In this document: positions 1 to 64,000 of the stretch, piece after piece
Layout of the letters: each line of letters begins with the position of its first letter
Position numbering within the stretch: position 1 is the first letter of the stretch
Source of the DNA: Gammaproteobacteria bacterium
Lineage (GTDB): Bacteria > Pseudomonadota > Gammaproteobacteria > SZUA-229
Direction of reading: 5' to 3'
DNA: 64,000 bases
NCBI GenBank assembly: GCA_026195255.1
Contig: JAPHSS010000001.1
Span: 57,043-121,042, forward strand
The notes under the pieces: model-generated
Databases searched by the model: none
Seen by the model: only the letters and a program-made list of their open reading frames with translations
Told to the model about the DNA's origin: nothing
Position numbers and translations under genes: made by a program

Positions 1-255
<255 letters not shown>

Positions 256-282
256 TCACCTCTAATATATTTTTCATAGCCC

Positions 283-349
283 ATCGCGAACTAAAGCCAC
301 ACCATTACAGGTTAATATTACCCTGTAATGGCGTAGCTTTAGCTCACGT
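283..349. repeat. Palindromic repeat, family 2, copy A
   Basis: A long imperfect palindrome between amrS and gmk. Its core is a perfect 10-bp stem CCATTACAGG (302-311) with CCTGTAATGG (322-331); an outer arm pairs CTAAAGC (291-297) with GCTTTAG (336-342). It begins ATCGCGAACTAAA (283-295). The same 13-mer starts another palindrome at 31057, so this is probably a dispersed REP-like element. It lies in the leader of gmk and downstream of amrS, where the RNA hairpin could act as a processing or termination signal. Confidence 0.6.
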
Positions 350-393
350 TGGGTCTGGCAAACTGGATTAGTATAAGAATACCCTATTTAGGC

Positions 394-1485
394 TTATTTA
401 TCACTGATAAAAACAGGTAATCGACGCGCGCCCCATTTACCAGGGGCCGCTTCAAAGACACCTGGCAGGGGTTTTCCGCAAGCCTCGCAGCAACCATTAA
501 CATCCAGCCCCCAGACGCCCAGCTCATACCAGTCTCGCTCTATCAAGATATGCCCGCAAGTGGCACAATAACTACTGCTGCCCTCTGTATCGTGCACATT
601 TCCGGTATACACATAATGTAACCCTGTTTTCATTGCAATTTGCCGCGCCCTAATTAATGTCGATGCAGGCGTTGATGGAATATCGGTCATTTTCCAGTCG
701 GGATGAAATGCACTAAAGTGCAAAGGCACATCTGGCCCAAGATGACTCATAATCCACTCACACATTTCATGCAATTCTTTGTCAGAGTCATTCTTCCCCG
801 GAATTAACAGTGTCGTTATCTCGAACCAGACCTTTGTTTCCTGCTTTAGATAAATCAATGTTTCTAACACGGGTTGTAGATGCGCTCCTGTGAGCTTGAA
901 ATAAAACTCTTCAGTAAATGCCTTCAAGTCAATATTGGCAGCATCTATTGCATCAAAGAACTCAACTCTGGGTTTTTCACATATATAACCCGCTGTGACT
1001 GCCACGGTTTTTATGTCTAATTCATGGCAGGCAGCCGCCACGTCAATCGCATATTCATGAAAAATCACCGGGTCGTTGTAAGTAAAGGCAACACTTCGAC
1101 AATTATTTTGCTTTGCCTGCTCAGCAATAACCTCCGGGCTGGCTTTTGACGCCATTTTTTCCATTTCACGTGACTTTGTCATATCCCAGTTCTGGCAAAA
1201 TTTACACGCCAGATTGCAACCTGCTGTGCCGAAGGACAAGACAGGTGTACCTGGTAGAAAATGATTTAATGGTTTCTTTTCTATCGGGTCAATACAAAAA
1301 CCACTGGAAAGCCCATACGAGGTAAGCACAATTTGATTCTGCTGATTGGCACGCACAAAACACAAACCTCTCTGGCCTTCTTTTAATTTACAAAATCGAG
1401 GACATAAATCACATTGCACACGCCCATCATCCAGCTTATGCCAGTAGTTTGTTGGTACCGTAAAATTATCGGGATTTTTCATCAC
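394..1485 (-). CDS. amrS: AmmeMemoRadiSam system radical SAM enzyme
   Basis: A 363-residue radical SAM protein of the AmrS type (COG1180, related to pyruvate-formate-lyase activating enzymes). The cluster-binding CxxxCxxC motif is C90, C94, C97 in the run CNLACKFCQNW. It has an N-terminal cysteine set (C25, C28, C32, C42) and a C-terminal zinc-ribbon-like CATC...CCEAC, both typical of this subgroup rather than of classical PflA. The partners amrB and amrA are divergent, 64 bp away. The start is GTG 1485 or the adjacent ATG 1482; GGTGAGGTG lies just upstream. The reaction of the family is not established; no glycyl-radical enzyme is nearby. Confidence 0.9.
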   Translation of the reverse strand: MMKNPDNFTVPTNYWHKLDDGRVQCDLCPRFCKLKEGQRGLCFVRANQQNQIVLTSYGLSSGFCIDPIEKKPLNHFLPGTPVLSFGTAGCNLACKFCQNWDMTKSREMEKMASKASPEVIAEQAKQNNCRSVAFTYNDPVIFHEYAIDVAAACHELDIKTVAVTAGYICEKPRVEFFDAIDAANIDLKAFTEEFYFKLTGAHLQPVLETLIYLKQETKVWFEITTLLIPGKNDSDKELHEMCEWIMSHLGPDVPLHFSAFHPDWKMTDIPSTPASTLIRARQIAMKTGLHYVYTGNVHDTEGSSSYCATCGHILIERDWYELGVWGLDVNGCCEACGKPLPGVFEAAPGKWGARRLPVFISDK

Positions 1486-1549
1486 AAATCACCTCACCTA
1501 TGTTATAAATACAAGAAGACTGTTAAACCAAAAACTCGGTCGGCATGTT

Positions 1550-2350
1550 ATGAAAAATGTAAATTATCGCACTCGTCCCGCTGCCGTTGCCGGTATGTTT
1601 TATGCTGCAGATTCAGAACAGCTTTCAGCCGACGTTACGCACTACCTAAGACAAGCACAAAACCACCTAAATATCTCCCCTAAAGCCATAATAGCACCAC
1701 ATGCAGGACATATATACTCTGCACCTGTAGCGGCTAGTGCATATAAATTACTTGAGCCTGAGGCTGACAAAATTAAGCAGGTTATCCTGCTCGGGCCATC
1801 ACATCGAGTTGCCTTTAGGGGCATTGCTACTCCCGATACAGACTTTTTTGAAACCCCGTTAGGTAAAATCAAAATCAATAAACGGAACTGCGAAAAAGCA
1901 GAGACATTAGATTTCGTTCAGCCCAGCCAGTTAGCTCATGCAGAAGAGCATTCGCTTGAGGTACATCTGCCGTTTTTACAGGTTTTATTAAATGATTTTG
2001 AGTTAACGCCCTTTGTTGTAGGTGACTGTGAGCGTGATGACGTAGCCAAACTATTAGAGCTATTTTGGGGCAGTGATGAGACGCTATTTATTATTAGCAC
2101 AGACCTCAGTCATTTTCATGACTATGCAACTGCAACTCATCGAGATCGCTTAACGTCTAATGCCATTGAATCAATACAACCTGAACAGATAAGTTATGAA
2201 GATGCCTGCGGGCGCGCACCGTTAAATGGTTTGCTTACCCTGGCCAGACATCACCGCTTAAATATTAAATTACTCGATTTAAGAAACTCAGGTGATACTG
2301 CTGGCGATAAAAACCGCGTGGTAGGTTATGGCGCTTATGCCGTTTACTAA
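1550..2350 (+). CDS. amrB: AmmeMemoRadiSam system protein B (MEMO1-like)
   Basis: A 266-residue MEMO-family protein (COG1355), related to extradiol-dioxygenase folds. Family signatures are the N-terminal RPAAVAGMFY, the histidine motif APHAGHIYS, LGPSHRV, and STDLSHFHDY; the conserved His and Asp residues are candidate metal ligands. Human MEMO1 binds copper/iron and affects redox signalling, but the bacterial role is unknown. The gene overlaps amrA and is divergent from amrS, giving the full three-gene set. The ATG follows a weak ribosome binding site. Confidence 0.9.
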   Translation: MKNVNYRTRPAAVAGMFYAADSEQLSADVTHYLRQAQNHLNISPKAIIAPHAGHIYSAPVAASAYKLLEPEADKIKQVILLGPSHRVAFRGIATPDTDFFETPLGKIKINKRNCEKAETLDFVQPSQLAHAEEHSLEVHLPFLQVLLNDFELTPFVVGDCERDDVAKLLELFWGSDETLFIISTDLSHFHDYATATHRDRLTSNAIESIQPEQISYEDACGRAPLNGLLTLARHHRLNIKLLDLRNSGDTAGDKNRVVGYGAYAVY

Positions 2351-2903
2351 TCTCACCACTGAAGATAAAAACATTTTGCTGGAAACCGCAAAAAAATCGA
2401 TAATTTATGGGTTACAACATCATTGTGCTTTACCGGTTAAGTTAAGTGACTTCAGCAACCTTTTGCAGACTATTGGCGCGACGTTTGTAACTCTGAATAA
2501 AAACGCAAAACTACGCGGCTGTATTGGCACACTAGAGGCTCACCAGCCATTAATAACAGATGTCTCAGAACATGCTTTTGCGGCTGCGTTTGAAGACCCC
2601 AGATTTCCTGCCGTATCCGAACATGAAATAGAACAGCTAGAGATATCCATTTCAATTTTAACTACACCAGCAGCCATTGTTTTCAAATCTGAAAAAGATT
2701 TATTAAGCCAGTTAAGACCAGGGGTCGATGGACTGATTTTTCAGGCCGGTTATCATAAAGCAACTTTTTTACCGGTCGTTTGGGAGCAGCTAAAAAAACC
2801 TGAAGATTTTTTAAATCACCTAAAGATCAAGGCGGGGCTTAATGTTAATGACTGGCCTGATGATGTGCGTATTTCTCGCTATGAAACCATTCACATTGAG
2901 TAG
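2337..2903 (+). CDS. amrA: AmmeMemoRadiSam system protein A (AMMECR1 domain)
   Basis: An AMMECR1-domain protein (COG2078) of about 188 residues. The family hallmark is LRGCIGTLE, followed by AFAAAFEDPRFP and a C-terminal half with LRPGVDGLIFQ and FLPVVWEQL. Human AMMECR1 is of unknown biochemical role, as is AmrA. It overlaps the end of amrB by 14 bp (or 23 bp if the ATG at 2328 is used); neither start has a convincing ribosome binding site, so translational coupling is likely. The gene converges with ispB, with 24 bp between stops. Confidence 0.88.
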   Translation: MPFTNLTTEDKNILLETAKKSIIYGLQHHCALPVKLSDFSNLLQTIGATFVTLNKNAKLRGCIGTLEAHQPLITDVSEHAFAAAFEDPRFPAVSEHEIEQLEISISILTTPAAIVFKSEKDLLSQLRPGVDGLIFQAGYHKATFLPVVWEQLKKPEDFLNHLKIKAGLNVNDWPDDVRISRYETIHIE

Positions 2904-2927
2904 ACTATTAACAGCAACCTCAATAGT

Positions 2928-3896
2928 TTAAAAAGATCGATCTACTGAGTACTTCGCCAGATCCTGCAGTGCTTGCTTGTACTCAGTCTCTGGTAGATGA
3001 GCCAGTTGCAGTATCGCCAACTCAGCTTCTTTTTTTGCCGTTTTTTCGGTGTATTCAATGGCTCCGGTTTCTTTTATGGCCTGCATCACGGGCTCTAAAT
3101 AGTCCAGACCACCATCTTCGATAGCTTTACGCACCACATCTGACTGCGCTTTAGTACCATTGCGCATAGCATAAATTAATGGCAGCGTTGGTTTGCCTTC
3201 CGCCAGGTCATCACCTACATTTTTACCCATTTCTTCACTCGATGAACTGTAGTCAAGCACATCATCAATGAGCTGAAAAGCCGTACCCAAATGCATTCCA
3301 TATGATGCCATGGCTTTTTCTTCGTCTGCAGAACGCCCACATAATACCGCGCCCAGACGCGTCGCCGCTTCAAATAACTTGGCGGTTTTAGCGTGAATCA
3401 CATCTAGATAACGCTGCTCGGTTGTGTCTGCATCATGACAGTTCATTAACTGCATAACTTCACCTTCTGCAATTACATTAGTTGTTGCAGCGAGTATTTT
3501 CATCACTTTCATGCTGCCGACATCAACCATCATTTCAAAAGCACGAGAATAGAGAAAGTCACCAACCAGCACACTGGCGGCATTACCGAATAAGGCATTA
3601 GCTGTTTCTTTACCACGACGCAAGTCAGATTCGTCCACCACGTCATCGTGTAACAGGGTCGCCGTGTGAATAAACTCAATTATCGCCGCTAATGTATGAT
3701 GGTGAGTTCCCTCATAACCGTATGCACGTGACGCCATCAAACTTAAAATAGGCCGTAAACGCTTGCCACCGGAGTTCAAAATATAATGACTAAGCTGATT
3801 AACCAGTACAACCTCGGATGACAGTCGAGCCTGTATCACGTCATCAACCGCTTTCATGTCATCTGCTACAAGGGCTTTTATATTGTCTACTTGCAT
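2928..3896 (-). CDS. ispB: Octaprenyl diphosphate synthase
   Basis: A trans-long-chain polyprenyl diphosphate synthase of 322 residues that builds the quinone side chain from FPP and IPP. The first aspartate-rich motif is HDDVVDESDLRRG and the second is LIDDVLDY, followed by KNVGDDLAEGKPTLP. Divergent placement before rplU-rpmA-obgE is the standard gammaproteobacterial arrangement and supports ispB over ispA. The exact chain length cannot be read from sequence. The ubiquinone genes ubiE, ubiJ and ubiB are elsewhere in the window. Confidence 0.93.
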   Translation of the reverse strand: MQVDNIKALVADDMKAVDDVIQARLSSEVVLVNQLSHYILNSGGKRLRPILSLMASRAYGYEGTHHHTLAAIIEFIHTATLLHDDVVDESDLRRGKETANALFGNAASVLVGDFLYSRAFEMMVDVGSMKVMKILAATTNVIAEGEVMQLMNCHDADTTEQRYLDVIHAKTAKLFEAATRLGAVLCGRSADEEKAMASYGMHLGTAFQLIDDVLDYSSSSEEMGKNVGDDLAEGKPTLPLIYAMRNGTKAQSDVVRKAIEDGGLDYLEPVMQAIKETGAIEYTEKTAKKEAELAILQLAHLPETEYKQALQDLAKYSVDRSF

Positions 3897-3932
3897 TTTC
3901 TATCGTGTACTTGCTCTATAATGAAGTTGCGA

Positions 3933-3961
3933 ATTATGGTGTATCAGCCCCCAAGTCTCAA
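3933..3961 (-). promoter_or_regulatory. Candidate sigma70 promoter of ispB
   Basis: On the minus strand TTGAGA (3956-3961) and CATAAT (3933-3938) are separated by exactly 17 bp, about 40 bp before the ispB start. Two mismatches to the -35 consensus at most and one to the -10. Confidence 0.5.
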
Positions 3962-4042
3962 GCTACAACTGTCAAGGAGCGGGTTTGAAGGTATTATTTC
4001 AAACTTTTTTCAATAAAAAGCCCTTTTAATGCAACTTTTAGC

Positions 4043-4071
4043 TTGTTAGTTGGCCGTCAAATCGCTACAAT
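4043..4071 (+). promoter_or_regulatory. Sigma70 promoter of rplU-rpmA
   Basis: TTGTTA (4043-4048), a 17-bp spacer and TACAAT (4066-4071), 56 bp before the rplU start. A GC-rich discriminator TCGGGCCC follows directly, as is usual for ribosomal promoters under stringent control (ppGpp/DksA); that regulation is inferred. Confidence 0.65.
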
Positions 4072-4126
4072 TCGGGCCCTTTCTGAAAACAGAAAACTTA
4101 ACACGCAAATTTAGGAGTTGTCCGGT

Positions 4127-4438
4127 ATGTACGCTGTAGTTAAAACCGGTGGTAAACAATATAAGGTTACTGAAGGTGAATATCTGAAAGTTGAAAAACT
4201 AGAGGGTGCCGAGGGTGACTCAATTGAAATTGATCAGGTACTTATGATCGCTGATGGCGACAAACTGAAAATTGGTAGCCCAATGCTGGATGGTGGCAAG
4301 GTAACTTGCAAAATACTGTCTCATGGTCGCGCCAAAAAAGTTCACATCATGAAGTTCCGTCGTCGTAAACATCATCAAAAATGCACAGGCCATCGTCAGT
4401 ACTTTACTGAAATTGAAGTAACTAGCATAGCTGGTTAA
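4127..4438 (+). CDS. rplU: 50S ribosomal protein L21
   Basis: L21 of the large subunit, 103 residues, the usual length. The N-terminus [14 protein letters not shown] and the basic segment [16 protein letters not shown] are diagnostic. An in-frame TTG three codons upstream (4118) is rejected because the ribosome binding site TAGGAG (4112-4117) sits 9 bases before the ATG at 4127. It is followed 23 bp later by rpmA and preceded by a good sigma70 promoter. Confidence 0.97.
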
Positions 4439-4461
4439 ACCTGTAACAAGAGGATTCTAAA

Positions 4462-4719
4462 ATGGCACATAAGAAAGCCGCCGGTAGTACGCGTAACGGA
4501 CGCGAGTCGGAAAGTAAACGCTTAGGCGTTAAAATGTATGGTGGTCAGGCTGCATTAGCTGGCAACATTCTAGTTCGTCAACGTGGTACTGAGTTTCACC
4601 CAGGCACTAACGTAGGCATGGGTCGTGATCACACTCTTTTTGCTAAAGCAGAAGGCAAAGTGTTATTTGAAGTTAAAGGCCCCAAAAACCGTCGCACAGT
4701 GAGCGTGGTTGCTGCGTAA
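4462..4719 (+). CDS. rpmA: 50S ribosomal protein L27
   Basis: L27, 85 residues, whose flexible N-terminus reaches the peptidyl transferase centre. [16 protein letters not shown] and the internal [10 protein letters not shown] are signature segments. The protein starts with MAHKK directly, as in other gammaproteobacteria, with no cleaved Firmicutes-type N-terminal extension. Ribosome binding site AAGAGG at 4447-4452. A strong terminator follows, separating the operon from obgE. Confidence 0.97.
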
Positions 4720-4746
4720 AGACTTAACGTCTTATAGCAAACCTTA

Positions 4747-4784
4747 AAACCCTGCTCTTGTTTACTCAATAGCAGGGTTTTTTT
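4747..4784 (+). terminator. Rho-independent terminator of rplU-rpmA
   Basis: Perfect 10-bp stem AAACCCTGCT (4747-4756) with AGCAGGGTTT (4771-4780), 14-base loop, followed by TTTT. Confidence 0.85.
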
Positions 4785-4894
4785 ATGCACAAATAACTTT
4801 GGCGCAGAGACATAGAGCTGATAAATTATATAATACTCTGTGGCACTTGTTGCGGCATCAGACCCACCTGTAAAAACTAGCCATCGAGGGCTAA

Positions 4895-5971
<1,077 letters not shown>

Positions 5972-6002
5972 ATCGCAAGCTGCAAAATATAATTAACCCC
6001 AT

Positions 6003-7127
6003 ATGAAAACACGCCAACAACTCGCCGACTCTAAACGCTGGGTTATTAAAATAGGAAGCTCGCTGGTCACTGATGATGGCCGCGGACTTGACGCACCCGC
6101 TATTAAAGGCTGGACCGAGCAAATTGCCCAACTGCGCCAGCAAGGTAAAGAGATATTACTGGTTTCCTCTGGCGCTGTAGCCGAAGGCATGGCGCGCCTG
6201 AAATGGGATAAGCGCCCTAAGGCATTACACGAACTACAGGCCGCCGCCGCAGTAGGCCAAATGGGCCTTGTACAGGCATATGAATCACGCTTTCAGAAAC
6301 ATGGCATTCTTAGCGCGCAGATACTACTCACACATGAAGATTTATCCGATAGACGTCGTTATTTAAATGCGCGAAGCACGCTGCGCTCTTTACTCGACCT
6401 GGGCGTCATTCCTATTATTAATGAAAACGATACCGTCGCTACCGATGAGATACGCTTTGGTGACAACGACACACTGGCCGCTCTGGTTGCCAACCTTGTT
6501 GAGGCAGACGCTTTAATTATTCTCACCGACCAGGACGGCTTATACAGCGAAGACCCTCGCTTAAACTCAAACGCCCGGTTTATCTCGAGCGGACAGGCAA
6601 ATGACCATCGATTGCATAAAATGGCGAGCAGCAGTGGCGGCGTTTTAGGACAGGGTGGCATGAGCACCAAATTAGGCGCTGCTCAACGTGCTGCAAAATC
6701 AGGCACTGCGACCTTAATTACCAGCGGTCGTAGCGACAATGCGCTCCTGTGCATTGCAAATGCTCAGGAGAAAGGCACCCTGCTGTTGCCCGATGCTGAA
6801 CCCATGGCAGCCCGCAAACAATGGCTGGCGGGTCAGCTGAAAGTCAGTGGACAACTAATCCTCGATGAAGGTGCCAGTAAAGTTTTACAAAAATCAGGAA
6901 AAAGCCTGCTTGCCGTGGGCGTGACCGCTGTAAATGGCAATTTCATTCGTGGCGAAATGGTGGCCTGCATAAACCATGAAGGCAAAAAAATTGCCCATGG
7001 GCTGGTCAACTACAATGCTATTGAAGCGGCAAAAATTTGCGGTAAAAGCTCTTCTGAAATAGAAGCTATATTGGGTTATATGGATGATTCAGAACTGATT
7101 CATCGAGACAATCTGGTGCTGATTTAA
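6003..7127 (+). CDS. proB: Glutamate 5-kinase
   Basis: ProB, 374 residues, phosphorylates glutamate in the first step of proline synthesis and is normally feedback-inhibited by proline. An amino-acid kinase domain ([15 protein letters not shown], then [18 protein letters not shown] and ILTDQDGLY) is followed by a C-terminal PUA domain from about residue 275. It lies 31 bp after obgE and is probably cotranscribed. proA is not in the window. Confidence 0.96.
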
Positions 7128-7174
7128 AGTAATATCCGACAGTCTCTCAACAAATTCGTTTATAACAGACACAA

Positions 7175-7199
7175 AAAAGCCGGCACCAGGCCGGCTTTT
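7175..7199. terminator. Bidirectional terminator between proB and rpsT
   Basis: Stem AAAAGCCGG (7175-7183) with CCGGCTTTT (7191-7199) and an extra C-G pair. The six A bases on the left give a U-run for rpsT transcripts on the minus strand; TTTT on the right serves proB. Confidence 0.8.
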
Positions 7200-7222
7200 A
7201 AGAACAGCTAAGTTATTTCAAC

Positions 7223-7486
7223 TTAAGCCATAGCACGAATACGTGAATTCAGACGACTCTTATGACGAGCTGCTTTATTTGCATGCACCAGACCTTTGCT
7301 ACACATCTTGTCGATAACGGGAACAGCTGTTTTATATGCAGTCTCCGCAGCGGCTTTATCACCAGACTCGATTGCATAAACTACTCTCTTAACGAAAGTA
7401 CGGTACATAGAACCCATACCAACATTGCGGGCACGGCGCTTAATTGCCTGACGGGCACGTTTTTTTGCTTGTGGTGAATTAGCCAA
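7223..7486 (-). CDS. rpsT: 30S ribosomal protein S20
   Basis: S20, 87 residues, binds 16S rRNA early in small-subunit assembly. MANSPQAKKRARQ and the lysine/arginine-rich helices fit the family. The start codon is TTG (7484-7486) preceded by AGGAAAG. E. coli rpsT also starts with UUG, and that weak start takes part in S20 autoregulation; conservation here suggests the same control. It has its own promoter (7567-7595) and a leader of about 75 bases. Confidence 0.96.
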   Translation of the reverse strand: MANSPQAKKRARQAIKRRARNVGMGSMYRTFVKRVVYAIESGDKAAAETAYKTAVPVIDKMCSKGLVHANKAARHKSRLNSRIRAMA

Positions 7487-7566
7487 TTTATTCTTTCCTA
7501 TAAATTCTGATATTGTCTGAGAATAATTCTGTGAATTTTTCCAGAGAACATCCTAATGGGGCGCAG

Positions 7567-7595
7567 ATTTTTCCAGTTTAGGAGGCTTTTGTCAA
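7567..7595 (-). promoter_or_regulatory. Sigma70 promoter of rpsT
   Basis: On the minus strand a perfect -35 TTGACA (7590-7595), 17-bp spacer, and AAAAAT (7567-7572) as -10, then a GC-rich CTGCGCCCC discriminator of the kind seen at stringently controlled ribosomal promoters. Confidence 0.65.
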
Positions 7596-7605
7596 GTACC
7601 AATAC

Positions 7606-7645
7606 ACTAAATACCTATATTACATATTAAAGCATACTAAATACC
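7606..7645. repeat. Direct repeat ACTAAATACC x2 upstream of PilZ gene
   Basis: Two identical 10-mers ACTAAATACC at 7606-7615 and 7636-7645 are spaced 30 bp start to start, about three helical turns, and lie 48-87 bp upstream of the PilZ gene. A third identical copy is at 27793-27802 before trmB. This could be a regulator binding site; no known consensus was recognised. Confidence 0.3.
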
Positions 7646-7692
7646 CAAAGAATCAGTGTAATATGCAGCTCTAATCTGCTAAAAATAAGAAT

Positions 7693-8364
7693 ATGGAAGA
7701 CAAAAAAGAGTTTAAAGTTAAACTGGGTGACCCAATTCAATTACAGTTCATCCCTCAAGATGGCCGCGAAAGACTCACCGCCAAAGTAATTGGCCATAGC
7801 CCGAATAAAAGCATCATTATTAGCGCACCTGGCGTTAACGGCAAACTCCCCCTTTTAAAAGAAAACCAGCCATTTGTAGTGCGCATGTTACAGGGTAATG
7901 ATGTTTATGGATTTGAATCATCAATCATAAAGTATTACAGCATTCCTTACCCACATGTACATTTACGGCACCCCAAAGATATTGAGTGCATTACGGTGCG
8001 CGGCTCACAAAGAGTTGAAACCGAAATTGTGGTGTCAGTAGCGACCGAGTCCAGGCCCGCAGAAACCCTGTCTATTTCCATGTTAAATACTAGCGCAACA
8101 GGCGCTCTGTTACAGACAAAGAAAGAACTGGGCAAACTTGACGATGGACTAAGCATTTCAATCGAGCTTGAAATAGCCAACATAAAAAAATACTTACGTA
8201 TAAACGCCATTATAAGAAATATCTCTACGCCGGAAGATAGAGACGACGATGAAGACATGTTAAATAAATACGGGGTGCAGTTTTTAGATTTAAATGACGA
8301 ACAAAAACTCATAATCAATGCATATGTATATGAACAGATTGTTCTACATATGCAGGACCACTAA
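7693..8364 (+). CDS. YcgR-like PilZ-domain c-di-GMP receptor
   Basis: A 223-residue cytoplasmic protein with the two-domain plan of flagellar-brake proteins: an N-terminal YcgR-like beta domain (about 1-95) and a C-terminal PilZ domain (about 98-215). The c-di-GMP binding residues are visible: RGSQR (RxxxR) at the domain junction and NTSATG (D/NxSxxG). Binding of c-di-GMP is therefore well supported; the output is not. No flagellar genes are near, but a type IV pilus operon lies 7 kb away, so a role in motility or attachment is possible. Confidence 0.82.
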   Translation: MEDKKEFKVKLGDPIQLQFIPQDGRERLTAKVIGHSPNKSIIISAPGVNGKLPLLKENQPFVVRMLQGNDVYGFESSIIKYYSIPYPHVHLRHPKDIECITVRGSQRVETEIVVSVATESRPAETLSISMLNTSATGALLQTKKELGKLDDGLSISIELEIANIKKYLRINAIIRNISTPEDRDDDEDMLNKYGVQFLDLNDEQKLIINAYVYEQIVLHMQDH

Positions 8365-8429
8365 TACCGCTATCATGGGCTATCTGGCCTCACGGCGCTT
8401 TTACGTTATGAATTTCGGCATAATAGATC

Positions 8430-9971
8430 ATGTTATTTAAATCCACCGCCATTGTGGCCACGATGACATTTCTGTCACGGATATTAGGGCTGACCCGAGA
8501 TATTGTTTTTGCCAATTATTTCGGTGTTAGTAACGGCACTGATGCTTTTTTTGTCGCCTTTAAAATACCAAATTTCATGCGCCGCCTGTTTGCTGAAGGG
8601 GCTTTTTCTCAGGCATTTGTACCTGTATTCTCTGAATACAAGGAAACTCGAAGTTTTGCCGAGCTGAAAGACCTCATTAATCATGTCGCAGGATCTTTAG
8701 GCGGCTTCCTGCTTATGTTAAGCATTATTGGCTCACTCTCAGCCCCATTGTTAGTTTATGTATTCGCACCGGGGTTTGCGGATGAAACTCGTTTCCAGCT
8801 TACCGCCGATATGCTTGCCATTACCTTCCCGTATATCTTTTTTATTGCACTAACAGCCTTCGCCGGGGGCATATTAAATAGTTACAATAAATTTGCTGTG
8901 CCCGCTTTTACCCCTGTATTGCTAAACTTATCACTGATATCCGCAGCACTCTGGGGCGCCGATTATTTTGCACAACCCATTATGGCGCTTGCCTGGGGCG
9001 TTGCACTGGCGGGTTTCTTACAGTTATTATTTCAAACACCTTTTTTAGTCAAACTAAAATTATTACCGAAACCCCGATTTAAACGCGCCCATGAAGGTGT
9101 GGTAAAGATACAGAAACTAATGTTACCGGCCATTATTGGCTCATCTGTGGCGCAGATTAACCTGCTACTGGACACGATTATTGCCTCTTTTCTTATCACT
9201 GGTAGTGTCACCTGGTTATACTACTCGGACCGTTTAGTGGAATTTCCACTGGGGGTTTTTGGGATTGCTTTAGCTACGGTGATCTTACCTAGCCTCTCCA
9301 AACAACACGCCAATCAATCACCTGAAAAATTCAACCAGACTCTGGACTGGGCGTTAAAGCTGGTTACGCTTATTGCGCTTCCCGCCTCTCTGGGCCTGTT
9401 ACTTCTGGCCGGCCCACTGCTTGTCAGCCTTTTTGGTTATGGCGAATTCTCAGCACATGACAGTAGAATGTCCAGTTTAAGCCTCATGGCTTATGCCATA
9501 GGTTTGCCCGCTTTTATTTATATTAAAGTTCTGGCTCCTGGCTTTTATGCACGCCAGGATACCAGAACCCCTATGCGTATCGGTGTACAGGCGATGGTTT
9601 CAAACATGTTTCTAAACCTGCTGTTTGTGATTCCTATGGTAATGATGCAGTTTGAAGGCCCGCACACTGGACTTGCACTGGCAACATCAGCTTCAGCGTA
9701 TATAAATGCATTTATGCTTTACCGTGGACTCAAACGGCAGGGCATATACCAGCACCTTGATGGCTGGGGCAAATTATTACTTCAGGCACTGCTCGCTAAT
9801 GCGTTTATGGCTACGTTTCTAATCTATTTATCACCTTCGATAGAGAGCTGGTTATCCTGGCCTTTATTCGAGCGTTTGCAGTATTTATTGGGGTTTGTTG
9901 CAATAGCCGCGATTATTTATTCCGTTAGCTTGTTCGTCAGCGGCTTTAGACCCAGACATTTACAACATTAA
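8430..9971 (+). CDS. murJ: Lipid II flippase MurJ
   Basis: MurJ/MviN, 513 residues, moves lipid-linked peptidoglycan precursor across the inner membrane. About 14 hydrophobic segments span the whole length. N-terminal features of the family are SRILGLTRDIVFANYFG and FFVAFKIPNFMRRLFAEGAFSQAFVP. It stands before ribF and ileS in the standard gammaproteobacterial order. The ATG at 8430 has no clear ribosome binding site. Confidence 0.95.
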   Translation: MLFKSTAIVATMTFLSRILGLTRDIVFANYFGVSNGTDAFFVAFKIPNFMRRLFAEGAFSQAFVPVFSEYKETRSFAELKDLINHVAGSLGGFLLMLSIIGSLSAPLLVYVFAPGFADETRFQLTADMLAITFPYIFFIALTAFAGGILNSYNKFAVPAFTPVLLNLSLISAALWGADYFAQPIMALAWGVALAGFLQLLFQTPFLVKLKLLPKPRFKRAHEGVVKIQKLMLPAIIGSSVAQINLLLDTIIASFLITGSVTWLYYSDRLVEFPLGVFGIALATVILPSLSKQHANQSPEKFNQTLDWALKLVTLIALPASLGLLLLAGPLLVSLFGYGEFSAHDSRMSSLSLMAYAIGLPAFIYIKVLAPGFYARQDTRTPMRIGVQAMVSNMFLNLLFVIPMVMMQFEGPHTGLALATSASAYINAFMLYRGLKRQGIYQHLDGWGKLLLQALLANAFMATFLIYLSPSIESWLSWPLFERLQYLLGFVAIAAIIYSVSLFVSGFRPRHLQH

Positions 9972-10047
9972 GCATCACCTACAACACCACTTAAGAGGTA
10001 ATATCAGGTATAATTCCTCCCTTTTTTAATGTGGATATAAATTACCA

Positions 10048-10983
10048 ATGCAGTTAGTGAGAGGCCTACACAATTTGAGTGATGAACATCGCGGCTGTGC
10101 TTTAACAATTGGTAATTTTGACGGGGTACATCTTGGGCACCTGGAAATCTTAAAAAACCTTAGAAAAGCAGCGGATGAACAAAACTTACGCTCCTGTATT
10201 ATGAGCTTTGAGCCCTTGCCTATGGAGTATTTTAATCACCATACAGCGCCTGCCAGACTCCACCGAATCAGGGAAAAATGGTGCGCTTTGCAGGAGACAA
10301 ATATTGATTATTTTTTATGTGCAAAATTCAACCACCAACTGGCCGGTTTATCTGCAGATGATTTTATTAAAAACATTTTACTTGAAAAGCTGGATATAAA
10401 ATATTTGTTAGTTGGCGACGACTTTCGTTTTGGCAATAAACGCTGCGGTGATTTTGAAACATTACAGCAGGCCGGAAAAAAACACGGCTTTGAAGTACAC
10501 AATACCGCGAGTTACTGTTATAAAAATGAACGCATTAGCAGCACTCGAATTAGACAGGCACTAATACAGAACCAGCTTGAAGAAGCAGAAAACATGCTGG
10601 GCAGAGCATATCAAATCTGTGGCCGCATAGCGCACGGTGACAAACGTGGACGAACCATAGGTTTCCCAACGGCGAATATTAAATTACGTCGCCATGCTAC
10701 TGCGGTACACGGTGTTTATGCAGTACATATGACAGGCGCAGATAATTTTTCTGCCAATGGTGTTGCCAATATAGGCAAACGCCCAACAGTTGATGGACAG
10801 CACTTACAACTTGAAGTGCATCTATTTGATTTTGACAAAGATATATATGGCAAAAAAATGTGTGTCGAGTTCAAACACAAGATACGCGATGAAAAACGTT
10901 TTGATTCATTCGACGAATTAAAACAGCAAATTATTAAAGACTCTAAACAGGCAAAAGACTTTTTTGCTTTACGTAGCAGTTAA
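10048..10983 (+). CDS. ribF: Bifunctional riboflavin kinase / FAD synthetase
   Basis: RibF, 311 residues, makes FMN from riboflavin and then FAD. The N-terminal FAD synthetase (nucleotidyltransferase) domain shows IGNFDGVHLGH and the ISSTR motif near residue 168; the C-terminal flavokinase domain shows GRTIGFPTAN and ends with the FDSFDELKQQI segment. It sits between murJ and ileS, with 32 bp to ileS. Confidence 0.95.
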   Translation: MQLVRGLHNLSDEHRGCALTIGNFDGVHLGHLEILKNLRKAADEQNLRSCIMSFEPLPMEYFNHHTAPARLHRIREKWCALQETNIDYFLCAKFNHQLAGLSADDFIKNILLEKLDIKYLLVGDDFRFGNKRCGDFETLQQAGKKHGFEVHNTASYCYKNERISSTRIRQALIQNQLEEAENMLGRAYQICGRIAHGDKRGRTIGFPTANIKLRRHATAVHGVYAVHMTGADNFSANGVANIGKRPTVDGQHLQLEVHLFDFDKDIYGKKMCVEFKHKIRDEKRFDSFDELKQQIIKDSKQAKDFFALRSS

Positions 10984-11015
10984 ACAAACATGAACTTATT
11001 TGAGACAAAATACAA

Positions 11016-13856
11016 GTGACCGAAACAACTAAAGACTATAAAGACACATTAAATTTGCCCGCAACTGATTTTCCAATGCGCGGAAATCTTGCTAAACGCG
11101 AACCAGAAATGCTTAAGCAATGGCAGGAAAATAATCTTTATCAAAAAATTCGTAAAGCCAGTGAAGGCCGGCCTAAATTTATTTTGCACGATGGCCCTCC
11201 TTATGCAAATGGCAATATTCATATTGGTCACGCCGTAAATAAGGTTTTAAAAGACATCATAATTAAAAGTCGCACTCTTGATGGATTTGATGCGCCTTAC
11301 ATTCCTGGCTGGGATTGTCACGGCCTGCCAATAGAATTAAATGTAGAAAAGAAAATTGGTAAACCTGGGCAGAAAGTTGATGCTAAAACTTTTCGAGATA
11401 AATGCCGGGAATATGCACAAACACAGGTCAACGGGCAACGAGCTGACTTTATTCGCCTTGGCGTATTAGGCGACTGGGACAACCCGTACCTTACAATGGA
11501 CTTTAAATTCGAAGCTAACATTGTTCGCACACTTGGCAAAATTATTGATAAGGGTCACTTGCACAAAGGCAGCAAACCCGTTCACTGGTGCCTTGACTGT
11601 GGATCTGCTTTAGCAGAAGCAGAAGTTGAATATGAAGACAAAACATCTTCTGCTATAGATGTGGTGTTCAAAGCAGTTGATAGTAATGCCATTTTTGAAG
11701 CCTGTGGTGCTGAGATAAATGATTCACCTGTCGCCACTGTGATCTGGACAACAACACCATGGACATTACCCGCGAATATGGCTGTTTCACTACACCCGGA
11801 TTTTGATTACGTTTTAGTAAAAGCAGAAACACCTATTGGTAACATTAATTTATTACTTGCTGAAGCATTACATGAAAGCGCACTCGAACGTTATGAATCG
11901 ACTAAATTCAGCATCATTGGTCGCTGCCAGGGCAGCGATTTGGAAAACCAGTTATTACAACATCCATTTTATAAAAGACAGGTACCCATTATTCTTGGCG
12001 AGCATGTAACAACTGAAGCGGGTACGGGTGCGGTACATACTGCACCCGGACATGGTCAGGATGACTATATTGTTGGTACAAAATACGGCCTCGAAGTATA
12101 CAACCCGGTAGGTAGTAACGGTGTGTTTTTACCTGACACTGAATTATTCGCTGGTCAGCACGTCAATAAAGCGAATGATGCCATTATTGAAGTGTTAAAA
12201 GAAAATAACGTACTGCTTAAATTTCGTAAATTTAAACACAGCTATCCTCATTGCTGGAGACACAAAACACCTATTATTTTTCGTGCAACACCTCAGTGGT
12301 TTATTAGCATGAATCAGAACGGTTTACGTGACCAGGCCATGACGGCGATTAATGAAACAGAGTGGATGCCAGAATGGGGTAAAGCACGTATTGAGGGCAT
12401 GGTAGAAAACCGGCCTGACTGGTGTATTTCTCGTCAACGCACCTGGGGAGTTCCGATTACACTTTTTGTTCATAAGGAAAGTGGTGAATTACACCCCAAT
12501 ACTCAGGAAATTATAAAAACGGTTGCTAACGAGATTGAAAAAGAAGGCATTGACGCCTGGTTTTCAAAAACAGCAGAAGATATTCTTGGTGATGATGCAG
12601 CCAGTTATGACAAGGTAACTGATACACTTGATGTATGGTTTGATTCAGGCGTAACCCATGTTAGTGTTTTAGAGCAACGTGATGAGTTAAATGTTCCTGC
12701 TGATTTATACCTGGAAGGTTCGGACCAACATCGCGGCTGGTTTCAATCTTCACTGCTCACCTCTGTCGCTATTAGAGAAAAAGCCCCGTATAAAACAGTA
12801 CTTACACATGGTTTTACAGTTGATGCTGATGGTAAAAAAATGTCCAAGTCATTAGGTAATGTTGTGCAGCCACAGAAAATATTTAATTCTCTTGGCGCAG
12901 ATATTTTACGCTTATGGGTTGCTTCAACTGATTATAGTGCCGAGATGTCTGTCTCTGACGAGATTCTTAAACGAACGGCTGACTCATATCGACGCATTAG
13001 AAATACATCTCGTTTTCTACTCGCAAACCTTAATGGCTTTGATCCTGATACAGACATGTTACAGGAGAAGGATATGCTGGCTTTAGATAAGTGGGCAGTA
13101 GCACGAACACATCAGATACAAGGTGAAATCATAACCGCTTATAAAGAATATAATTTTCATGTTATTTATCAGAAATTACATAACTTCTGCTCTGAAGACA
13201 TGGGTAGCTTTTATCTTGATGTTATTAAAGACAGACAATACACAACGCATAAAGATAGTATTGCGCGACGCTCTGCACAAACAGCTATCAACCATATCAT
13301 TGAAGCAATGACTCGCTGGATGGCGCCTATTTTAAGCTTTACTGCTGATGAACTCTGGCAGCAAATACCTGGCAAACATGACGACTCCGTTTTACTTGAA
13401 ACATGGTATGGCAAGTTGTTTGAGCTGAACTCATCTGACATAATGAATGATGATTTCTGGACTACGATAAAAGAGACCCGAACGCTTGTTAGTAAACAAC
13501 TAGAACAAATTCGTGTTGATGGGAAAATTGGATCATCACTTGATGCAGAAGTTAAACTCTTCTGTAGCGAGAAACTTTACACAACATTAAACGCACTGGA
13601 TGATGAATTACGCTTTGTATTGATTACCTCCTACGCATCCGTTCATTTGAGCGACACTGCACCCGAATCAAATGAAATATTTGAACTGGAAAACGGTGAA
13701 AAAATCAGCATAAATGTTGAAAAGTCTGCACATGAAAAATGCACTCGTTGCTGGCACTTAAGAGAAGATGTAGGCACTCACACGGAACATCCCGAATTAT
13801 GTGGTCGCTGCGTTGAAAACGTAGAAGGCAAAGGTGAAACAAGACATTATGCCTGA
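11016..13856 (+). CDS. ileS: Isoleucyl-tRNA synthetase
   Basis: A class I aminoacyl-tRNA synthetase of 946 residues, close to the 938 of E. coli. It has the HIGH motif ([12 protein letters not shown]), a CP1 editing domain ([11 protein letters not shown] and [12 protein letters not shown]), KMSKS ([11 protein letters not shown]), and a C-terminal zinc-binding region CTRCW...CGRC. This is the bacterial mupirocin-sensitive architecture. The start is GTG 11016 without a strong ribosome binding site. It overlaps lspA. Confidence 0.97.
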
Positions 13857-14340
13857 TAATTCTCTCATCGGTTTTAAACAATGGTCCTGGATTACTATTT
13901 TAGTGATAACGCTTGACCAGTTGACCAAGATTCTTGCCGATCAATTTTTGCAATATCACCAACCTGTTGAACTCATGCCCATGTTCAACTTCACACTTAT
14001 GTATAATAAAGGTGCAGCTTTTAGCTTTCTTGCTAATGCGGGCGGATGGCAACGCTGGTTTTTTCTAATTTTAACCAGTGCCGTAAGTATATTTATATAC
14101 CTGTGGTTAAAAAAACTAAAAACCCATCAAGTACTTCAGTATTCTGCATTAGCTTTAATACTGGGCGGCGCTATTGGTAACTTGATAGACCGGGCAATTT
14201 ATGGTCATGTTATTGATTTTCTCGATGTCTATTACAAACAGCACCACTGGCCGGCATTTAATATTGCAGACTCCGCTATTACGATTGGCGCTATTTTATT
14301 AATTTACGATACACTGAAGAATCCACATGAAGACAGTTAA
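13849..14340 (+). CDS. lspA: Lipoprotein signal peptidase
   Basis: LspA (signal peptidase II), 163 residues, cleaves prolipoproteins in the inner membrane. Four membrane segments and conserved blocks are present: [20 protein letters not shown] with the first catalytic Asp, VIDFLDVY, and FNIADSAI with the second Asp. The ATG at 13849 gives the normal length and overlaps the ileS stop by 8 bp; a second in-frame ATG at 13834 would add five residues. A client in this window is lptM. Confidence 0.93.
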
Positions 14341-14755
14341 AGCAGATAGCCGATTATTACTTCTTTTTAAAATGGAACTTGAAGATGGCACAGAAGTTGA
14401 GTCTAACTTCGACGAAGAAGCTATTGAATTTGAAATTGGTAATGGCAGTTTAACCGCGGGCATGGAAGACGCACTGATTGATAAAAAGGAAGGCGAGACA
14501 GTTTCTGTAGTGCTATCACCTGAGCTTGCTTTTGGCATGCCTGATGAAAATAATATTCATAGTATAGCACTTGAAGATTTTCCAGATGATTTACCCCCCG
14601 AAGTTAACCAGGTTATTGCATTTGACGGTCCAGATGATACTGAAATTATGGGCACTATAATTGGCCTCTCGAAAAATGAAGCTCAGGTTGACTTCAGCCA
14701 CCCTCTATCTGGCCGTATTATTATATTCACTGCCCATATAGTTTCTATTTTATAA
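14327..14755 (+). CDS. fkpB: FKBP-type peptidyl-prolyl isomerase (SlpA-type)
   Basis: A 142-residue FKBP-family prolyl isomerase/chaperone of the SlpA group. The FKBP core (LEDGTEVESNF, GNGSLTAGMEDALIDKKEGE, LSPELAFG) contains the inserted IF domain typical of SlpA/SlyD; there is no histidine-rich tail, which separates it from SlyD. It overlaps lspA by 14 bp and precedes ispH, as in other gammaproteobacteria. Confidence 0.88.
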   Translation: MKTVKADSRLLLLFKMELEDGTEVESNFDEEAIEFEIGNGSLTAGMEDALIDKKEGETVSVVLSPELAFGMPDENNIHSIALEDFPDDLPPEVNQVIAFDGPDDTEIMGTIIGLSKNEAQVDFSHPLSGRIIIFTAHIVSIL

Positions 14756-14779
14756 CTGATTAATTAAGATTTATTTATC

Positions 14780-15727
14780 ATGAGAATACAACTTGCTAAT
14801 CCCCGTGGTTTTTGTGCCGGCGTTGATCGCGCTATAGAAATTGTTGAAAGAGCGCTGGAAATTTTTGGCGCGCCTATTTATGTTCGTCATGAAGTTGTTC
14901 ATAACACATACGTGGTTAACCATCTTAAAAAAAATGGTGCTATCTTTGTAGAAGAACTAAATGAAATTCCTGATGATTCCACCGTTATTTTTAGTGCTCA
15001 TGGCGTTTCACAGGCAGTGCAGTTAGAAGCCAAAAACAGAAAATTAAAAGTATTTGATGCGACCTGCCCTTTAGTGACAAAGGTACACATGGAAGTTGCG
15101 CGTTATGCCAAATCAGACACCAATGTTATTTTAATTGGTCACCAGGGTCACCCTGAAGTTGATGGAACCATGGGTCAGTTCAGCAACAAAAATGCCAATA
15201 TTTACCTGGTTGAAAATACAGACGATGTAAACTCTCTAAACCTGGAAGAAAACATTGATCTGGCATATGTAACTCAAACAACTTTATCAGTTGATGATAC
15301 GAAAGATATTATTTCTAAACTTAAACTGAAATTCCCGTCCATTCAGGGCCCAAGAAAAGACGATATTTGTTATGCTACACAGAACAGACAAGACGCAATT
15401 AAGTCACTCACCGCATCTTGCGATATGATTATTGTAGTTGGCTCACCAAACAGTTCAAACTCTAATCGTTTAAAAGAGCTAGCGATTAAGAACAACATCC
15501 CTGGTTATCTTGTCGATAATGCTGATGAGTTAAATAAAGACTGGTTTAAGGGGAAAGAAAATATAGGGTTAAGCGCAGGCGCATCGGCGCCTGAACTATT
15601 AGTTGAAGATGTGATTAAAAAAATTAAGGGCTGGTTTGACGCCAGCCTTGCAGAAGACAGTGAGTCAAAAGAAAGCATAATATTCCAGCTACCAAAAGAG
15701 CTAAGAAGCAAACCTGACTCTAACTAA
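14780..15727 (+). CDS. ispH: HMB-PP reductase (IspH/LytB)
   Basis: IspH, 315 residues, catalyses the last MEP-pathway step, HMB-PP to IPP and DMAPP, with a [4Fe-4S] cluster. The three ligand cysteines are in PRGFCAGV (C12), DATCPLV (about C96) and [10 protein letters not shown] (about C197). The conserved HEVVHN and GHQGHPEV histidine regions are present. It ends 2 bp before the oppositely oriented pilE with no terminator between them. ispB upstream uses a product of the same pathway. Confidence 0.96.
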
Positions 15728-15729
15728 CT

Positions 15730-16155
15730 CTAGTTCCAGCATGCCTGAGCAGTACGACCATTTATGGTGCCATTCGGTGAAACAAGTCGACTTTGCCTGC
15801 CATAATTGTCGAGAGTCAAAGTTCCGCAGTCCGGATCAGTCCCACTTGCCGCTTCACAATGAAGCGTAAAGGTTGTTGCTGTGGATGCAAAAATTCGATA
15901 CGTATAGTCACCTTTACCAGGCGCGTAGTTATGTGCAGCCTGAGTTATATATGCCGCCGCTGGATATGTCTGATTGGCTGCGCGAAATTGCTCCATCAAT
16001 ATTGCAATTTCTGTTAATGGTTGCTTACAGTCTTCAGCACGATTTACTCTATCTCTATAGCCTTTAAATGAAGGCAGACCGATTGCCACTAACAAACCGA
16101 TAATAGCAACCACTATCATTAGTTCAATGAGTGTAAAGCCAATTTGTTTACGCAT
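15730..16155 (-). CDS. pilE: Type IV minor pilin PilE
   Basis: A 141-residue type IV pilin-like protein. Short leader MRKQIG then FTLIELMIVVAIIGLLVAIG, with the prepilin peptidase cleavage after the Gly and Glu at mature position 5. Cysteines near the C-terminus (C122-region and C139) can form the D-region disulfide. Its place last in the fimU-to-pilE cluster beside ispH matches P. aeruginosa pilE, so minor rather than major pilin is preferred. Confidence 0.85.
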   Translation of the reverse strand: MRKQIGFTLIELMIVVAIIGLLVAIGLPSFKGYRDRVNRAEDCKQPLTEIAILMEQFRAANQTYPAAAYITQAAHNYAPGKGDYTYRIFASTATTFTLHCEAASGTDPDCGTLTLDNYGRQSRLVSPNGTINGRTAQACWN

Positions 16156-16214
16156 AACTTCTAACCTTTAATTCTCAAATTAAATCTATACAAACTACTT
16201 AATATTTTGCTTTA

Positions 16215-16535
16215 CTATTCAATCACTGTTCTTAAATGTAAAGACTGTAATGTTGGATAACCTACATAACGCTGTGTAGTATCAACACCAATTTTTGCAG
16301 TCATACCTTCTTCAAGCAAATCAAAATCAACTTTCTTACCATATAAATCATATATGATTGTGTTGTTATCATATTTAAATTTAACATCACCAAAATCTAT
16401 TATTTTTTTAGCTTTATTTATTTTAGATATCGATGCTGATCCATAACCTTCATTGGCAATCACCACCTGACTAAACATTAATCCAGCTGTTATTAACGTC
16501 AAGCCTAACACCATCTGCCTGATAAATATTTTCAT
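16215..16535 (-). CDS. pilY2: PilY2-like secreted protein
   Basis: A 106-residue protein with a signal peptide (cleavage near residue 27, after VIA) and a small predicted beta-rich domain (KKIIDFGDVKFKYDNN). Sequence resemblance to PilY2 of P. aeruginosa is weak by eye; the name rests mainly on position between pilY1 and pilE and on size. Gap of 10 bp to pilY1, so cotranscribed. The function of PilY2 is not defined even in model species. Confidence 0.6.
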   Translation of the reverse strand: MKIFIRQMVLGLTLITAGLMFSQVVIANEGYGSASISKINKAKKIIDFGDVKFKYDNNTIIYDLYGKKVDFDLLEEGMTAKIGVDTTQRYVGYPTLQSLHLRTVIE

Positions 16536-16545
16536 CAGTACTCTC

Positions 16546-19500
16546 CTATCTCAGTTGACGCCATGATTGACGATCACGCAAGTTTTCATTAATTGATTCG
16601 GTTACTGTATCAATTTTACCCGAAGTACCACTGAGGAATTTTAACTCCTTTTTGCCCTTAGTATTCAATATACCCGGCTTAGCAACAATACCTTCTTTTG
16701 ATCGAACACCCGAGGTTACTGTTTCATCGTCTCCTCCAAATGAAACAACATCTAAATCATCGATAATGCCGTCGCCATTAACATCAAAGGGAGACTGTTT
16801 TAAACGACTTCCATCATTCGCATTTACTTCCATAATCCAGCTGGTACCACCATAATTACAAGGATCTGGGTCAGGTGTGAGAGTAACAAATATTATGCGA
16901 TTACCGCGTAATATAGGTTCTACATTTACCCGTTCTCCAACATCAGCGCCAAAGCCCAAATCCATAAACCAGCCCTTATCAGTGCTCCAGTCTATTTTAT
17001 AACTTGCCGGATCTACATCAGCGCTAGATGTCACTCTAAAGTCTCTATCGATACCATCCGTGCCAGTAATCGTTTGAACGTTTAATATTTCCTGTTCAAG
17101 CAAACTACTTCTAGGATATTGTGCGGCTGTTCCATCATCCCATATCGAATAAAATGTTTGTGTTTGCACAGTAGTAGAATCATTAACTGCTAGATAGGAA
17201 CCCGTGCCAAACAAGACTAATGTCTCATCTACTTTTACTGGATGACGTTTTACAGACATTGCTGTTGTAATGGCCTGTTCAACACCACTTGCATCTTTTG
17301 CAATATAAAATGGTTTAGGTTTACCCGCTGCGGAATAAGCTGATGACCAGGATGCATCGCTAGATGAAGATACATCCATCTTCCAGGCATTACCAAATAA
17401 ATCACCCGCATAGAGATAGTCAACTTTGAAGTCGCCATTTGTATCTATAGGTGTAACTCTGGAAATACCATTTGGACGATTAGCACCTGTTGGGTCTTCT
17501 GCCATGCCAGCCTGAGTATCGAACTTTTTAATTAAGGCGCCGGTAAATGCATCAACAACATATATCACCGCATTGCCTGTTAAACTGGGGTTGCCATCAG
17601 CTTCAGTATTGTTAAATCCATTACCAAAGATTGCAACCCACTTACCATTATTCATACGACCGTATGCAACATCGCCAATGGTATAACCTAAATCAACATC
17701 ACCAAATGTATTGCCGGCAACAACTCTTGGTTCGTCTGTAAACTCCCAAAGCATATTGCTTTCATCAAAACCTGCCGAATATGGATCGGTTACATCCAGG
17801 CCAAACACCAGCTGACCACCCGCACCAGCAGAACCAGCCAGTAATGTTTTCCAGCCACCATCATAAGCATCAAATGCTACCGGGCTACCATCTACAAAAT
17901 AAGTATGTCTTTGATTATAAGTTTGCGATGTTAACTGAGGTAACTTACTAATCAATTTACCTGGCGCATAGGCAAATAACTCATCACCTTTGCTACTTGT
18001 GTTCGACGCATCAAACGCATGTAACATACCATCGTTTGCACCCACATAAACCACACCGGGTCTATTTGCATGTGCAATTTTAAACGCGTTATAACTTGTT
18101 GCTTCAAGATTATCCGGGTAGAAGAAATCAGGCTTGCCCACAAACGCCGGAGCTGAGTGTATGATATCGCCTAATTTTGAACTGCCTGTTGCTACAGCCA
18201 TACGCACTCTGAAATTAGTCGCCGCTGAACCCTCATTGGCGTTATCACCTCGAATATAATCCAGTCGCTGTTGACCAACAGTTAAAGCCTCAACTGCTGA
18301 TGTATCAGGATGAGTTCGTAAGGCTGTTTGTTGTGAAACATCTAAATCAGCAATCGTGTTAAAGACTATACCCGCATTGTTATCGGCACTAAACGAATAT
18401 ATATCTCGACTTGATGCTGATCTAACTTCCAGTTTTTTCGCTGCATCCCACTCACCAACATCATTAGGGTCATTAAAATCAATACATAACTCACCTAATG
18501 TTGGATACGGATCACACTCTGCTGGTGAATCATCATTTCCATCAGCCGGGTTTTCATCAATCGGGCCATCCTGAATTGGTATAGATCTAAGTGAACCAGA
18601 CCAGTTACTGCTATTAAACCCAGCCTGATAAACTCGACTATTAGCATTCAAAGTACCTGAGTTCAGTGCTACAGCTGCTGCAGAGCTCTGGCGTTTTTCA
18701 ATATTACTAATCGCTTTAATCAGCTTGTCTGTAATTTCATCAGGTGTTGCTGCTGAGGCATAAGTACCACCACTGTTATAGGCAGCATGCCAGAGGTCGT
18801 CTATTTTATCCGGGCCTGTACTTGCTGGACCCCAACCACTTGATGAACCATCACCTCTTTTAATATCGGTTAAGTCACCTGTTGCCCAGGGATTACCGTC
18901 ATAACGAACATCTGGTACACCATCATTGTCTGCATCAACCAGTTTTCCGTTTACACCAAATGCAACCGTAAAAGTCACCATATGCTGGTAAGTTCTGTCG
19001 TTATCCGGTGGATTAAAGGTTGGCATATCGGCTTCAACCGGTAGATCTACCTGAACATTATTATCCATAGAAGGATATATATCTCCGGTTAAAGAGCCTG
19101 CGCCATAATATAAATAAGCCACATCAGCTACTGTATTTGATACACCGTCATTATCTACATCGCCAACACTGGGGGAAGTACCACTCCAATAACCATCAGT
19201 GAATAAAATAGTGAAGTTTTTCTGACATGAATATTTAATAGGATCCACTTTGCCTGTCAAAGATCCACTATAGTATCTACCCGCCATTTTTAAAGCATTT
19301 CTTAATGGCGTTCCATTCGACTCCTGACGATAGCTAAAATATGCATCTTTGATTGATAAATTATGTGGTGCTACATTCGCTGTTCCACCTGCGGGCACTT
19401 CAATAAAAATATCACCTGTACTGGTTGAATTTTCATTCAGTAATGTCATGCCATATCTGAAATTTGGTTGCGCATCGATAACCGCTGCAACGGCATTTTT

Positions 19501-20640
19501 AACAGGAAATGCACGACGTCTATAATACTGAAACCAGTTCGCTGCATTCTGTTGCACTTCTACAATAGTGCGACAACCGTCTGCGCCTGTAGCACTCGCA
19601 TGCGTCACCGCATTAGCTGGATCAGTAATAATCTGATCTCTAATGTTCTTTACCATGGCATCTGTGCCTAAAACATTATAACAACTGCTATTTGAAAGAT
19701 TGGTATTCAGAAACGAGTTGTTTTTATTCAAGCCCTCCGTTGCACCTGCCACAGGCACAGGATTGTAGGTGATCAATTGCACATTAACCGATCCAGCACC
19801 AACGGCAAATCTCATGTGGGAGTCCCATAGATCAACCATTCCATTAGGAAGATCTGCTGCAAGGCCTGCAGCACCGGTAGCTAAAGCAGATGCTGCATAA
19901 CCTGTCTCATTAAAATCTGGGCCTGAATCCGGGTGTCCACCCGTAAAACCTGAATCGTCAATCCACACATCATAAACAAAAGGACCGCCCTGAGCGTCAC
20001 CATCTGTTGCAAGGTCTCTGGTAATTGAGTAGCCCGGCTGAGTAGTATAGGGGTCACTTCTTACTGAGGTAAAACTCGCATCAGCACAATCACCGGAACC
20101 ACATGGCCCAGACCAGGGCTGGTAAGTGATGTCTGCATTATAAAAGACTTTATTCAACCCCGAAGAGCGAACTCGCCAGTCAACATCAAAGGGTGAATCT
20201 GTAGTATCACCACATTCTTCAGCATAACCACGATAATAACTACCATCGCAATCGTTTGAATAAACATTATCGGTGCTGCCTCCGCTACGACCATAAATAT
20301 AACCATATGCGCCATCAGTATCATCAGTACCATTAAAAACTGCTGCTTCCCATGTACCATTATCTAACCAGGTTGCACCAAAATCTGCAAACGTACCCTG
20401 TCTTAAACGATCAGGATCATACGCATCATAACGCCAGTAACCTGGCATCATTGTTTCCCAGTCCATTGAACCAGAGTCATCACTTACAAAAAAGATATTA
20501 GGCTGCACACCTGCACCTAAAAACAATGGAGTCTGTGCAATGTCTACACTGCCCGCATAACTATTCGTATTGCCAGCAAAAAAAACAAGCAATGACAAAG
20601 CGCTCTGTTTTATAACTTTTTGAAATGCCTTGCCTTTCAT
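16546..20640 (-). CDS. pilY1: PilY1-like pilus tip adhesin
   Basis: A 1364-residue secreted protein. A signal peptide covers about 1-30. The N-terminal von Willebrand A-like region begins with a MIDAS-type DDSGSMD (54-60) and contains ILFTDGYWSG. The C-terminal half is the PilY1 beta-propeller (VYVGANDGMLHAFDA; GSPVAFDAYDGGWKTLLAGS). Calcium-binding-like loops include DTNGDFKVD and DVNGDGIIDD. PilY1 works in pilus assembly, adhesion and surface sensing. The ATG at 20640 is preferred to 20652 because TGGAG lies 7 bases before it. Confidence 0.9.
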   Translation of the reverse strand: MKGKAFQKVIKQSALSLLVFFAGNTNSYAGSVDIAQTPLFLGAGVQPNIFFVSDDSGSMDWETMMPGYWRYDAYDPDRLRQGTFADFGATWLDNGTWEAAVFNGTDDTDGAYGYIYGRSGGSTDNVYSNDCDGSYYRGYAEECGDTTDSPFDVDWRVRSSGLNKVFYNADITYQPWSGPCGSGDCADASFTSVRSDPYTTQPGYSITRDLATDGDAQGGPFVYDVWIDDSGFTGGHPDSGPDFNETGYAASALATGAAGLAADLPNGMVDLWDSHMRFAVGAGSVNVQLITYNPVPVAGATEGLNKNNSFLNTNLSNSSCYNVLGTDAMVKNIRDQIITDPANAVTHASATGADGCRTIVEVQQNAANWFQYYRRRAFPVKNAVAAVIDAQPNFRYGMTLLNENSTSTGDIFIEVPAGGTANVAPHNLSIKDAYFSYRQESNGTPLRNALKMAGRYYSGSLTGKVDPIKYSCQKNFTILFTDGYWSGTSPSVGDVDNDGVSNTVADVAYLYYGAGSLTGDIYPSMDNNVQVDLPVEADMPTFNPPDNDRTYQHMVTFTVAFGVNGKLVDADNDGVPDVRYDGNPWATGDLTDIKRGDGSSSGWGPASTGPDKIDDLWHAAYNSGGTYASAATPDEITDKLIKAISNIEKRQSSAAAVALNSGTLNANSRVYQAGFNSSNWSGSLRSIPIQDGPIDENPADGNDDSPAECDPYPTLGELCIDFNDPNDVGEWDAAKKLEVRSASSRDIYSFSADNNAGIVFNTIADLDVSQQTALRTHPDTSAVEALTVGQQRLDYIRGDNANEGSAATNFRVRMAVATGSSKLGDIIHSAPAFVGKPDFFYPDNLEATSYNAFKIAHANRPGVVYVGANDGMLHAFDASNTSSKGDELFAYAPGKLISKLPQLTSQTYNQRHTYFVDGSPVAFDAYDGGWKTLLAGSAGAGGQLVFGLDVTDPYSAGFDESNMLWEFTDEPRVVAGNTFGDVDLGYTIGDVAYGRMNNGKWVAIFGNGFNNTEADGNPSLTGNAVIYVVDAFTGALIKKFDTQAGMAEDPTGANRPNGISRVTPIDTNGDFKVDYLYAGDLFGNAWKMDVSSSSDASWSSAYSAAGKPKPFYIAKDASGVEQAITTAMSVKRHPVKVDETLVLFGTGSYLAVNDSTTVQTQTFYSIWDDGTAAQYPRSSLLEQEILNVQTITGTDGIDRDFRVTSSADVDPASYKIDWSTDKGWFMDLGFGADVGERVNVEPILRGNRIIFVTLTPDPDPCNYGGTSWIMEVNANDGSRLKQSPFDVNGDGIIDDLDVVSFGGDDETVTSGVRSKEGIVAKPGILNTKGKKELKFLSGTSGKIDTVTESINENLRDRQSWRQLR

Positions 20641-20716
20641 AATAAACTCCATAGATCATTACTTCTTTGATTAAGTTTTTACTTAAAATTCATTCGTTTT
20701 GTTATTTAACTAACAA

Positions 20717-21295
20717 TTATTGGAATTGACGTGTAAAAGTTGATTGCAAAATGACTGCAGCATTAGCAGACACGCCTTCACTTCTGCTCGTAATACGGTA
20801 ACCATCTATTTGAGATGTAGCCTGGGATTTAAAAGACAAATCACCGGAGCCGTTATCACCAATTCCCCCCATACTTTGCACTATATACTGGGCTGCTGCT
20901 GCACAACCTACTTTTACATCTGTAGCATCTTGCAGAGCGCTATCACTCCAACCATTAGTAATCCACCAGGACGCTGCCTGATCGACAAAATTATTTAAGA
21001 CTTGTGTGTCAATTTTCCAAACTTCTTTTGCTGTTTTATCTGGTACACCAACCGTCGTATCAATGGGTCTAACGTTAGCTGTTGAAATAAACAACTCACC
21101 CTGCCTTAAAGCGGCTTCCGCACATTGAAAAGCATTTAATCTGTCTTTCATTGCATTATGCATTTTCACATCCTGTGTATTACTCCGCATCGCAGATATA
21201 CCTAACATAGTTAGAATACCCATAAACACTAGCGCAGTAATTAAAGCCGCACCTTGTTGTTTACTTTTCTGTGGGTAACGAAATTTCAGTTTCAT
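20717..21295 (-). CDS. pilX: Minor pilin PilX
   Basis: A 192-residue PilX-type pseudopilin. The N-terminus KSKQQGAALITALVFMGILTMLG has the pilin-like hydrophobic helix after the leader Gly, and NAFQCAEAALRQGE is the hallmark just after the helix. Like other PilX proteins it lacks the classical FTLxE. In the model, PilX with PilV, PilW and PilE primes pilus assembly and docks PilY1. It lies between pilW and pilY1. Confidence 0.85.
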   Translation of the reverse strand: MKLKFRYPQKSKQQGAALITALVFMGILTMLGISAMRSNTQDVKMHNAMKDRLNAFQCAEAALRQGELFISTANVRPIDTTVGVPDKTAKEVWKIDTQVLNNFVDQAASWWITNGWSDSALQDATDVKVGCAAAAQYIVQSMGGIGDNGSGDLSFKSQATSQIDGYRITSRSEGVSANAAVILQSTFTRQFQ

Positions 21296-21309
21296 AATAA
21301 TTTTTCCGT

Positions 21310-22464
21310 TTAAATTGTAACCTTTTCACCAACACGGGTACCCGTCAGTCGATTTCGTAAAGTAACATCTGCACAATATGTACTACGTGCAAATCGATCT
21401 GTTTTTGTGCTTTGTGTATAACCGTTAGCACAGGCAAGGCTAATATTTTGTGTTTGATTGGTTTCAAAAACAGGCTGAGCTGAACGCATTATTAGACCCA
21501 CTCGCACACTTATAACTTCTGACCAGTCAGTTATATTATCTGCGGTGTCGTAGCGGTTTGCGACATTGCGATCTGTTGATGCGCCGTCAGAATAACCATA
21601 AAGTAACTGTATTTCTTCAACGCCTTCTATTAATCGTGTCGACACACCGTCTACATCCTGATAAAGCGTAGGCACACCGTTCGTATCACCTAAAGGATGC
21701 TGGCCGACAAAATAAGTAACAACCGCTGCTCGACGAAACTCTCGCTCATTACCGTTTGCTACTGATTCTGAACGCGTACCTAACTGACCTGCCCAGTTGA
21801 TTGTTCCGGCACCAATTTCTGCGTTTGTGCTTACTACCTGAAATATTTTTGCACCCTTGCAGGAAGTCAGCATGCCATACTGGTTATTAATTAAACGTAC
21901 CTGACTGATACCTGTAAGATCCAGTTCAAAACCGCCATCAGTCACTGCGATATTGTATTCTGGTTTTACGTTATAAACCTCACCGTACCCCCCTGAAACC
22001 GTTAACACATCACTGTTATCGTTATTATCACCATTAGTAACAAACGGGAAAGTAGTTGAGAGCGCAGGTGATAATGACGTACCTAAAGACTGATAACCTA
22101 ATACTTCCTGACCTGGCCTAAAATCCGCGTAAGCAATAGTGGGATCAGCTAAATTCAGGCATACAGCACCAACACAACTGTTATCTAGTGTTGTAGAGCC
22201 ACCCGCTAATGCTTTTGCATTTTTACAACCCATTGCACCAGCGGAACGTAAAGATTGACTAATAAACTCAAAGGCAAATTTTGCATTTGTTTGCATTTCA
22301 AGTTTATTACTGGTTAACGCAAAACCTTTTCTATGTTGAATTTGCATTGTAATAGTGGCGGTTAAAATCGCCACGCCAAGCGCAAGCGCAACCAGAACTT
22401 CTAATAAAGTAAAACCCGATTGTTTTTTTAATTTCGCATTACAATTTATATAAGTTTTATTCAT
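21310..22464 (-). CDS. pilW: Minor pilin PilW
   Basis: A 384-residue PilW-type minor pilin: leader ending KKQSG, then FTLLEVLVALALGVAILTATI, followed by a large globular domain with QMQHRKGF-like and QTNAKFAFEFISQSLRSAGAMGC segments typical of PilW. Length fits (P. aeruginosa PilW is of the same class). It overlaps pilV by 4 bp (ATGA), so the two are translationally coupled. Confidence 0.87.
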   Translation of the reverse strand: MNKTYINCNAKLKKQSGFTLLEVLVALALGVAILTATITMQIQHRKGFALTSNKLEMQTNAKFAFEFISQSLRSAGAMGCKNAKALAGGSTTLDNSCVGAVCLNLADPTIAYADFRPGQEVLGYQSLGTSLSPALSTTFPFVTNGDNNDNSDVLTVSGGYGEVYNVKPEYNIAVTDGGFELDLTGISQVRLINNQYGMLTSCKGAKIFQVVSTNAEIGAGTINWAGQLGTRSESVANGNEREFRRAAVVTYFVGQHPLGDTNGVPTLYQDVDGVSTRLIEGVEEIQLLYGYSDGASTDRNVANRYDTADNITDWSEVISVRVGLIMRSAQPVFETNQTQNISLACANGYTQSTKTDRFARSTYCADVTLRNRLTGTRVGEKVTI

Positions 22465-22973
22465 GGCTGAAAAATCATCTCATATGTTTGGGTTTGAACA
22501 GATCCCGTATCGGTGCCCGTTCGCTGATTGCTGGTCCAGTTAACGGTAAGGGTGTAAGTTGGATCTGTTGTATCAGTGCCTGCTACTAAAACATCAACTG
22601 AGCCTGTAGGTGCCGAGTTACTCGGTAACAGATCAGTAAGCTCGGTCCCCCAGATATATAAATGATAATCAGCAACACCAGCTGAATTACACAGCGTAGA
22701 GGAACAATCAACAGCTGCTGTCGTAGATGTCCCTCCATCATAATCACCAGCAAGCACACCTGTGATATTGCCACGCATACGTTCTGCCATATTCATTGCG
22801 GTTTGTGCCGCTACAGCTTCATAGTTAGTTCTATCAGCTTCTTGCATTCCGCGTAACATCATGGCCGTAGAGCCAAGCATTCCAACCGATAAGACAAACG
22901 CCGCTATCATAACTTCCATCAAGGTAAAACCTTGCTGTTTATTTTTTGAGCCTATTTTTTGATATGCTAGCAT
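22461..22973 (-). CDS. pilV: Minor pilin PilV
   Basis: A 170-residue type IV minor pilin. The leader ends KNKQQG and is followed by FTLMEVMIAAFVLSVGMLG, with Glu at position 5; NYEAVAAQTAMNMAERMRGN is the PilV-type continuation. Two cysteines lie close together (DCSSTLCNS). It overlaps both neighbours (4 bp with pilW, 7 bp with the FimU gene), a tightly coupled operon. Confidence 0.86.
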   Translation of the reverse strand: MLAYQKIGSKNKQQGFTLMEVMIAAFVLSVGMLGSTAMMLRGMQEADRTNYEAVAAQTAMNMAERMRGNITGVLAGDYDGGTSTTAAVDCSSTLCNSAGVADYHLYIWGTELTDLLPSNSAPTGSVDVLVAGTDTTDPTYTLTVNWTSNQRTGTDTGSVQTQTYEMIFQP

Positions 22974-23539
22974 CTTGTAACCAGATTTTTTGTTAATTGA
23001 GGGCCACCAGCAATGCTGGCTCTAATTTCACGTCGCGGGTACCCAGCGGTTGCGCCATAACCACTACATATGTCAAAACCCGCTTCAGCACCGGCGGTTA
23101 TCCAGCCGGTGTAACTATAGGTAACATCTTGATTAAACGCCGGATTAGATGGTGTGATAGATAATTTAGTTGTAGCATCCATTTCATGAGCCCATAAAAG
23201 CTCACCCAGAGATTCCTGTATATTTCCATTACCATCCAGGTCTATTCCAACGATCCAGCCTTTAGCCCAGTCACCATCCGTTTGACTACATGTTGCCGCC
23301 CCAGCATTCCCGATATTTACACTGCTGCATACAATCGCATTTTTGCCCCTGGCGACTGCTTCGCTCCTGGCTAGTTTCATTGACATTCGCAGGGAGTTTG
23401 CTGTATCCACCAGCTCATTACTAACTACCATCGCTCTAAACGAGGGAATGCCGATTGCCGAGACAACTCCGACTATTGCAAGCAAAATCATCAGTTCGAC
23501 TAAGGTAAATCCAGATTGTTTATTTTTATTCATGATCAT
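22967..23539 (-). CDS. fimU: GspH/FimT-family minor pilin (FimU)
   Basis: A 190-residue pseudopilin heading the minor pilin operon. MNKNKQSG is followed by FTLVELMILLAIVGVVSAIGIPSF; SLRMSMKLARSEAVARGKN is the GspH/FimT signature. P. aeruginosa carries both fimT and fimU here; only one gene is present in this genome region, so the FimU name is positional. The start is ATG 23539 or 23533. No AlgR-type operator was recognised upstream. Confidence 0.8.
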   Translation of the reverse strand: MIMNKNKQSGFTLVELMILLAIVGVVSAIGIPSFRAMVVSNELVDTANSLRMSMKLARSEAVARGKNAIVCSSVNIGNAGAATCSQTDGDWAKGWIVGIDLDGNGNIQESLGELLWAHEMDATTKLSITPSNPAFNQDVTYSYTGWITAGAEAGFDICSGYGATAGYPRREIRASIAGGPQLTKNLVTRC

Positions 23540-23734
23540 ATTTAAGACTATCTCAACTTGCTTGTCATGGAGTTAGTGATGGAGTAAGAGTTATGCCTGA
23601 TAAGCGGTGAATCTTTCGTTAAAACATTAATCTACGTCAGCTTTTGTCAGCTCAACAGATAAAAACCTGAGTATTTTTAGACTTAAGTCAGCACATTAAG
23701 TTATGACAATCATTATGCTTAAAATTATACGTAA

Positions 23735-24778
23735 TTAAGCGATCATTATGTCAGCTATTCGAAATGCACTACCTAAACCCAGAATAACGCCATTTCTATA
23801 ATGCCCCGCATTGATATACAAACCCTCTATTTCATGGTGCGAACCAATATAAGGCACACCCTGTGGACTACCAGGTCTTAACCCGGCCCAATGGTGCTCT
23901 ATTTGCAAGTCTGCCAGTGCTGGAAAAATCGAAATGGCACTTTCCAGTAGATCCTCTTTCATCGACTGGCTCGTGGCTTTACTAAAACCACTATGTTCTA
24001 TCGAGCTACCACAAAGAATGCGCCCATCTCTTCTTGGAATTAAATACCGGTTTTCAGACAGAATTATAGTCTTCAGCAAGTCAGGGTTGCCTTTGAATAA
24101 AATCATCTGGCCTTTAACGGGTTTAATTTCAGGAGCATGCTCAAATTCTTTAAGTATTTCACCGCTCCACGCCCCCCCGGCAATTAACACTTTATCAGCA
24201 TGAAGTGTTTTACCATCTACTTCAACACCGCTGACTCTGCCATTTACAACATTTAGTCGCCGCACCTCTGCATTTTCTTTATACGGGACACCTAATGCAT
24301 TCAGACTGCCTTTAACGGCTTTAACCAACTTCGGATTACGCATTTGCGCGATATCAGGCATCCAGTAACCCTGCTTAAACTCTTCATGTAGGCCTGGCAA
24401 AATAGCCTGCATTTCAGTTGCATCGTTAATTATCGATAGATTCATTGACCATTTTTTTGACCAGTCGATAACCTGACTTCGTTGCTCACAGCCCAGAACC
24501 ATCATGCCACTACGCACATATTCCGGGTCTACACCGCTCTCAACATATAAAGTTTCTGCAACGTTTTCATATTGCTGATGACCAATGCTCGCAAGCTGAT
24601 TCACTTCATCTGGATATTGCCATGGATGTAATGGCGATAAAATACCACCACCCGCCCAGGAAGCTTCTTTACCCATCTCGCCTTTTTCTAAAATGAGAAC
24701 ATTCAGGCCCTTTTTTTTCAGCTCTCTTGCACTCAACATGCCGATGAGGCCGCCGCCAACAATAATACAATCAGTCAT
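23735..24778 (-). CDS. thiO: Glycine oxidase ThiO
   Basis: An FAD-dependent D-amino-acid-oxidase-family enzyme of 347 residues. The dinucleotide motif is IIVGGGLIGMLSAREL; WAGGGILSP and the C-terminal HYRNGVILG fit ThiO. It oxidises glycine to dehydroglycine for thiazole synthesis in aerobes, which matches thiS and thiG 1.4-2.2 kb away on the other strand. It is transcribed away from them, separated by an unrelated gene. Confidence 0.88.
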   Translation of the reverse strand: MTDCIIVGGGLIGMLSARELKKKGLNVLILEKGEMGKEASWAGGGILSPLHPWQYPDEVNQLASIGHQQYENVAETLYVESGVDPEYVRSGMMVLGCEQRSQVIDWSKKWSMNLSIINDATEMQAILPGLHEEFKQGYWMPDIAQMRNPKLVKAVKGSLNALGVPYKENAEVRRLNVVNGRVSGVEVDGKTLHADKVLIAGGAWSGEILKEFEHAPEIKPVKGQMILFKGNPDLLKTIILSENRYLIPRRDGRILCGSSIEHSGFSKATSQSMKEDLLESAISIFPALADLQIEHHWAGLRPGSPQGVPYIGSHHEIEGLYINAGHYRNGVILGLGSAFRIADIMIA

Positions 24779-24854
24779 ATAATGTAATAACGCACGTTAG
24801 CGCAACCTTAGAAACCATTTTAAATTTATCCTGCATTATAATTCACCAGGCCAA

Positions 24855-24888
24855 TAAAAAAAGGCCCGCACCAAAAGGTGCAGGCCTT
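24855..24888 (-). terminator. Rho-independent terminator
   Basis: Hairpin AAGGCC-c-GCACC with GGTGC-a-GGCCTT and an AAAA loop; on the minus strand it is followed by a run of eight T. It ends transcription of the gene at 24907-25929 before thiO. Confidence 0.8.
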
Positions 24889-24906
24889 AATCGGGAAATA
24901 CTTAAT

Positions 24907-25929
24907 TTATTTGCCGCAGGTATTGTTCACTCCAGCCGGCGCCTGTTCCAGATATTTTTCGCAATAACAGGGGCTTCGATTCTTTGCCCAGTGACGCTGG
25001 CACCTTGAAATCCACAATTGGGTTTGCTTTGCATCCCATTCGACTTCCCGTTTATTATCTTCGACTGACTTTTCTCTAGCCAGTTTCTCATCGCGAGCCG
25101 ATTTTAATTCCGCTGCCATTTTTTTTCTTTCATGCTCTACTCTCGCAGAAATTTTAGTCTCAGCATTAGATTTTTTAAGCTCATCTTCACATGGGTAAGC
25201 CATCGCAGGCACTGCCGATTTAAAGTCAGCCGGGGGTCTGGCGTAACACATCTTAACGGGTTTAGGCTTAGGCCTGGGTTTAGGCTTTACCACTGCTACT
25301 GGTTTTGGCGGCACTTTGACAACCGGTTTTTTAACCACAGGCACCACAACAGGTTTATTTATTTTAGCTATGATTGGCGCATACCCTGACATGGTATAAG
25401 TCAGCTTAACCGGCCTGCCATATGGCTCAATGGTAAATTCAAGTTTTTCGCTTTTCTTTAAAAGATTACGCGTTTCATCATCCAGGGTAATTATAAAATC
25501 TCCGCCACCTCCCGCATTTATACAGACATCATTTGCGACGACTGCATTTTGCTTTAATTTCTTACTGGGGTTTTGCTGGTTTTCCAGACACCAGCTAAAA
25601 ATGGGTAATCGACGACCATCAACTAATACATCACTAATCGTCAGGCTATCTAATGGGCGAGTATTTTCCAGCTCGCCGCTTGGGTCATTTTTACCCAGAC
25701 GAAGCATCAGTCGATATTTATCAATATTTAAATGATAATAATTTGTATCAGAACCATCACGAACCGAACCAGATTTTATTGCGGTATTGTTATGTTCATA
25801 CCAGGATACATTTGAGCTAAAAGTATAATTTTTAGTTTTCTTAAATGGGTTAATGCCCGCAGACCCTGTATTAGACATAATTAACAAAAGAACAGGAACA
25901 GCAATGAGTTTATTTATTACACCACGCAC
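24907..25929 (-). CDS. Secreted protein with Pro/Lys linker and coiled coil, unknown function
   Basis: A 340-residue protein I do not recognise. A signal peptide covers about 1-24 (ending SNTGSAG). Residues about 30-185 look like a beta-rich domain with two cysteines; then a rigid repeat linker rich in PVV, KPVVK and PKPRPKPKP (about 193-228), like TonB-type periplasm-spanning linkers. A charged, probably coiled-coil segment (about 250-305) follows, and the C-terminus has five cysteines including CYC. It stands alone between thiO and thiS with its own terminator. Confidence 0.7.
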   Translation of the reverse strand: MRGVINKLIAVPVLLLIMSNTGSAGINPFKKTKNYTFSSNVSWYEHNNTAIKSGSVRDGSDTNYYHLNIDKYRLMLRLGKNDPSGELENTRPLDSLTISDVLVDGRRLPIFSWCLENQQNPSKKLKQNAVVANDVCINAGGGGDFIITLDDETRNLLKKSEKLEFTIEPYGRPVKLTYTMSGYAPIIAKINKPVVVPVVKKPVVKVPPKPVAVVKPKPRPKPKPVKMCYARPPADFKSAVPAMAYPCEDELKKSNAETKISARVEHERKKMAAELKSARDEKLAREKSVEDNKREVEWDAKQTQLWISRCQRHWAKNRSPCYCEKYLEQAPAGVNNTCGK

Positions 25930-26168
25930 GCTTTAAGACCCCTTTAAGCTGAAATTATGACAAATTATTTGCATCGGACACCCTGATTTACAGAAGATAT
26001 TACAAAAATGTTTTAAAAGTTTTATGTAAGCTATGGTAATTACAATTGTTTTTCTCTTCAAGCCCGTATTTCTTTTTAATTTATAGATATAGCACAAGTT
26101 TCGAATATGTGAACCAAAAGCATGCTAAATCAGTGTAAAATCGACTTTTTAGTTAAATATTAAACGTA

Positions 26169-26369
26169 ATGAACATTATTCTTAATGGTATCGCAATACA
26201 ACTTGATGCTGGCACAAGCCTGAATCAGCTCATTGAAAAAGAAGGTTTAGCCGGTAAACGCCTTGCCGCAGAAGTAAACCATGAAATAATCAGCAAATCA
26301 GAACACGTTAATTTGATTCTTAATGATGGCGACAAAGTAGAAATAGTACACGCCATAGGCGGTGGGTGA
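26169..26369 (+). CDS. thiS: Sulfur carrier protein ThiS
   Basis: A 66-residue ubiquitin-fold sulfur carrier. The C-terminus ends AIGGG; ThiF adenylates and then thiocarboxylates the terminal Gly of the GG, though here a third Gly follows. NDGDKVEIVHAIGGG is typical. It should be directly followed by thiG, but 610 bp of repeat-rich DNA lies between them. No TPP riboswitch was recognised upstream. Confidence 0.92.
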   Translation: MNIILNGIAIQLDAGTSLNQLIEKEGLAGKRLAAEVNHEIISKSEHVNLILNDGDKVEIVHAIGGG

Positions 26370-26616
26370 GCAGTGACCGTTTGCACTCAATGTGCAAACG
26401 CAGCACTGCGAACGCCTCACAGGGATGTGAGGCCGGATACCAAAGGCAGGAAGCCGCCCCTTCTCTAAAAACCTGAGAAACGCCCTTACTAATGTATCAC
26501 TTTGTAACATCTCCCTCGGCACACTCCGCTGCTTTCTCATCACTAACTTGCATTTATGCATTCCCACGAGGACAGTGGGAATGAGATGAACGACAGATTG
26601 TCTTGAGCTGAAAGAG

Positions 26617-26680
26617 ATTGCACTGTTCAGGCACATCTCCAACGGGGAAAGGTCACTGCTCTTTAGTGCCCTGTCCCCTG
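26617..26680 (-). repeat. Palindromic repeat, family 1, copy A
   Basis: Read on the minus strand it runs CAGGGGACAGGG, a variable 14 bases, GACCTTTCCCCG, TTGGAGATGTGCC, TGAACAGT. Copy B (26748-26806) and copy C (34849-34910) share this order of blocks. Copies A and B face each other as an inverted pair, as REP elements often do. Confidence 0.6.
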
Positions 26681-26747
26681 TTGTGATGCCATCAAGAGTT
26701 TTACGGAGTCAGTTCGCTTCTCTGTCAGCTCCTGGTGGAACAGGTTT

Positions 26748-26806
26748 AGGGGACAGGGTGAAGCTCAGAGCGCCAAAAACGTCGACCTTTCCCCGATGGA
26801 GACGCT
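26748..26806 (+). repeat. Palindromic repeat, family 1, copy B
   Basis: AGGGGACAGGG, a variable middle, GACCTTTCCCCG and ATGGAGACGCTC. It matches copy A exactly in the first 11 bases and in the 12-base GACCTTTCCCCG block, on the opposite strand, 69 bp away. Confidence 0.58.
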
Positions 26807-26914
26807 CATTCGCTGGACACATTTTTCAATGTGAAATCACTCTAACAGTTTTATGCATTCGCTTATTCCCACCAAAAGCCGAGCAGGGTCGCCTATATCC
26901 CCGGCAAACCACAA

Positions 26915-26943
26915 TTTTAATAACCCATATAAAATGCTAAGAT
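26915..26943 (+). promoter_or_regulatory. Possible thiG promoter in the insert
   Basis: An extended -10, TG-c-TAAGAT (26935-26943), with a poor -35 TTTTAA (26915-26920), 37 bp before thiG. If real it would compensate for separation from the thiS promoter. Weak call. Confidence 0.25.
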
Positions 26944-26979
26944 AGCAAACCTTAAAAAACCAACCCGTAAATTAAAAAT

Positions 26980-27762
26980 ATGAGTGATAATCTCCTAACC
27001 ATTGCCGGCAAAACATACCAGTCACGTTTACTTGTAGGCTCTGGTAAATACAAAGACCTGACTGAAACCCGCGAGGCCACAGAGGCTAGCGGCGCAGAGA
27101 TCATCACCGTCGCGATACGCAGAACCAATATTGGACAAAATCCAGATGAAGAAAACTTGCTGGATGCGGTTCCACCTGAAAAATACACTATATTACCTAA
27201 TACTGCAGGCTGTTATACAGCAGAAGATGCGGTCAGAACCTGCCGTATGGCAAGGGAACTACTGGATGGTCACAACCTGGTTAAACTTGAAGTGCTTGGC
27301 GACCAGAAAACCCTTTACCCTGATACTGTAGCCACTCTTGAAGCTGCGAAAATACTCGTAAAAGACGGTTTTGATATTATGGTTTACACAAGCGATGATC
27401 CCATTATTGCTAAACAGCTTGAAGAAATAGGTTGTGCCGCAGTAATGCCTTTAGCTGCACCGATTGGTTCAGGCCTGGGTATTCGTAACCCATACAACAT
27501 ACTAACCATAATTGAAAATGCCAATGTGCCCATTTTAGTTGATGCGGGTGTAGGTACTGCTTCTGATGCGGCTATTGCGATGGAGCTGGGTTGTGATGGT
27601 ATTTTAATGAACACCGCTATAGCCGGTGCCAAAAACCCTGTGCTTATGGCATCTGCTATGAAAAAAGCTGTAGAAGCCGGGCGTGAAGCATTTTTAGCAG
27701 GGCGCATGCCTCGTAAACGTTTTGCTTCTGCATCATCACCTATAGACGGAACATTTTTTTAA
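26980..27762 (+). CDS. thiG: Thiazole synthase ThiG
   Basis: ThiG, 260 residues, a TIM-barrel enzyme that joins deoxyxylulose 5-phosphate, dehydroglycine and ThiS thiocarboxylate into the thiazole of thiamine. Conserved parts: [31 protein letters not shown] with the Schiff-base Lys, [22 protein letters not shown] and [15 protein letters not shown]. Start ATG 26980, 610 bp after thiS. Confidence 0.95.
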
Positions 27763-27792
27763 GGTTTATAACTAATTAATTGATCCCTGCAT

Positions 27793-27802
27793 ACTAAATA
27801 CC
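27793..27802 (+). repeat. Third copy of ACTAAATACC
   Basis: Identical to the two 10-mers before the PilZ gene (7606, 7636); located 36 bp upstream of the trmB start. May be coincidence. Confidence 0.2.
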
Positions 27803-27837
27803 GTGATCTAATCGCCCTCTAATTATCTTGCAATGAC

Positions 27838-28527
27838 ATGAACAATATACCTTTACGAACCATCCGTAGCTTTGTTAAACGAGAAGGCCGTTTAACTACC
27901 AGCCAGTTAAATGCACTTGATTCTCAGTGGACAAAATTCGGCGTAGACTTCAGCAAGCAGCCCATTAATATAAACAGCCTTTTTAAACGCAATGCAGAAA
28001 CGATTCTTGAAATCGGCTTCGGCAATGGCGAGTCACTTTTTCAAATGGCTCATGAAAACCCGCATAAAAACTATTTTGGAATTGAAGTGCATCGCCCCGG
28101 GGTTGGTCGTTTATTAAACCTTGCACAAAATGCAAACTGTCAAAATATAAGAGTCTCGAATCATGATGCTGTTGAGGTTTTAGAAAAACAAATTGAAGAC
28201 AATAGCATTGATCGTTTACAGTTATTTTTTCCTGATCCCTGGCATAAACAAAAACACAAAAAACGCCGTATAGTACAGGATAAATTTATTACTGAAGTTG
28301 CTAGAGTTTTAAAACCAGAGGGTGTTTTTCACCTTGCCACAGACTGGAAAGATTACGCCAGACACATGCTTCGCACTTTAAATAACAGCGAGTTATTTAT
28401 TAATTTATCGAAAGATGAAACTTTTGTTCCGAAACCGGACGAACGCCCTACGACTAAGTTTGAAAAACGCGGTCATAAACTCGGACACGGGGTTTGGGAT
28501 TTATTATTTCAAAAAACACAGTCTTAA
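27838..28527 (+). CDS. trmB: tRNA (guanine-N7)-methyltransferase
   Basis: TrmB, 229 residues, makes m7G46 in tRNA with SAM. The SAM motif is EIGFGNGESLFQMA; the catalytic FFPDPWHKQKHKKRR and the C-terminal TKFEKRGHKLGHGVWDL are characteristic. It follows thiG by 75 bp, a common gammaproteobacterial order, and ends at a clear terminator. Confidence 0.95.
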   Translation: MNNIPLRTIRSFVKREGRLTTSQLNALDSQWTKFGVDFSKQPININSLFKRNAETILEIGFGNGESLFQMAHENPHKNYFGIEVHRPGVGRLLNLAQNANCQNIRVSNHDAVEVLEKQIEDNSIDRLQLFFPDPWHKQKHKKRRIVQDKFITEVARVLKPEGVFHLATDWKDYARHMLRTLNNSELFINLSKDETFVPKPDERPTTKFEKRGHKLGHGVWDLLFQKTQS

Positions 28528-28534
28528 TTAAATA

Positions 28535-28568
28535 AAAAAGCCCCAATCAATATGATATGGGGCTGTTT
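28535..28568. terminator. Bidirectional terminator after trmB
   Basis: Stem AGCCCCA (28539-28545) with TGGGGCT (28558-28564), with further pairing inside the loop, flanked by AAAAA on the left and GTTT on the right. It serves trmB and, on the minus strand, the PEP-CTERM gene. Confidence 0.75.
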
Positions 28569-28590
28569 AAGTGTGACTCACACGTAATGT

Positions 28591-29226
28591 TTAAACACGA
28601 CGTCGAGACACACCAACTAACCCAATTAAACCTGAGCCAAATAACCAAACTGCGGCAGGTACCGGAACTGCAGATATTGATTCTCGAACAAGATAGATAC
28701 CATTCCCATAAACACCTAAACCTTCATATCCATTCCAGTTATTAGTATTTTCGTCGCTAAATACTCTCGAATAACTAGAGTACTGATTTACACCCATTTG
28801 ACGCAAGATATTACTTTCATCCCTGTAGAAACCCAAGGTTGAATCTAAAGTATTAGAAACACTGCTACTACCAAATAAACTCGCAAATAGCTGAACGTCT
28901 TCCGTTTGGTCTGCATAAGAACCTGTCACATTACTATCCGAGTAATGTCTGAAGGCATTAGTATCTGTATAACCATCAAAGGCAACACTAAATAAACCCT
29001 CTATTTCTGAGTTCGTCGCATAACGCCATCCGGCATTACGACCCGGTGCCGCATCATAAGACTGATTTTGGGTTACGCTTAAATCCAACCAATCAAGGCC
29101 ACTTATTGAATCTGTAGTAAAACTACCATTATCAATAAGAGCCGCATTCGCAGATATAACTACACTCATTCCAGCTAGACCAGCACATACGCGACTAATA
29201 ACTTTTTTACTCATTTTATTTTCCAT
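28591..29226 (-). CDS. PEP-CTERM (VPxPA-type) exosortase-substrate protein
   Basis: A secreted protein of about 211 residues. The signal peptide (about residues 5-28, ending VISANA) is followed by a domain like those of other PEP-CTERM proteins (DNGSFTTDSISGLDWLDLSVT). The C-terminus is a clear sorting signal: VPVPAAVWLFGSGLIGLVG then SRRRV, a VPxPA motif, membrane helix and arginine cluster. Exosortase/archaeosortase would cleave it at the cell surface; no exosortase gene is in the window. Start uncertain: ATG 29226 or ATG 29214, the latter having GGA 7 bases before it. Confidence 0.8.
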   Translation of the reverse strand: MENKMSKKVISRVCAGLAGMSVVISANAALIDNGSFTTDSISGLDWLDLSVTQNQSYDAAPGRNAGWRYATNSEIEGLFSVAFDGYTDTNAFRHYSDSNVTGSYADQTEDVQLFASLFGSSSVSNTLDSTLGFYRDESNILRQMGVNQYSSYSRVFSDENTNNWNGYEGLGVYGNGIYLVRESISAVPVPAAVWLFGSGLIGLVGVSRRRV

Positions 29227-29241
29227 AATAAATATTATCAA

Positions 29242-29557
29242 TTTAGAATATTATTATACTTGATTGATAGATTGTTTCACATCACCCATAAGTATTAGAG
29301 ATTCATGTTTATCATTAATTTTTTACTTTTCATGATGTCAAAAATAGTACATAACTCGTAAGCAACTGATTTATCTCATGCTATTTATCGTGAAATAAAA
29401 TAATCTGAAAAACACATTCGAATATATGATGCAGAAATTCAGACGAGCTTTTGGTGGTTAGCGACTTTACAAACTGAATGAAGCCCAGAAAAAAGGCATT
29501 TCATTTATTGCCACCTCAAGACACCACAGCGGATTAACTAGTTATCTGTGTAAAACC
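29242..29557. other. Intergenic region, no gene seen
   Basis: About 316 AT-rich bases between the PEP-CTERM gene and nhaD. No convincing ORF, promoter or terminator; a weak GGTGG...CCACC pairing is the only structure noticed. Confidence 0.4.
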
Positions 29558-30991
29558 CTACGGTGTAAAATAACTACTATTTACCAGCATATGCACATAA
29601 ATACTTGCTGCATAACCTAAAGCAATAACCGGCATCCATTTTAAATGCCCGAAAAAAGTATACATTCCTCTTGCCTGCCCCATTAGTGCTACACCTGCGG
29701 CTGAACCAATAGATAACATTGAGCCACCGACACCTGCTGTTAATGTCACCAGCAACCACTGGCCCGTTGACATATCAGGATTCATTGTTAATACCGCAAA
29801 CATCACTGGTATGTTATCAACAATAGCGGAGAGCACACCTACAGCTATATTGGCTGATGTTGCACCCCATTGATTGTACATTAGCTCTGATGCCAGACTT
29901 AAATAACCAAGAAATCCTAACCCACCTACGCACAATACCACGCCGTAGAAAAAGAACAGGGTATCCCATTCTGCTCTGGCGACCGGATTAAACACATCAA
30001 AGACAGCCGGGCTACCCATGTTCGCATCAGACTCAATATTATCCGGTTTAGTATTATCACGATGTGCTGTTTTCTTAAGAAAGAAGCCAAACAACTGTAG
30101 ATAAGCTAAACCCGTTAACATACCAACTACAGGCGGCATATGTAAAAAGTTATGAAATGATACCGCTGTACCGATCGTCATAAAAAACAATAAGATAATG
30201 CGTTTAGCACCACGCTGCATTTGAACTTCTTCATTAGTCGCATCAGGTTTTATATTCGGAATGGCAAAATGCATAATCGCTGCAGGTACCAGGAAGTTAA
30301 CCGCTGATGGAATAAATAATGCAAAGAAGGTCCAGAATTCAACCATACCTTTTTGCCATACCATTAGCGTTGTGATATCGCCAAATGGTGAGAACGCACC
30401 ACCAGCATTAGCAGCAACAACAATATTGATACAGCCGATACTAACAAACTTCCTGTTGTCTCCACCTACAGCCATAATAACTGCACACATTAATAATGCT
30501 GTAGTTAAGTTATCTGCTATGGGTGATATGAAAAACGCAAGAATACCGGTAATCCAGAAAAGCGCTCTGAAACCAAAACCACTTTTTACTAACCAGGCAC
30601 GTAACGCATCAAATACATTACGTTCTTCCATCGAATTTACATAAGTCATTGCAACTAACAGGAACAACATTAACTCTGCATATTCTAAAAGATTATGACG
30701 AACCGCACTTTCCGCTTCTGCAGACATACCATGCTGACCGGCAACCCAGCCGATGCATCCCCAGATAATACCTGCTGCTAAAATAACCGGTTTTGATTTT
30801 CTAAGATGAGTAAATTCTTCAGCCATTACGAAAACATATGCAATAGCGAAAAGCGCCAATGAAAAATAACCTAATGAACTGGTTGTCATATCTCCCCAGG
30901 CCTTTTCACCTTCACTCGCAAATAATGCACCTGAAAATAACAGGCTAACTAAGCCCACCAGGATGCTTGATTTGTTTTTTAGAATGTTCAT
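29558..30991 (-). CDS. nhaD: Na+/H+ antiporter NhaD
   Basis: An ion-transporter-superfamily antiporter of 477 residues with about 12-13 membrane segments. The N-terminal FVMAEEFTHLRKSKPVILAAGIIWG and ISPIADNLTTALLM, NAGGAFSPFGDITTLMVW and AIVDNIPVMFAVL are typical of NhaD. It exports Na+ (and often Li+) at alkaline pH and suits a marine or saline habitat. A broken second copy of the same gene lies at 34455-34827. Confidence 0.9.
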   Translation of the reverse strand: MNILKNKSSILVGLVSLLFSGALFASEGEKAWGDMTTSSLGYFSLALFAIAYVFVMAEEFTHLRKSKPVILAAGIIWGCIGWVAGQHGMSAEAESAVRHNLLEYAELMLFLLVAMTYVNSMEERNVFDALRAWLVKSGFGFRALFWITGILAFFISPIADNLTTALLMCAVIMAVGGDNRKFVSIGCINIVVAANAGGAFSPFGDITTLMVWQKGMVEFWTFFALFIPSAVNFLVPAAIMHFAIPNIKPDATNEEVQMQRGAKRIILLFFMTIGTAVSFHNFLHMPPVVGMLTGLAYLQLFGFFLKKTAHRDNTKPDNIESDANMGSPAVFDVFNPVARAEWDTLFFFYGVVLCVGGLGFLGYLSLASELMYNQWGATSANIAVGVLSAIVDNIPVMFAVLTMNPDMSTGQWLLVTLTAGVGGSMLSIGSAAGVALMGQARGMYTFFGHLKWMPVIALGYAASIYVHMLVNSSYFTP

Positions 30992-31054
30992 ATTTTTTTA
31001 CTCTAAATTTTTTATTAATTTTGACCTTAAAATTTTACAGACCTTCTAAAACCC

Positions 31055-31112
31055 AGATCGCGAACTAAAACTTTTACCCACAAAAAGCAGGGCAAAGTTC
31101 AGCTCGCGATGT
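31055..31112. repeat. Palindromic repeat, family 2, copy B
   Basis: ATCGCGAACT (31057-31066) pairs with AGTTC (31096-31100) plus TCGCGAT (31104-31110) across a 3-base bulge. Its first 13 bases, ATCGCGAACTAAA, are identical to those of the palindrome at 283. It lies between the SLC13 gene and nhaD and may serve as an mRNA processing or termination hairpin. Confidence 0.55.
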
Positions 31113-31142
31113 CTTCTTAAATTTGAATTAAACGACTTAGAC

Positions 31143-33137
31143 TTAACCAAACACCACACTCATCATAACCATCATTACAATCAGGAATAACACTGTCATG
31201 ATACCGCCGGCCTTCATGAAATCAGGCACCCGATAACCCGCTGGACCCATAATCAGTGCGTTCACCTGATGAGTTGGAATCAAAAATGAATTTGATGTAG
31301 CAATCGCAACTGTTAAAGCAAATACAGCAGGGTTTGCACCAGGAATCTGTAATGCAATATTTACTGCTAAAGGAACCAGTAAAACAGTGGCCCCTACATT
31401 CGACATAACCAGTGTGAAGAACGTTGCAAGCACAGCAATAACTAACTGCACAACCCAAATCTCCGGGCTTTCACCCATAACCGATAATGTCTGTTGGGCT
31501 ATCCATTTAGCTGTACCTGATGTTTCTACCGCTACACCTAAAGGAATTAGTGACGCCAGAAGAAAGACTGTTTTCCAGCTAACCGCTGCATATGCTTCTT
31601 CTATTTTTAATACGCCAGATATAATCATACCCACTGCACCTGTTAATAAAGCAACCGACAAACGTAAATCAGTAAATAAAACTAAAAACAGTGCTATACC
31701 AAAAAATATTAAAGCAGGAACTAATTTTTGTGGACGCGCTTCTTCTTTGGGGTATTCAGTTGTTACTACAACAAAATCACGATCTTGTTCAATTCGCTGC
31801 AATGAATCCCATGCGGTATGAACAACTAAAGTGTCACCGGCAATAAGTGGCATATTACGAATATCATCACCTTCACGTTTGGTTTCACCATCACGGTGTA
31901 AACCAATCAGCGCCATGCCGTATGTTTTACGCATCCATACATCGCGCGCGCTTTTACCAATTAAACTTGAACCTGGTGGAATAACAACTTCGGCTACGCC
32001 TGACTTTGTGGCCGCTAAAGATTCTGAAAAAGTACGCAACTCATCACGTACTTTAAGTTTGTATCCCTCGGCAAGACGGGAAAGGTGCAAAGGCTCTGCA
32101 ATAATGCCTAAAACCATACCTGCTTTAATTACTGTATCACGTGCAATTGAGCCCGGACCAAAACGCAGATCATCACCCGTTTGCTTACTCGCAATTACTC
32201 GAATCCTGTGGATAGATTCAATTTCATCTAATGTTTGCCCAATGAATAAGCTATCATCTGTAACAACCACTTCAGATAATGAATAGTTAACACCATAAAC
32301 ACTCTGAATATACTTTAGCGGATCAGAGCCTGAGGTAGAGCTTTCACTTTTAGTCTCAGGTAACACAAAGCGACCGGCAATTACAAAATATAAAATACCC
32401 GTTAACACCAATGCTAAACCAATGGGTGTTACAGAAAATAGACCCCATGTTTCCATTTGCTGATCAGCTGGTAACGCCTGGTTAGATGCGAGAATTAAAT
32501 CGTTTAATAAAATTAACGGGCTAGAACCAACCATGGTTACTGTGCCGCCTAAGATCGCACAAAAACCCATAGGCATTAATAAACGCGACATAGGCAAACC
32601 AGAGCGAGCCGAGATACGTGAAACAACGGGAAGGAATAAAGCAGCCGCACCTACGTTTTGCATGAATGATGAAATAATACCTACGGTAGAAGAGATAATT
32701 GGAATAATACGTGTCTCAGATGTGCCGCCTATTTTTAGAATAAAAGCGGCAACCTTCGACATCAAGCCCGTTTTATCTAAACCCGCGCCAATAATCATAA
32801 CCGCAATAATCGACATAACCGCATTCGATGCAAAACCATCAAACAGGTGATTTGTATCAACCAGGCCTTCTTTCAAGCCCATATAAGGAGCAAGCAGTGA
32901 AGACAGACCAATTAAAACCATGACCGATACGGCCGCCACATCGACACCCACAACCTCAAAGGCAAACAGATAGATAGTTAACATTAAGATGCCGGTTACC
33001 CAGGCAATTTCAATGCTTGGAACTACCTGCGACAAACCCAGCGCCATAGCTAAAAAGATAGCAGCTGCTACCATTTGTTTAATAGAAAACTTAGGTGGTA
33101 TTGCCACCGTTGTTTCCTCATCGGCCATTGCGGTCAT
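31143..33137 (-). CDS. SLC13-family anion permease with RCK_C domains
   Basis: A 664-residue membrane protein of the divalent-anion:Na+ symporter group. Membrane segments about 15-260 and 440-660 flank a cytoplasmic block of two TrkA-C/RCK_C-like domains (about 275-355 and 365-440). SNAVMSIIAVMIIGAGL, MQNVGAAALFLPV and TSNSFLIPTHQVNALIMGP fit the family. Relatives carry sulfate, dicarboxylates or other anions; substrate not readable. Ribosome binding site GGAG precedes ATG 33137. A LysR regulator is divergent. Confidence 0.82.
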   Translation of the reverse strand: MTAMADEETTVAIPPKFSIKQMVAAAIFLAMALGLSQVVPSIEIAWVTGILMLTIYLFAFEVVGVDVAAVSVMVLIGLSSLLAPYMGLKEGLVDTNHLFDGFASNAVMSIIAVMIIGAGLDKTGLMSKVAAFILKIGGTSETRIIPIISSTVGIISSFMQNVGAAALFLPVVSRISARSGLPMSRLLMPMGFCAILGGTVTMVGSSPLILLNDLILASNQALPADQQMETWGLFSVTPIGLALVLTGILYFVIAGRFVLPETKSESSTSGSDPLKYIQSVYGVNYSLSEVVVTDDSLFIGQTLDEIESIHRIRVIASKQTGDDLRFGPGSIARDTVIKAGMVLGIIAEPLHLSRLAEGYKLKVRDELRTFSESLAATKSGVAEVVIPPGSSLIGKSARDVWMRKTYGMALIGLHRDGETKREGDDIRNMPLIAGDTLVVHTAWDSLQRIEQDRDFVVVTTEYPKEEARPQKLVPALIFFGIALFLVLFTDLRLSVALLTGAVGMIISGVLKIEEAYAAVSWKTVFLLASLIPLGVAVETSGTAKWIAQQTLSVMGESPEIWVVQLVIAVLATFFTLVMSNVGATVLLVPLAVNIALQIPGANPAVFALTVAIATSNSFLIPTHQVNALIMGPAGYRVPDFMKAGGIMTVLFLIVMMVMMSVVFG

Positions 33138-33287
33138 TATGTTTCTCCAATTAAATTACAATTTTTTACACAGAGGGTTATTAAATAAATAACCTTCTGA
33201 TTATTATTCGTTTAAATCTAAAATTACTTTTCAGATATATCCTGCACAAAATTGATGTGTAGTTTCACTCAACAAATTCACAGAATA

Positions 33288-33300
33288 TTCCCGTTGGGAA
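33288..33300. promoter_or_regulatory. LysR-type operator candidate 1
   Basis: TTCCC-gtt-GGGAA, perfect 5-bp arms, embedded in ATATTCCCGTTGGGAAAT. It shares ATATTCCCG with the second site at 33403 and lies in the divergent region between the SLC13 permease and LysR genes. Confidence 0.5.
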
Positions 33301-33402
33301 ATGGTTGATGCCTCAAATATTTTGATTGAGGATGGCCTGAGAAAAGCGAGGCGGGATAATGCACCTTTTAGCGGCACTATTCAATTGAATTCAAATACGT
33401 TA

Positions 33403-33421
33403 ATATTCCCGAATGGAATAT
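33403..33421. promoter_or_regulatory. LysR-type operator candidate 2, over the start codon
   Basis: Perfect palindrome ATATTCC-cgaat-GGAATAT. The ATG at 33413-33415 of the LysR gene lies inside it, so binding would cover its own translation start. Centre-to-centre distance to site 1 is about 118 bp. Confidence 0.5.
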
Positions 33422-34339
33422 ATCAACCTGCCAGATTATAAATCACTCGCCACATTAAAAGCCGTTGTTGAACTAGGCAGTGTAAACAGGGCTGCCGATG
33501 CCCTATACGTGGGTCAACCGGCCGTCACAAAACGCCTGAGATCACTAGACGCTTGTTATGGCGTTCCTCTTATGCAGCAACAGGGGCGCAAATTAGAACT
33601 CACCGTCGCCGGCGTAAAGGTATATACCTATGCAAAACTGGTGCTGCAGCATCAGGAAAGCCTTTTAGATGACCTCGCCTCCTTACGCACCGGCCACAAT
33701 CGATTACGCCTGGAGGTGACGTTTGCTATTGGCGAACATATTTTACCCGATATATTAATGCATTTTGCTGATTCTCAACCTGAATTAAAAATTGACAGTC
33801 GACTCGGCTATTCGCGACGAATTCACACTCGTCTCGCTACCGGCCTGGCTGATATTGCCCTGCTTGAGCAATCACCCATACATCCAAACATACAGGTAGA
33901 ACCCTGGATGCAAGACGAGCTTTTATTAGTATGCGGCCCTGGACATCCCCTATGGGATAGTGAGACAGTTAACTTAAATGAGCTTGAAACACAAAACTAT
34001 GTACTGCGTGAAGCTCAATCATCTATTCGTAATACGCTTGATAAAACCTTACAACAACACACCATTAAACTGGAAAGAATTGATATGGAGGTGGGCTCCA
34101 CCGACACCATCATTGAGATATTGCAACGCGGCAAACAACTTAGTTTTTTGCCTCAGTTTGCGGTTAGCAGCTTTCTGGAGCGCAATAGCCTGCACCATAT
34201 TAAAATTAACAACTTACATATTAATAGAACCCTATGGATTGCCTACAATATTGCCAACCTGAGCCCTGAAAGCGCCGATTCCTTTATAGGCATGTTAAAA
34301 GAAATCACAACACAAAGGTCTAATCATCCACCTGTATAA
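33413..34339 (+). CDS. LysR-family transcriptional regulator
   Basis: A 308-residue LysR regulator: N-terminal winged HTH (about 8-66, SVNRAADALYVGQPAVTKRLRSL) and an effector domain to about 300. It is divergent from the SLC13 permease, so that gene, and possibly nhaD, is the likely target; the effector may be the transported anion. The ATG has no ribosome binding site and falls within a palindromic operator candidate, suggesting autorepression or a leaderless message. Confidence 0.88.
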   Translation: MEYINLPDYKSLATLKAVVELGSVNRAADALYVGQPAVTKRLRSLDACYGVPLMQQQGRKLELTVAGVKVYTYAKLVLQHQESLLDDLASLRTGHNRLRLEVTFAIGEHILPDILMHFADSQPELKIDSRLGYSRRIHTRLATGLADIALLEQSPIHPNIQVEPWMQDELLLVCGPGHPLWDSETVNLNELETQNYVLREAQSSIRNTLDKTLQQHTIKLERIDMEVGSTDTIIEILQRGKQLSFLPQFAVSSFLERNSLHHIKINNLHINRTLWIAYNIANLSPESADSFIGMLKEITTQRSNHPPV

Positions 34340-34454
34340 GATACTTTCAAATATTTTTAAGACAACATCTCTAGTCCCATTATCAACATGTTACATGTTT
34401 TCTGCCTATAATCTTTAAAACCACAGCTTATGCCCCCGCCAATAAAAAGAAACC

Positions 34455-34827
34455 ATGGAACTGAATGTAAATAATAAAAAAACTATTTATAAGCTGTTTG
34501 CTTTTTGTTCTTCCTTCATTAAGTTTTGCATCTGTACAGGCTGAACACCGGATAGATTTGACCCAACACTGGGTTGGCTTCGCCACTCCTGCTATTTTTA
34601 TTGCTGCCTATGTATTAGTCATGGCTGAAGAGTTTTTTCACCTGCGAAAATCTAAACCTGTGGTGCTTACCACCGGTGTGATCTGGTCGCTTATTGCATA
34701 TATAGACGCCACTCACGAATTTAACCATGAAGCGGAAATAGCCGTTAGACATAACTTTCTGGAATACGCAGAGCTTATGCTCTTTCTGTTGGTTGCAGTG
34801 ACATATATAAATGCAATGCAGGAGTGA
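34455..34827 (+). pseudogene. Truncated, frameshifted nhaD copy
   Basis: A remnant matching the first quarter of NhaD. Frame 3 from 34498 reads a signal-like LLFVLPSLSFASVQA and then AYVLVMAEEFFHLRKSKPVV and EYAELMLFLLVAVTYINAMQE, near-identical to NhaD residues about 50-122, then stops. The plausible ATG (34455, MELNVNNKK) is in another frame; joining the two needs a one-base change near the T run at 34500-34506. The remaining three quarters are missing, and a family-1 repeat starts 21 bp after the stop. Confidence 0.75.
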
Positions 34828-34848
34828 TGCTTTTAATGGCATCTAAAC

Positions 34849-34910
34849 AGGGGTCAGAGCCGTTAAAAGCCGGATCTGACCCCGATGGAGATGAGCCTGA
34901 ACAGTCGCAG
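34849..34910 (+). repeat. Palindromic repeat, family 1, copy C
   Basis: Stem GGGGTCAGA (34850-34858) with TCTGACCCC (34875-34883), then CGATGGAGATGAGCC and TGAACAGTC. The tail matches copy A (CGTTGGAGATGTGCC, TGAACAGTG) with few differences. It resembles REP elements that many gammaproteobacteria disperse with RAYT transposases; no such transposase is in the window. Confidence 0.6.
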
Positions 34911-34990
34911 TCCGTCCTCTGTATTTAATCTGTAACAAACACTTCAACATTAATTTCCAATTAAATTCGCACCTTGAGGCAAAAATCGCT

Positions 34991-35020
34991 AAAATAGCCG
35001 GCTACTTGCCCGGCTATTTT
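34991..35020. terminator. Strong hairpin, probable terminator
   Basis: Perfect 11-bp stem AAAATAGCCGG (34991-35001) with CCGGCTATTTT (35010-35020), 8-base loop. U-runs are short on both sides. It sits upstream of the phosphoribulokinase gene. Confidence 0.5.
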
Positions 35021-35043
35021 ATGTTTAATGGCCTTAAGGGTTA

Positions 35044-35085
35044 ACAGAATTTCAGTATTCTGTAACAGTTAATCAAATGTTACAG
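35044..35085. promoter_or_regulatory. Inverted-repeat operator candidate upstream of phosphoribulokinase
   Basis: Two overlapping palindromes: ACAGAAT-ttcagt-ATTCTGT (35044-35063) and CTGTAACA (35060-35067) with TGTTACAG (35078-35085). A further CTGTAACA is at 34930-34937. The gene starts at 35128. A LysR-type regulator such as CbbR is a natural candidate, but no regulator gene is adjacent. Confidence 0.4.
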
Positions 35086-35127
35086 ATAATAAAGTATTAT
35101 AAATTTCAACAAGTTAAGGAGACATCC

Positions 35128-36027
35128 ATGTCCCAAAAGCATCCTGTTGTTGCTGTTACCGGTTCATCTGGCGCAGGCACATCGACCGTAAAGAAAGCCT
35201 TTGAACACATATTTTTTCGTGAAAAAATCTCACCTGTCGTTGTTGAAGGCGATAGTTTCCATGCTTTTGACCGTGTAGCAATGAAAGTCGAAATGGAGAA
35301 ACATGAAGCTGCGGGCAACCGTTTCTTTAGTCATTTTGGTGAAAACGCAAATGAATTTGGTAAGTTAGCTGAATTATTTGAGTCATACAGTAAAAACGGT
35401 ACCGGCAAAAAGCGCTACTACCTTCACTCTGAGCCAGAAGCGATTGAACACAATGCCCGTTTAGGCATTGACAAAAAACCAGGTGAATTCACACCCTGGG
35501 AAGATATCGAAAGCGGTTCTGATCTTATGTTTTACGAAGGTTTACATGGCCTGGTTAAAACAGAAAATAATGATATAGCCCAACACGTAGATTTAGGTAT
35601 TGGGGTTGTTCCCATTGTTAACCTTGAGTGGATTCAGAAAATTCACCGTGATAATGCCGAACGCGGTTATTCCGCAGATGTCATTGTGGATACTATTCAG
35701 CGCCGTATGCCTGATTACGTAAATTACATTACACCTCAATTTTCAAACACCGATATTAACTTCCAGCGTGTTTCTACAGTTGATACATCAAACCCTTTTA
35801 TCGCGCGTGATATTCCAACTCCTGATGAAAGTTTTATCGTTATCCGCTTTAAAGATCCAAGTAAATTCGGAACTGATTTCCCTTACCTGCTAAATATGAT
35901 TAGCGACTCATTCATGTCACGCCGCAACACAATAGTTGTGCCCGGTGGCAAGATGGGGCTGGCAATGGAAATTATTCTAACGCCAATCATTCATGACATG
36001 ATTGAGAAATCGAAAAAAGCACGTTAA
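35128..36027 (+). CDS. prkB: Phosphoribulokinase
   Basis: A 299-residue kinase making ribulose 1,5-bisphosphate, the Calvin-cycle CO2 acceptor. The P-loop is GSSGAGTST; VEGDSFHAFDR, GKKRYYLHSEPEA, YEGLHG, VPIVNLEWIQKI, FQRVPTVDTSNP-like FQRVSTVDTSNP and VPGGKMGLAMEI are conserved with proteobacterial class I enzymes and with E. coli PrkB. The start ATG 35128 follows AAGGAG (35116-35121); a longer frame from 35077 is rejected. No RuBisCO gene is in the window, so autotrophy is only suggested. It is a single-gene unit with its own terminator. Confidence 0.9.
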   Translation: MSQKHPVVAVTGSSGAGTSTVKKAFEHIFFREKISPVVVEGDSFHAFDRVAMKVEMEKHEAAGNRFFSHFGENANEFGKLAELFESYSKNGTGKKRYYLHSEPEAIEHNARLGIDKKPGEFTPWEDIESGSDLMFYEGLHGLVKTENNDIAQHVDLGIGVVPIVNLEWIQKIHRDNAERGYSADVIVDTIQRRMPDYVNYITPQFSNTDINFQRVSTVDTSNPFIARDIPTPDESFIVIRFKDPSKFGTDFPYLLNMISDSFMSRRNTIVVPGGKMGLAMEIILTPIIHDMIEKSKKAR

Positions 36028-36053
36028 TTGAAACGTTTATTCATTGCAATCTT

Positions 36054-36085
36054 AAAGAGCCAGCATATAGCTGGCTCTTTTTGTT
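36054..36085 (+). terminator. Rho-independent terminator of phosphoribulokinase gene
   Basis: Stem AAAGAGCCAGC (36054-36064) with GCTGGCTCTTT (36070-36080), 5-base loop, followed by TTG and TTTT. Confidence 0.85.
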
Positions 36086-36184
36086 TTCAGGGTTTCAAAC
36101 AAGCATATTACAATACACAGAAAACTTAAAATGATTTCACATTTCGATTTATCATTTATGCAATTTTACAACTACACTTAATCA

Positions 36185-37303
36185 ATGAATCAGTTTCTCC
36201 TCGCCCATAGCTCTGACAAGTCAGCCATAGACCTGGTTGAAGAATGCCTAAGCCAGTTAGGTGATATTCCGCCACAGGCCACCTTTGGTTTTTTATATAT
36301 CAGCGACCTACTACTTGATGAAGCTGAATTCATATTAAATCAACTAAAAGAAAACACCGGACTTAATCACTGGGTTGGCAGTGTTGGCAACGCATTAATA
36401 GCCACACAACAGGAATATTATGACTGCAGGGCCATTGTCATAATGATTGCTGATTTCAATGAAGCCGATTTTCATATATTGCCTAACTTTACTGAAGACA
36501 CCTCACCCCTTAATGGCGCGCTCATGGACTGGTGCAATAATAACGATTTTAATGTGGGGCTTATTCATGGTGACCCTGAAAACCCGAGGGTACAACCTTT
36601 AATACATCAACTAGGTAATGACATACCCGGGGCCTTTCTGGTGGGAGGAATAAGCTCTTCTCAAAGCCGCACACTACAGTTCGCAGATAAGGTCTTACAT
36701 GGGGGCATAAGTGGCGTTTTATTCTCACAACAAATCCCCGTGCTTAGCAATCTATCCCAGGGCTGCACGCCGATTGGTGCAAGACATCGCGTAACCGATA
36801 GTGAAAAAAATATAGTTTATATGCTGGATAATAAACCCGCACTGGATGTGCTCACGGATGATACGGGGGAAGTCATTGCACGTGACTGGGAGCGAGCATC
36901 TGATTATATTTTTGCCGGGCTGGTAAATAAAAACTCTGATATTGATGATTATACTATTCGACAGTTAATTGGTGTTGATCCGGACAATAAACTAATTGCG
37001 GTTGCAGATTACATACAAAATGAGCAGGAAATTATTTTTTGTCGCCGTGATGGCAATTCAGCACTGGAAGATATGCAACGCATGTTATTACAACTCAAAT
37101 CACGCCTGAACAACCCAATAAAGGGTGCCGTATATATCTCCTGCCTGGGAAGAGGACGAGAACAATTTGGCTCAAACTCTGAAGAAGTCAGATTAATACA
37201 TTCTGTATTAGGTGAATTCCCACTAGCTGGTTTTTTTGCTAATGGTGAAATACATAAAAACTTATTATACGGTTTCACCGGTGTGCTCACTTTATTTACA
37301 TGA
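36185..37303 (+). CDS. FIST-domain sensory protein
   Basis: A 372-residue protein with a FIST N domain (about 25-215) and FIST C domain (about 220-365; ends GFFANGEIHKNLLYGFTGVLTLF). FIST proteins are thought to sense small ligands, perhaps amino acids, often linked to two-component or c-di-GMP signalling; here no output domain is fused. It overlaps tatD by 4 bp (ATGA), so the pair is cotranscribed. No membrane segment or signal peptide. Confidence 0.82.
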   Translation: MNQFLLAHSSDKSAIDLVEECLSQLGDIPPQATFGFLYISDLLLDEAEFILNQLKENTGLNHWVGSVGNALIATQQEYYDCRAIVIMIADFNEADFHILPNFTEDTSPLNGALMDWCNNNDFNVGLIHGDPENPRVQPLIHQLGNDIPGAFLVGGISSSQSRTLQFADKVLHGGISGVLFSQQIPVLSNLSQGCTPIGARHRVTDSEKNIVYMLDNKPALDVLTDDTGEVIARDWERASDYIFAGLVNKNSDIDDYTIRQLIGVDPDNKLIAVADYIQNEQEIIFCRRDGNSALEDMQRMLLQLKSRLNNPIKGAVYISCLGRGREQFGSNSEEVRLIHSVLGEFPLAGFFANGEIHKNLLYGFTGVLTLFT

Positions 37304-38067
37304 TTATAGATAGTCATTGCCATATCGATTTCGACGCATTTGATGATGACCGCGCTCAGGTTATCCAGCGTGCAAACCAGGCAGGTATAAAAAAAATTAT
37401 TATTCCCGGTGTTATAAACGACACATGGGATAAGATCATATCCTGTTGCAATGAATTTACGGGACTTTATCCATGTTTCGGTTTACACCCTTATTTTACT
37501 AATAAACATCAGCCTCAACATCTTTTAAATTTAAAAAATTATCTCGATAAACATAAACCTGTCGCGGTAGGCGAATGTGGGTTAGACTTTTTCTTAAAAG
37601 ATCTGGATGAGCATCAACAGCGATTTTATTTTGAACAACAATTAGATATCGCGCTGGAATTCAATCTGCCTGTGGTTATTCATGCCCGTAAATCAACTGA
37701 AGCGGTCATTAAAGCCATTAAAAAGCGCCCGGGGTTACGCGGCATGATACACAGTTATTCTGGCAGTTATGAACAGGCATTACAGCTAATTAAACTGGGC
37801 TTTTATTTAAGCTTTGGCGGCCCTGTCACCTATGAAAAATCAACACGTTTACGTAAGATGTTACAGAAGTTGCCGCTTGATTCAGTTTTAGTTGAAACAG
37901 ATGCCCCGGACCAGCCTCCAGTCAGCGCCAAAAACAACCGAAATGAGCCATTATTTATATTAGATGTAATCGAAAGTATTGCCAGTTTACACAATTCCAG
38001 CACAGAAACGATTTCAAGTATTACATCAAAAAACGCAGGTGATTTATTCAAGCTGAACAAGGTATAA
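37300..38067 (+). CDS. TatD-family metal-dependent hydrolase
   Basis: A 255-residue TatD-type (YjjV/TatD) amidohydrolase-fold DNase. Metal ligands are visible: DSHCHID, GECGLDF, HARK, MIHSYSG and VETDAPD. The family has 3'-5' exonuclease activity. It is translationally coupled to the FIST gene. Assignment to TatD, YcfH or YjjV is not possible by eye. Confidence 0.88.
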   Translation: MIIDSHCHIDFDAFDDDRAQVIQRANQAGIKKIIIPGVINDTWDKIISCCNEFTGLYPCFGLHPYFTNKHQPQHLLNLKNYLDKHKPVAVGECGLDFFLKDLDEHQQRFYFEQQLDIALEFNLPVVIHARKSTEAVIKAIKKRPGLRGMIHSYSGSYEQALQLIKLGFYLSFGGPVTYEKSTRLRKMLQKLPLDSVLVETDAPDQPPVSAKNNRNEPLFILDVIESIASLHNSSTETISSITSKNAGDLFKLNKV

Positions 38068-38126
38068 TATCTAACTTGAATATTTAATTACGCTTACATT
38101 AAACCGAACAATTCTGGATTATTATT

Positions 38127-38441
38127 ATGTCTTCCTCAGATCAGGATGCACTACTTCGAAAACTTGCTGACTCCTTTATCAACGTCGCTAACGAACACGC
38201 AGAAACTCAGGATAAAAACATAACGAACACTGCATTTATGTACGCTGCATCTCGTTTTTGCGCTTATGTTGCAGCTTCAAGCGCACGTAATCTTGAAGAT
38301 TTTCAGGGCAAACAGAAACAGGGAATTGAGTTTTTCACAGCAGAGTTTCAACGTATGCTTGAGAGTAATATGAAAAATTATGAGAGTGTTTTTCAATCAA
38401 GCGAAACACTTCGTTATGAAGAGTTTATGAAAAAAGATTGA
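38127..38441 (+). CDS. DUF3144-like protein
   Basis: A 104-residue cytoplasmic, probably all-helical protein. The pattern SFINVANEHAET...FMYAASRFCAYVAAS...FFTAEFQRMLESNMKNYE resembles the DUF3144 family of gammaproteobacteria. Function unknown. It lies 59 bp after tatD and may be part of that operon; it converges with the large metallopeptidase gene 8 bp away. Confidence 0.65.
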   Translation: MSSSDQDALLRKLADSFINVANEHAETQDKNITNTAFMYAASRFCAYVAASSARNLEDFQGKQKQGIEFFTAEFQRMLESNMKNYESVFQSSETLRYEEFMKKD

Positions 38442-38449
38442 CTACAATT

Positions 38450-41257
38450 TTAAAATGACGCTCCAAGATCAAAATAAACTCTCTCCTCACCTATAACCTC
38501 ATTAAGTCCACTAGCAATGCCTAGTCTCATTCTGGTGGTAACAGCATAAAATAAGTTAACATCAGCCTGTAACTCAAAACCCACACTGGAATAATACTCA
38601 TCTACTGAAGAACCGTCGTAAGCATCACCCGTTTCTGCAAAAACACTTGCCGACCATTGAATAAGCCCTGCGGGTGGAGACATAAAACCTCTTTCAATAA
38701 GCTGTCCGGGAAAACGCCATTCAAGACTAGCCAACTGCATTCTACGCCCGGACAATTGCGAGTAACCTTCTGCGTAGCCTCTTAGTGCGTAACGCCGTCT
38801 TGCAAATAAAGATTCCGATATCGGCTCAATAAAATTCTGTAGTTCAAACTCACTTCCTTCACCACCCAGACGAAATGGTTTTGGCTGTTGCGTTCCCCAG
38901 CCTTGCACCAACCTTAAAGCCAGTACATGCTGCTTGCCCAGGTTTATATATTCCCTCCAGTCGAGGTTATATACCTCACCACTAAAGTCACTTTCAAGCA
39001 CCTCTGATGATTCAGCTAATAAACGAATATTTCTACCATCACTTTGACTTATTGAACGTATATAACTTTGTGTGTTATCGAATATAACAGCGCCAGCAAA
39101 TAAGTTATCCTGAGTATCAGCTAACTCAGGTATACCGATTGCGCGATTACCATCAGTCGACTCACTCACAACAAAACCTAAGCGGTACTGGATACTGCTT
39201 TCAATAGCAGGATCATTGAAGCCAACAGAAAAGAAAACATCATCGACGTTTCTGGCTAATGCAAATTCACCATTGTTATCCCTTACAATATCGGTGCTTC
39301 TTTGATAGCCAAAAGCAAACCTGTTCGCATATGAATAGCTAACATTTCCAATAAGCCATTCATTATTCGTATCATACGCAAAATTTACAAAATAATTATG
39401 TATACCCAATGCATCATTGCCAGAAGTTGTAATACCATATTCATTTCGATCTTCATTTAAGGAAATGTATGGCAACCACCACCGGGCATACAAACTGGAG
39501 AATGCAGAGTATTTTTTTGGCTGGCTAATTTCAACATCTGCTGCCAGGTCAATATCTATATCAGTAGCATGCACTATGGGCATAGTTGTTAGAACATCCG
39601 TTTTATTTAACTGGTAAATATCACGCCCGTTTACATTATATCCGACATAATATAATGGCTTGTATTTGTTCGCTTGCACCGGCTCAAATGCACCACTGGC
39701 AACTCGTGTTATCTGCTCCAATTGTTCACTATCTTTAACATAACGGTAAATTTGATACCTCCCTGTTCGGTCAGAGCTAAATAAAATAGCATCACCTTGC
39801 TCATCATATGAGGGATACATATCAATATACTGATCATTTGTAATCGCATTCCACTGCAAACTATTTAAATTAAACTCTTCAATATTCCATCCATGTCCCG
39901 TTCTAAAAACGGCAGCAACAATATTTTCTCCTGACGGCGACCATCTCAGTTGGGATACTATATCTGTATTATTGCCCTTCCATATATTTTTTATCAACAA
40001 ACCATTTACATCTAATAAATTTAATTCACTTTTAGCCTTGTCTGTTTTCACTGCAGCAATATACTGCCCATCAGGCGACCAGCTTGCAGACCTATATCTC
40101 CCACATTTCGTTACACGTTTAATTTTATTATTTTCAATAATATAAATATCACTATTTATATTATACTCATCACAAAACTCTCTTTGTATAACAAGAATAC
40201 CTTTCTCATGCACATTAATTTTAGCACCGAGATGCAGTTCGGAAATAAATTCACTTTGTTCTGATTTCTTTTTAATTAATTTTGTATGTTCAAACGCGCC
40301 GCTAGTGACATAATAAATTTCATCATTAAGCAGATCCACTGATCCTGTGTTATATCCTGAATCTGTTATTTTTTCTCCCTCAACCACGCCTGCTGATTTC
40401 TGTTTATCTATTTCTGGCTGATAACGCTTTGTAAGCCAGACAGAAAAATCTACCCATAATTCATCTATATCTTTATTGAATAGCTGTTCCGTATTCGTAT
40501 TAATCATAAACGGCACTATATTATTACTATAGTTTTCAATTAACCCGGTTATTGCCTGCTGCCCATAAGTTTCTTCTAAAAACTGATAGAAGTGTACTCC
40601 ATATAAATAGGCCACTGTTCCCATTGGCCAACTACGGATTGGAAGATTAACCTGATTAGCTGGCTTGATGCCGTTTTCAACTTCACTACGCATCATCATT
40701 TTAAATAAACTGCTTTGACCTCTGCCTATTCCCTTTTCATTATCAGTTTCCAGATATGTTGCCAGGCCTTCAGTAAACCAGTTAGGTTGATACAGGTTTG
40801 GAAAAAATAGAAACTGTCTTCCAAATATTTTTCTTAGAGACTCTGCGCCGCCACTGACTTTATCTAAATGTAAAACATGGGTGTATTCATGAATGATTAA
40901 TGTCTCGAGCCAGTCATTAAAATCTTCCAGGCTGTTAGCCGAGTCAGGGGGAGCCATAAATAACACACTACGATTGAAGTGTATTGGTGTTGCATATCCA
41001 TTAGCAGAATCTGTTTCATCACTTATAACGAGATGTGTTTTATCCGCAGGTTGCCAGTTTATTTTACTCTGAAGCTTTTTATGTGCTTGCTCGGCACTAT
41101 TTGCTGTTTTCTGCGCTAGACGCTCATAACCTTCAGCATAATGAATATAGAAGTGATCAGACTCAACCGTGCGCCAATCAAGACGAGGATCTATTGCTAC
41201 TGATTTTGACGTATAAAAAGCACATATAAAGAGGATAATTTTTATACTTGCTTTCAT
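38450..41257 (-). CDS. MA-type metallopeptidase with TolB-like propeller and outer-membrane barrel
   Basis: A 935-residue exported protein. After the signal peptide (1-21, ending SKSVA) comes a gluzincin-type peptidase domain: HEYTH at 123-127 and the downstream TEGLATYLE glutamate. A TolB/PD40 propeller (about 310-560) has repeats such as SWSPDGQYIAA, RWSPSGENIVA and LFSSDRTGRYQIY. The C-terminal third is strand-rich with barrel-like turns and ends in DLGASF, an outer-membrane beta-signal with terminal Phe. An outer-membrane protease or assembly factor is inferred; substrate unknown. Confidence 0.75.
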   Translation of the reverse strand: MKASIKIILFICAFYTSKSVAIDPRLDWRTVESDHFYIHYAEGYERLAQKTANSAEQAHKKLQSKINWQPADKTHLVISDETDSANGYATPIHFNRSVLFMAPPDSANSLEDFNDWLETLIIHEYTHVLHLDKVSGGAESLRKIFGRQFLFFPNLYQPNWFTEGLATYLETDNEKGIGRGQSSLFKMMMRSEVENGIKPANQVNLPIRSWPMGTVAYLYGVHFYQFLEETYGQQAITGLIENYSNNIVPFMINTNTEQLFNKDIDELWVDFSVWLTKRYQPEIDKQKSAGVVEGEKITDSGYNTGSVDLLNDEIYYVTSGAFEHTKLIKKKSEQSEFISELHLGAKINVHEKGILVIQREFCDEYNINSDIYIIENNKIKRVTKCGRYRSASWSPDGQYIAAVKTDKAKSELNLLDVNGLLIKNIWKGNNTDIVSQLRWSPSGENIVAAVFRTGHGWNIEEFNLNSLQWNAITNDQYIDMYPSYDEQGDAILFSSDRTGRYQIYRYVKDSEQLEQITRVASGAFEPVQANKYKPLYYVGYNVNGRDIYQLNKTDVLTTMPIVHATDIDIDLAADVEISQPKKYSAFSSLYARWWLPYISLNEDRNEYGITTSGNDALGIHNYFVNFAYDTNNEWLIGNVSYSYANRFAFGYQRSTDIVRDNNGEFALARNVDDVFFSVGFNDPAIESSIQYRLGFVVSESTDGNRAIGIPELADTQDNLFAGAVIFDNTQSYIRSISQSDGRNIRLLAESSEVLESDFSGEVYNLDWREYINLGKQHVLALRLVQGWGTQQPKPFRLGGEGSEFELQNFIEPISESLFARRRYALRGYAEGYSQLSGRRMQLASLEWRFPGQLIERGFMSPPAGLIQWSASVFAETGDAYDGSSVDEYYSSVGFELQADVNLFYAVTTRMRLGIASGLNEVIGEERVYFDLGASF

Positions 41258-41260
41258 TGC

Positions 41261-42922
41261 TTACTGTTTTTTCATTCCAATCCAGACAAACACACAACCC
41301 ATTACAGCTGAAACCCAGCTCAATACAGGGACATTCATGACCTGTTGATGCTCATTTACAGGTTGTCCTAAAATTATCGCCGATATAACTAAACCGCTTA
41401 TGCCGAGTAAAACATAAGATAATTTCTTATGATTTGTCTCTATTTTTTTATTCAATTCTTTTAATATATCATTTTGTTTTTTATGATTTTCACCATCGGC
41501 CATTTTTTTAAGTGCAGTAAAAATCAACTCTGGCATCTCTGGCATTTTCTCAACAATATAAGGCAAGTTCTTTTTAAAGCCTTTAATCAGAGCTTTTGTT
41601 CCAACCTGCTCATTCATCCATTTTTCTAAAAATGGTTTTGCTGTTTTCCATAAATCCAGATCTGGATAAATTTGTCTACCCAAGCCTTCTATATTTAATA
41701 AGGTTTTTTGCAATAAAACTAATTGCGGCTGAACTTCCATATTAAATCGTCGTGCCGTTTGAAATAACCTTAATAATAACTGACCAAATGAAATGTCTTT
41801 TAGAGGTTTTTCAAAAATAGGTTCGCAGACACTTCGAATTGCAGATTCAAATTCATCAACTCGGGTACCTGCTGGTACCCAACCAGAATCAACATGAAGT
41901 TGCGCCACGCGATTATAATCACGCTTAAAAAATGCCAGAAAATTTTCTGCAAGATATCTCTGATCTTCAGGGTTTAAAGTACCGACAATTCCAAAGTCTA
42001 CTGCGATATATAACGGCTTATCAAGATCGGATATATCAACAAATAAATTACCCGGGTGCATATCTGCATGAAAGAAGTTATGCGAAAAGACCTGTGTAAA
42101 AAATATTTCAACGCCTAGTTCAGATAAACGTTTCATATTTACACCCGCCGCTTTCATTTTTTCTATGTTAGCCATTGGCTCACCATAGATGCGCTCCATC
42201 GCCATCACGTTACGTCGAGTATAATCCCAGTATATTTCAGGTATATATAGTTGATTGCTTGCTTCAAAATTACGTCGCAGCTGACTTGAGTTAGCTGCTT
42301 CTCTCATCAAATCAAGTTCGTCAAGTATTGTTTTTTCGTATTCCTCAACTATTTCGATTGCGCGTAAGCGCCTTGCGTCTTTTGAATATCGCTCAGCAAG
42401 CTTCGCTATAATAAATAACAAAGCAATATCACGTTTAATTATGGGCATGATATTTGGTCGCAGAACTTTTATAACAATCTCTTTACCGTCTTTAAGTCTT
42501 GCGGTATGCACCTGTGCAATTGACGCTGATGCTAATGGTTTTGCATTAAACTCATCAAAATATTCATCAACACTTACTCCATAGGCTTTTTCAATTAAAT
42601 CTTGTGCTTTTTTACCATCAAACGGTGGCACACGGTCTTGTAGTGCTGTTAATTCTTCGGCCACATCTTCAGGTAATAAATCTTTTCGAGTAGATAACAT
42701 TTGACCAAATTTAATAAAGATTGGCCCAAGCTCTTCTAATGCTTCTCTGATTCTCTGCCCTCTAGGCGCTCGTTTTCTGCTTATCCAGTTCCATGGCATT
42801 AAATAAATCAGAAACCTGAACGGACGAAACAGATGAATGGCAAAAATAATATCATCCAGACCATGGCGTGCTAATACATAATTAATATGTAACAGGCGGA
42901 GAATTTGTACTGGTTTTATCAT
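41261..42922 (-). CDS. ubiB: UbiB, ABC1/ADCK-family ubiquinone biosynthesis factor
   Basis: UbiB, 553 residues, an atypical kinase-like ATPase needed for ubiquinone synthesis at the inner membrane. The KxGQ motif is [14 protein letters not shown], the Ala-rich loop ASASIAQVH, catalytic-loop region [12 protein letters not shown] and the metal-binding DFG. Two C-terminal hydrophobic segments (about 500-548) anchor it. It overlaps ubiJ by 4 bp in the order ubiE-ubiJ-ubiB. Confidence 0.95.
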
Positions 42923-43530
42923 AAATTTTTATTTTTTATAATTTTAATTTTTGCAGCCAGGCGGTCGGTGGCTTCACGAAGTCCATCGACTTTATTTACA
43001 AACTGTCGTAATTCAGCATTCGAAGGGCTTAATTTGACTTCTTCCTGAATATATTCAGCGCTATCAAGAGCAACTGAATTAATACTTCGACTAAACCACT
43101 TATTAGCACCATTAAACAGGTTGCCTATTTTATGAGCGGCTATATCACCAATATTTTGAGCCAGCAGTTCTTCCCAGTCTATATCAAGCTGCGACGATAA
43201 ACGATTAAACTTATTTGCTACGGCAGTATCACCCGTGATCACAATTTCGCCACTAAACAAAACATCTTTTGGATCTTTTGCTAGCCCCATTTTCACTAGT
43301 GCTAGCGGTGTTCCTGATATAGTTGCATCAGCCTCACCATCAAAATCACTTAAAACCATAAATCCATCTGCTGATGGAAATAAACATAAAGTCTTATTTA
43401 GACCTTTTATTTCAATGGCAATAATTTTACCCTCAAGGGATGAAAAACGTGATAACGCGAGGGGATCAAGTGATAAATATTGATTTAGTGCAGATTCCAA
43501 ACTTGCTGTAAGCGCCTGATCAAAATCCAT
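42919..43530 (-). CDS. ubiJ: UbiJ, SCP2-domain ubiquinone biosynthesis factor
   Basis: A 203-residue protein with an SCP2-like lipid-binding domain (about 1-130; [29 protein letters not shown]) and a C-terminal helical, coiled-coil-like part. UbiJ organises the soluble Ubi complex and binds ubiquinone intermediates. Position between ubiE and ubiB is diagnostic. Confidence 0.92.
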
Positions 43531-43536
43531 TTTTAT

Positions 43537-44283
43537 TTATACTTTATAACCTTTATGCAACGCCACAATTCCGCCACTCAGATTATGATATTTTACTTCG
43601 TTATAACCAGCGTCCTGCATCATGCCTTTCAATGTCTCCTGGTCAGGATGCATACGTATAGATTCGGCAAGGTACTGGTAACTGTCTTCATCTTTAGCTA
43701 TGTACTTACCCATTAATGGTAATAATTTAAATGAATATGTATCGTAAATGGGCGCTAAACCCGGTGCCACAGGTTTAGAAAACTCTAGCACAAGTAAGCG
43801 ACCGCCAAGTTTTAAAATTCGTAACATAGAGCGTAGAGCTTTATCTTTATCCGTTACATTACGCAACCCAAAAGCAATAGTAATACAGTCGAATGTATTG
43901 TCTGCAAAAGGTAAACACTCCGCATTTGCCTGAACATACTCAACATTACCTGCAATCCCGTTATCTATTAAACGTTCACGACCGCGGCGTAACATTGAAC
44001 CATTGATATCAGATAATATAACCTGCCCTGATGCACCGACCATGGTTGCCATTTTCATTGCCAGGTCGCCCGTGCCACCAGCCAGATCGAGGACTTTTTG
44101 ACCTGACTTAAGGCCTGTCTGGCTTAAGGTAAAACGCTTCCATAATCGATGCACGCCAAATGACATAACATCGTTCATGATGTCGTAATTATCCGCAACA
44201 GAGTGAAAAACGTCGGCTACACGTTTAGCTTTTTCACCAACAGGCACTTGCTGATAGCCGAAATGGGTTTTATTTTCACTCAT
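43537..44283 (-). CDS. ubiE: UbiE C-methyltransferase (ubiquinone/menaquinone)
   Basis: A SAM-dependent C-methyltransferase of 248 residues. Signature parts: [32 protein letters not shown] (SAM motif I), AIVIQ-type [15 protein letters not shown], and [20 protein letters not shown]. The start ATG 44283 ([10 protein letters not shown]) gives the family length; a 26-residue upstream extension in frame is rejected as it overlaps the end of the DUF971 gene. Confidence 0.94.
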
Positions 44284-44300
44284 GAAACGTCTCTTTAAAC

Positions 44301-44666
44301 TTAATTCAATTCTGCGTGCTTGTGGCCCGCTGCTTTTAATCTCTGTAGATAATTTTGCCATTTCGCATCGTAATTTGCACCAAGCTCATACAAATATGAC
44401 CAGGTATACAAACCACTATCATGGTTATCATCAAAAACCAGTTTAACAGCATATACACCAACAGGCTCTATCGCTTTGATGTTTACATCTGATTTACCAA
44501 TTTGTAAAGTTTCTTCACCCGGTCCATGACCACGTACTTCCGCAGATGGTGAGTGAACACGTAAAAACTCAGTGCTATATTTAAATTGGCTACCATCATC
44601 AAAGTCAATTTCAAGAACATGAGATTTCTGATGCAGGTTGATATTTGTTGGCCTTGGATCTGCCAT
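44301..44666 (-). CDS. DUF971 protein (butyrobetaine hydroxylase-like N-terminal domain)
   Basis: A 121-residue DUF971 protein: [38 protein letters not shown] and [17 protein letters not shown]. The domain is related to the N-terminal zinc-binding domain of gamma-butyrobetaine hydroxylase, but DUF971-only proteins occur in iron-sulfur and quinone contexts. It stands between hslU and ubiE, a conserved place. Function unknown. Confidence 0.88.
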
Positions 44667-44749
44667 GTTAATTCTCCGAATGAATTTGTATCCTGGGGGG
44701 ATTAGGCTGTATTTTACATGAAATTACTAGAAAAATTATAGGCCTTAAT

Positions 44750-44774
44750 GGAGGGGTAATAAGCTCACCCCTCC
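44750..44774. terminator. Hairpin after hslU
   Basis: Perfect stem GGAGGGGT (44750-44757) with ACCCCTCC (44767-44774), 9-base loop, 24 bp beyond the hslU stop. No U-run follows, so it may stabilise or stop the hslVU message only in part. Confidence 0.4.
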
Positions 44775-44797
44775 CTAAGGCTCAGGTAATTTGTAAT

Positions 44798-46123
44798 TTA
44801 TAAAATATATCGACTCAGGTCTTCATCCTGAACCAGCTCGCCGAGGTTTTTATCTACAAAACTGGCATCTACCGATAATGATTTATCAGGACTATCGGAC
44901 GCTTCAAATGAAACTTCTTCCAGGAGTCGCTCCATCACTGTATGCAGGCGCCGTGCACCGATATTTTCTGTACGCTCATTTACATCATGGGCAACCTGAG
45001 CAATTTGCTCAATACCTGACTCAGTAAAGCTCAGCTCATAACCTTCAGTCGCTAACAGGGCCTTATATTGCTCTGTTAATGAGGCATCTGGCTCAGTTAA
45101 AATACGCTTGAAATCTGACGTTGTTAACGCCTTTAATTCTACTCGTATGGGCAATCTACCCTGCAATTCTGGAATTAAATCAGAGGGTTTGGCAACATGA
45201 AAAGCCCCGGATGAAATAAACAACATATGATCCGTTTTAACCATGCCATACTTGGTGCTCACGGTGCAGCCTTCTACCAGAGGTAGCAAATCACGCTGCA
45301 CGCCTTCTCTTGAAACATCTGCGCCTGAGGTTTCACCTTTTTTACAGACTTTATCTATTTCATCTATAAAAACGATACCATTTTGCTCAGCATTTTGAAC
45401 TGCACTGAGCTTTAATTCATCTTCATTCACCATTTTACTGGCTTCTTCATCGATCAAAATCTTACGTGCGTCTTCAATTCGTAACTTACGTTGTTTGGTT
45501 TTCTCACTACCCATGTTCTGGAACATGCCCTGTAATTGATTGGTCATTTCTTCCATGCCCGGTGGTGCCATAATTTCTACGCCCATCTGCTCTGCTTTGA
45601 CCTCAATCTCTATTTCCTTATCATCCAGATCTCCATTACGTAATTTTTCTCTAAATTTATGACGCGTATTATTTTCCGTTACTTCTGGCTCACCAAACTC
45701 ATTCCTGGCAGGCGGTAATAGTGCGTCCAATATACGCTCTTCTGCAGAAGACTCTGCCCTGTGACGCACTTTCTCTATTTCTAGCTCACGAGTCATTTTC
45801 ACAGACATGTCGACAAGATCGCGCACAATACTATCAACTTCGCGACCAACATAGCCTACTTCGGTGAATTTCGTTGCTTCAACTTTAATAAACGGCGCAT
45901 TAGCCAACTTGGCTAAACGACGTGCTATTTCTGTTTTGCCTACGCCGGTGGGGCCTATCATTAATATATTTTTTGGCGTGATCTCATTTCGTAAACTTTC
46001 ACTCACATGTTGTCGACGCCAGCGATTACGCAAAGCAATGGCAACTGCACGTTTTGCATCCGCCTGACCAACAATATGTTTGTCTAATTCCTGAACTATT
46101 TCTCTTGGTGTCATTTCAGACAT
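44798..46123 (-). CDS. hslU: HslU, ATPase subunit of HslUV protease
   Basis: An AAA+ unfoldase of 441 residues. Walker [14 protein letters not shown], an I domain (about 110-230), Walker [12 protein letters not shown], and the C-terminal [10 protein letters not shown] and DLSRYIL tail, the peptide that activates HslV. It follows hslV by 69 bp in the same direction. Heat-shock control is expected but no sigma32 promoter was identified. Confidence 0.96.
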
Positions 46124-46192
46124 AATTTTAACCTGATGTATATTTGAGTAAGCTGCTGCGCCTCTTTAGCAGGTCACCAGCTCACAATGAAG

Positions 46193-46735
46193 TTAGTATT
46201 TAATTTCTTCTAACGTTAAATTCTGATTGGTATAGATACAGATATCACCTGCGATATTCAGGCTCTTTTCTACCACTTCTCGAGCCGATAAATCTGTATT
46301 ATCAAATAGCGCTCTTGCCGCTGCCTGTGCATATGAACCACCCGAGCCAATAGCTAACAGGTCATCTTTGGTATCAATAACATCACCCGTGCCTGAAATA
46401 ATTAATGACGCCTCTTCATTCGCCACTATCATCATCGCTTCCAGCTTGCGTAACATCCGGTCAGTGCGCCAGTCTTTAGCCATTTCAACAGCTGATTTAA
46501 CTAACTGACCATTGTATTTTTCCAGCTGCCCTTCAAATCTTTCAAACAGAGTGAAGGCATCTGCCGTAGCGCCCGCAAAGCCGACAAGCACTTTATCTTT
46601 AAATAATCGACGCACTTTTACCGCATTCGGCTTCATCACTGTATTACCAAGACTTACCTGGCCATCGCCACCGATTACAACTTCATTATTTCTTCGCACC
46701 GAAAGTATAGTGGTGCCGTGTAGTGTGGTTTGCAA
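46193..46735 (-). CDS. hslV: HslV, peptidase subunit of HslUV protease
   Basis: A 180-residue threonine protease of the proteasome-beta fold. A short propeptide MQTTLHG precedes the catalytic Thr in [33 protein letters not shown] and [14 protein letters not shown] are conserved. It forms hexamers capped by HslU. The gene is between xerC and hslU. Confidence 0.96.
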
Positions 46736-46857
46736 AACAAACTCCCATCAAGCTAAACGCAAGATAGTTAAGATGAGGTTAATTCACGTATTTTCAAGTG
46801 CAGATTGTGTAAAAACAAACACTTATTCGAATTTGTTTTCCTCTGATAGCTAAAAGC

Positions 46858-47796
46858 TTATTTTTGCTTATGCGTTTTCTTTATTGCCCTGGGATGTGCC
46901 GCATCATAGGTTTTTGCTAATTGCTGAAAATCCAGATGGGTATATATTTGCGTGGTTTTTAAATGTGCATGCCCTAGTAACTCCTGAACAGCCCGTAAGT
47001 CCTGTGAAGCCTCCAGCATATGTGATGCAAACGAATGACGCATCAAATGAGGATAAACCCGTTGACTGATGCCCTTTTCACGACACAGCTTCTGCATGCG
47101 AACACGCACACTGGTAGCACTTATACGCAGCCCTCTATTACTAACAAAAACAGCTTTTTCATCGTCTTTTATAAACAATTCACGACATTTAAGCCATTTT
47201 TTAAGCATGATGTCCGCAGACTTTCCAAAATGACAAAACCGCTCCTTATCACCTTTACCCAAAACCTTAAGCTGTTTTGACTGCCAGTTAATATCAGACA
47301 TATTCAAACCAATTAACTCAGACAGACGTAAGCCACCCGCATAAAGCAGCTCAAGAATGGCATAATCACGAACCTGTAATGGGTTTTTAGCTAATACATC
47401 GTCATCAGGCGCTAGCAATAAATGTTCGAGTTGTTGTGAATGCATTACATTAGGAAGTTTTTGCTCGGCTTTTGGCGCTGAAACATGCGTAGCCGGATTA
47501 TTACTGATATATCTATTTGTCTGAAGAAAGCGAAATAAACGGCGTAAAGCGCTTAACAGCCGTTGTATACTTTTCCCACCCAGCCCCTGACGATGAATCT
47601 GGCTTACAAATTGACGAACATGCATCTCATCAATTTGTTTCCATGATTTCACCGATTGCTCTTCAATATATGAAATAAAGCGAGATATATCGCGTCGGTA
47701 GTTTGTAACAGTATGAATTGAAAACTGCTTTTCAGACTGCAGAAATTGATAAAAGAGCTTCAACTCTGCTTGAAATGAACTGGATTGTAGTGGCAT
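46858..47796 (-). CDS. xerC: Tyrosine recombinase XerC
   Basis: A site-specific recombinase of 312 residues that resolves chromosome dimers at dif with XerD. N-terminal SAM-like domain (YLxF-type FYQFLQSEKQFS) and catalytic residues R in GGLRLSEL, K in KVLGKGDKER, HxxR in HLMRHSFASHML, H in LLGHAHLKTT and Tyr in QIYTHLDF. Location next to DUF484 and dapF is that of xerC, not an integron or phage integrase. Confidence 0.94.
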   Translation of the reverse strand: MPLQSSSFQAELKLFYQFLQSEKQFSIHTVTNYRRDISRFISYIEEQSVKSWKQIDEMHVRQFVSQIHRQGLGGKSIQRLLSALRRLFRFLQTNRYISNNPATHVSAPKAEQKLPNVMHSQQLEHLLLAPDDDVLAKNPLQVRDYAILELLYAGGLRLSELIGLNMSDINWQSKQLKVLGKGDKERFCHFGKSADIMLKKWLKCRELFIKDDEKAVFVSNRGLRISATSVRVRMQKLCREKGISQRVYPHLMRHSFASHMLEASQDLRAVQELLGHAHLKTTQIYTHLDFQQLAKTYDAAHPRAIKKTHKQK

Positions 47797-47866
47797 TTAG
47801 TTAAATCCAACTAATCCTTTGTGGCTTATATAAGCCGACCTGAGGTGTTAAGTTGTTATATTAATG

Positions 47867-48589
47867 TTACTTATTTTTTACCTGTGAGCGCATTGCCGCA
47901 CCAATTAAGTCGGCCAGGCTACTCAGAAAATCAGTTCCCATTCCCGCATGGTAACGTTGTGGATCACTACTACCCAGCGCGATCAAGCCACGTATGCCTG
48001 AGTCTGAAACAGGTATTAGTGCAGCAGATGCAACATCAGACGCTTCATCAAAAAACAACTGACTAATTTGTTCATCAGTAAAATGGCCGCATTGAATTCT
48101 GTTTTTTTCTATCAATGTTGAAAACGTCTGCAATACCTGATCATCTTTCTCTACGTAGGTGTGCCCCTGGTCACCATCACCTGCCTCAATATCTTCATTA
48201 TATAAACGGAAGAAAACATGGTCGGTACCTAATTTATGGCGTAACTCATCGTCAACCACTCCTAAAATATCATCAAGACTGTCTGCATCAAACAAATTAA
48301 CAGCCAGACGGTGCAAGCTCACATGTAATCGTTGATTATCATGAACCGCATCAACCATGTCCCTCAGTTTTTCTTCGAAATGACGATTTTTCTCTCTTAA
48401 AACAGCTACCTGACGCTCAACCAGGGAAACCGCAGTGCCCGACTCATGTGGAATTTCAAGGTCATTTAACAAAGGCGCATTCTCCAGAAAAAAATCTGGA
48501 TTTTCCATTAAATAGTCCACGACCTGTTGCGCTTCTGGTAGTTCCATTTCTTCAGTTTTTTCCACCTGATTGTTTACCTGATTTGTCAC
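47867..48589 (-). CDS. DUF484 (GAF-like) protein
   Basis: A 240-residue DUF484 protein: YLMENPDFFLENAPLLNDLEIPHESG, a coiled-coil (VERQVAVLREKNRHFEEKLRDM) and a GAF-like C-terminal half ending LADLIGAAMR. Conserved between dapF and xerC in gammaproteobacteria; function unknown. Its start overlaps the dapF stop by 4 bp. Confidence 0.9.
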   Translation of the reverse strand: MTNQVNNQVEKTEEMELPEAQQVVDYLMENPDFFLENAPLLNDLEIPHESGTAVSLVERQVAVLREKNRHFEEKLRDMVDAVHDNQRLHVSLHRLAVNLFDADSLDDILGVVDDELRHKLGTDHVFFRLYNEDIEAGDGDQGHTYVEKDDQVLQTFSTLIEKNRIQCGHFTDEQISQLFFDEASDVASAALIPVSDSGIRGLIALGSSDPQRYHAGMGTDFLSSLADLIGAAMRSQVKNK

Positions 48590-49416
48590 AGTGATATTTT
48601 TCCTTCAAACACATGGGCTGCGGGCCCAGTCATAAATAATGGTTCGTTTTCTCCAGCCCAGCGTATAACAAGCTCGCCTCCGGGTAAACTGACTTTTACG
48701 CTTTCCGCTAATTTGCCTGATATACGGCCTGCAGCGACCGCTGCGCAAGCCCCCGTACCACAAGCCTGGGTTTCTCCTGCGCCGCGTTCAAACACCCTGA
48801 GCTTAATTGAGTCCATCGAGGTAATCTGCATAAACCCCACATTCACCCTTTCGGGAAATCGCTTATGGCACTCAATTTCCGGCCCTAATATTTCAACAGG
48901 CGCTAATTCTACGTTTTCTACCTCGAGCACAACATGAGGGTTACCCATTGATACTGCTGAAATATTTAATACGCCCTTACTGGTTTCTAACTCGTATGAT
49001 GTCGCTACCGCTTCTGCAGTAAAAGGCAGGCTGGCCGGTTCAAATAGCGGCACACCCATATTAACTGTGACCTCACCATTATCGTCTAAAGCGAGCACAA
49101 TCAGGCCACTACTGGTTTCAACCGGAATACTTTTACTGGTCGTCAGGCCTTTTTCTACAACAAACCTGGCGAAACATCTGGCGCCATTACCACACTGCTC
49201 TACCTCACCACCATCTGCATTAAAAATTCGATAACGAAACTCGGCTTCCTTAGTTAATGGCTTTTCTACCATCAAAAGCTGGTCACAGCCAACGCCGAAT
49301 CTACGATTAGCAATAAAGCGAATTTGCTCAGACGTCAGCTTAATTGTTTGATTTATGGCATCAATAACAACAAAGTCATTACCCAGGCCATGCATCTTAG
49401 TGAAATTAATTTCCAT
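48586..49416 (-). CDS. dapF: Diaminopimelate epimerase
   Basis: DapF, 276 residues, converts LL- to meso-diaminopimelate for lysine and peptidoglycan. The two catalytic cysteines are in GNGARCFARF-preceding QCGNGARC and in TQACGTGACAA; MHGLGNDFVVID opens the protein. In many gammaproteobacteria lysA lies directly upstream; here a 2.7-kb module separates them. Confidence 0.96.
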   Translation of the reverse strand: MEINFTKMHGLGNDFVVIDAINQTIKLTSEQIRFIANRRFGVGCDQLLMVEKPLTKEAEFRYRIFNADGGEVEQCGNGARCFARFVVEKGLTTSKSIPVETSSGLIVLALDDNGEVTVNMGVPLFEPASLPFTAEAVATSYELETSKGVLNISAVSMGNPHVVLEVENVELAPVEILGPEIECHKRFPERVNVGFMQITSMDSIKLRVFERGAGETQACGTGACAAVAAGRISGKLAESVKVSLPGGELVIRWAGENEPLFMTGPAAHVFEGKISL

Positions 49417-49526
49417 AAAGTGAGTTTAACATGACTATTCACTAAAAAATTTACCCCATTATCGAATATCGATCACCATATTAAGCTTTTAATTATAAAT
49501 TGTAGACAGCTGGCAGCGCGCAAACT

Positions 49527-49574
49527 TTGACATTGATAATAATTAGTATCATATTGTCACTATATGTCATGACA
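49527..49574 (+). promoter_or_regulatory. Promoter and operators of the sigma54 regulator gene
   Basis: A perfect -35 TTGACA (49527-49532), a palindrome TGATA-N8-TATCA (49534-49551; 12 of 15 match to a Fur-like 7-1-7 site), a poor -10 CATATT (49550-49555), and the perfect 10-bp palindrome TGTCATGACA (49565-49574) 14 bp before the start codon. The last shares its core with the sites at 52001-52027 and suggests autoregulation. Confidence 0.45.
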
Positions 49575-49588
49575 CGGGAGCCAGCCTG

Positions 49589-50902
49589 ATGAGCCACCAA
49601 ACACCGAAAAAACCCAGCTGTGAAAGCCTGATCAGCTTATTCCCGGACCCCTTTGTGGTCATAGACAAACAATTTCAAATTGTTGCCGCCAATCAAAAGT
49701 ATCGTGACCATTACGGGCAGGACGACATTGTCGGTAAACACTGTTACGAAGTCTCACATGGAATTGACAGACCCTGCAGCCAGAATGGTGAACATTGCCC
49801 ATTAGAAACAGTAATGCAAACCGGCAAACCCACTTCAATTATGCATATTCATTGCAACGCTGACAAAGAAGAACATGTACAACTTTCTGCTGCACCCATT
49901 TTTGATGACGAAGGCAATGTACTTTATATGGGTGAGTCAATTCAGCCCCTAAATAACGAACCTGAAAACGAAGATATTCTGCTGGGAAAATCTAAATCTG
50001 CGCTTCGTCTAATGAGTATTTTATATCGCGTAGCGCCAACTTCATCAACGGTTTTTTTACTGGGTGAGTCTGGAGTCGGCAAAGATTGTGCTGCACGATA
50101 TATTCATCAGAACTCAAGTAGAGCCAGACAAAATTTCGTCGTTGTTGATTGTGGTGTTTTAGGTGAAAGCATGATTGAAAGTGAATTATTTGGTCATGAA
50201 AAGGGCGCCTTTACCGGTGCCAATAAGCGCAAAATTGGTTTATTTGAAGCAGCCGATCAGGGAACTTTATTTATAGACGAAATTGGCGAATTGCCTCTAC
50301 ATCTTCAAACAAAATTGTTACGTGCTCTGGAAACGGGCACGATTCGTCGCATTGGTGGTAATGATTATCTGAATGTTAATGTACGCATTATTGCCGCAAC
50401 CAATCGAGATCCACAGCAAATGTTAAAAGATAAAACATTTCGTGAAGATTTATATTATCGATTAAGCGCATTTCCGGTTCATTTACCACCTCTTCGAGAA
50501 CGTAAGGGTGATATTCCTTTACTTGCAGAGTCGTTTTTAAAACAAATGGAAGAGGGCGATTCACAAATACCGCTTGCCCCAGAAGTTATTGAAAAGCTTT
50601 TAAGTTACGATTACCCCGGCAATATTCGTGAGCTTAAAAACATTATAGAACGTGCATTAATTCTTGCTGCCGGTTGCCCGATTATGTCTGACTTTCTCGT
50701 TTTCGAACATGAACAGGAAAACTTACCTATTACAGAAGCGCCTTCACCTTATAACGCAACGGCTAATCGCACTAAAACCAGCCGTTTAACTAAAGAAGAT
50801 GTATTAAATGCCTTACAAAAATGTGATGGTCACCGATCACAGGCTGCAATTATGTTAGGGGTTAGTGAACGAACTATATACAGGCATTTAAAAGATAATT
50901 AA
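49589..50902 (+). CDS. Sigma54-dependent regulator with Cys/His-rich PAS domain
   Basis: A 437-residue enhancer-binding protein. The PAS domain (about 12-125) carries C52, H57, C63, C70, H86, H88 and C89, in a pattern C-YEVSHG-PC-HCPL known from other PAS sensors and suited to metal, heme or thiol chemistry. The AAA+ domain (about 130-370) has Walker A GESGVGKD, GAFTGA for sigma54 contact, and Walker B LFIDEIGEL. A Fis-type HTH ends it. There is no receiver domain, so it senses directly. It faces the peptide-rhodanese operon across a shared terminator. Confidence 0.9.
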   Translation: MSHQTPKKPSCESLISLFPDPFVVIDKQFQIVAANQKYRDHYGQDDIVGKHCYEVSHGIDRPCSQNGEHCPLETVMQTGKPTSIMHIHCNADKEEHVQLSAAPIFDDEGNVLYMGESIQPLNNEPENEDILLGKSKSALRLMSILYRVAPTSSTVFLLGESGVGKDCAARYIHQNSSRARQNFVVVDCGVLGESMIESELFGHEKGAFTGANKRKIGLFEAADQGTLFIDEIGELPLHLQTKLLRALETGTIRRIGGNDYLNVNVRIIAATNRDPQQMLKDKTFREDLYYRLSAFPVHLPPLRERKGDIPLLAESFLKQMEEGDSQIPLAPEVIEKLLSYDYPGNIRELKNIIERALILAAGCPIMSDFLVFEHEQENLPITEAPSPYNATANRTKTSRLTKEDVLNALQKCDGHRSQAAIMLGVSERTIYRHLKDN

Positions 50903-50931
50903 AAAAGGCCCTGTATTAACAGAGCCTTTTT
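50903..50931. terminator. Bidirectional terminator between regulator and rhodanese genes
   Basis: AAAAGGC-c-CTGT (50903-50914) with ACAG-a-GCCTTTTT (50919-50931), loop ATTA. A and T runs on both flanks allow termination from either side. Confidence 0.8.
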
Positions 50932-50952
50932 AGCTATCAGGTAAAAATAGAA

Positions 50953-51606
50953 TTATTTAACGGTAGTAAATCCCAGGTTTTCCCAGTTTTGCATACCACC
51001 ACGGTACCATTTAATTTTATTTGCCGGATAACCCATTTTTAACAATGTACGAATATTGTTAGGAGACTGGCCACACCACATACCATTGCAGAACATGACT
51101 AATGTTTTTGCATTTGAATAATCAAATGAATCATCGTCATTCTCTTTCGCACCAAACTCACCGGTTACAATTTCAGCAATCGTTATTGGATCAGCACCTT
51201 TTTTAACACTTAACTTTGTCCATGGAAGGTTTTTAGCACCGGGAATAGTACCGGCCTTTACCCAGTTAGGCGTACGTGAATCAATAACAAGAATTGAGTT
51301 ATCACCGTCAGACATTTTTTTCAGATAATCTAACACCTCAATTTCACCTAAAGTTTCTACACCAGGCGCCAAACTAATCGGGTTAATGCAAAAAGGAGGG
51401 CAGTTACGCGATGTTTTTGCAAATCGTGGATCAACCGTGTTTTCATTACTCTGATTACGTTGAATCCTTACCTTTTTACCATTATGCATTACATCAACAC
51501 TGGCAATATCACTAGTGATTTTTACTTTTAAATCACCGGCAATAACGGCAGCGCTAGACATACTTAAGGTAAGAATGGCTGTAGATATCAGGGTTTTGAT
51601 TTTCAT
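50953..51606 (-). CDS. Periplasmic rhodanese-domain protein
   Basis: A 217-residue exported protein. Signal peptide 1-23 (ending AVIAG); a spacer with the cysteine motif NCPPFCINP (about 68-76); then a rhodanese domain with VIDSRTPNWVKAGTIPGAKNLPW and active-site loop CNGMWCGQS, where the first Cys should carry the persulfide. Substrate unknown. It is the second gene of an operon with a 43-residue peptide, 44 bp apart, probably driven by a sigma54 promoter at 51903-51918. Confidence 0.85.
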   Translation of the reverse strand: MKIKTLISTAILTLSMSSAAVIAGDLKVKITSDIASVDVMHNGKKVRIQRNQSNENTVDPRFAKTSRNCPPFCINPISLAPGVETLGEIEVLDYLKKMSDGDNSILVIDSRTPNWVKAGTIPGAKNLPWTKLSVKKGADPITIAEIVTGEFGAKENDDDSFDYSNAKTLVMFCNGMWCGQSPNNIRTLLKMGYPANKIKWYRGGMQNWENLGFTTVK

Positions 51607-51650
51607 AGTTTATGACTCCGTCTGGTTATTTTTATATAGTTATATTTTAG

Positions 51651-51782
51651 TTAATCGCAGTCTGGTTCCTGCTCTTCTTCTGTCTCAACAGGCGTCTCCG
51701 GCGCCTCAACAGGCTCAGCTGCCTGAATGTGAAAAGACATTAAAAACATCATGACCAGTATCGATTTTAGTAGTAGTTTCAT
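51651..51782 (-). CDS. Small secreted acidic peptide with C-terminal cysteine (peptide 1)
   Basis: A 43-residue ORF from ATG 51782, preceded by AGAG 8 bases upstream. It has a signal peptide MKLLLKSILVMMFLMSFHIQA, cut probably after IQA or QAA, and a mature part of about 22 residues, mostly Glu, Pro, Thr and Val, ending EEEQEPDCD with a single cysteine. I recognise no family. It leads the rhodanese operon. A second peptide with the same plan (57646-57801) ends EEEPECE before a DsrE-like gene. Coding is supported by that resemblance and by the context, not by homology. Confidence 0.65.
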   Translation of the reverse strand: MKLLLKSILVMMFLMSFHIQAAEPVEAPETPVETEEEQEPDCD

Positions 51783-51902
51783 TGCAGTTCTCTGGAATTA
51801 TTACGGATAACTGATTAGCGATAAGATTTAGCTGTGTCACATAAAGCATACACTACAAACAATTTCTTAACGGTAATTAGTTTATTCCCCTGTTGATGTT
51901 AC

Positions 51903-51918
51903 TGCAGGCTCTATGCCA
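51903..51918 (-). promoter_or_regulatory. Candidate sigma54 (-24/-12) promoter
   Basis: On the minus strand TGGCATAGAGCCTGCA matches the TGGCACG-N4-TTGCW consensus at the invariant GG and GC with correct spacing and at most other fixed positions. Expected start near 51893, about 110 bases before peptide 1. Confidence 0.55.
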
Positions 51919-51946
51919 ATTTGCAAGTCGGCATAAAACCTAATTA

Positions 51947-51959
51947 ATTCAACGAGTTA
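51947..51959 (+). promoter_or_regulatory. Candidate IHF site
   Basis: ATTCAACGAGTTA fits WATCARN4TTR with one mismatch. It lies between the -24/-12 element and the palindromic upstream site, where IHF usually bends sigma54 promoters. Confidence 0.35.
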
Positions 51960-52000
51960 GTTTTTAATAGAATGAAAAAACAAGCTTTTAATTTTTAAAC

Positions 52001-52027
52001 GTCATGAACAATCATGACATGTCATGA
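52001..52027. promoter_or_regulatory. Candidate upstream activating sites TCATGAC
   Basis: The perfect 16-bp palindrome TCATGACATGTCATGA (52012-52027), plus GTCATGA (52001-52007) pairing with TCATGAC (52012-52018) across 4 bp. The core TGTCATGA equals that of the palindrome at the regulator's own promoter (49565). Distance to the predicted transcription start is about 125 bp, normal for an enhancer-binding protein. Confidence 0.55.
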
Positions 52028-52179
52028 ATAAAACACACTAAGTTGACACTTATAGCTTAATTTTGCTAAATCACTTTTTATCTAAATTCAGCAGTTGAAT
52101 GCCAGACTGATGAGAAAATAGAGCCAAACTTAAAAACAAGTCATTATTTCAGCATTTTTTATTTTTTGCCTTTAAAAAA

Positions 52180-53424
52180 CTATGGCAGTATTGACTCACC
52201 TTCAAGTAATTGCTCAATTGTTTCTCGTTTACGTACAACATGAGCATTTTGCCCCTCTACAATAATCTCTACAGCTCGCGGTCGAGAATTATAATTAGAG
52301 CTCATGCTATAACCATACGCACCGGCAGATTTCACAGCTAAAAAATCACCTGCCTGTAAATTAAGCTTTCGATCTTTACCTAAAAAGTCACCTGTTTCAC
52401 ACACTGGACCCACCAGATCATAAGTTTTTGGCTCGCCGTCACGTGGCTGTAGCGCCACAATTTCCTGCCATGCGCTGTATAGAGCAGGGCGCATAAGATC
52501 ATTCATTGCGGCGTCAATTATGGCAAAATTTTTCGCTTCTGAATGTTTTAAATATAAAACCTCTGTTAATAGTACACCTGCATTTCCAGCTATTGCACGG
52601 CCCGGCTCTATCAATATTTTAACTTTTCTATCACCCAGACCTTCCAGTAATGCCGCTATTTGCTCAGCCGGTTGAGGAGGTATTTCGTCCTGATAACGAA
52701 TACCCAGTCCACCGCCTAAATCAAGATGCTGTAACTCAATGCCAATTTCTTTCAATTGATCAACCAGTTCTAAAATTCGTTTTAAAGCATCAACAAAAGG
52801 CTCTATTTCTGTTAATTGCGAGCCAATATGGCAATCAATTCCATGCACAGCAATATTTTGCATGTCATGCGCCTGTTGATATACCGCCAGTGCCTGCTCA
52901 TGAGCGATACCAAACTTGTTTTCTTTCAACCCTGTAGAAATATACGGATGAGTTTTAGCATCTACATTAGGGTTTACGCGAATAGAAACAGGCGCGACCT
53001 TGCCCATCTTGGCCGCAATATCGTTAATAACCTGTAATTCGGCTTCAGATTCCACATTAAAACAATGAATACCCACTTCTAAGGCTCGCGTTATTTCATC
53101 AGGCTTTTTACCAACACCTGAAAACACAACTTTAGACACATCACCGCCAGCTCTAATGACTCGCTCTAATTCACCAATAGAGACTATATCAAAACCTGAA
53201 CCTAAAGCCGCCAGCAGGTTTAAAACGCCTAAATTTGAGTTCGCTTTAACCGCATAACAGATCAAATGGGGATGCTCACCAAAGGCCTCATCAAATGCCC
53301 TCCAGTGCCTCTCAAATGTTGCGCGTGAATAGACGTACGCGGGTGTGCCATGCTCTCGGGCCAGCTCTGTTAAATTTACATCTTCAACAAAAAGCTGGTT
53401 ATTTCTATACTCAAAATGATCCAT
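52180..53424 (-). CDS. lysA: Diaminopimelate decarboxylase
   Basis: LysA, 414 residues, a fold-III PLP enzyme making lysine from meso-DAP. PLP lysine in CYAVKANSN, glycine loop LDLGGGLGIRY, phosphate-binding PGRAIAGNAG, and the C-terminal GPVCETGDFLG with the catalytic Cys. ATG 53424 (MDHFEYRNNQLF) matches homologues; a GTG 10 codons upstream is rejected. lptM lies just upstream as usual. Confidence 0.95.
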   Translation of the reverse strand: MDHFEYRNNQLFVEDVNLTELAREHGTPAYVYSRATFERHWRAFDEAFGEHPHLICYAVKANSNLGVLNLLAALGSGFDIVSIGELERVIRAGGDVSKVVFSGVGKKPDEITRALEVGIHCFNVESEAELQVINDIAAKMGKVAPVSIRVNPNVDAKTHPYISTGLKENKFGIAHEQALAVYQQAHDMQNIAVHGIDCHIGSQLTEIEPFVDALKRILELVDQLKEIGIELQHLDLGGGLGIRYQDEIPPQPAEQIAALLEGLGDRKVKILIEPGRAIAGNAGVLLTEVLYLKHSEAKNFAIIDAAMNDLMRPALYSAWQEIVALQPRDGEPKTYDLVGPVCETGDFLGKDRKLNLQAGDFLAVKSAGAYGYSMSSNYNSRPRAVEIIVEGQNAHVVRKRETIEQLLEGESILP

Positions 53425-53471
53425 AAAATATTTCTTACATTCAAAAGTTATCACGAACAGGGTTATCCTGT

Positions 53472-53639
53472 TTATTCTTGCTGCATCTCAGGCTTATCAT
53501 CTATGATTTTTTGCACAGGCTCTTCTTTAGATACCTCAGATTCATCGGATAAATACAAGGGGCCGATTTTTCCACAACCACTAAAGCCTGATAAAAACAA
53601 AATTACTAAAAATAAAGCGCTGATTCGTCTTAAAGCCAT
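53472..53639 (-). CDS. lptM: LPS translocon maturation chaperone LptM (YifL)
   Basis: A 55-residue lipoprotein. The lipobox region is LSGFSGC and mature CGKIGPLYL is the family hallmark; LptM binds LptD and helps its disulfide maturation at the outer membrane. The remainder is charged and low in complexity. It is immediately upstream of lysA, the conserved place for this gene, with 47 bp between them. Confidence 0.9.
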   Translation of the reverse strand: MALRRISALFLVILFLSGFSGCGKIGPLYLSDESEVSKEEPVQKIIDDKPEMQQE

Positions 53640-53684
53640 TGCTATACTCTACCATTACATTCAACTGGTACATTATCCTATTAT

Positions 53685-55619
53685 ATGCGTCTAAAAAGCA
53701 GCATTTTTCTTTGGGTTTCTCTAGCCACAATTTTGCCACTAACCGCATTAATTCTGGGTATTACGGCCTATAGTGAGCAGGTATACCTTAAAAATATTGA
53801 TAGTGATATCTATATTAATATGGAGAACATCGCCAAAGAGCTGGATTTTCGCCTTACCTATGAAAGAGAAGTGATGCTCTCTCTGGCCAATTCACCCGCT
53901 ATGAAGCAGTTTGCGCCTATTTTACAAACCGCCGCAGACGGTGACCTGCATATTAACTATTTTGAAGAAGTAGATAAATTAAATACTTTTCTTGCCGGGT
54001 TTCAACACTCGGTTCCAGGTTTAGACACGGTTCGCGTGCTGGACATTGATGGGCATGCCTTAATTAAAGTTCGATTCGGCAAACTTATTCCGGCGTTCTT
54101 CGAAGGTATTGTCGACCTCCCCCTGGCCGAAGAAGAACTGGTGGATGCGGGTTTTTTAAGCTGGATGTGGCAACTAAAAGCAAATGAACTGGTATATGGC
54201 AACCTGCCACTCAGTAAGCGTGATTATATTAGCGGCAAAGAACTATCAATTATGAACTCAATTGTGCCTGTTTCTTTTGATGACAACAAAGTTATAGGCT
54301 TTTTAACCGCTCGAGCACTGGGGGATCAGTTTGATCATATTCTTGAGTCTTTGCCTCGCACAAACAATATTAAACTAACGGTTGCAGAATATAATCCGGA
54401 CTCAGCTCAACGTCATGGCATTATTCTGTATAGTGATGAATTACAGATTAAATTCAGCCAACCACTTAACCCTGATATCAAACTGAATAAAATACTGGGA
54501 GATGAAAACTGGAAAAATTTCCAGACACAACGGTTTGGCTCTTACGTAAATAACGTTAAAAATCAACGATACTATTTTCAGGAATTTTACCCTTATAACA
54601 ACCAGCTGGTAAGCTGGATTATGGTTCTGGAATTAGACAATGATGATATCGCCGCTCCATTCCAACGTATACGCATAGGTTTGCTTGCCGTTGCTGTTCT
54701 GGTGCTGGCCATTAGCTTGATGCTCGCCAACTTAGGTGCAAAAAACATTGCTGAACCAATAACACTTTTTGCAGATTTACTTAAACGTTATGCAGATGGT
54801 GAATCTAAATTTTCAAAAAAAGCAGCCAAAGGTGCAGATGAACTAAAGCAACTTGATCAGTCTTTTCACTATCTAGTCGATAGTCTTGAACAAACTGAAA
54901 AAGAAAGAGACAGCGCGCAACAGATGATGTTACAAAATGCTAAACTTGCCAGTATCGGGCAGATGGCAGCGGGCATCGGACATGAACTTAACAACCCGTT
55001 AACTAATATATTATCTTACACAACTTTAATTGAGCGTGATCTTCCGCAGGACAACAGTGAACTAAAAGAAGACATAAAAGGTTTGAGAAATGAAGCTCAG
55101 CGCGCAGTTAGAATCATTAAAGGCATCTTAAACTTTGCTCGCCAGGTACCGCCTGAATATGTCGATTTTGATTTACATGTATGGCTTAAAGATACTATAC
55201 TTCTTGCTCATTCACATGCGCAAAAATTCAATATTACGCTTAAATTAGATGAGCACCCTGATTTATCGATTAGAGGCGATCGCAACCAGCTACAACAAGT
55301 TTTTATAAACCTGTTAATGAATGCGATTCACGCAAGTAAAGCAAATGACGAGATAATTATTAGTGCGTACGCTGAAGACTCAAAAGTTTATATTACTGTT
55401 TCCGATCAGGGAACTGGTATAGACCCTGCCAACAAAGATAAATTATTTGATCCATTTTTCACCACTAAAAACATAGGCGAGGGCAGCGGCCTTGGCTTAT
55501 CCATTAGCATTGGCATTATGCAGTATCATAACGGAAACCTGAAACTGAATAACAACGAACGTGGTGGCGTAAACGCTATTATGGAAATGCCTTTAACATT
55601 AAACACTAATCAGAATTAA
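53685..55619 (+). CDS. Membrane sensor histidine kinase
   Basis: A 644-residue kinase. TM1 about 5-27; a large periplasmic Cache-like sensor region (about 28-322); TM2 about 328-350; HAMP-like linker; coiled coil; HisKA with the phosphorylated His in GHELNNPLTNIL; HATPase with N box QVFINLLMNAIHA, G1 DQGTGID, F box DPFFTT and G2 GEGSGLGLSI. Its partner regulator starts 8 bp downstream. Signal unknown. Confidence 0.92.
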   Translation: MRLKSSIFLWVSLATILPLTALILGITAYSEQVYLKNIDSDIYINMENIAKELDFRLTYEREVMLSLANSPAMKQFAPILQTAADGDLHINYFEEVDKLNTFLAGFQHSVPGLDTVRVLDIDGHALIKVRFGKLIPAFFEGIVDLPLAEEELVDAGFLSWMWQLKANELVYGNLPLSKRDYISGKELSIMNSIVPVSFDDNKVIGFLTARALGDQFDHILESLPRTNNIKLTVAEYNPDSAQRHGIILYSDELQIKFSQPLNPDIKLNKILGDENWKNFQTQRFGSYVNNVKNQRYYFQEFYPYNNQLVSWIMVLELDNDDIAAPFQRIRIGLLAVAVLVLAISLMLANLGAKNIAEPITLFADLLKRYADGESKFSKKAAKGADELKQLDQSFHYLVDSLEQTEKERDSAQQMMLQNAKLASIGQMAAGIGHELNNPLTNILSYTTLIERDLPQDNSELKEDIKGLRNEAQRAVRIIKGILNFARQVPPEYVDFDLHVWLKDTILLAHSHAQKFNITLKLDEHPDLSIRGDRNQLQQVFINLLMNAIHASKANDEIIISAYAEDSKVYITVSDQGTGIDPANKDKLFDPFFTTKNIGEGSGLGLSISIGIMQYHNGNLKLNNNERGGVNAIMEMPLTLNTNQN

Positions 55620-55626
55620 AAAACCA

Positions 55627-56976
55627 ATGAACAAACACGTACACTTTATAGACGACGATCCAGCTGCAGGTGATTTATTCAGGCGATTTGCCCGTGATAA
55701 AGAATATGACATTCTTATTTTTAAAAATCCAATAGAAGCATTAAAAGACATTCGTGAAAATGGAAGTCATCTGGTCATCACAGATTTAAGTATGCCAGGC
55801 ATGTCGGGGCTAGAATTACTTGAATCTATTCGACAGACTGATATTGAAGTACCAGTGATTATGATTACTGGATTTTCTACTGAAGACAATGCCATAAAAG
55901 CTTTACGCCTGGGCGCTACTGATTTTATTAAAAAACCTTATGACGCTGATGAACTTTTAGAACAAGTTGATAAGGTGCTTAAAAAATCTGAAGATCGAAA
56001 AACTGAAAAACTTAATCGCCCTGGCATTAAAGACAAACAAGACCAGTTTGGTATGATCGGTCATTCAAACGCACTTTCAAAAATTTATGAAATCATAGAC
56101 AAAATTTCTGATATACGCTGTAACGTTATTATAGAAGGCGAATCAGGCACCGGTAAAGAGCTTGTTGCTCACGCACTACATAATCACTCTGTTTTCGCAG
56201 ACCAACCTTTTATTGTTATTGACTGTGGCTCATTAACAGACACTTTACTTGAAAGTGAATTATTCGGGCATGAGAAGGGAGCTTTTACCGGGGCCACACA
56301 CATCAAACAGGGGTTACTTGAAGTTGCTAGCGGCGGCACCATTTTTCTCGATGAAATATGTAACATATCCGATACTATGCAAATGAAACTAATGCGTGCT
56401 GTTCAGGCACAAACTATTACACGTGTAGGCGGAATAACACCTATAAGCATTGATGTGCGTTTCGTAGTCGCGACTAATCGTAACATTGAAGAAATGATAG
56501 CTGCTGGACAATTCAGACACGATTTATATCATCGCTTAAATGTAGTTAAAATCATTATGCCGCCATTAAGAGAAAGAGAGGCTGATCTTGAACTACTCAT
56601 AAATCATTTTATTAATGAATTTAAAGAGCGCTATCAACGAGATATTAAACATTTTGATCACGCATCAATGGAAAAGCTAAAGTCCTACAGTTGGCCGGGT
56701 AACATTCGAGAGTTGCGCAATCTGGTAGAGAGACATATCGCGCTTGCTGATGGCCCCGTATTAAGCATTGACCAGGTGTTAATTGGAAGTGATATGGGCG
56801 AGGGCATTGATGCTGATTCGCCCACACTTGAGGCACTGGAAAAACGATACATTATAAAAACACTTGATAAATGTAACGGGAATAAAGAACAGACTGCATC
56901 ACTGCTCGGTATTAATAAGTCAACTTTATGGCGAAAACTACAGAGCTGGCAAAAAAACACCGAAAACAATGATTAG
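55627..56976 (+). CDS. NtrC-family response regulator
   Basis: A 449-residue sigma54 activator: receiver domain 1-120 (FIDDDP acidic pocket, phospho-acceptor Asp in LVITDLSMPG, K in FIKKPY), AAA+ domain about 142-375 (GESGTGKE, GAFTGA, GTIFLDEIC) and Fis-type HTH (NGNKEQTASLLGINKSTLW). Note FLDEIC, with Cys where Gly or similar is usual. It pairs with the kinase upstream. Possible targets are the TrmH gene and the peptide 2-DsrE unit downstream; no -24/-12 element was found there. Confidence 0.93.
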   Translation: MNKHVHFIDDDPAAGDLFRRFARDKEYDILIFKNPIEALKDIRENGSHLVITDLSMPGMSGLELLESIRQTDIEVPVIMITGFSTEDNAIKALRLGATDFIKKPYDADELLEQVDKVLKKSEDRKTEKLNRPGIKDKQDQFGMIGHSNALSKIYEIIDKISDIRCNVIIEGESGTGKELVAHALHNHSVFADQPFIVIDCGSLTDTLLESELFGHEKGAFTGATHIKQGLLEVASGGTIFLDEICNISDTMQMKLMRAVQAQTITRVGGITPISIDVRFVVATNRNIEEMIAAGQFRHDLYHRLNVVKIIMPPLREREADLELLINHFINEFKERYQRDIKHFDHASMEKLKSYSWPGNIRELRNLVERHIALADGPVLSIDQVLIGSDMGEGIDADSPTLEALEKRYIIKTLDKCNGNKEQTASLLGINKSTLWRKLQSWQKNTENND

Positions 56977-57030
56977 TTATTCGTTTAAACTGATTGATAC
57001 TTCCCTCTTGAGCTTTTATATCAACAACAT

Positions 57031-57549
57031 ATGACAAACAATATACAACTCGATGGCAACGAACTTTTTAAACGCCAAATCGATAAACGTGAGTTCAACG
57101 CGCCCTATATAATCTGTGATGGATTGAAATCACCTGATAATCTTGGTGCTCTTTTGCGTGTCGCAGATGCCGCTGGCAGCAAAAAAATAATATTGCTAGA
57201 CAGCCAGATGAATCTTAATAACAAAAGAATAAGCAAACTGGCACGCAACGCTAATAAATTTATTGAACTCGATGAAATGTCACTAAGCGAATTTAAAGTC
57301 TACCGCGCTCGATTTAAACATTTATTTGCACTTGAAATAACCAGCTCTTCTTCAGATGTCTTTGATTGCGATATTTCGCCCTGTGATGCAATATTGATAG
57401 GACATGAGTCGATCGGAATTAGAGAGGAAGTATTGGCTCTTTGTGACAATACCTTACATTTACCCATGTATGGTTTTAATGGCTCTATGAATATCAGTCA
57501 TGCTTTAATCGTTTTCTTATATGAATGGCGACGCCAGAATAATTTATAA
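57031..57549 (+). CDS. TrmH/SpoU-family RNA methyltransferase
   Basis: A 172-residue SPOUT RNA 2'-O-methyltransferase lacking the N-terminal substrate-binding domain of RlmB. Motif 1 SPDNLGALLRVADAAG, motif 2 AILIGHESIGI and motif 3 LPMYGFNGSMNISHALIVFLYEW are clear. The position methylated cannot be told. It is 55 bp after the NtrC-type gene, possibly in the same operon. Confidence 0.88.
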   Translation: MTNNIQLDGNELFKRQIDKREFNAPYIICDGLKSPDNLGALLRVADAAGSKKIILLDSQMNLNNKRISKLARNANKFIELDEMSLSEFKVYRARFKHLFALEITSSSSDVFDCDISPCDAILIGHESIGIREEVLALCDNTLHLPMYGFNGSMNISHALIVFLYEWRRQNNL

Positions 57550-57572
57550 TCAAACGCTCTATTTATTCTAGC

Positions 57573-57612
57573 AAACGCTATTTATATAATCTAAACTTGG
57601 TAAATAGTGTTT
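57573..57612 (+). promoter_or_regulatory. Promoter with inverted-repeat operator, peptide 2-DsrE unit
   Basis: AAACGCTATTTA (57573-57584) and TAAATAGTGTTT (57601-57612) form an inverted repeat with one mismatch in 12, flanking a perfect -10 TATAAT (57585-57590). A related AAACGCTCTATTTAT lies at 57552. The -35 is poor (TTTATT, 57562-57567), so an activator may be needed. Confidence 0.5.
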
Positions 57613-57645
57613 TTAAACAAGTGCAAGTGTAAGCGGAGAAGCTTC

Positions 57646-57801
57646 ATGATAAATACGATACGTAACTGGTTAACTACTTTTTTATTTGTATTATTTAGCC
57701 TGAGCTGTTCGTCCACCCCTACAATTGCAATATCTGATGACAGCCCAACAATAGCCACACCAACAAAACACCAGGCAGAAGAAGAGCCTGAGTGCGAATA
57801 A
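57646..57801 (+). CDS. Small secreted acidic peptide with C-terminal cysteine (peptide 2)
   Basis: A 51-residue ORF with ribosome binding site GGAG (57634-57637) before ATG 57646. The N-terminal helix (NWLTTFLFVLFSLSC) is a signal peptide, possibly a weak lipobox LFSLSC; the mature part is Ser/Thr/Pro-rich and ends EEEPECE. The plan equals peptide 1: signal, low-complexity spacer, acidic tail with Pro-acidic-Cys-acidic. It precedes a secreted DsrE-like gene by 71 bp, as peptide 1 precedes a secreted rhodanese. No known family. Confidence 0.65.
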   Translation: MINTIRNWLTTFLFVLFSLSCSSTPTIAISDDSPTIATPTKHQAEEEPECE

Positions 57802-57872
57802 GTTAATTGCAGATAAGCTAATTAGTGTACTTCTATATTTTATACTTAACGACTCTAAAAAGACGCAGCATT

Positions 57873-58310
57873 ATGAATCTATACTTAGTTAAAAAAATTT
57901 TCATTCTAATTACTTTCTTCTTATACCTTATCGGCACATCTTCATTAGCAACTGCTGCAGACCATAAAATGGTAATACAAATTAACTCTAAAGACAAAGT
58001 TACTCACAAAATGGGGTTAATTAATGCTGGAAACCTGAAGAGCCAGCTTGGCATTAACAATGTTGATGTTGAGGTAGTAATTTATGGACCCGGATTATCA
58101 ATGGTTAAAGCCGATAGTGTATTTAAAAATCGAATCCAAAAACTGCAATCCAGAGGTGTTGAGTTCAGCGTATGCGGCGGCACACTTAAAGCCATTGCAA
58201 AGAAAACCGGTAAAGAACCTGAATTACTTGAAGGAATGAAACGCGTAAGAACTGGCGCATTAAGAATACTTGAGTTACAGGAAGCCGGTTACGCCTACCT
58301 TAGACCATAA
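57873..58310 (+). CDS. Secreted DsrE-family protein
   Basis: A 145-residue DsrE/F-fold protein (COG1416-like) with an N-terminal signal or anchor (about 1-31, ending ATAAD). The fold pattern HKMVIQINSKDK, VEVVIYGPGLSMV and GVEFSVCGGTLKAIAKK shows the conserved cysteine used by DsrE relatives to carry sulfur. Periplasmic members accompany sulfur-oxidation genes. Start ATG 57873 is chosen over an upstream frame extension. It forms a unit with peptide 2. Confidence 0.82.
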   Translation: MNLYLVKKIFILITFFLYLIGTSSLATAADHKMVIQINSKDKVTHKMGLINAGNLKSQLGINNVDVEVVIYGPGLSMVKADSVFKNRIQKLQSRGVEFSVCGGTLKAIAKKTGKEPELLEGMKRVRTGALRILELQEAGYAYLRP

Positions 58311-58629
58311 ATTGTGATTATTCATATCTGATCTTTCAAACATAGTTTATGTTATGACTTAATCGGACACTTTTTATTTTATAAAAAAACTTTATGAGAA
58401 CTTGAATTCTGAGGTTTCGCCTTTATGAAGAGCGTCTTCTTTAATAAAAGTCTTCCTGAATTACACCCTTGAGCTATCTTCTGCATTGGCCGAAGGCTAA
58501 CCCGAAATAAAGCCCAAACATTGTAAGATCAAATCTAAGCCTGTTAAATAGAATAAAAAACTAATACACATAAACTCTATTAAGCTAGATTAAACTTCAA
58601 AACGTTAAATCTAGCTGTTTCGGTGCCGA
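58311..58629. other. Intergenic region with hairpin
   Basis: About 319 AT-rich bases between convergent genes, no gene seen. One hairpin: AGCTAGATTaAAC (58583-58595) with GTTaAATCTAGCT (58604-58616), a possible terminator for the DJ-1 gene though without a strong U-run. Confidence 0.4.
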
Positions 58630-59178
58630 CTATCTAACAAGCCCTTTTTCCACCTCATCTCTTTTGCCTTTACCTTCTAACTGCTCAATTAACGTTAAGG
58701 CAAAATCCATTGCGGTACCGGGGCCTCTTGATGTAATAACTTTGCCATCGATTTCAACCGCATTATTTGTTAATTTAGTATTATTTAATTTAGTTTCGTT
58801 TAATGCACCTGGATAGCAGGTTGCTGTTTTATTATCCAGCACACCCGCTGCAGCCAGTGCTTTGGGAGCGGCGCAGATAGCCGCAAGATAACTGTTATTT
58901 GCAGCATGATTTTTTATGATGCTTTGAACAATTTTATTATCTCGCAAATGATCGGCACCAGGTAATCCGCCTGGCAACACCACCATATCAAATTTTCTAA
59001 ACTCAAGCTTATCAATACTGGTTTGCGGTATTATTGTGATGCCTCGCGAAGCAATCACTGGCTGATCATCTAAACCAGCAGTGATTACTTCAACACCTGC
59101 GCGAGTTAATAAATCTGTTATGGTAATCGCTTCAAGTTCTTCACATCCCTGAGCTAATGGAACTAACACGCTTGTCAT
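58630..59178 (-). CDS. DJ-1/PfpI-family protein (YajL-like)
   Basis: A 182-residue DJ-1 superfamily protein. The nucleophilic-elbow cysteine is in AAICAAPKAL, with GCEELE near the N-terminus supplying the conserved Glu, and VVLPGGLPGADHL. YajL-type members respond to oxidative stress and have been proposed as chaperones or deglycases. It ends a minus-strand run behind envC and ctpA. Confidence 0.88.
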   Translation of the reverse strand: MTSVLVPLAQGCEELEAITITDLLTRAGVEVITAGLDDQPVIASRGITIIPQTSIDKLEFRKFDMVVLPGGLPGADHLRDNKIVQSIIKNHAANNSYLAAICAAPKALAAAGVLDNKTATCYPGALNETKLNNTKLTNNAVEIDGKVITSRGPGTAMDFALTLIEQLEGKGKRDEVEKGLVR

Positions 59179-59209
59179 GTCATCTCTCCTCAGTTGTCTT
59201 GGTATTAAA

Positions 59210-60547
59210 TCATTTTTTATTATTTGTAGATAATATATGCAGACCTTTAAGTAAGTTTAATGCTTCGTGAATTTTATAATCTTTCTGTAACTTTTCAGCC
59301 ATCTGGTCTTCATTTTTTTTATCTTTTATTGACCTCTTCTTTTTATCATCAGGATTACTGATATGCCCCGATAAATCTGACTCTTTTATTGGCTTGACGC
59401 CATTATGCCCCGTCGATATAACCTGCAAATTATCTAAAATAATATCCGGCACTATACCTTCAGCTTGAATTGAACGACCATTGGGCGTGAAATACCTGGC
59501 CGTAGTAAACTTAACAGCGCCTCCATTTCTTAATTCCTGTATCGTTTGTACCGAGCCTTTTCCAAAAGATTTTTCGCCCATAATTACGGCACGTTTATGA
59601 TCCTGTAATGCACCGGCTACTATTTCAGAAGCAGAAGCAGAGCCGCCGTTTATTAAAACAACGATTGGTGTATTTTTAATAACATCACCCGAGCGTGCAG
59701 TAAATTCAAAATAGGAGTCTTCTGTCCTTCCCTTGGTGTAAACAAGTTTACCTTTCTCAATAAATAGATCTGAAACATCTGCAGCTGCATTTAAAACACC
59801 ACCAGGATTATTACGTAAATCAACAATTAAACCATTTAAGGGGGCTTTATTGTTTTTGACCAGACGTTTGATTGCATCTTTTAAGTGCTGAGCTGTTTTT
59901 GATTGAAATGTACTAATTCTTACATAACCAAAACCAGGCTCTAAAATGTGGCTTTTTACACTTTTTACTTTTATTACAGCTCGTTTTATTTTAAATTTTA
60001 TTGGCTCGTCTTTGCCTTCTCGCAGCACGCTCAATTCAATTGATGATCCGGGTTTACCACGCATCAATTTGACGGCATCATTTAAACTCATGTCTTTTAC
60101 AGATTTATCATTAAGCCTGATAATTAAATCTCCAGCTTTTATGCCTGCTTTAAAAGCAGGAGTATCATCAATAGGTGATATTACTTTAACAAAACCATCT
60201 TCCGTACCTACCTGTATACCCAGACCACCAAACTGTCCTGTCGTACCGATTTTTAGTTCTTTATATTCTTCAGGATCTAAATAGGTAGAGTGGGGGTCAA
60301 GACCAGAAAGCATGCCTCGAATTGCATTCTCAAGTAATTCTTTATCTTCTACCTGTTCTACATAATCCGTTTTTATACGCGCAAAAATATCTGAAAAGTT
60401 ACGTAATTGCTCTAAAGGCAGATTCTTCTGAACAGGCGACTCTTTATTCGACTCAACCGTAGCTGCATAACTAATATTAAAACCACTAACCGCTGAAAAA
60501 CCTAGAAGAACGGCTAAAGCCACGACTTTTAGTCGATTTTGATCCAT
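59210..60547 (-). CDS. ctpA: C-terminal processing peptidase (S41)
   Basis: A 445-residue exported protease. Signal peptide about 1-29; PDZ domain about 85-170 (FGGLGIQVGTEDG); S41 catalytic core with NGGSASASEIVAGAL (Ser) and SFGKGSVQ (Lys). A long charged tail (about 390-445, KKKRSIKDKK) follows. CtpA-type enzymes trim periplasmic proteins and murein hydrolases, which suits the adjacent envC. Confidence 0.92.
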   Translation of the reverse strand: MDQNRLKVVALAVLLGFSAVSGFNISYAATVESNKESPVQKNLPLEQLRNFSDIFARIKTDYVEQVEDKELLENAIRGMLSGLDPHSTYLDPEEYKELKIGTTGQFGGLGIQVGTEDGFVKVISPIDDTPAFKAGIKAGDLIIRLNDKSVKDMSLNDAVKLMRGKPGSSIELSVLREGKDEPIKFKIKRAVIKVKSVKSHILEPGFGYVRISTFQSKTAQHLKDAIKRLVKNNKAPLNGLIVDLRNNPGGVLNAAADVSDLFIEKGKLVYTKGRTEDSYFEFTARSGDVIKNTPIVVLINGGSASASEIVAGALQDHKRAVIMGEKSFGKGSVQTIQELRNGGAVKFTTARYFTPNGRSIQAEGIVPDIILDNLQVISTGHNGVKPIKESDLSGHISNPDDKKKRSIKDKKNEDQMAEKLQKDYKIHEALNLLKGLHILSTNNKK

Positions 60548-60594
60548 GAAACTACTCCTGATTGAAATTCATCGTGAATAATAAAGATGATTTA

Positions 60595-61779
60595 TTAATT
60601 ATCTTGCAGTGCTAAATGTTGAATACTACTGGAGCACCACTTTATAGGGTTAACAGGTTTACCCTGTTTTCTTATTTCAAAATACAAACCTGATGTAGGC
60701 TGGCCGCCACTATCACCAACTGTAGCGATAACTTCACTTGCTTCTACCCAGTCACCAACCTGTTTATACAACTCCTGAGTGTAACCATATAAACTCATAT
60801 ATCCATCATTATGGTCAATAATCGTTATAAACCCATAACCCTGTAACCAGTCAGCAAAGGCAACACGCCCATGTGTAACTGCTCGAACCTGTGTGTCATA
60901 ATCCGCTTTTATAATGACGCCATTCCACTTCAGATCACCCTGTGATCGAGAGGTTCCATATTTAGCGCGCAAACCCCCTTTTACAGGCCAGGGTAATTTA
61001 CCTCTTAACTGTCCAAATGGCTTTTGATTAATCGCTTCGGCTGGTATATCCGCCAGCAGCTCACCCAGAGACATTAATAATTCTTCAATTCGACCTCTGC
61101 TTGTTTGCAAATCATTTAAGGTTAATTCCTGATTATTTATATCTTTTTCAAGCCGTGCGAGTATTTTCTTACGTTTGCTTCTGTGTTGGGCTAATTGCTT
61201 TTTCTCATTTTTCTTCGCCTTAACTAAACTAGACAAGTTTAACGTCGTTTTTTCTATGCTTATTTCTAACTTTTTTTGTTTTTCTATGCTTGATAAAAAT
61301 GTTTCTATTTCTTTACCTCGGGCTCGATTCAGGTATGTGTAATAAACCATTGCACGGCCCATTTCTGTTGGATCTTGCTGATTTAAAAGCATTTTTAATT
61401 GAGGCTGTTGCCCCATTGCATACGCTGATCTCAATTGCTCACCTAATATCTGGCGTTGTTTAGTTAAATCTCGCTTTAGTTTTTTTAGCTCACTACGTGA
61501 TAATTTTAGTTTTTCTACCGATTTTTTATGTTTTCTCTGGGTTTTTTTCAGTTTTTTAGCGCTCAACGCTATTTTTACTTCCAGCTTCCTTAAGTCTGTT
61601 CGCACAGAGTCACGTTGATCCTTATCCTGACTCAAAGCAGATAACACATTAGTGATTTTATCGCGAATACTGTCCAGTCTCTGCTGGTAGTCGGCAGCTG
61701 TTTCAGCATTAACGACGAAAGGTAAAGCTAGTATTATGCTTAAAGAGAGACGTAATATTAGTTTATAAAATCTGAGCAT
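60595..61779 (-). CDS. envC: EnvC-type murein hydrolase activator
   Basis: A 394-residue periplasmic protein: signal peptide 1-25, long coiled coil (about 28-250, very rich in Lys/Glu/Leu) and a C-terminal LytM (M23-like) domain. The zinc-binding HxxxD is replaced by WNGVI and the second His motif by YMSLYGY, so the domain is degenerate as in EnvC, which activates AmiA/AmiB amidases at the septum rather than cutting murein itself. ctpA follows. Confidence 0.9.
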   Translation of the reverse strand: MLRFYKLILRLSLSIILALPFVVNAETAADYQQRLDSIRDKITNVLSALSQDKDQRDSVRTDLRKLEVKIALSAKKLKKTQRKHKKSVEKLKLSRSELKKLKRDLTKQRQILGEQLRSAYAMGQQPQLKMLLNQQDPTEMGRAMVYYTYLNRARGKEIETFLSSIEKQKKLEISIEKTTLNLSSLVKAKKNEKKQLAQHRSKRKKILARLEKDINNQELTLNDLQTSRGRIEELLMSLGELLADIPAEAINQKPFGQLRGKLPWPVKGGLRAKYGTSRSQGDLKWNGVIIKADYDTQVRAVTHGRVAFADWLQGYGFITIIDHNDGYMSLYGYTQELYKQVGDWVEASEVIATVGDSGGQPTSGLYFEIRKQGKPVNPIKWCSSSIQHLALQDN

Positions 61780-61909
61780 ATGTTGAATACAGCTGTATTT
61801 TAGTGTTTACTGTTAAACGGTTCATCGTAAAATCCTATATTAATAAAATAAACACTGGATATGATGATTTAATTTAGTTAAAAAGTATGTATCATTTTAT
61901 GGTAGATTA

Positions 61910-61919
61910 CTAATATTAG
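61910..61919. promoter_or_regulatory. Palindrome before arsR, candidate operator
   Basis: CTAATATTAG, a perfect 10-bp palindrome in an AT-rich stretch 29 bp before the ArsR-family start. ArsR regulators usually bind AT-rich palindromes at their own promoters; this site is a guess. Confidence 0.3.
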
Positions 61920-61948
61920 CGAAAGCAATTTCAGCAGGAAGGTATTAA

Positions 61949-62284
61949 ATGGTTGCAAATATTGAAGAACCGCCACAATTAATGACCAGAGAGGAAGATA
62001 TCGATCGTGCTTCTCGCTCATTAAAAGCAATGTCACACCCATTGCGTTTAAAGATTCTGTGTACTTTACAGGATCAGGAAGTAAGTGTGCAGGATATAGT
62101 TGATAATGTGGGTACATCACAAAGCAATATATCTCAACATCTGGCAATATTACGTGACAAGGGCATTCTTGCCTCACGAAAAGATGCAAACCGCGTTTTT
62201 TATCGTGTTGGTGATGCCAGAACATTACGTCTTATTGGCATGATGCAGGAAGTTTTCTGCTCCCAGCGCTTATTGGACGATTGA
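61949..62284 (+). CDS. ArsR-family regulator with persulfide-sensor cysteine pair
   Basis: A 111-residue winged-helix regulator (LKAMSHPLRLKILCTL, TSQSNISQHLAILRDKGIL). It lacks the metal-binding ELCVCDL of ArsR/SmtB but has two cysteines, C38 and C104, 66 residues apart. SqrR (C41/C107) and BigR (C42/C108) have the same spacing and sense persulfides through this pair. The next genes encode a rhodanese and a glutaredoxin, which fits. Function as a reactive-sulfur sensor is a strong inference, not proven. Confidence 0.82.
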   Translation: MVANIEEPPQLMTREEDIDRASRSLKAMSHPLRLKILCTLQDQEVSVQDIVDNVGTSQSNISQHLAILRDKGILASRKDANRVFYRVGDARTLRLIGMMQEVFCSQRLLDD

Positions 62285-62325
62285 TAACATCTAAGTTTTT
62301 TAAATAACTTAAATACTTATTTATC

Positions 62326-62356
62326 AGCCTCTGATCACTACCCGTGACCGGAGGCT
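62326..62356. terminator. Hairpin between arsR and rhodanese
   Basis: AGCCTC (62326-62331) pairs with GAGGCT (62351-62356) and TCAC (62335-62338) with GTGA (62344-62347). A T-run is absent; partial termination or processing is possible. Confidence 0.3.
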
Positions 62357-62377
62357 TCAGCTTTACTGGAGTAAAAA

Positions 62378-62803
62378 ATGGCTCAACTCATCGAGTTCGC
62401 CACTAATAATCTTTTGCTAGTTTCTGCGCTAGCGGTTATCGCGGCATTGATTATTAAAACTGAAATAGGCTTAAAATTCACCAATATTCAACAACTTAAT
62501 GTTAATGAAGCGGTTCGCCTGATGAATGATAGTGAGGTTGTCGTACTGGACGTTCGTGAAAACAATGAATACAAAACAGGTCATATTCGTGATTCTATTC
62601 ATATTCCAATGTCTTCACTCTCCAAGCGACTAACTGAGCTTGAAAAACATAAAAACAAGCAAATTCTAGCCTATTGTCGATCTGGCAGCCGTTCAAATAG
62701 CGCCTGCCGCACCCTTAACAAGCAGGGTTTTGAACATGTTAGCAATCTCGCTGGCGGCATTATGAGCTGGACTAATGCAAACTTACCTGTAACTAATAAA
62801 TAA
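62378..62803 (+). CDS. Membrane-anchored rhodanese (YibN-like)
   Basis: A 141-residue protein with one N-terminal membrane segment (about 9-26) and a rhodanese domain; VVLDVRENNEYKTGHIRDSIHIP and active site AYCRSGSRS with the persulfide cysteine. Its place before grxC-secB-gpsA is conserved in gammaproteobacteria (yibN). Here arsR precedes it, suggesting reactive-sulfur control. Confidence 0.9.
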   Translation: MAQLIEFATNNLLLVSALAVIAALIIKTEIGLKFTNIQQLNVNEAVRLMNDSEVVVLDVRENNEYKTGHIRDSIHIPMSSLSKRLTELEKHKNKQILAYCRSGSRSNSACRTLNKQGFEHVSNLAGGIMSWTNANLPVTNK

Positions 62804-62825
62804 TTTTAACCTTAAAGAAGCATTC

Positions 62826-63089
62826 ATGTCACAAGCCGAAATCACCGTTTATTACGCTCCCTTCTGCCCTTATTGCAGCTGGGCTAAACAACTACTCAAA
62901 AAGAAGAACGTCGAATTTACTATGATCAATGTAAATGACGCCCAGGAAATTCGCCAGGAAATGGAGCAACGTGCTGGTCAAACCAGTGTGCCGCAGATCT
63001 TTATTGGTGATACTCATATAGGCGGATATGACGATATGGCAGCATTAGACGACAAGGGCGAGCTGGACCCTCTAATTGCAGCTGGCTAA
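62826..63089 (+). CDS. grxC: Glutaredoxin 3
   Basis: An 87-residue dithiol glutaredoxin: active site CPYC in YYAPFCPYCSWA, cis-Pro in TSVPQIFI, and the glutathione-binding GGYDD. It reduces disulfides and mixed disulfides with glutathione and may reduce persulfides from the rhodanese. 22 bp after the rhodanese gene. Confidence 0.94.
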   Translation: MSQAEITVYYAPFCPYCSWAKQLLKKKNVEFTMINVNDAQEIRQEMEQRAGQTSVPQIFIGDTHIGGYDDMAALDDKGELDPLIAAG

Positions 63090-63359
63090 TTTAGCCTTTA
63101 TATATACTAATATTTTTATAATTTAAATGCCGCCGCCTGGCACCGGCTTAATACGGGGCGGTGTGTTGTGCTTATTAATTTCTGAGAAGTAAACGACAAA
63201 ACAGTATGTATCTAAATTTTAAAATTCGCAGACCTTCCCCTTTAATGGTATTCTCCCCAGACAAATTCATTACGGATAGTTGAATTATCTGGTCAAAGAG
63301 ACATCTATTCGTTTAAATTATCAACACAACAATATTCAATAATAAATCAGGTTATGACA

Positions 63360-63830
63360 ATGAGCGAACAAGAAGCACAGCAACAATTTTCAATCCAGAA
63401 AATATTCATCAAAGACGTATCATTCGAATCACCCAATTCACCCGCTGTGTTTACTGAAGGTGAATGGAAACCAGAAGTTAATGTGCAAATTAATACCGAA
63501 GTGAAAACCATTAATGAAGGCCTTCATGAAGTAACACTAAGCGTTACTGTTACAGCCAAGCAACTTGAAAAGACCGCTTTTCTTGTTGAAGTTAAACAGT
63601 CTGGTATCTTTCAGCTGGTTGGTTTTGAACAGGAACAAATGGGTGGCATGCTCGGCGCTTATTGCCCTGAAACTCTATTCCCATATGCTCGTGAAGCCAT
63701 TTCAGATTTAGTAACTAAAGGTGGCTTCCCTCAAATGCTACTTTCACCCGTTAACTTTAACGCTCTTTATATGCAGCACCAGCAACAGGCTCAACAAGAA
63801 GCGGCAAAGGCAACTGAAACAGCTCACTAA
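63360..63830 (+). CDS. secB: Protein-export chaperone SecB
   Basis: SecB, 156 residues, keeps preproteins unfolded and hands them to SecA. FSIQKIFIKDVSFESPNSPAVF-type start and LEKTAFLVEVKQSGIFQL and GAYCPETLFPYAREAISDLVTKGGFPQ are conserved. ATG 63360 is preferred over 63354 because AGG lies 8 bases before it. gpsA follows after 6 bp. Confidence 0.95.
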   Translation: MSEQEAQQQFSIQKIFIKDVSFESPNSPAVFTEGEWKPEVNVQINTEVKTINEGLHEVTLSVTVTAKQLEKTAFLVEVKQSGIFQLVGFEQEQMGGMLGAYCPETLFPYAREAISDLVTKGGFPQMLLSPVNFNALYMQHQQQAQQEAAKATETAH

Positions 63831-63836
63831 GCCCTT

Positions 63837-64000
63837 ATGTCAGAGAAAAAACCCTTAAACAGGAGAATCGCTGTACTCGGTGGTGGCTCCTGGGGCACAG
63901 CACTCGCCACTCAGGTGGCTCGTGCAGAGCACGATGTGGTGTTATGGGATATCAATCCCGAACACGTGAAAAACATGCAATTAACCCATCGCAATCAGCA
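63837..64000 (+). CDS. gpsA: Glycerol-3-phosphate dehydrogenase [NAD(P)+], N-terminal part
   Basis: The first 54 codons of GpsA, cut by the window end. After MSEKKPLNRR comes the dinucleotide-binding GGGSWGTALA, then VVLWDINPEH and a start of the HRNQ region. It makes sn-glycerol 3-phosphate for phospholipids. The order grxC-secB-gpsA is conserved in gammaproteobacteria. Confidence 0.93.
   Translation, partial: MSEKKPLNRRIAVLGGGSWGTALATQVARAEHDVVLWDINPEHVKNMQLTHRNQ

Follow-up and report, generated by a model that had tools for sequence, protein, structure and literature searches.

A FisR-family sigma54 regulator, predicted to sense sulfane sulfur via the cysteines C52, C63 and C70, probably switches on a peptide-rhodanese operon and the sqr gene from TGTCATGACA/TGACATGTCA sites located around 100 bp upstream of -24/-12 elements, a reading to which a probability of roughly three in four is assigned. 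At the level of sequence, it is supported by the FisR-like domain order, the cysteine spacing, the control sites, the conservation of these sites and the fact that they tend to occur where the regulator gene does. The whole analysed stretch of 64,000 nucleotides is called the window here. The enzyme and the peptide, both predicted to be exported, would, together with a probable sulfide-oxidising enzyme encoded elsewhere in the genome, likely be switched on as reactive sulfur accumulates. To our knowledge, little has been established about the holding and movement of sulfur atoms from sulfide oxidation in the cell envelope. If right, the reading provides a gammaproteobacterial sensor with the DNA sites it would act on and a regulon of three promoters, as well as an apparently uncharacterised peptide family, with a gene order pointing to sulfur transfer.

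A FisR-like regulator and its predicted signal

The fisR-like gene (49589-50902, plus strand) encodes a regulator of 437 aa with the FisR-type order of a PAS/R domain, an AAA+ domain with the GAFTGA motif and a Fis-type HTH, as recognized by the Pfam domains PAS_4, Sigma54_activat and HTH_8. The GAFTGA enhancer-binding protein described in the earlier note is thus confirmed by domain and translation. Equally, four PAS cysteines had been pointed out, three of which (C52, C63 and C70) stood the comparison, being retained in 36 of 37 aligned homologues with L041 as the exception, while the fourth, within HIHC, is found only in a few close homologues. Conserved histidine residues accompany these cysteines in the alignment. 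The C-x10-C-x6-C spacing is identical to the C53/C64/C71 spacing of the Cupriavidus metallidurans homologue, and as such to the three R-domain cysteines of FisR, with C71 being the third R-domain cysteine in the JMP134 protein. The two regulators are 42.9% identical over 95% and group together in a tree apart from an NtrC-type regulator, although the window regulator falls into a subclade of its own and the branches are long. The C. metallidurans gene adjoins sulfur-dioxygenase-like and SQR-like genes, with family scores below the curated cut-offs. From cysteine spacing, homology and gene neighbourhood, the window regulator is classified as FisR-like; one rpoN match occurs in the source genome.

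In the available parts of the reports, FisR of Cupriavidus pinatubonensis JMP134 is described as a sulfane-sulfur sensor acting through sigma54 (PMC8614764, PMC9774590), in which a C53-C64 tetrasulfide forms (PMC8614764). Given this published role of FisR and the FisR-like nature of the window regulator, we infer by analogy that sulfane sulfur would be its signal. As far as the available text on the C. pinatubonensis protein reaches, both share PAS/R, AAA+ and Fis HTH domains, a promoter of the sigma54 type, an sqr gene that is adjacent or a likely target, and three cysteines with matching spacing, the latter compared via the C. metallidurans homologue, but differ in that the proposed targets of the window regulator include the rhodanese-peptide operon as well as sqr. 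Acinetobacter baumannii FisR, in the accessible part of its report (PMC7315123), is likewise a sigma54 activator of a sulfide-detoxification operon, pdo-sqr. Besides pdo and sqr, this operon contains tauE and a homoserine dehydrogenase gene, while neither rhodanese nor peptide is named in that part. Its regulatory domain is devoid of the cysteines, yet it responds to sulfide according to the same text (PMC7315123). This observation might suggest that the Cys/His cluster of the PAS domain serves to perceive metal, NO or thiol oxidation in general rather than sulfane sulfur, and the conserved histidines beside the cysteines would suit a metal site; the sqr and rhodanese neighbours and the FisR literature favour sulfane sulfur, however, which renders such an alternative signal unlikely.

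Eleven genomes encode a regulator that is 55% or more identical, and in 10 of them the rhodanese gene adjoins it, one being a fragment at a contig end; in genome G026 the regulator is present with the rhodanese not adjacent. SQR, regulator and rhodanese genes are clustered in five loci (L036, L039, L068, L082 and L101), of which L082 belongs to a cultured relative, Thiohalobacter thiocyanaticus. One relative is recorded as an endosymbiont of Galathealinum brachiosum.

Proposed control sites of the peptide-rhodanese operon

In the window, the fisR-like gene and the rhodanese-peptide genes on the minus strand are arranged tail to tail and share no common promoter region. A -24/-12 sigma54-type promoter, TGGCATAGAGCCTGCA, is assigned by motif and conservation to positions 51903-51918 (minus strand) upstream of the peptide-rhodanese operon; TGGCAYN5YTGCW is matched perfectly here and at just one other position of the 64-kb window. 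Around 100 bp upstream of the -24 element, three TCATGA boxes with 10-bp spacing, including TGACATGTCA (52002-52007, 52012-52017 and 52022-52027), form the proposed upstream activating site for FisR, and TCATGA-N4-TCATGA is unique to 52002-52027 in the whole 3.56-Mb genome. With one mismatch allowed, the promoter motif matches 8 times in the window versus 10.7 expected, so that the motif weighs little on its own and conservation has to carry the weight.

A -24/-12 element precedes the operon in all 14 scored FisR-linked loci (0.22 expected), compared to 3 of 71 loci without linked FisR (1.37 expected). Equally, TGTCATGACA/TGACATGTCA sites are found 88-156 bp upstream of the -24/-12 element in 9 of the 14 FisR-linked loci, while any site of this type occurs in 1 of the 71 others; in the remaining 5 FisR-linked operons the palindrome is absent within one mismatch. 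The -24/-12 element that the earlier note had placed upstream of the operon is thus substantiated, and the comparison with relatives proposed there shows that palindrome and promoter element are conserved nearly exclusively at operons with a linked regulator gene. An IHF-like site, also part of that description, did not hold: in the 12 loci tested it did not exceed shuffled sequence, the best window match, with one mismatch, being equalled by 28% of shuffles (6-100% across the 12 loci), and it was rejected as an element of the operon. In L068 and L082, 133 bp separate the -24/-12 element from the start of the peptide gene, so that the element may fall within the gene upstream.

The palindrome upstream of fisR and sqr

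A palindrome at the promoter of the regulator gene itself had been noted previously. Indeed, TGTCATGACA at 49565-49574, with a TGTCA half-site beginning 10 bp upstream at 49555, is proposed from its sequence and its conservation as a FisR operator over the fisR promoter; in all 9 close relatives the palindrome precedes the fisR start codon by 14-34 bp. A site at the gene's own promoter suggests autorepression, which the earlier note had not considered. The genome-wide search that had been recommended recovered strict TGTCATGACA twice in the source genome, solely upstream of fisR and upstream of sqr, with one occurrence of the reversed control. The looser TGWCATGWCA is found at 12 genome sites versus 9 for the reversed control. 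Additional regulon members among these sites were considered and dismissed: the six sites scored, out of seven further ones, all reside within open reading frames without a -24/-12 score of at least 13.5 within 220 bp; the seventh lies at window position 59173. The best score near those six off-target sites is 12.1 and the sqr element itself scores 11.8, so the 13.5 filter is not decisive.

The sqr gene, which did not figure in the earlier note, is likely a second FisR target. Of 15 tagged sqr regions, 11 carry the palindrome ahead of the gene, compared to 0.48 expected, and L225 brings the count to 12 of 16; it was not found in the other 4. In relatives, sqr is preceded by -24/-12-like elements, which are weak in the window's own genus; the elements before the rhodanese operon are strong. 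The sqr element of the genus carries TTGTA at -12, and its score is lower than both the threshold of 13.5 used elsewhere and the 12.1 reached beside two off-target sites. In L171 and L172 the sqr -24/-12 element is not the top-scoring match, and in L101 the palindrome overlaps or abuts the -24 element instead of being located upstream. The sqr palindromes of L115 might be read as a terminator hairpin, which was set aside since they are conserved with a -24/-12-like element in relatives; a double role as terminator hairpin and control site is possible.

That a different regulator binds TGTCATGACA, with FisR acting elsewhere, could be argued from the five FisR-linked operons without the palindrome, but is improbable, as the site tracks the fisR gene (9/14 versus 1/71), is invariably present just ahead of fisR in the close relatives and mostly lies at the distance from a -24/-12 promoter at which an activator would be expected to bind. 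Still less credible is the view that chance accounts for the palindromes and the -24/-12 elements; single motifs are not rare, as the one-mismatch promoter and TGWCATGWCA counts demonstrate, but positional conservation and the contrast with loci without FisR speak against it. A control site in common with Cupriavidus was equally discarded, the fisR-pdo intergenic palindrome of C. metallidurans being different by eye, ACTGCCAA-N-TTGGCAGT, in a region with only a weak -24/-12 element.

In the circuit under FisR control proposed here, sulfane sulfur would link the PAS cysteines in the way described for FisR of Cupriavidus, the AAA+ domain would then turn active, FisR would bind the TGTCATGACA/TGACATGTCA sites and sigma54 polymerase would transcribe the peptide-rhodanese operon. 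FisR bound around 49555-49574, immediately behind a sigma70-like promoter, would repress its own gene.

The rhodanese and a family of small acidic peptides

The rhodanese (50953-51606, minus strand) possesses a hydrophobic N-terminus, a CPPFC motif and a CNGMWC active-site loop, and the rhodanese domain PF00581 is recognized with a Pfam E-value of 8.1e-13. C173 is invariant across 28 aligned relatives, as is CPPFC within an extra N-terminal region. Foldseek retrieved five BH2092 chains with E < 0.001, followed by the sulfurtransferases TSTD1 and RDL2 at E ~0.003. In E. coli, PspE is a periplasmic protein. As the available part of a report states, it is a single-domain rhodanese (PMC10215317), which the window protein, predicted to reside outside the cytoplasm, resembles, but from which it differs by the N-terminal CPPFC region, the CNGMWC loop and the partner peptide gene. 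Among ORFs of at least 90 aa, no other family neighbours the rhodanese in more than 15 of 80 loci. Peptide-rhodanese pairs are common also without a nearby FisR, the peptide being present in 55 of 75 such loci.

The 43-aa peptide (51651-51782, minus strand), like the rhodanese predicted to be exported, has a hydrophobic N-terminus and ends with EEEQEPDCD. A second peptide of the same kind (57646-57801, plus strand) ends with EEEPECE and is directly followed by a gene for a DsrE-like protein (57873-58310, plus strand). In 54 genomes, 42 EP[DE]C[DE]-stop matches were detected, of which 35 end ORFs just upstream of a window-type rhodanese gene, 4 are located upstream of a DsrE-like gene and 3 are without ORF (gene linkage 39/42). 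The peptides belong to a family that is widespread and linked with sulfurtransferase genes, a point that the earlier note had not considered. They span ~20-60 residues after the hydrophobic start, as judged by eye, and are acidic, often of low complexity, with a single conserved cysteine near the C-terminal end. Neither Pfam nor NCBIfam models nor homology to SoxY/DsrC-type carrier families were detected for the peptide, and a database search returned one near-identical protein only, as expected given the variability of the family. Among the papers listed in the literature searched, which excludes most subscription papers, neither the peptide nor a FisR-rhodanese link came up, and the matches listed for the peptide tail comprised just an unrelated string, PDCE.

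With less certainty than for the transcriptional steps, SQR would convert sulfide to sulfane sulfur, the rhodanese would load it onto the peptide's C-terminal cysteine or take it from there, and the peptide would act in the cell envelope as a soluble carrier or sink of sulfur, a scenario whose chances are put somewhat below even. At similarly sub-even odds, the circuit may be right with the peptide no sulfur carrier, its acidic cysteine tail binding metal or else docking to, inhibiting or chaperoning the rhodanese, as would fit an acidic, often low-complexity peptide with one conserved cysteine near its end that is encoded just before the enzyme. The 4 closest of 30 loci, however, have the same tail ahead of a gene of another sulfurtransferase-like family, DsrE, and this arrangement speaks for sulfur transfer rather than for a function bound to a single enzyme, although the tail may dock to both rhodanese and DsrE. 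The DsrE-linked peptide was rejected as a FisR target, since neither a -24/-12 element (motif scan) nor a palindrome, also by eye, was found before 57646.

Tentatively, the EP[DE]C[DE] peptides might represent a new class of tiny, disordered, acidic, exported sulfane-sulfur carriers whose C-terminal cysteine would shuttle sulfur for rhodanese and DsrE, two sulfurtransferase-like proteins unrelated to each other, and perhaps for more; here they would be placed under a FisR that also controls sqr. The chances of this reading are likewise put somewhat below even. The sulfur carriers SoxY and DsrC bear a cysteine on a flexible C-terminal arm. The proposed carrier peptide shares a cysteine on a C-terminal arm with these proteins but, besides matching no Pfam or NCBIfam model, is distinguished by its tiny size and the acidic P[DE]C[DE] end.

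Regulator and its cysteines

The regulator encoded at 49589-50902 (plus strand) of the window, which lies in contig C8 of a 3.56 Mb genome, combines a PAS_4 domain, a sigma54 AAA+ domain with the GAFTGA motif and a Fis-type helix-turn-helix, and is by its sequence FisR-like. An earlier note had proposed a thiol, redox or sulfur signal, a class judged right, and had pointed to four cysteines and three histidines in the PAS domain; C52, C63 and C70 are retained in 36 of 37 aligned homologues, as are an HxH pair and the histidine five positions C-terminal of C52; the fourth cysteine is limited to a few close relatives. The sole exception, locus L041, groups in the tree with an unrelated NtrC-type regulator. 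The top match in a plasmid collection, a Cupriavidus metallidurans CH34 protein (42.9% identity), possesses cysteines at positions 53, 64 and 71 and is encoded divergently from sulfur-dioxygenase-like and SQR-like genes. Tree reconstruction with 40 proteins placed the window's regulator in a 17-row clade adjoining 21 rows, the C. metallidurans protein among the latter, the deeper branching order being unsure owing to long branches.

According to published work, a C53-C64 tetrasulfide forms in FisR of C. pinatubonensis (PMC8614764), three cysteines let this protein sense reactive sulfur (PMC9774590) and the ATPase activity of FisR rises upon sulfur sensing (PMC12170894). The sulfide-detoxification operon of Acinetobacter baumannii has a FisR without these cysteines as sigma54 activator (PMC7315123). 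As the regulator of the window is FisR-like, the switch belongs to a known type, and what is new are its proposed targets. Close to this locus, a histidine kinase (53685-55619) precedes a sigma54 response regulator of NtrC type (55627-56976) that has only distant kinship with the window's FisR.

Control sites of the peptide-rhodanese operon

Tail to tail with the regulator ORF, a minus-strand operon encodes a 43-aa peptide (51651-51782) and, as second gene, a rhodanese (50953-51606). Its -24/-12 element, TGGCATAGAGCCTGCA, is located at 51903-51918 (minus strand), and three TCATGA boxes with 10-bp spacing at 52002-52027 are the sole occurrence of TCATGA-N4-TCATGA in the 3.56 Mb. Among 54 genomes from the order, counting that of the window, 11 encode a regulator of at least 55% identity; it adjoins the rhodanese in 10 of these (the G032 copy is a fragment at a contig end); in G026 the rhodanese is not its neighbour.

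A 300-bp stretch before the peptide start, or before the rhodanese start where no peptide was found, was scanned with a fixed -24/-12 score and two palindromes, with expectations derived from dinucleotide shuffles. Among 110 loci 90 were unique, 15 FisR-linked (L038 via the G032 fragment) and 75 without FisR, although part of the rhodanese loci have a flank of only about 1.5 kb, beyond which a FisR would escape detection. Scored were 14 of the 15 and 71 of the 75; L013, with TGGCATAATCTCTGCA within its 105 bp, was dropped as the contig ends there, and the peptide start of L017 was set by hand. The -24/-12 element occurs in 14/14 FisR-linked loci (0.22 expected) versus 3/71 loci without FisR (1.37 expected), the palindrome in 9/14 (0.30 expected) versus 1/71 (1.37 expected). 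In the FisR-linked loci the distance from -24 to the upstream palindrome is 88-106 bp for the nearest copy and reaches 156 bp for the farthest. The control sites claimed earlier are real, the IHF-like site alone excepted from confirmation.

Sites upstream of fisR and sqr

The genome-wide search for strict TGTCATGACA suggested in the earlier note yielded two sites (one for the reversed control), at 49565-49574 before the regulator ORF and on contig C47 upstream of an SQR gene. Before fisR, a palindrome with at most one mismatch is located 14-34 bp ahead of the start codon in all nine distinct genomes with at least 66% identity, often, by eye, with a TGTCAT-like half-site 10 bp beyond and a TTGAC[AT] -35-like box ahead of the half-site, an arrangement suggestive of autorepression. 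At 55-59% identity, five homologues have the site 49-101 bp upstream.

The C47 product matches the solved SQR structure 3sz0 (E 7.6e-161) and scores under the curated cut-off of the NCBIfam SQR model, a selenoprotein model. The palindrome occurs in 11 of 15 tagged sqr regions (0.48 expected) and in the untagged G052 region L225, that is in 12 of 16, which take in G053 and G030, where no FisR-like regulator was detected; L178, L179, L162 and L182 lack it. The sqr element in the window's genus has a TTGTA -12 box and scores 11.8-12.3; in L101 the palindrome sites overlap or abut -24. Genus g11, with a FisR from the other subclade, contributes five regions that possess TGGCCTGAAC-type -24/-12 boxes and none of the above palindromes. 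An SQR gene is present in 11 of 19 fetched loci with regulator homologues of 41-45% identity (L129-L147), and SQR, regulator and rhodanese occur together in L036, L039, L068, L082 and L101. Before sqr, three palindromes that overlap or adjoin one another (C47:137929-137957; L115, 2930-2958) form an inverted repeat, which could also fold as terminator of the upstream FKBP-like gene.

Peptide and rhodanese

The peptide is the surprising part of the locus. Among 84 unique rhodanese loci for which 420 bp of preceding sequence was available, 64 have an upstream ORF whose product terminates with P[DE]C and 0-2 further residues, compared with 1/84 on the other strand and 0/78 downstream on either strand; variant tails such as EEPGCSE or EEDCE are seen in 7 of the 20 loci missing the standard tail. 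The body is variable and starts with a hydrophobic stretch resembling, by eye, a signal peptide, and no Pfam or NCBIfam model matches the peptide. Codons of the tail differ while its residues are constant, which indicates selection on the protein.

EP[DE]C[DE]-stop codon patterns gave 42 matches (27 + 15) in 54 genomes, versus 2 + 1 for reversed controls; 35 belong to ORFs that precede the start of the rhodanese match by 34-201 bp, four lie upstream of a DsrE-like match and three are without ORF. Two such peptides are encoded in the window's genome, 51651-51782 and 57646-57801 (plus strand, ending EEEPECE), the second directly followed by a DsrE-like protein with hydrophobic N-terminus (57873-58310, plus strand). 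This pair recurs in G051, G047 and G012; among the 30 DsrE loci listed, the peptide is present in the four most similar and not in the other 26.

In the rhodanese, CPPFC ahead of the domain and C173 are invariant among 28 aligned relatives. Its AlphaFold model is of middling confidence (pLDDT 73). Five BH2092 chains are the only Foldseek matches with E below 0.001, followed by the sulfurtransferases TSTD1 and RDL2 (E about 0.003).

Building on the observed domains, cysteines, sites, site conservation and gene linkage, sulfane sulfur would link PAS cysteines of FisR, whereupon its AAA+ ring would activate sigma54 polymerase at two promoters, those of the peptide-rhodanese operon and of sqr, and FisR would limit its own expression. 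The rhodanese might transfer sulfane sulfur to or from the peptide-tail cysteine in the envelope, to which we give roughly two chances in five.

Another FisR homologue in G051, of the window's genus (C7:160824-162116, 45% identity), has TGTCATGACA about 520 bp upstream and lies about 4 kb from a further rhodanese copy (C7:166374-167057), with an ORF in between that resembles ATP sulfurylase. The window's genome equally encodes two more rhodaneses of the same family (C29:125172-125792 and C6:31469-32098; 46-47% identity), on contigs with no EP[DE]C[DE]-stop match, of which the C6 copy comes after a 123-aa ORF with hydrophobic N-terminus.
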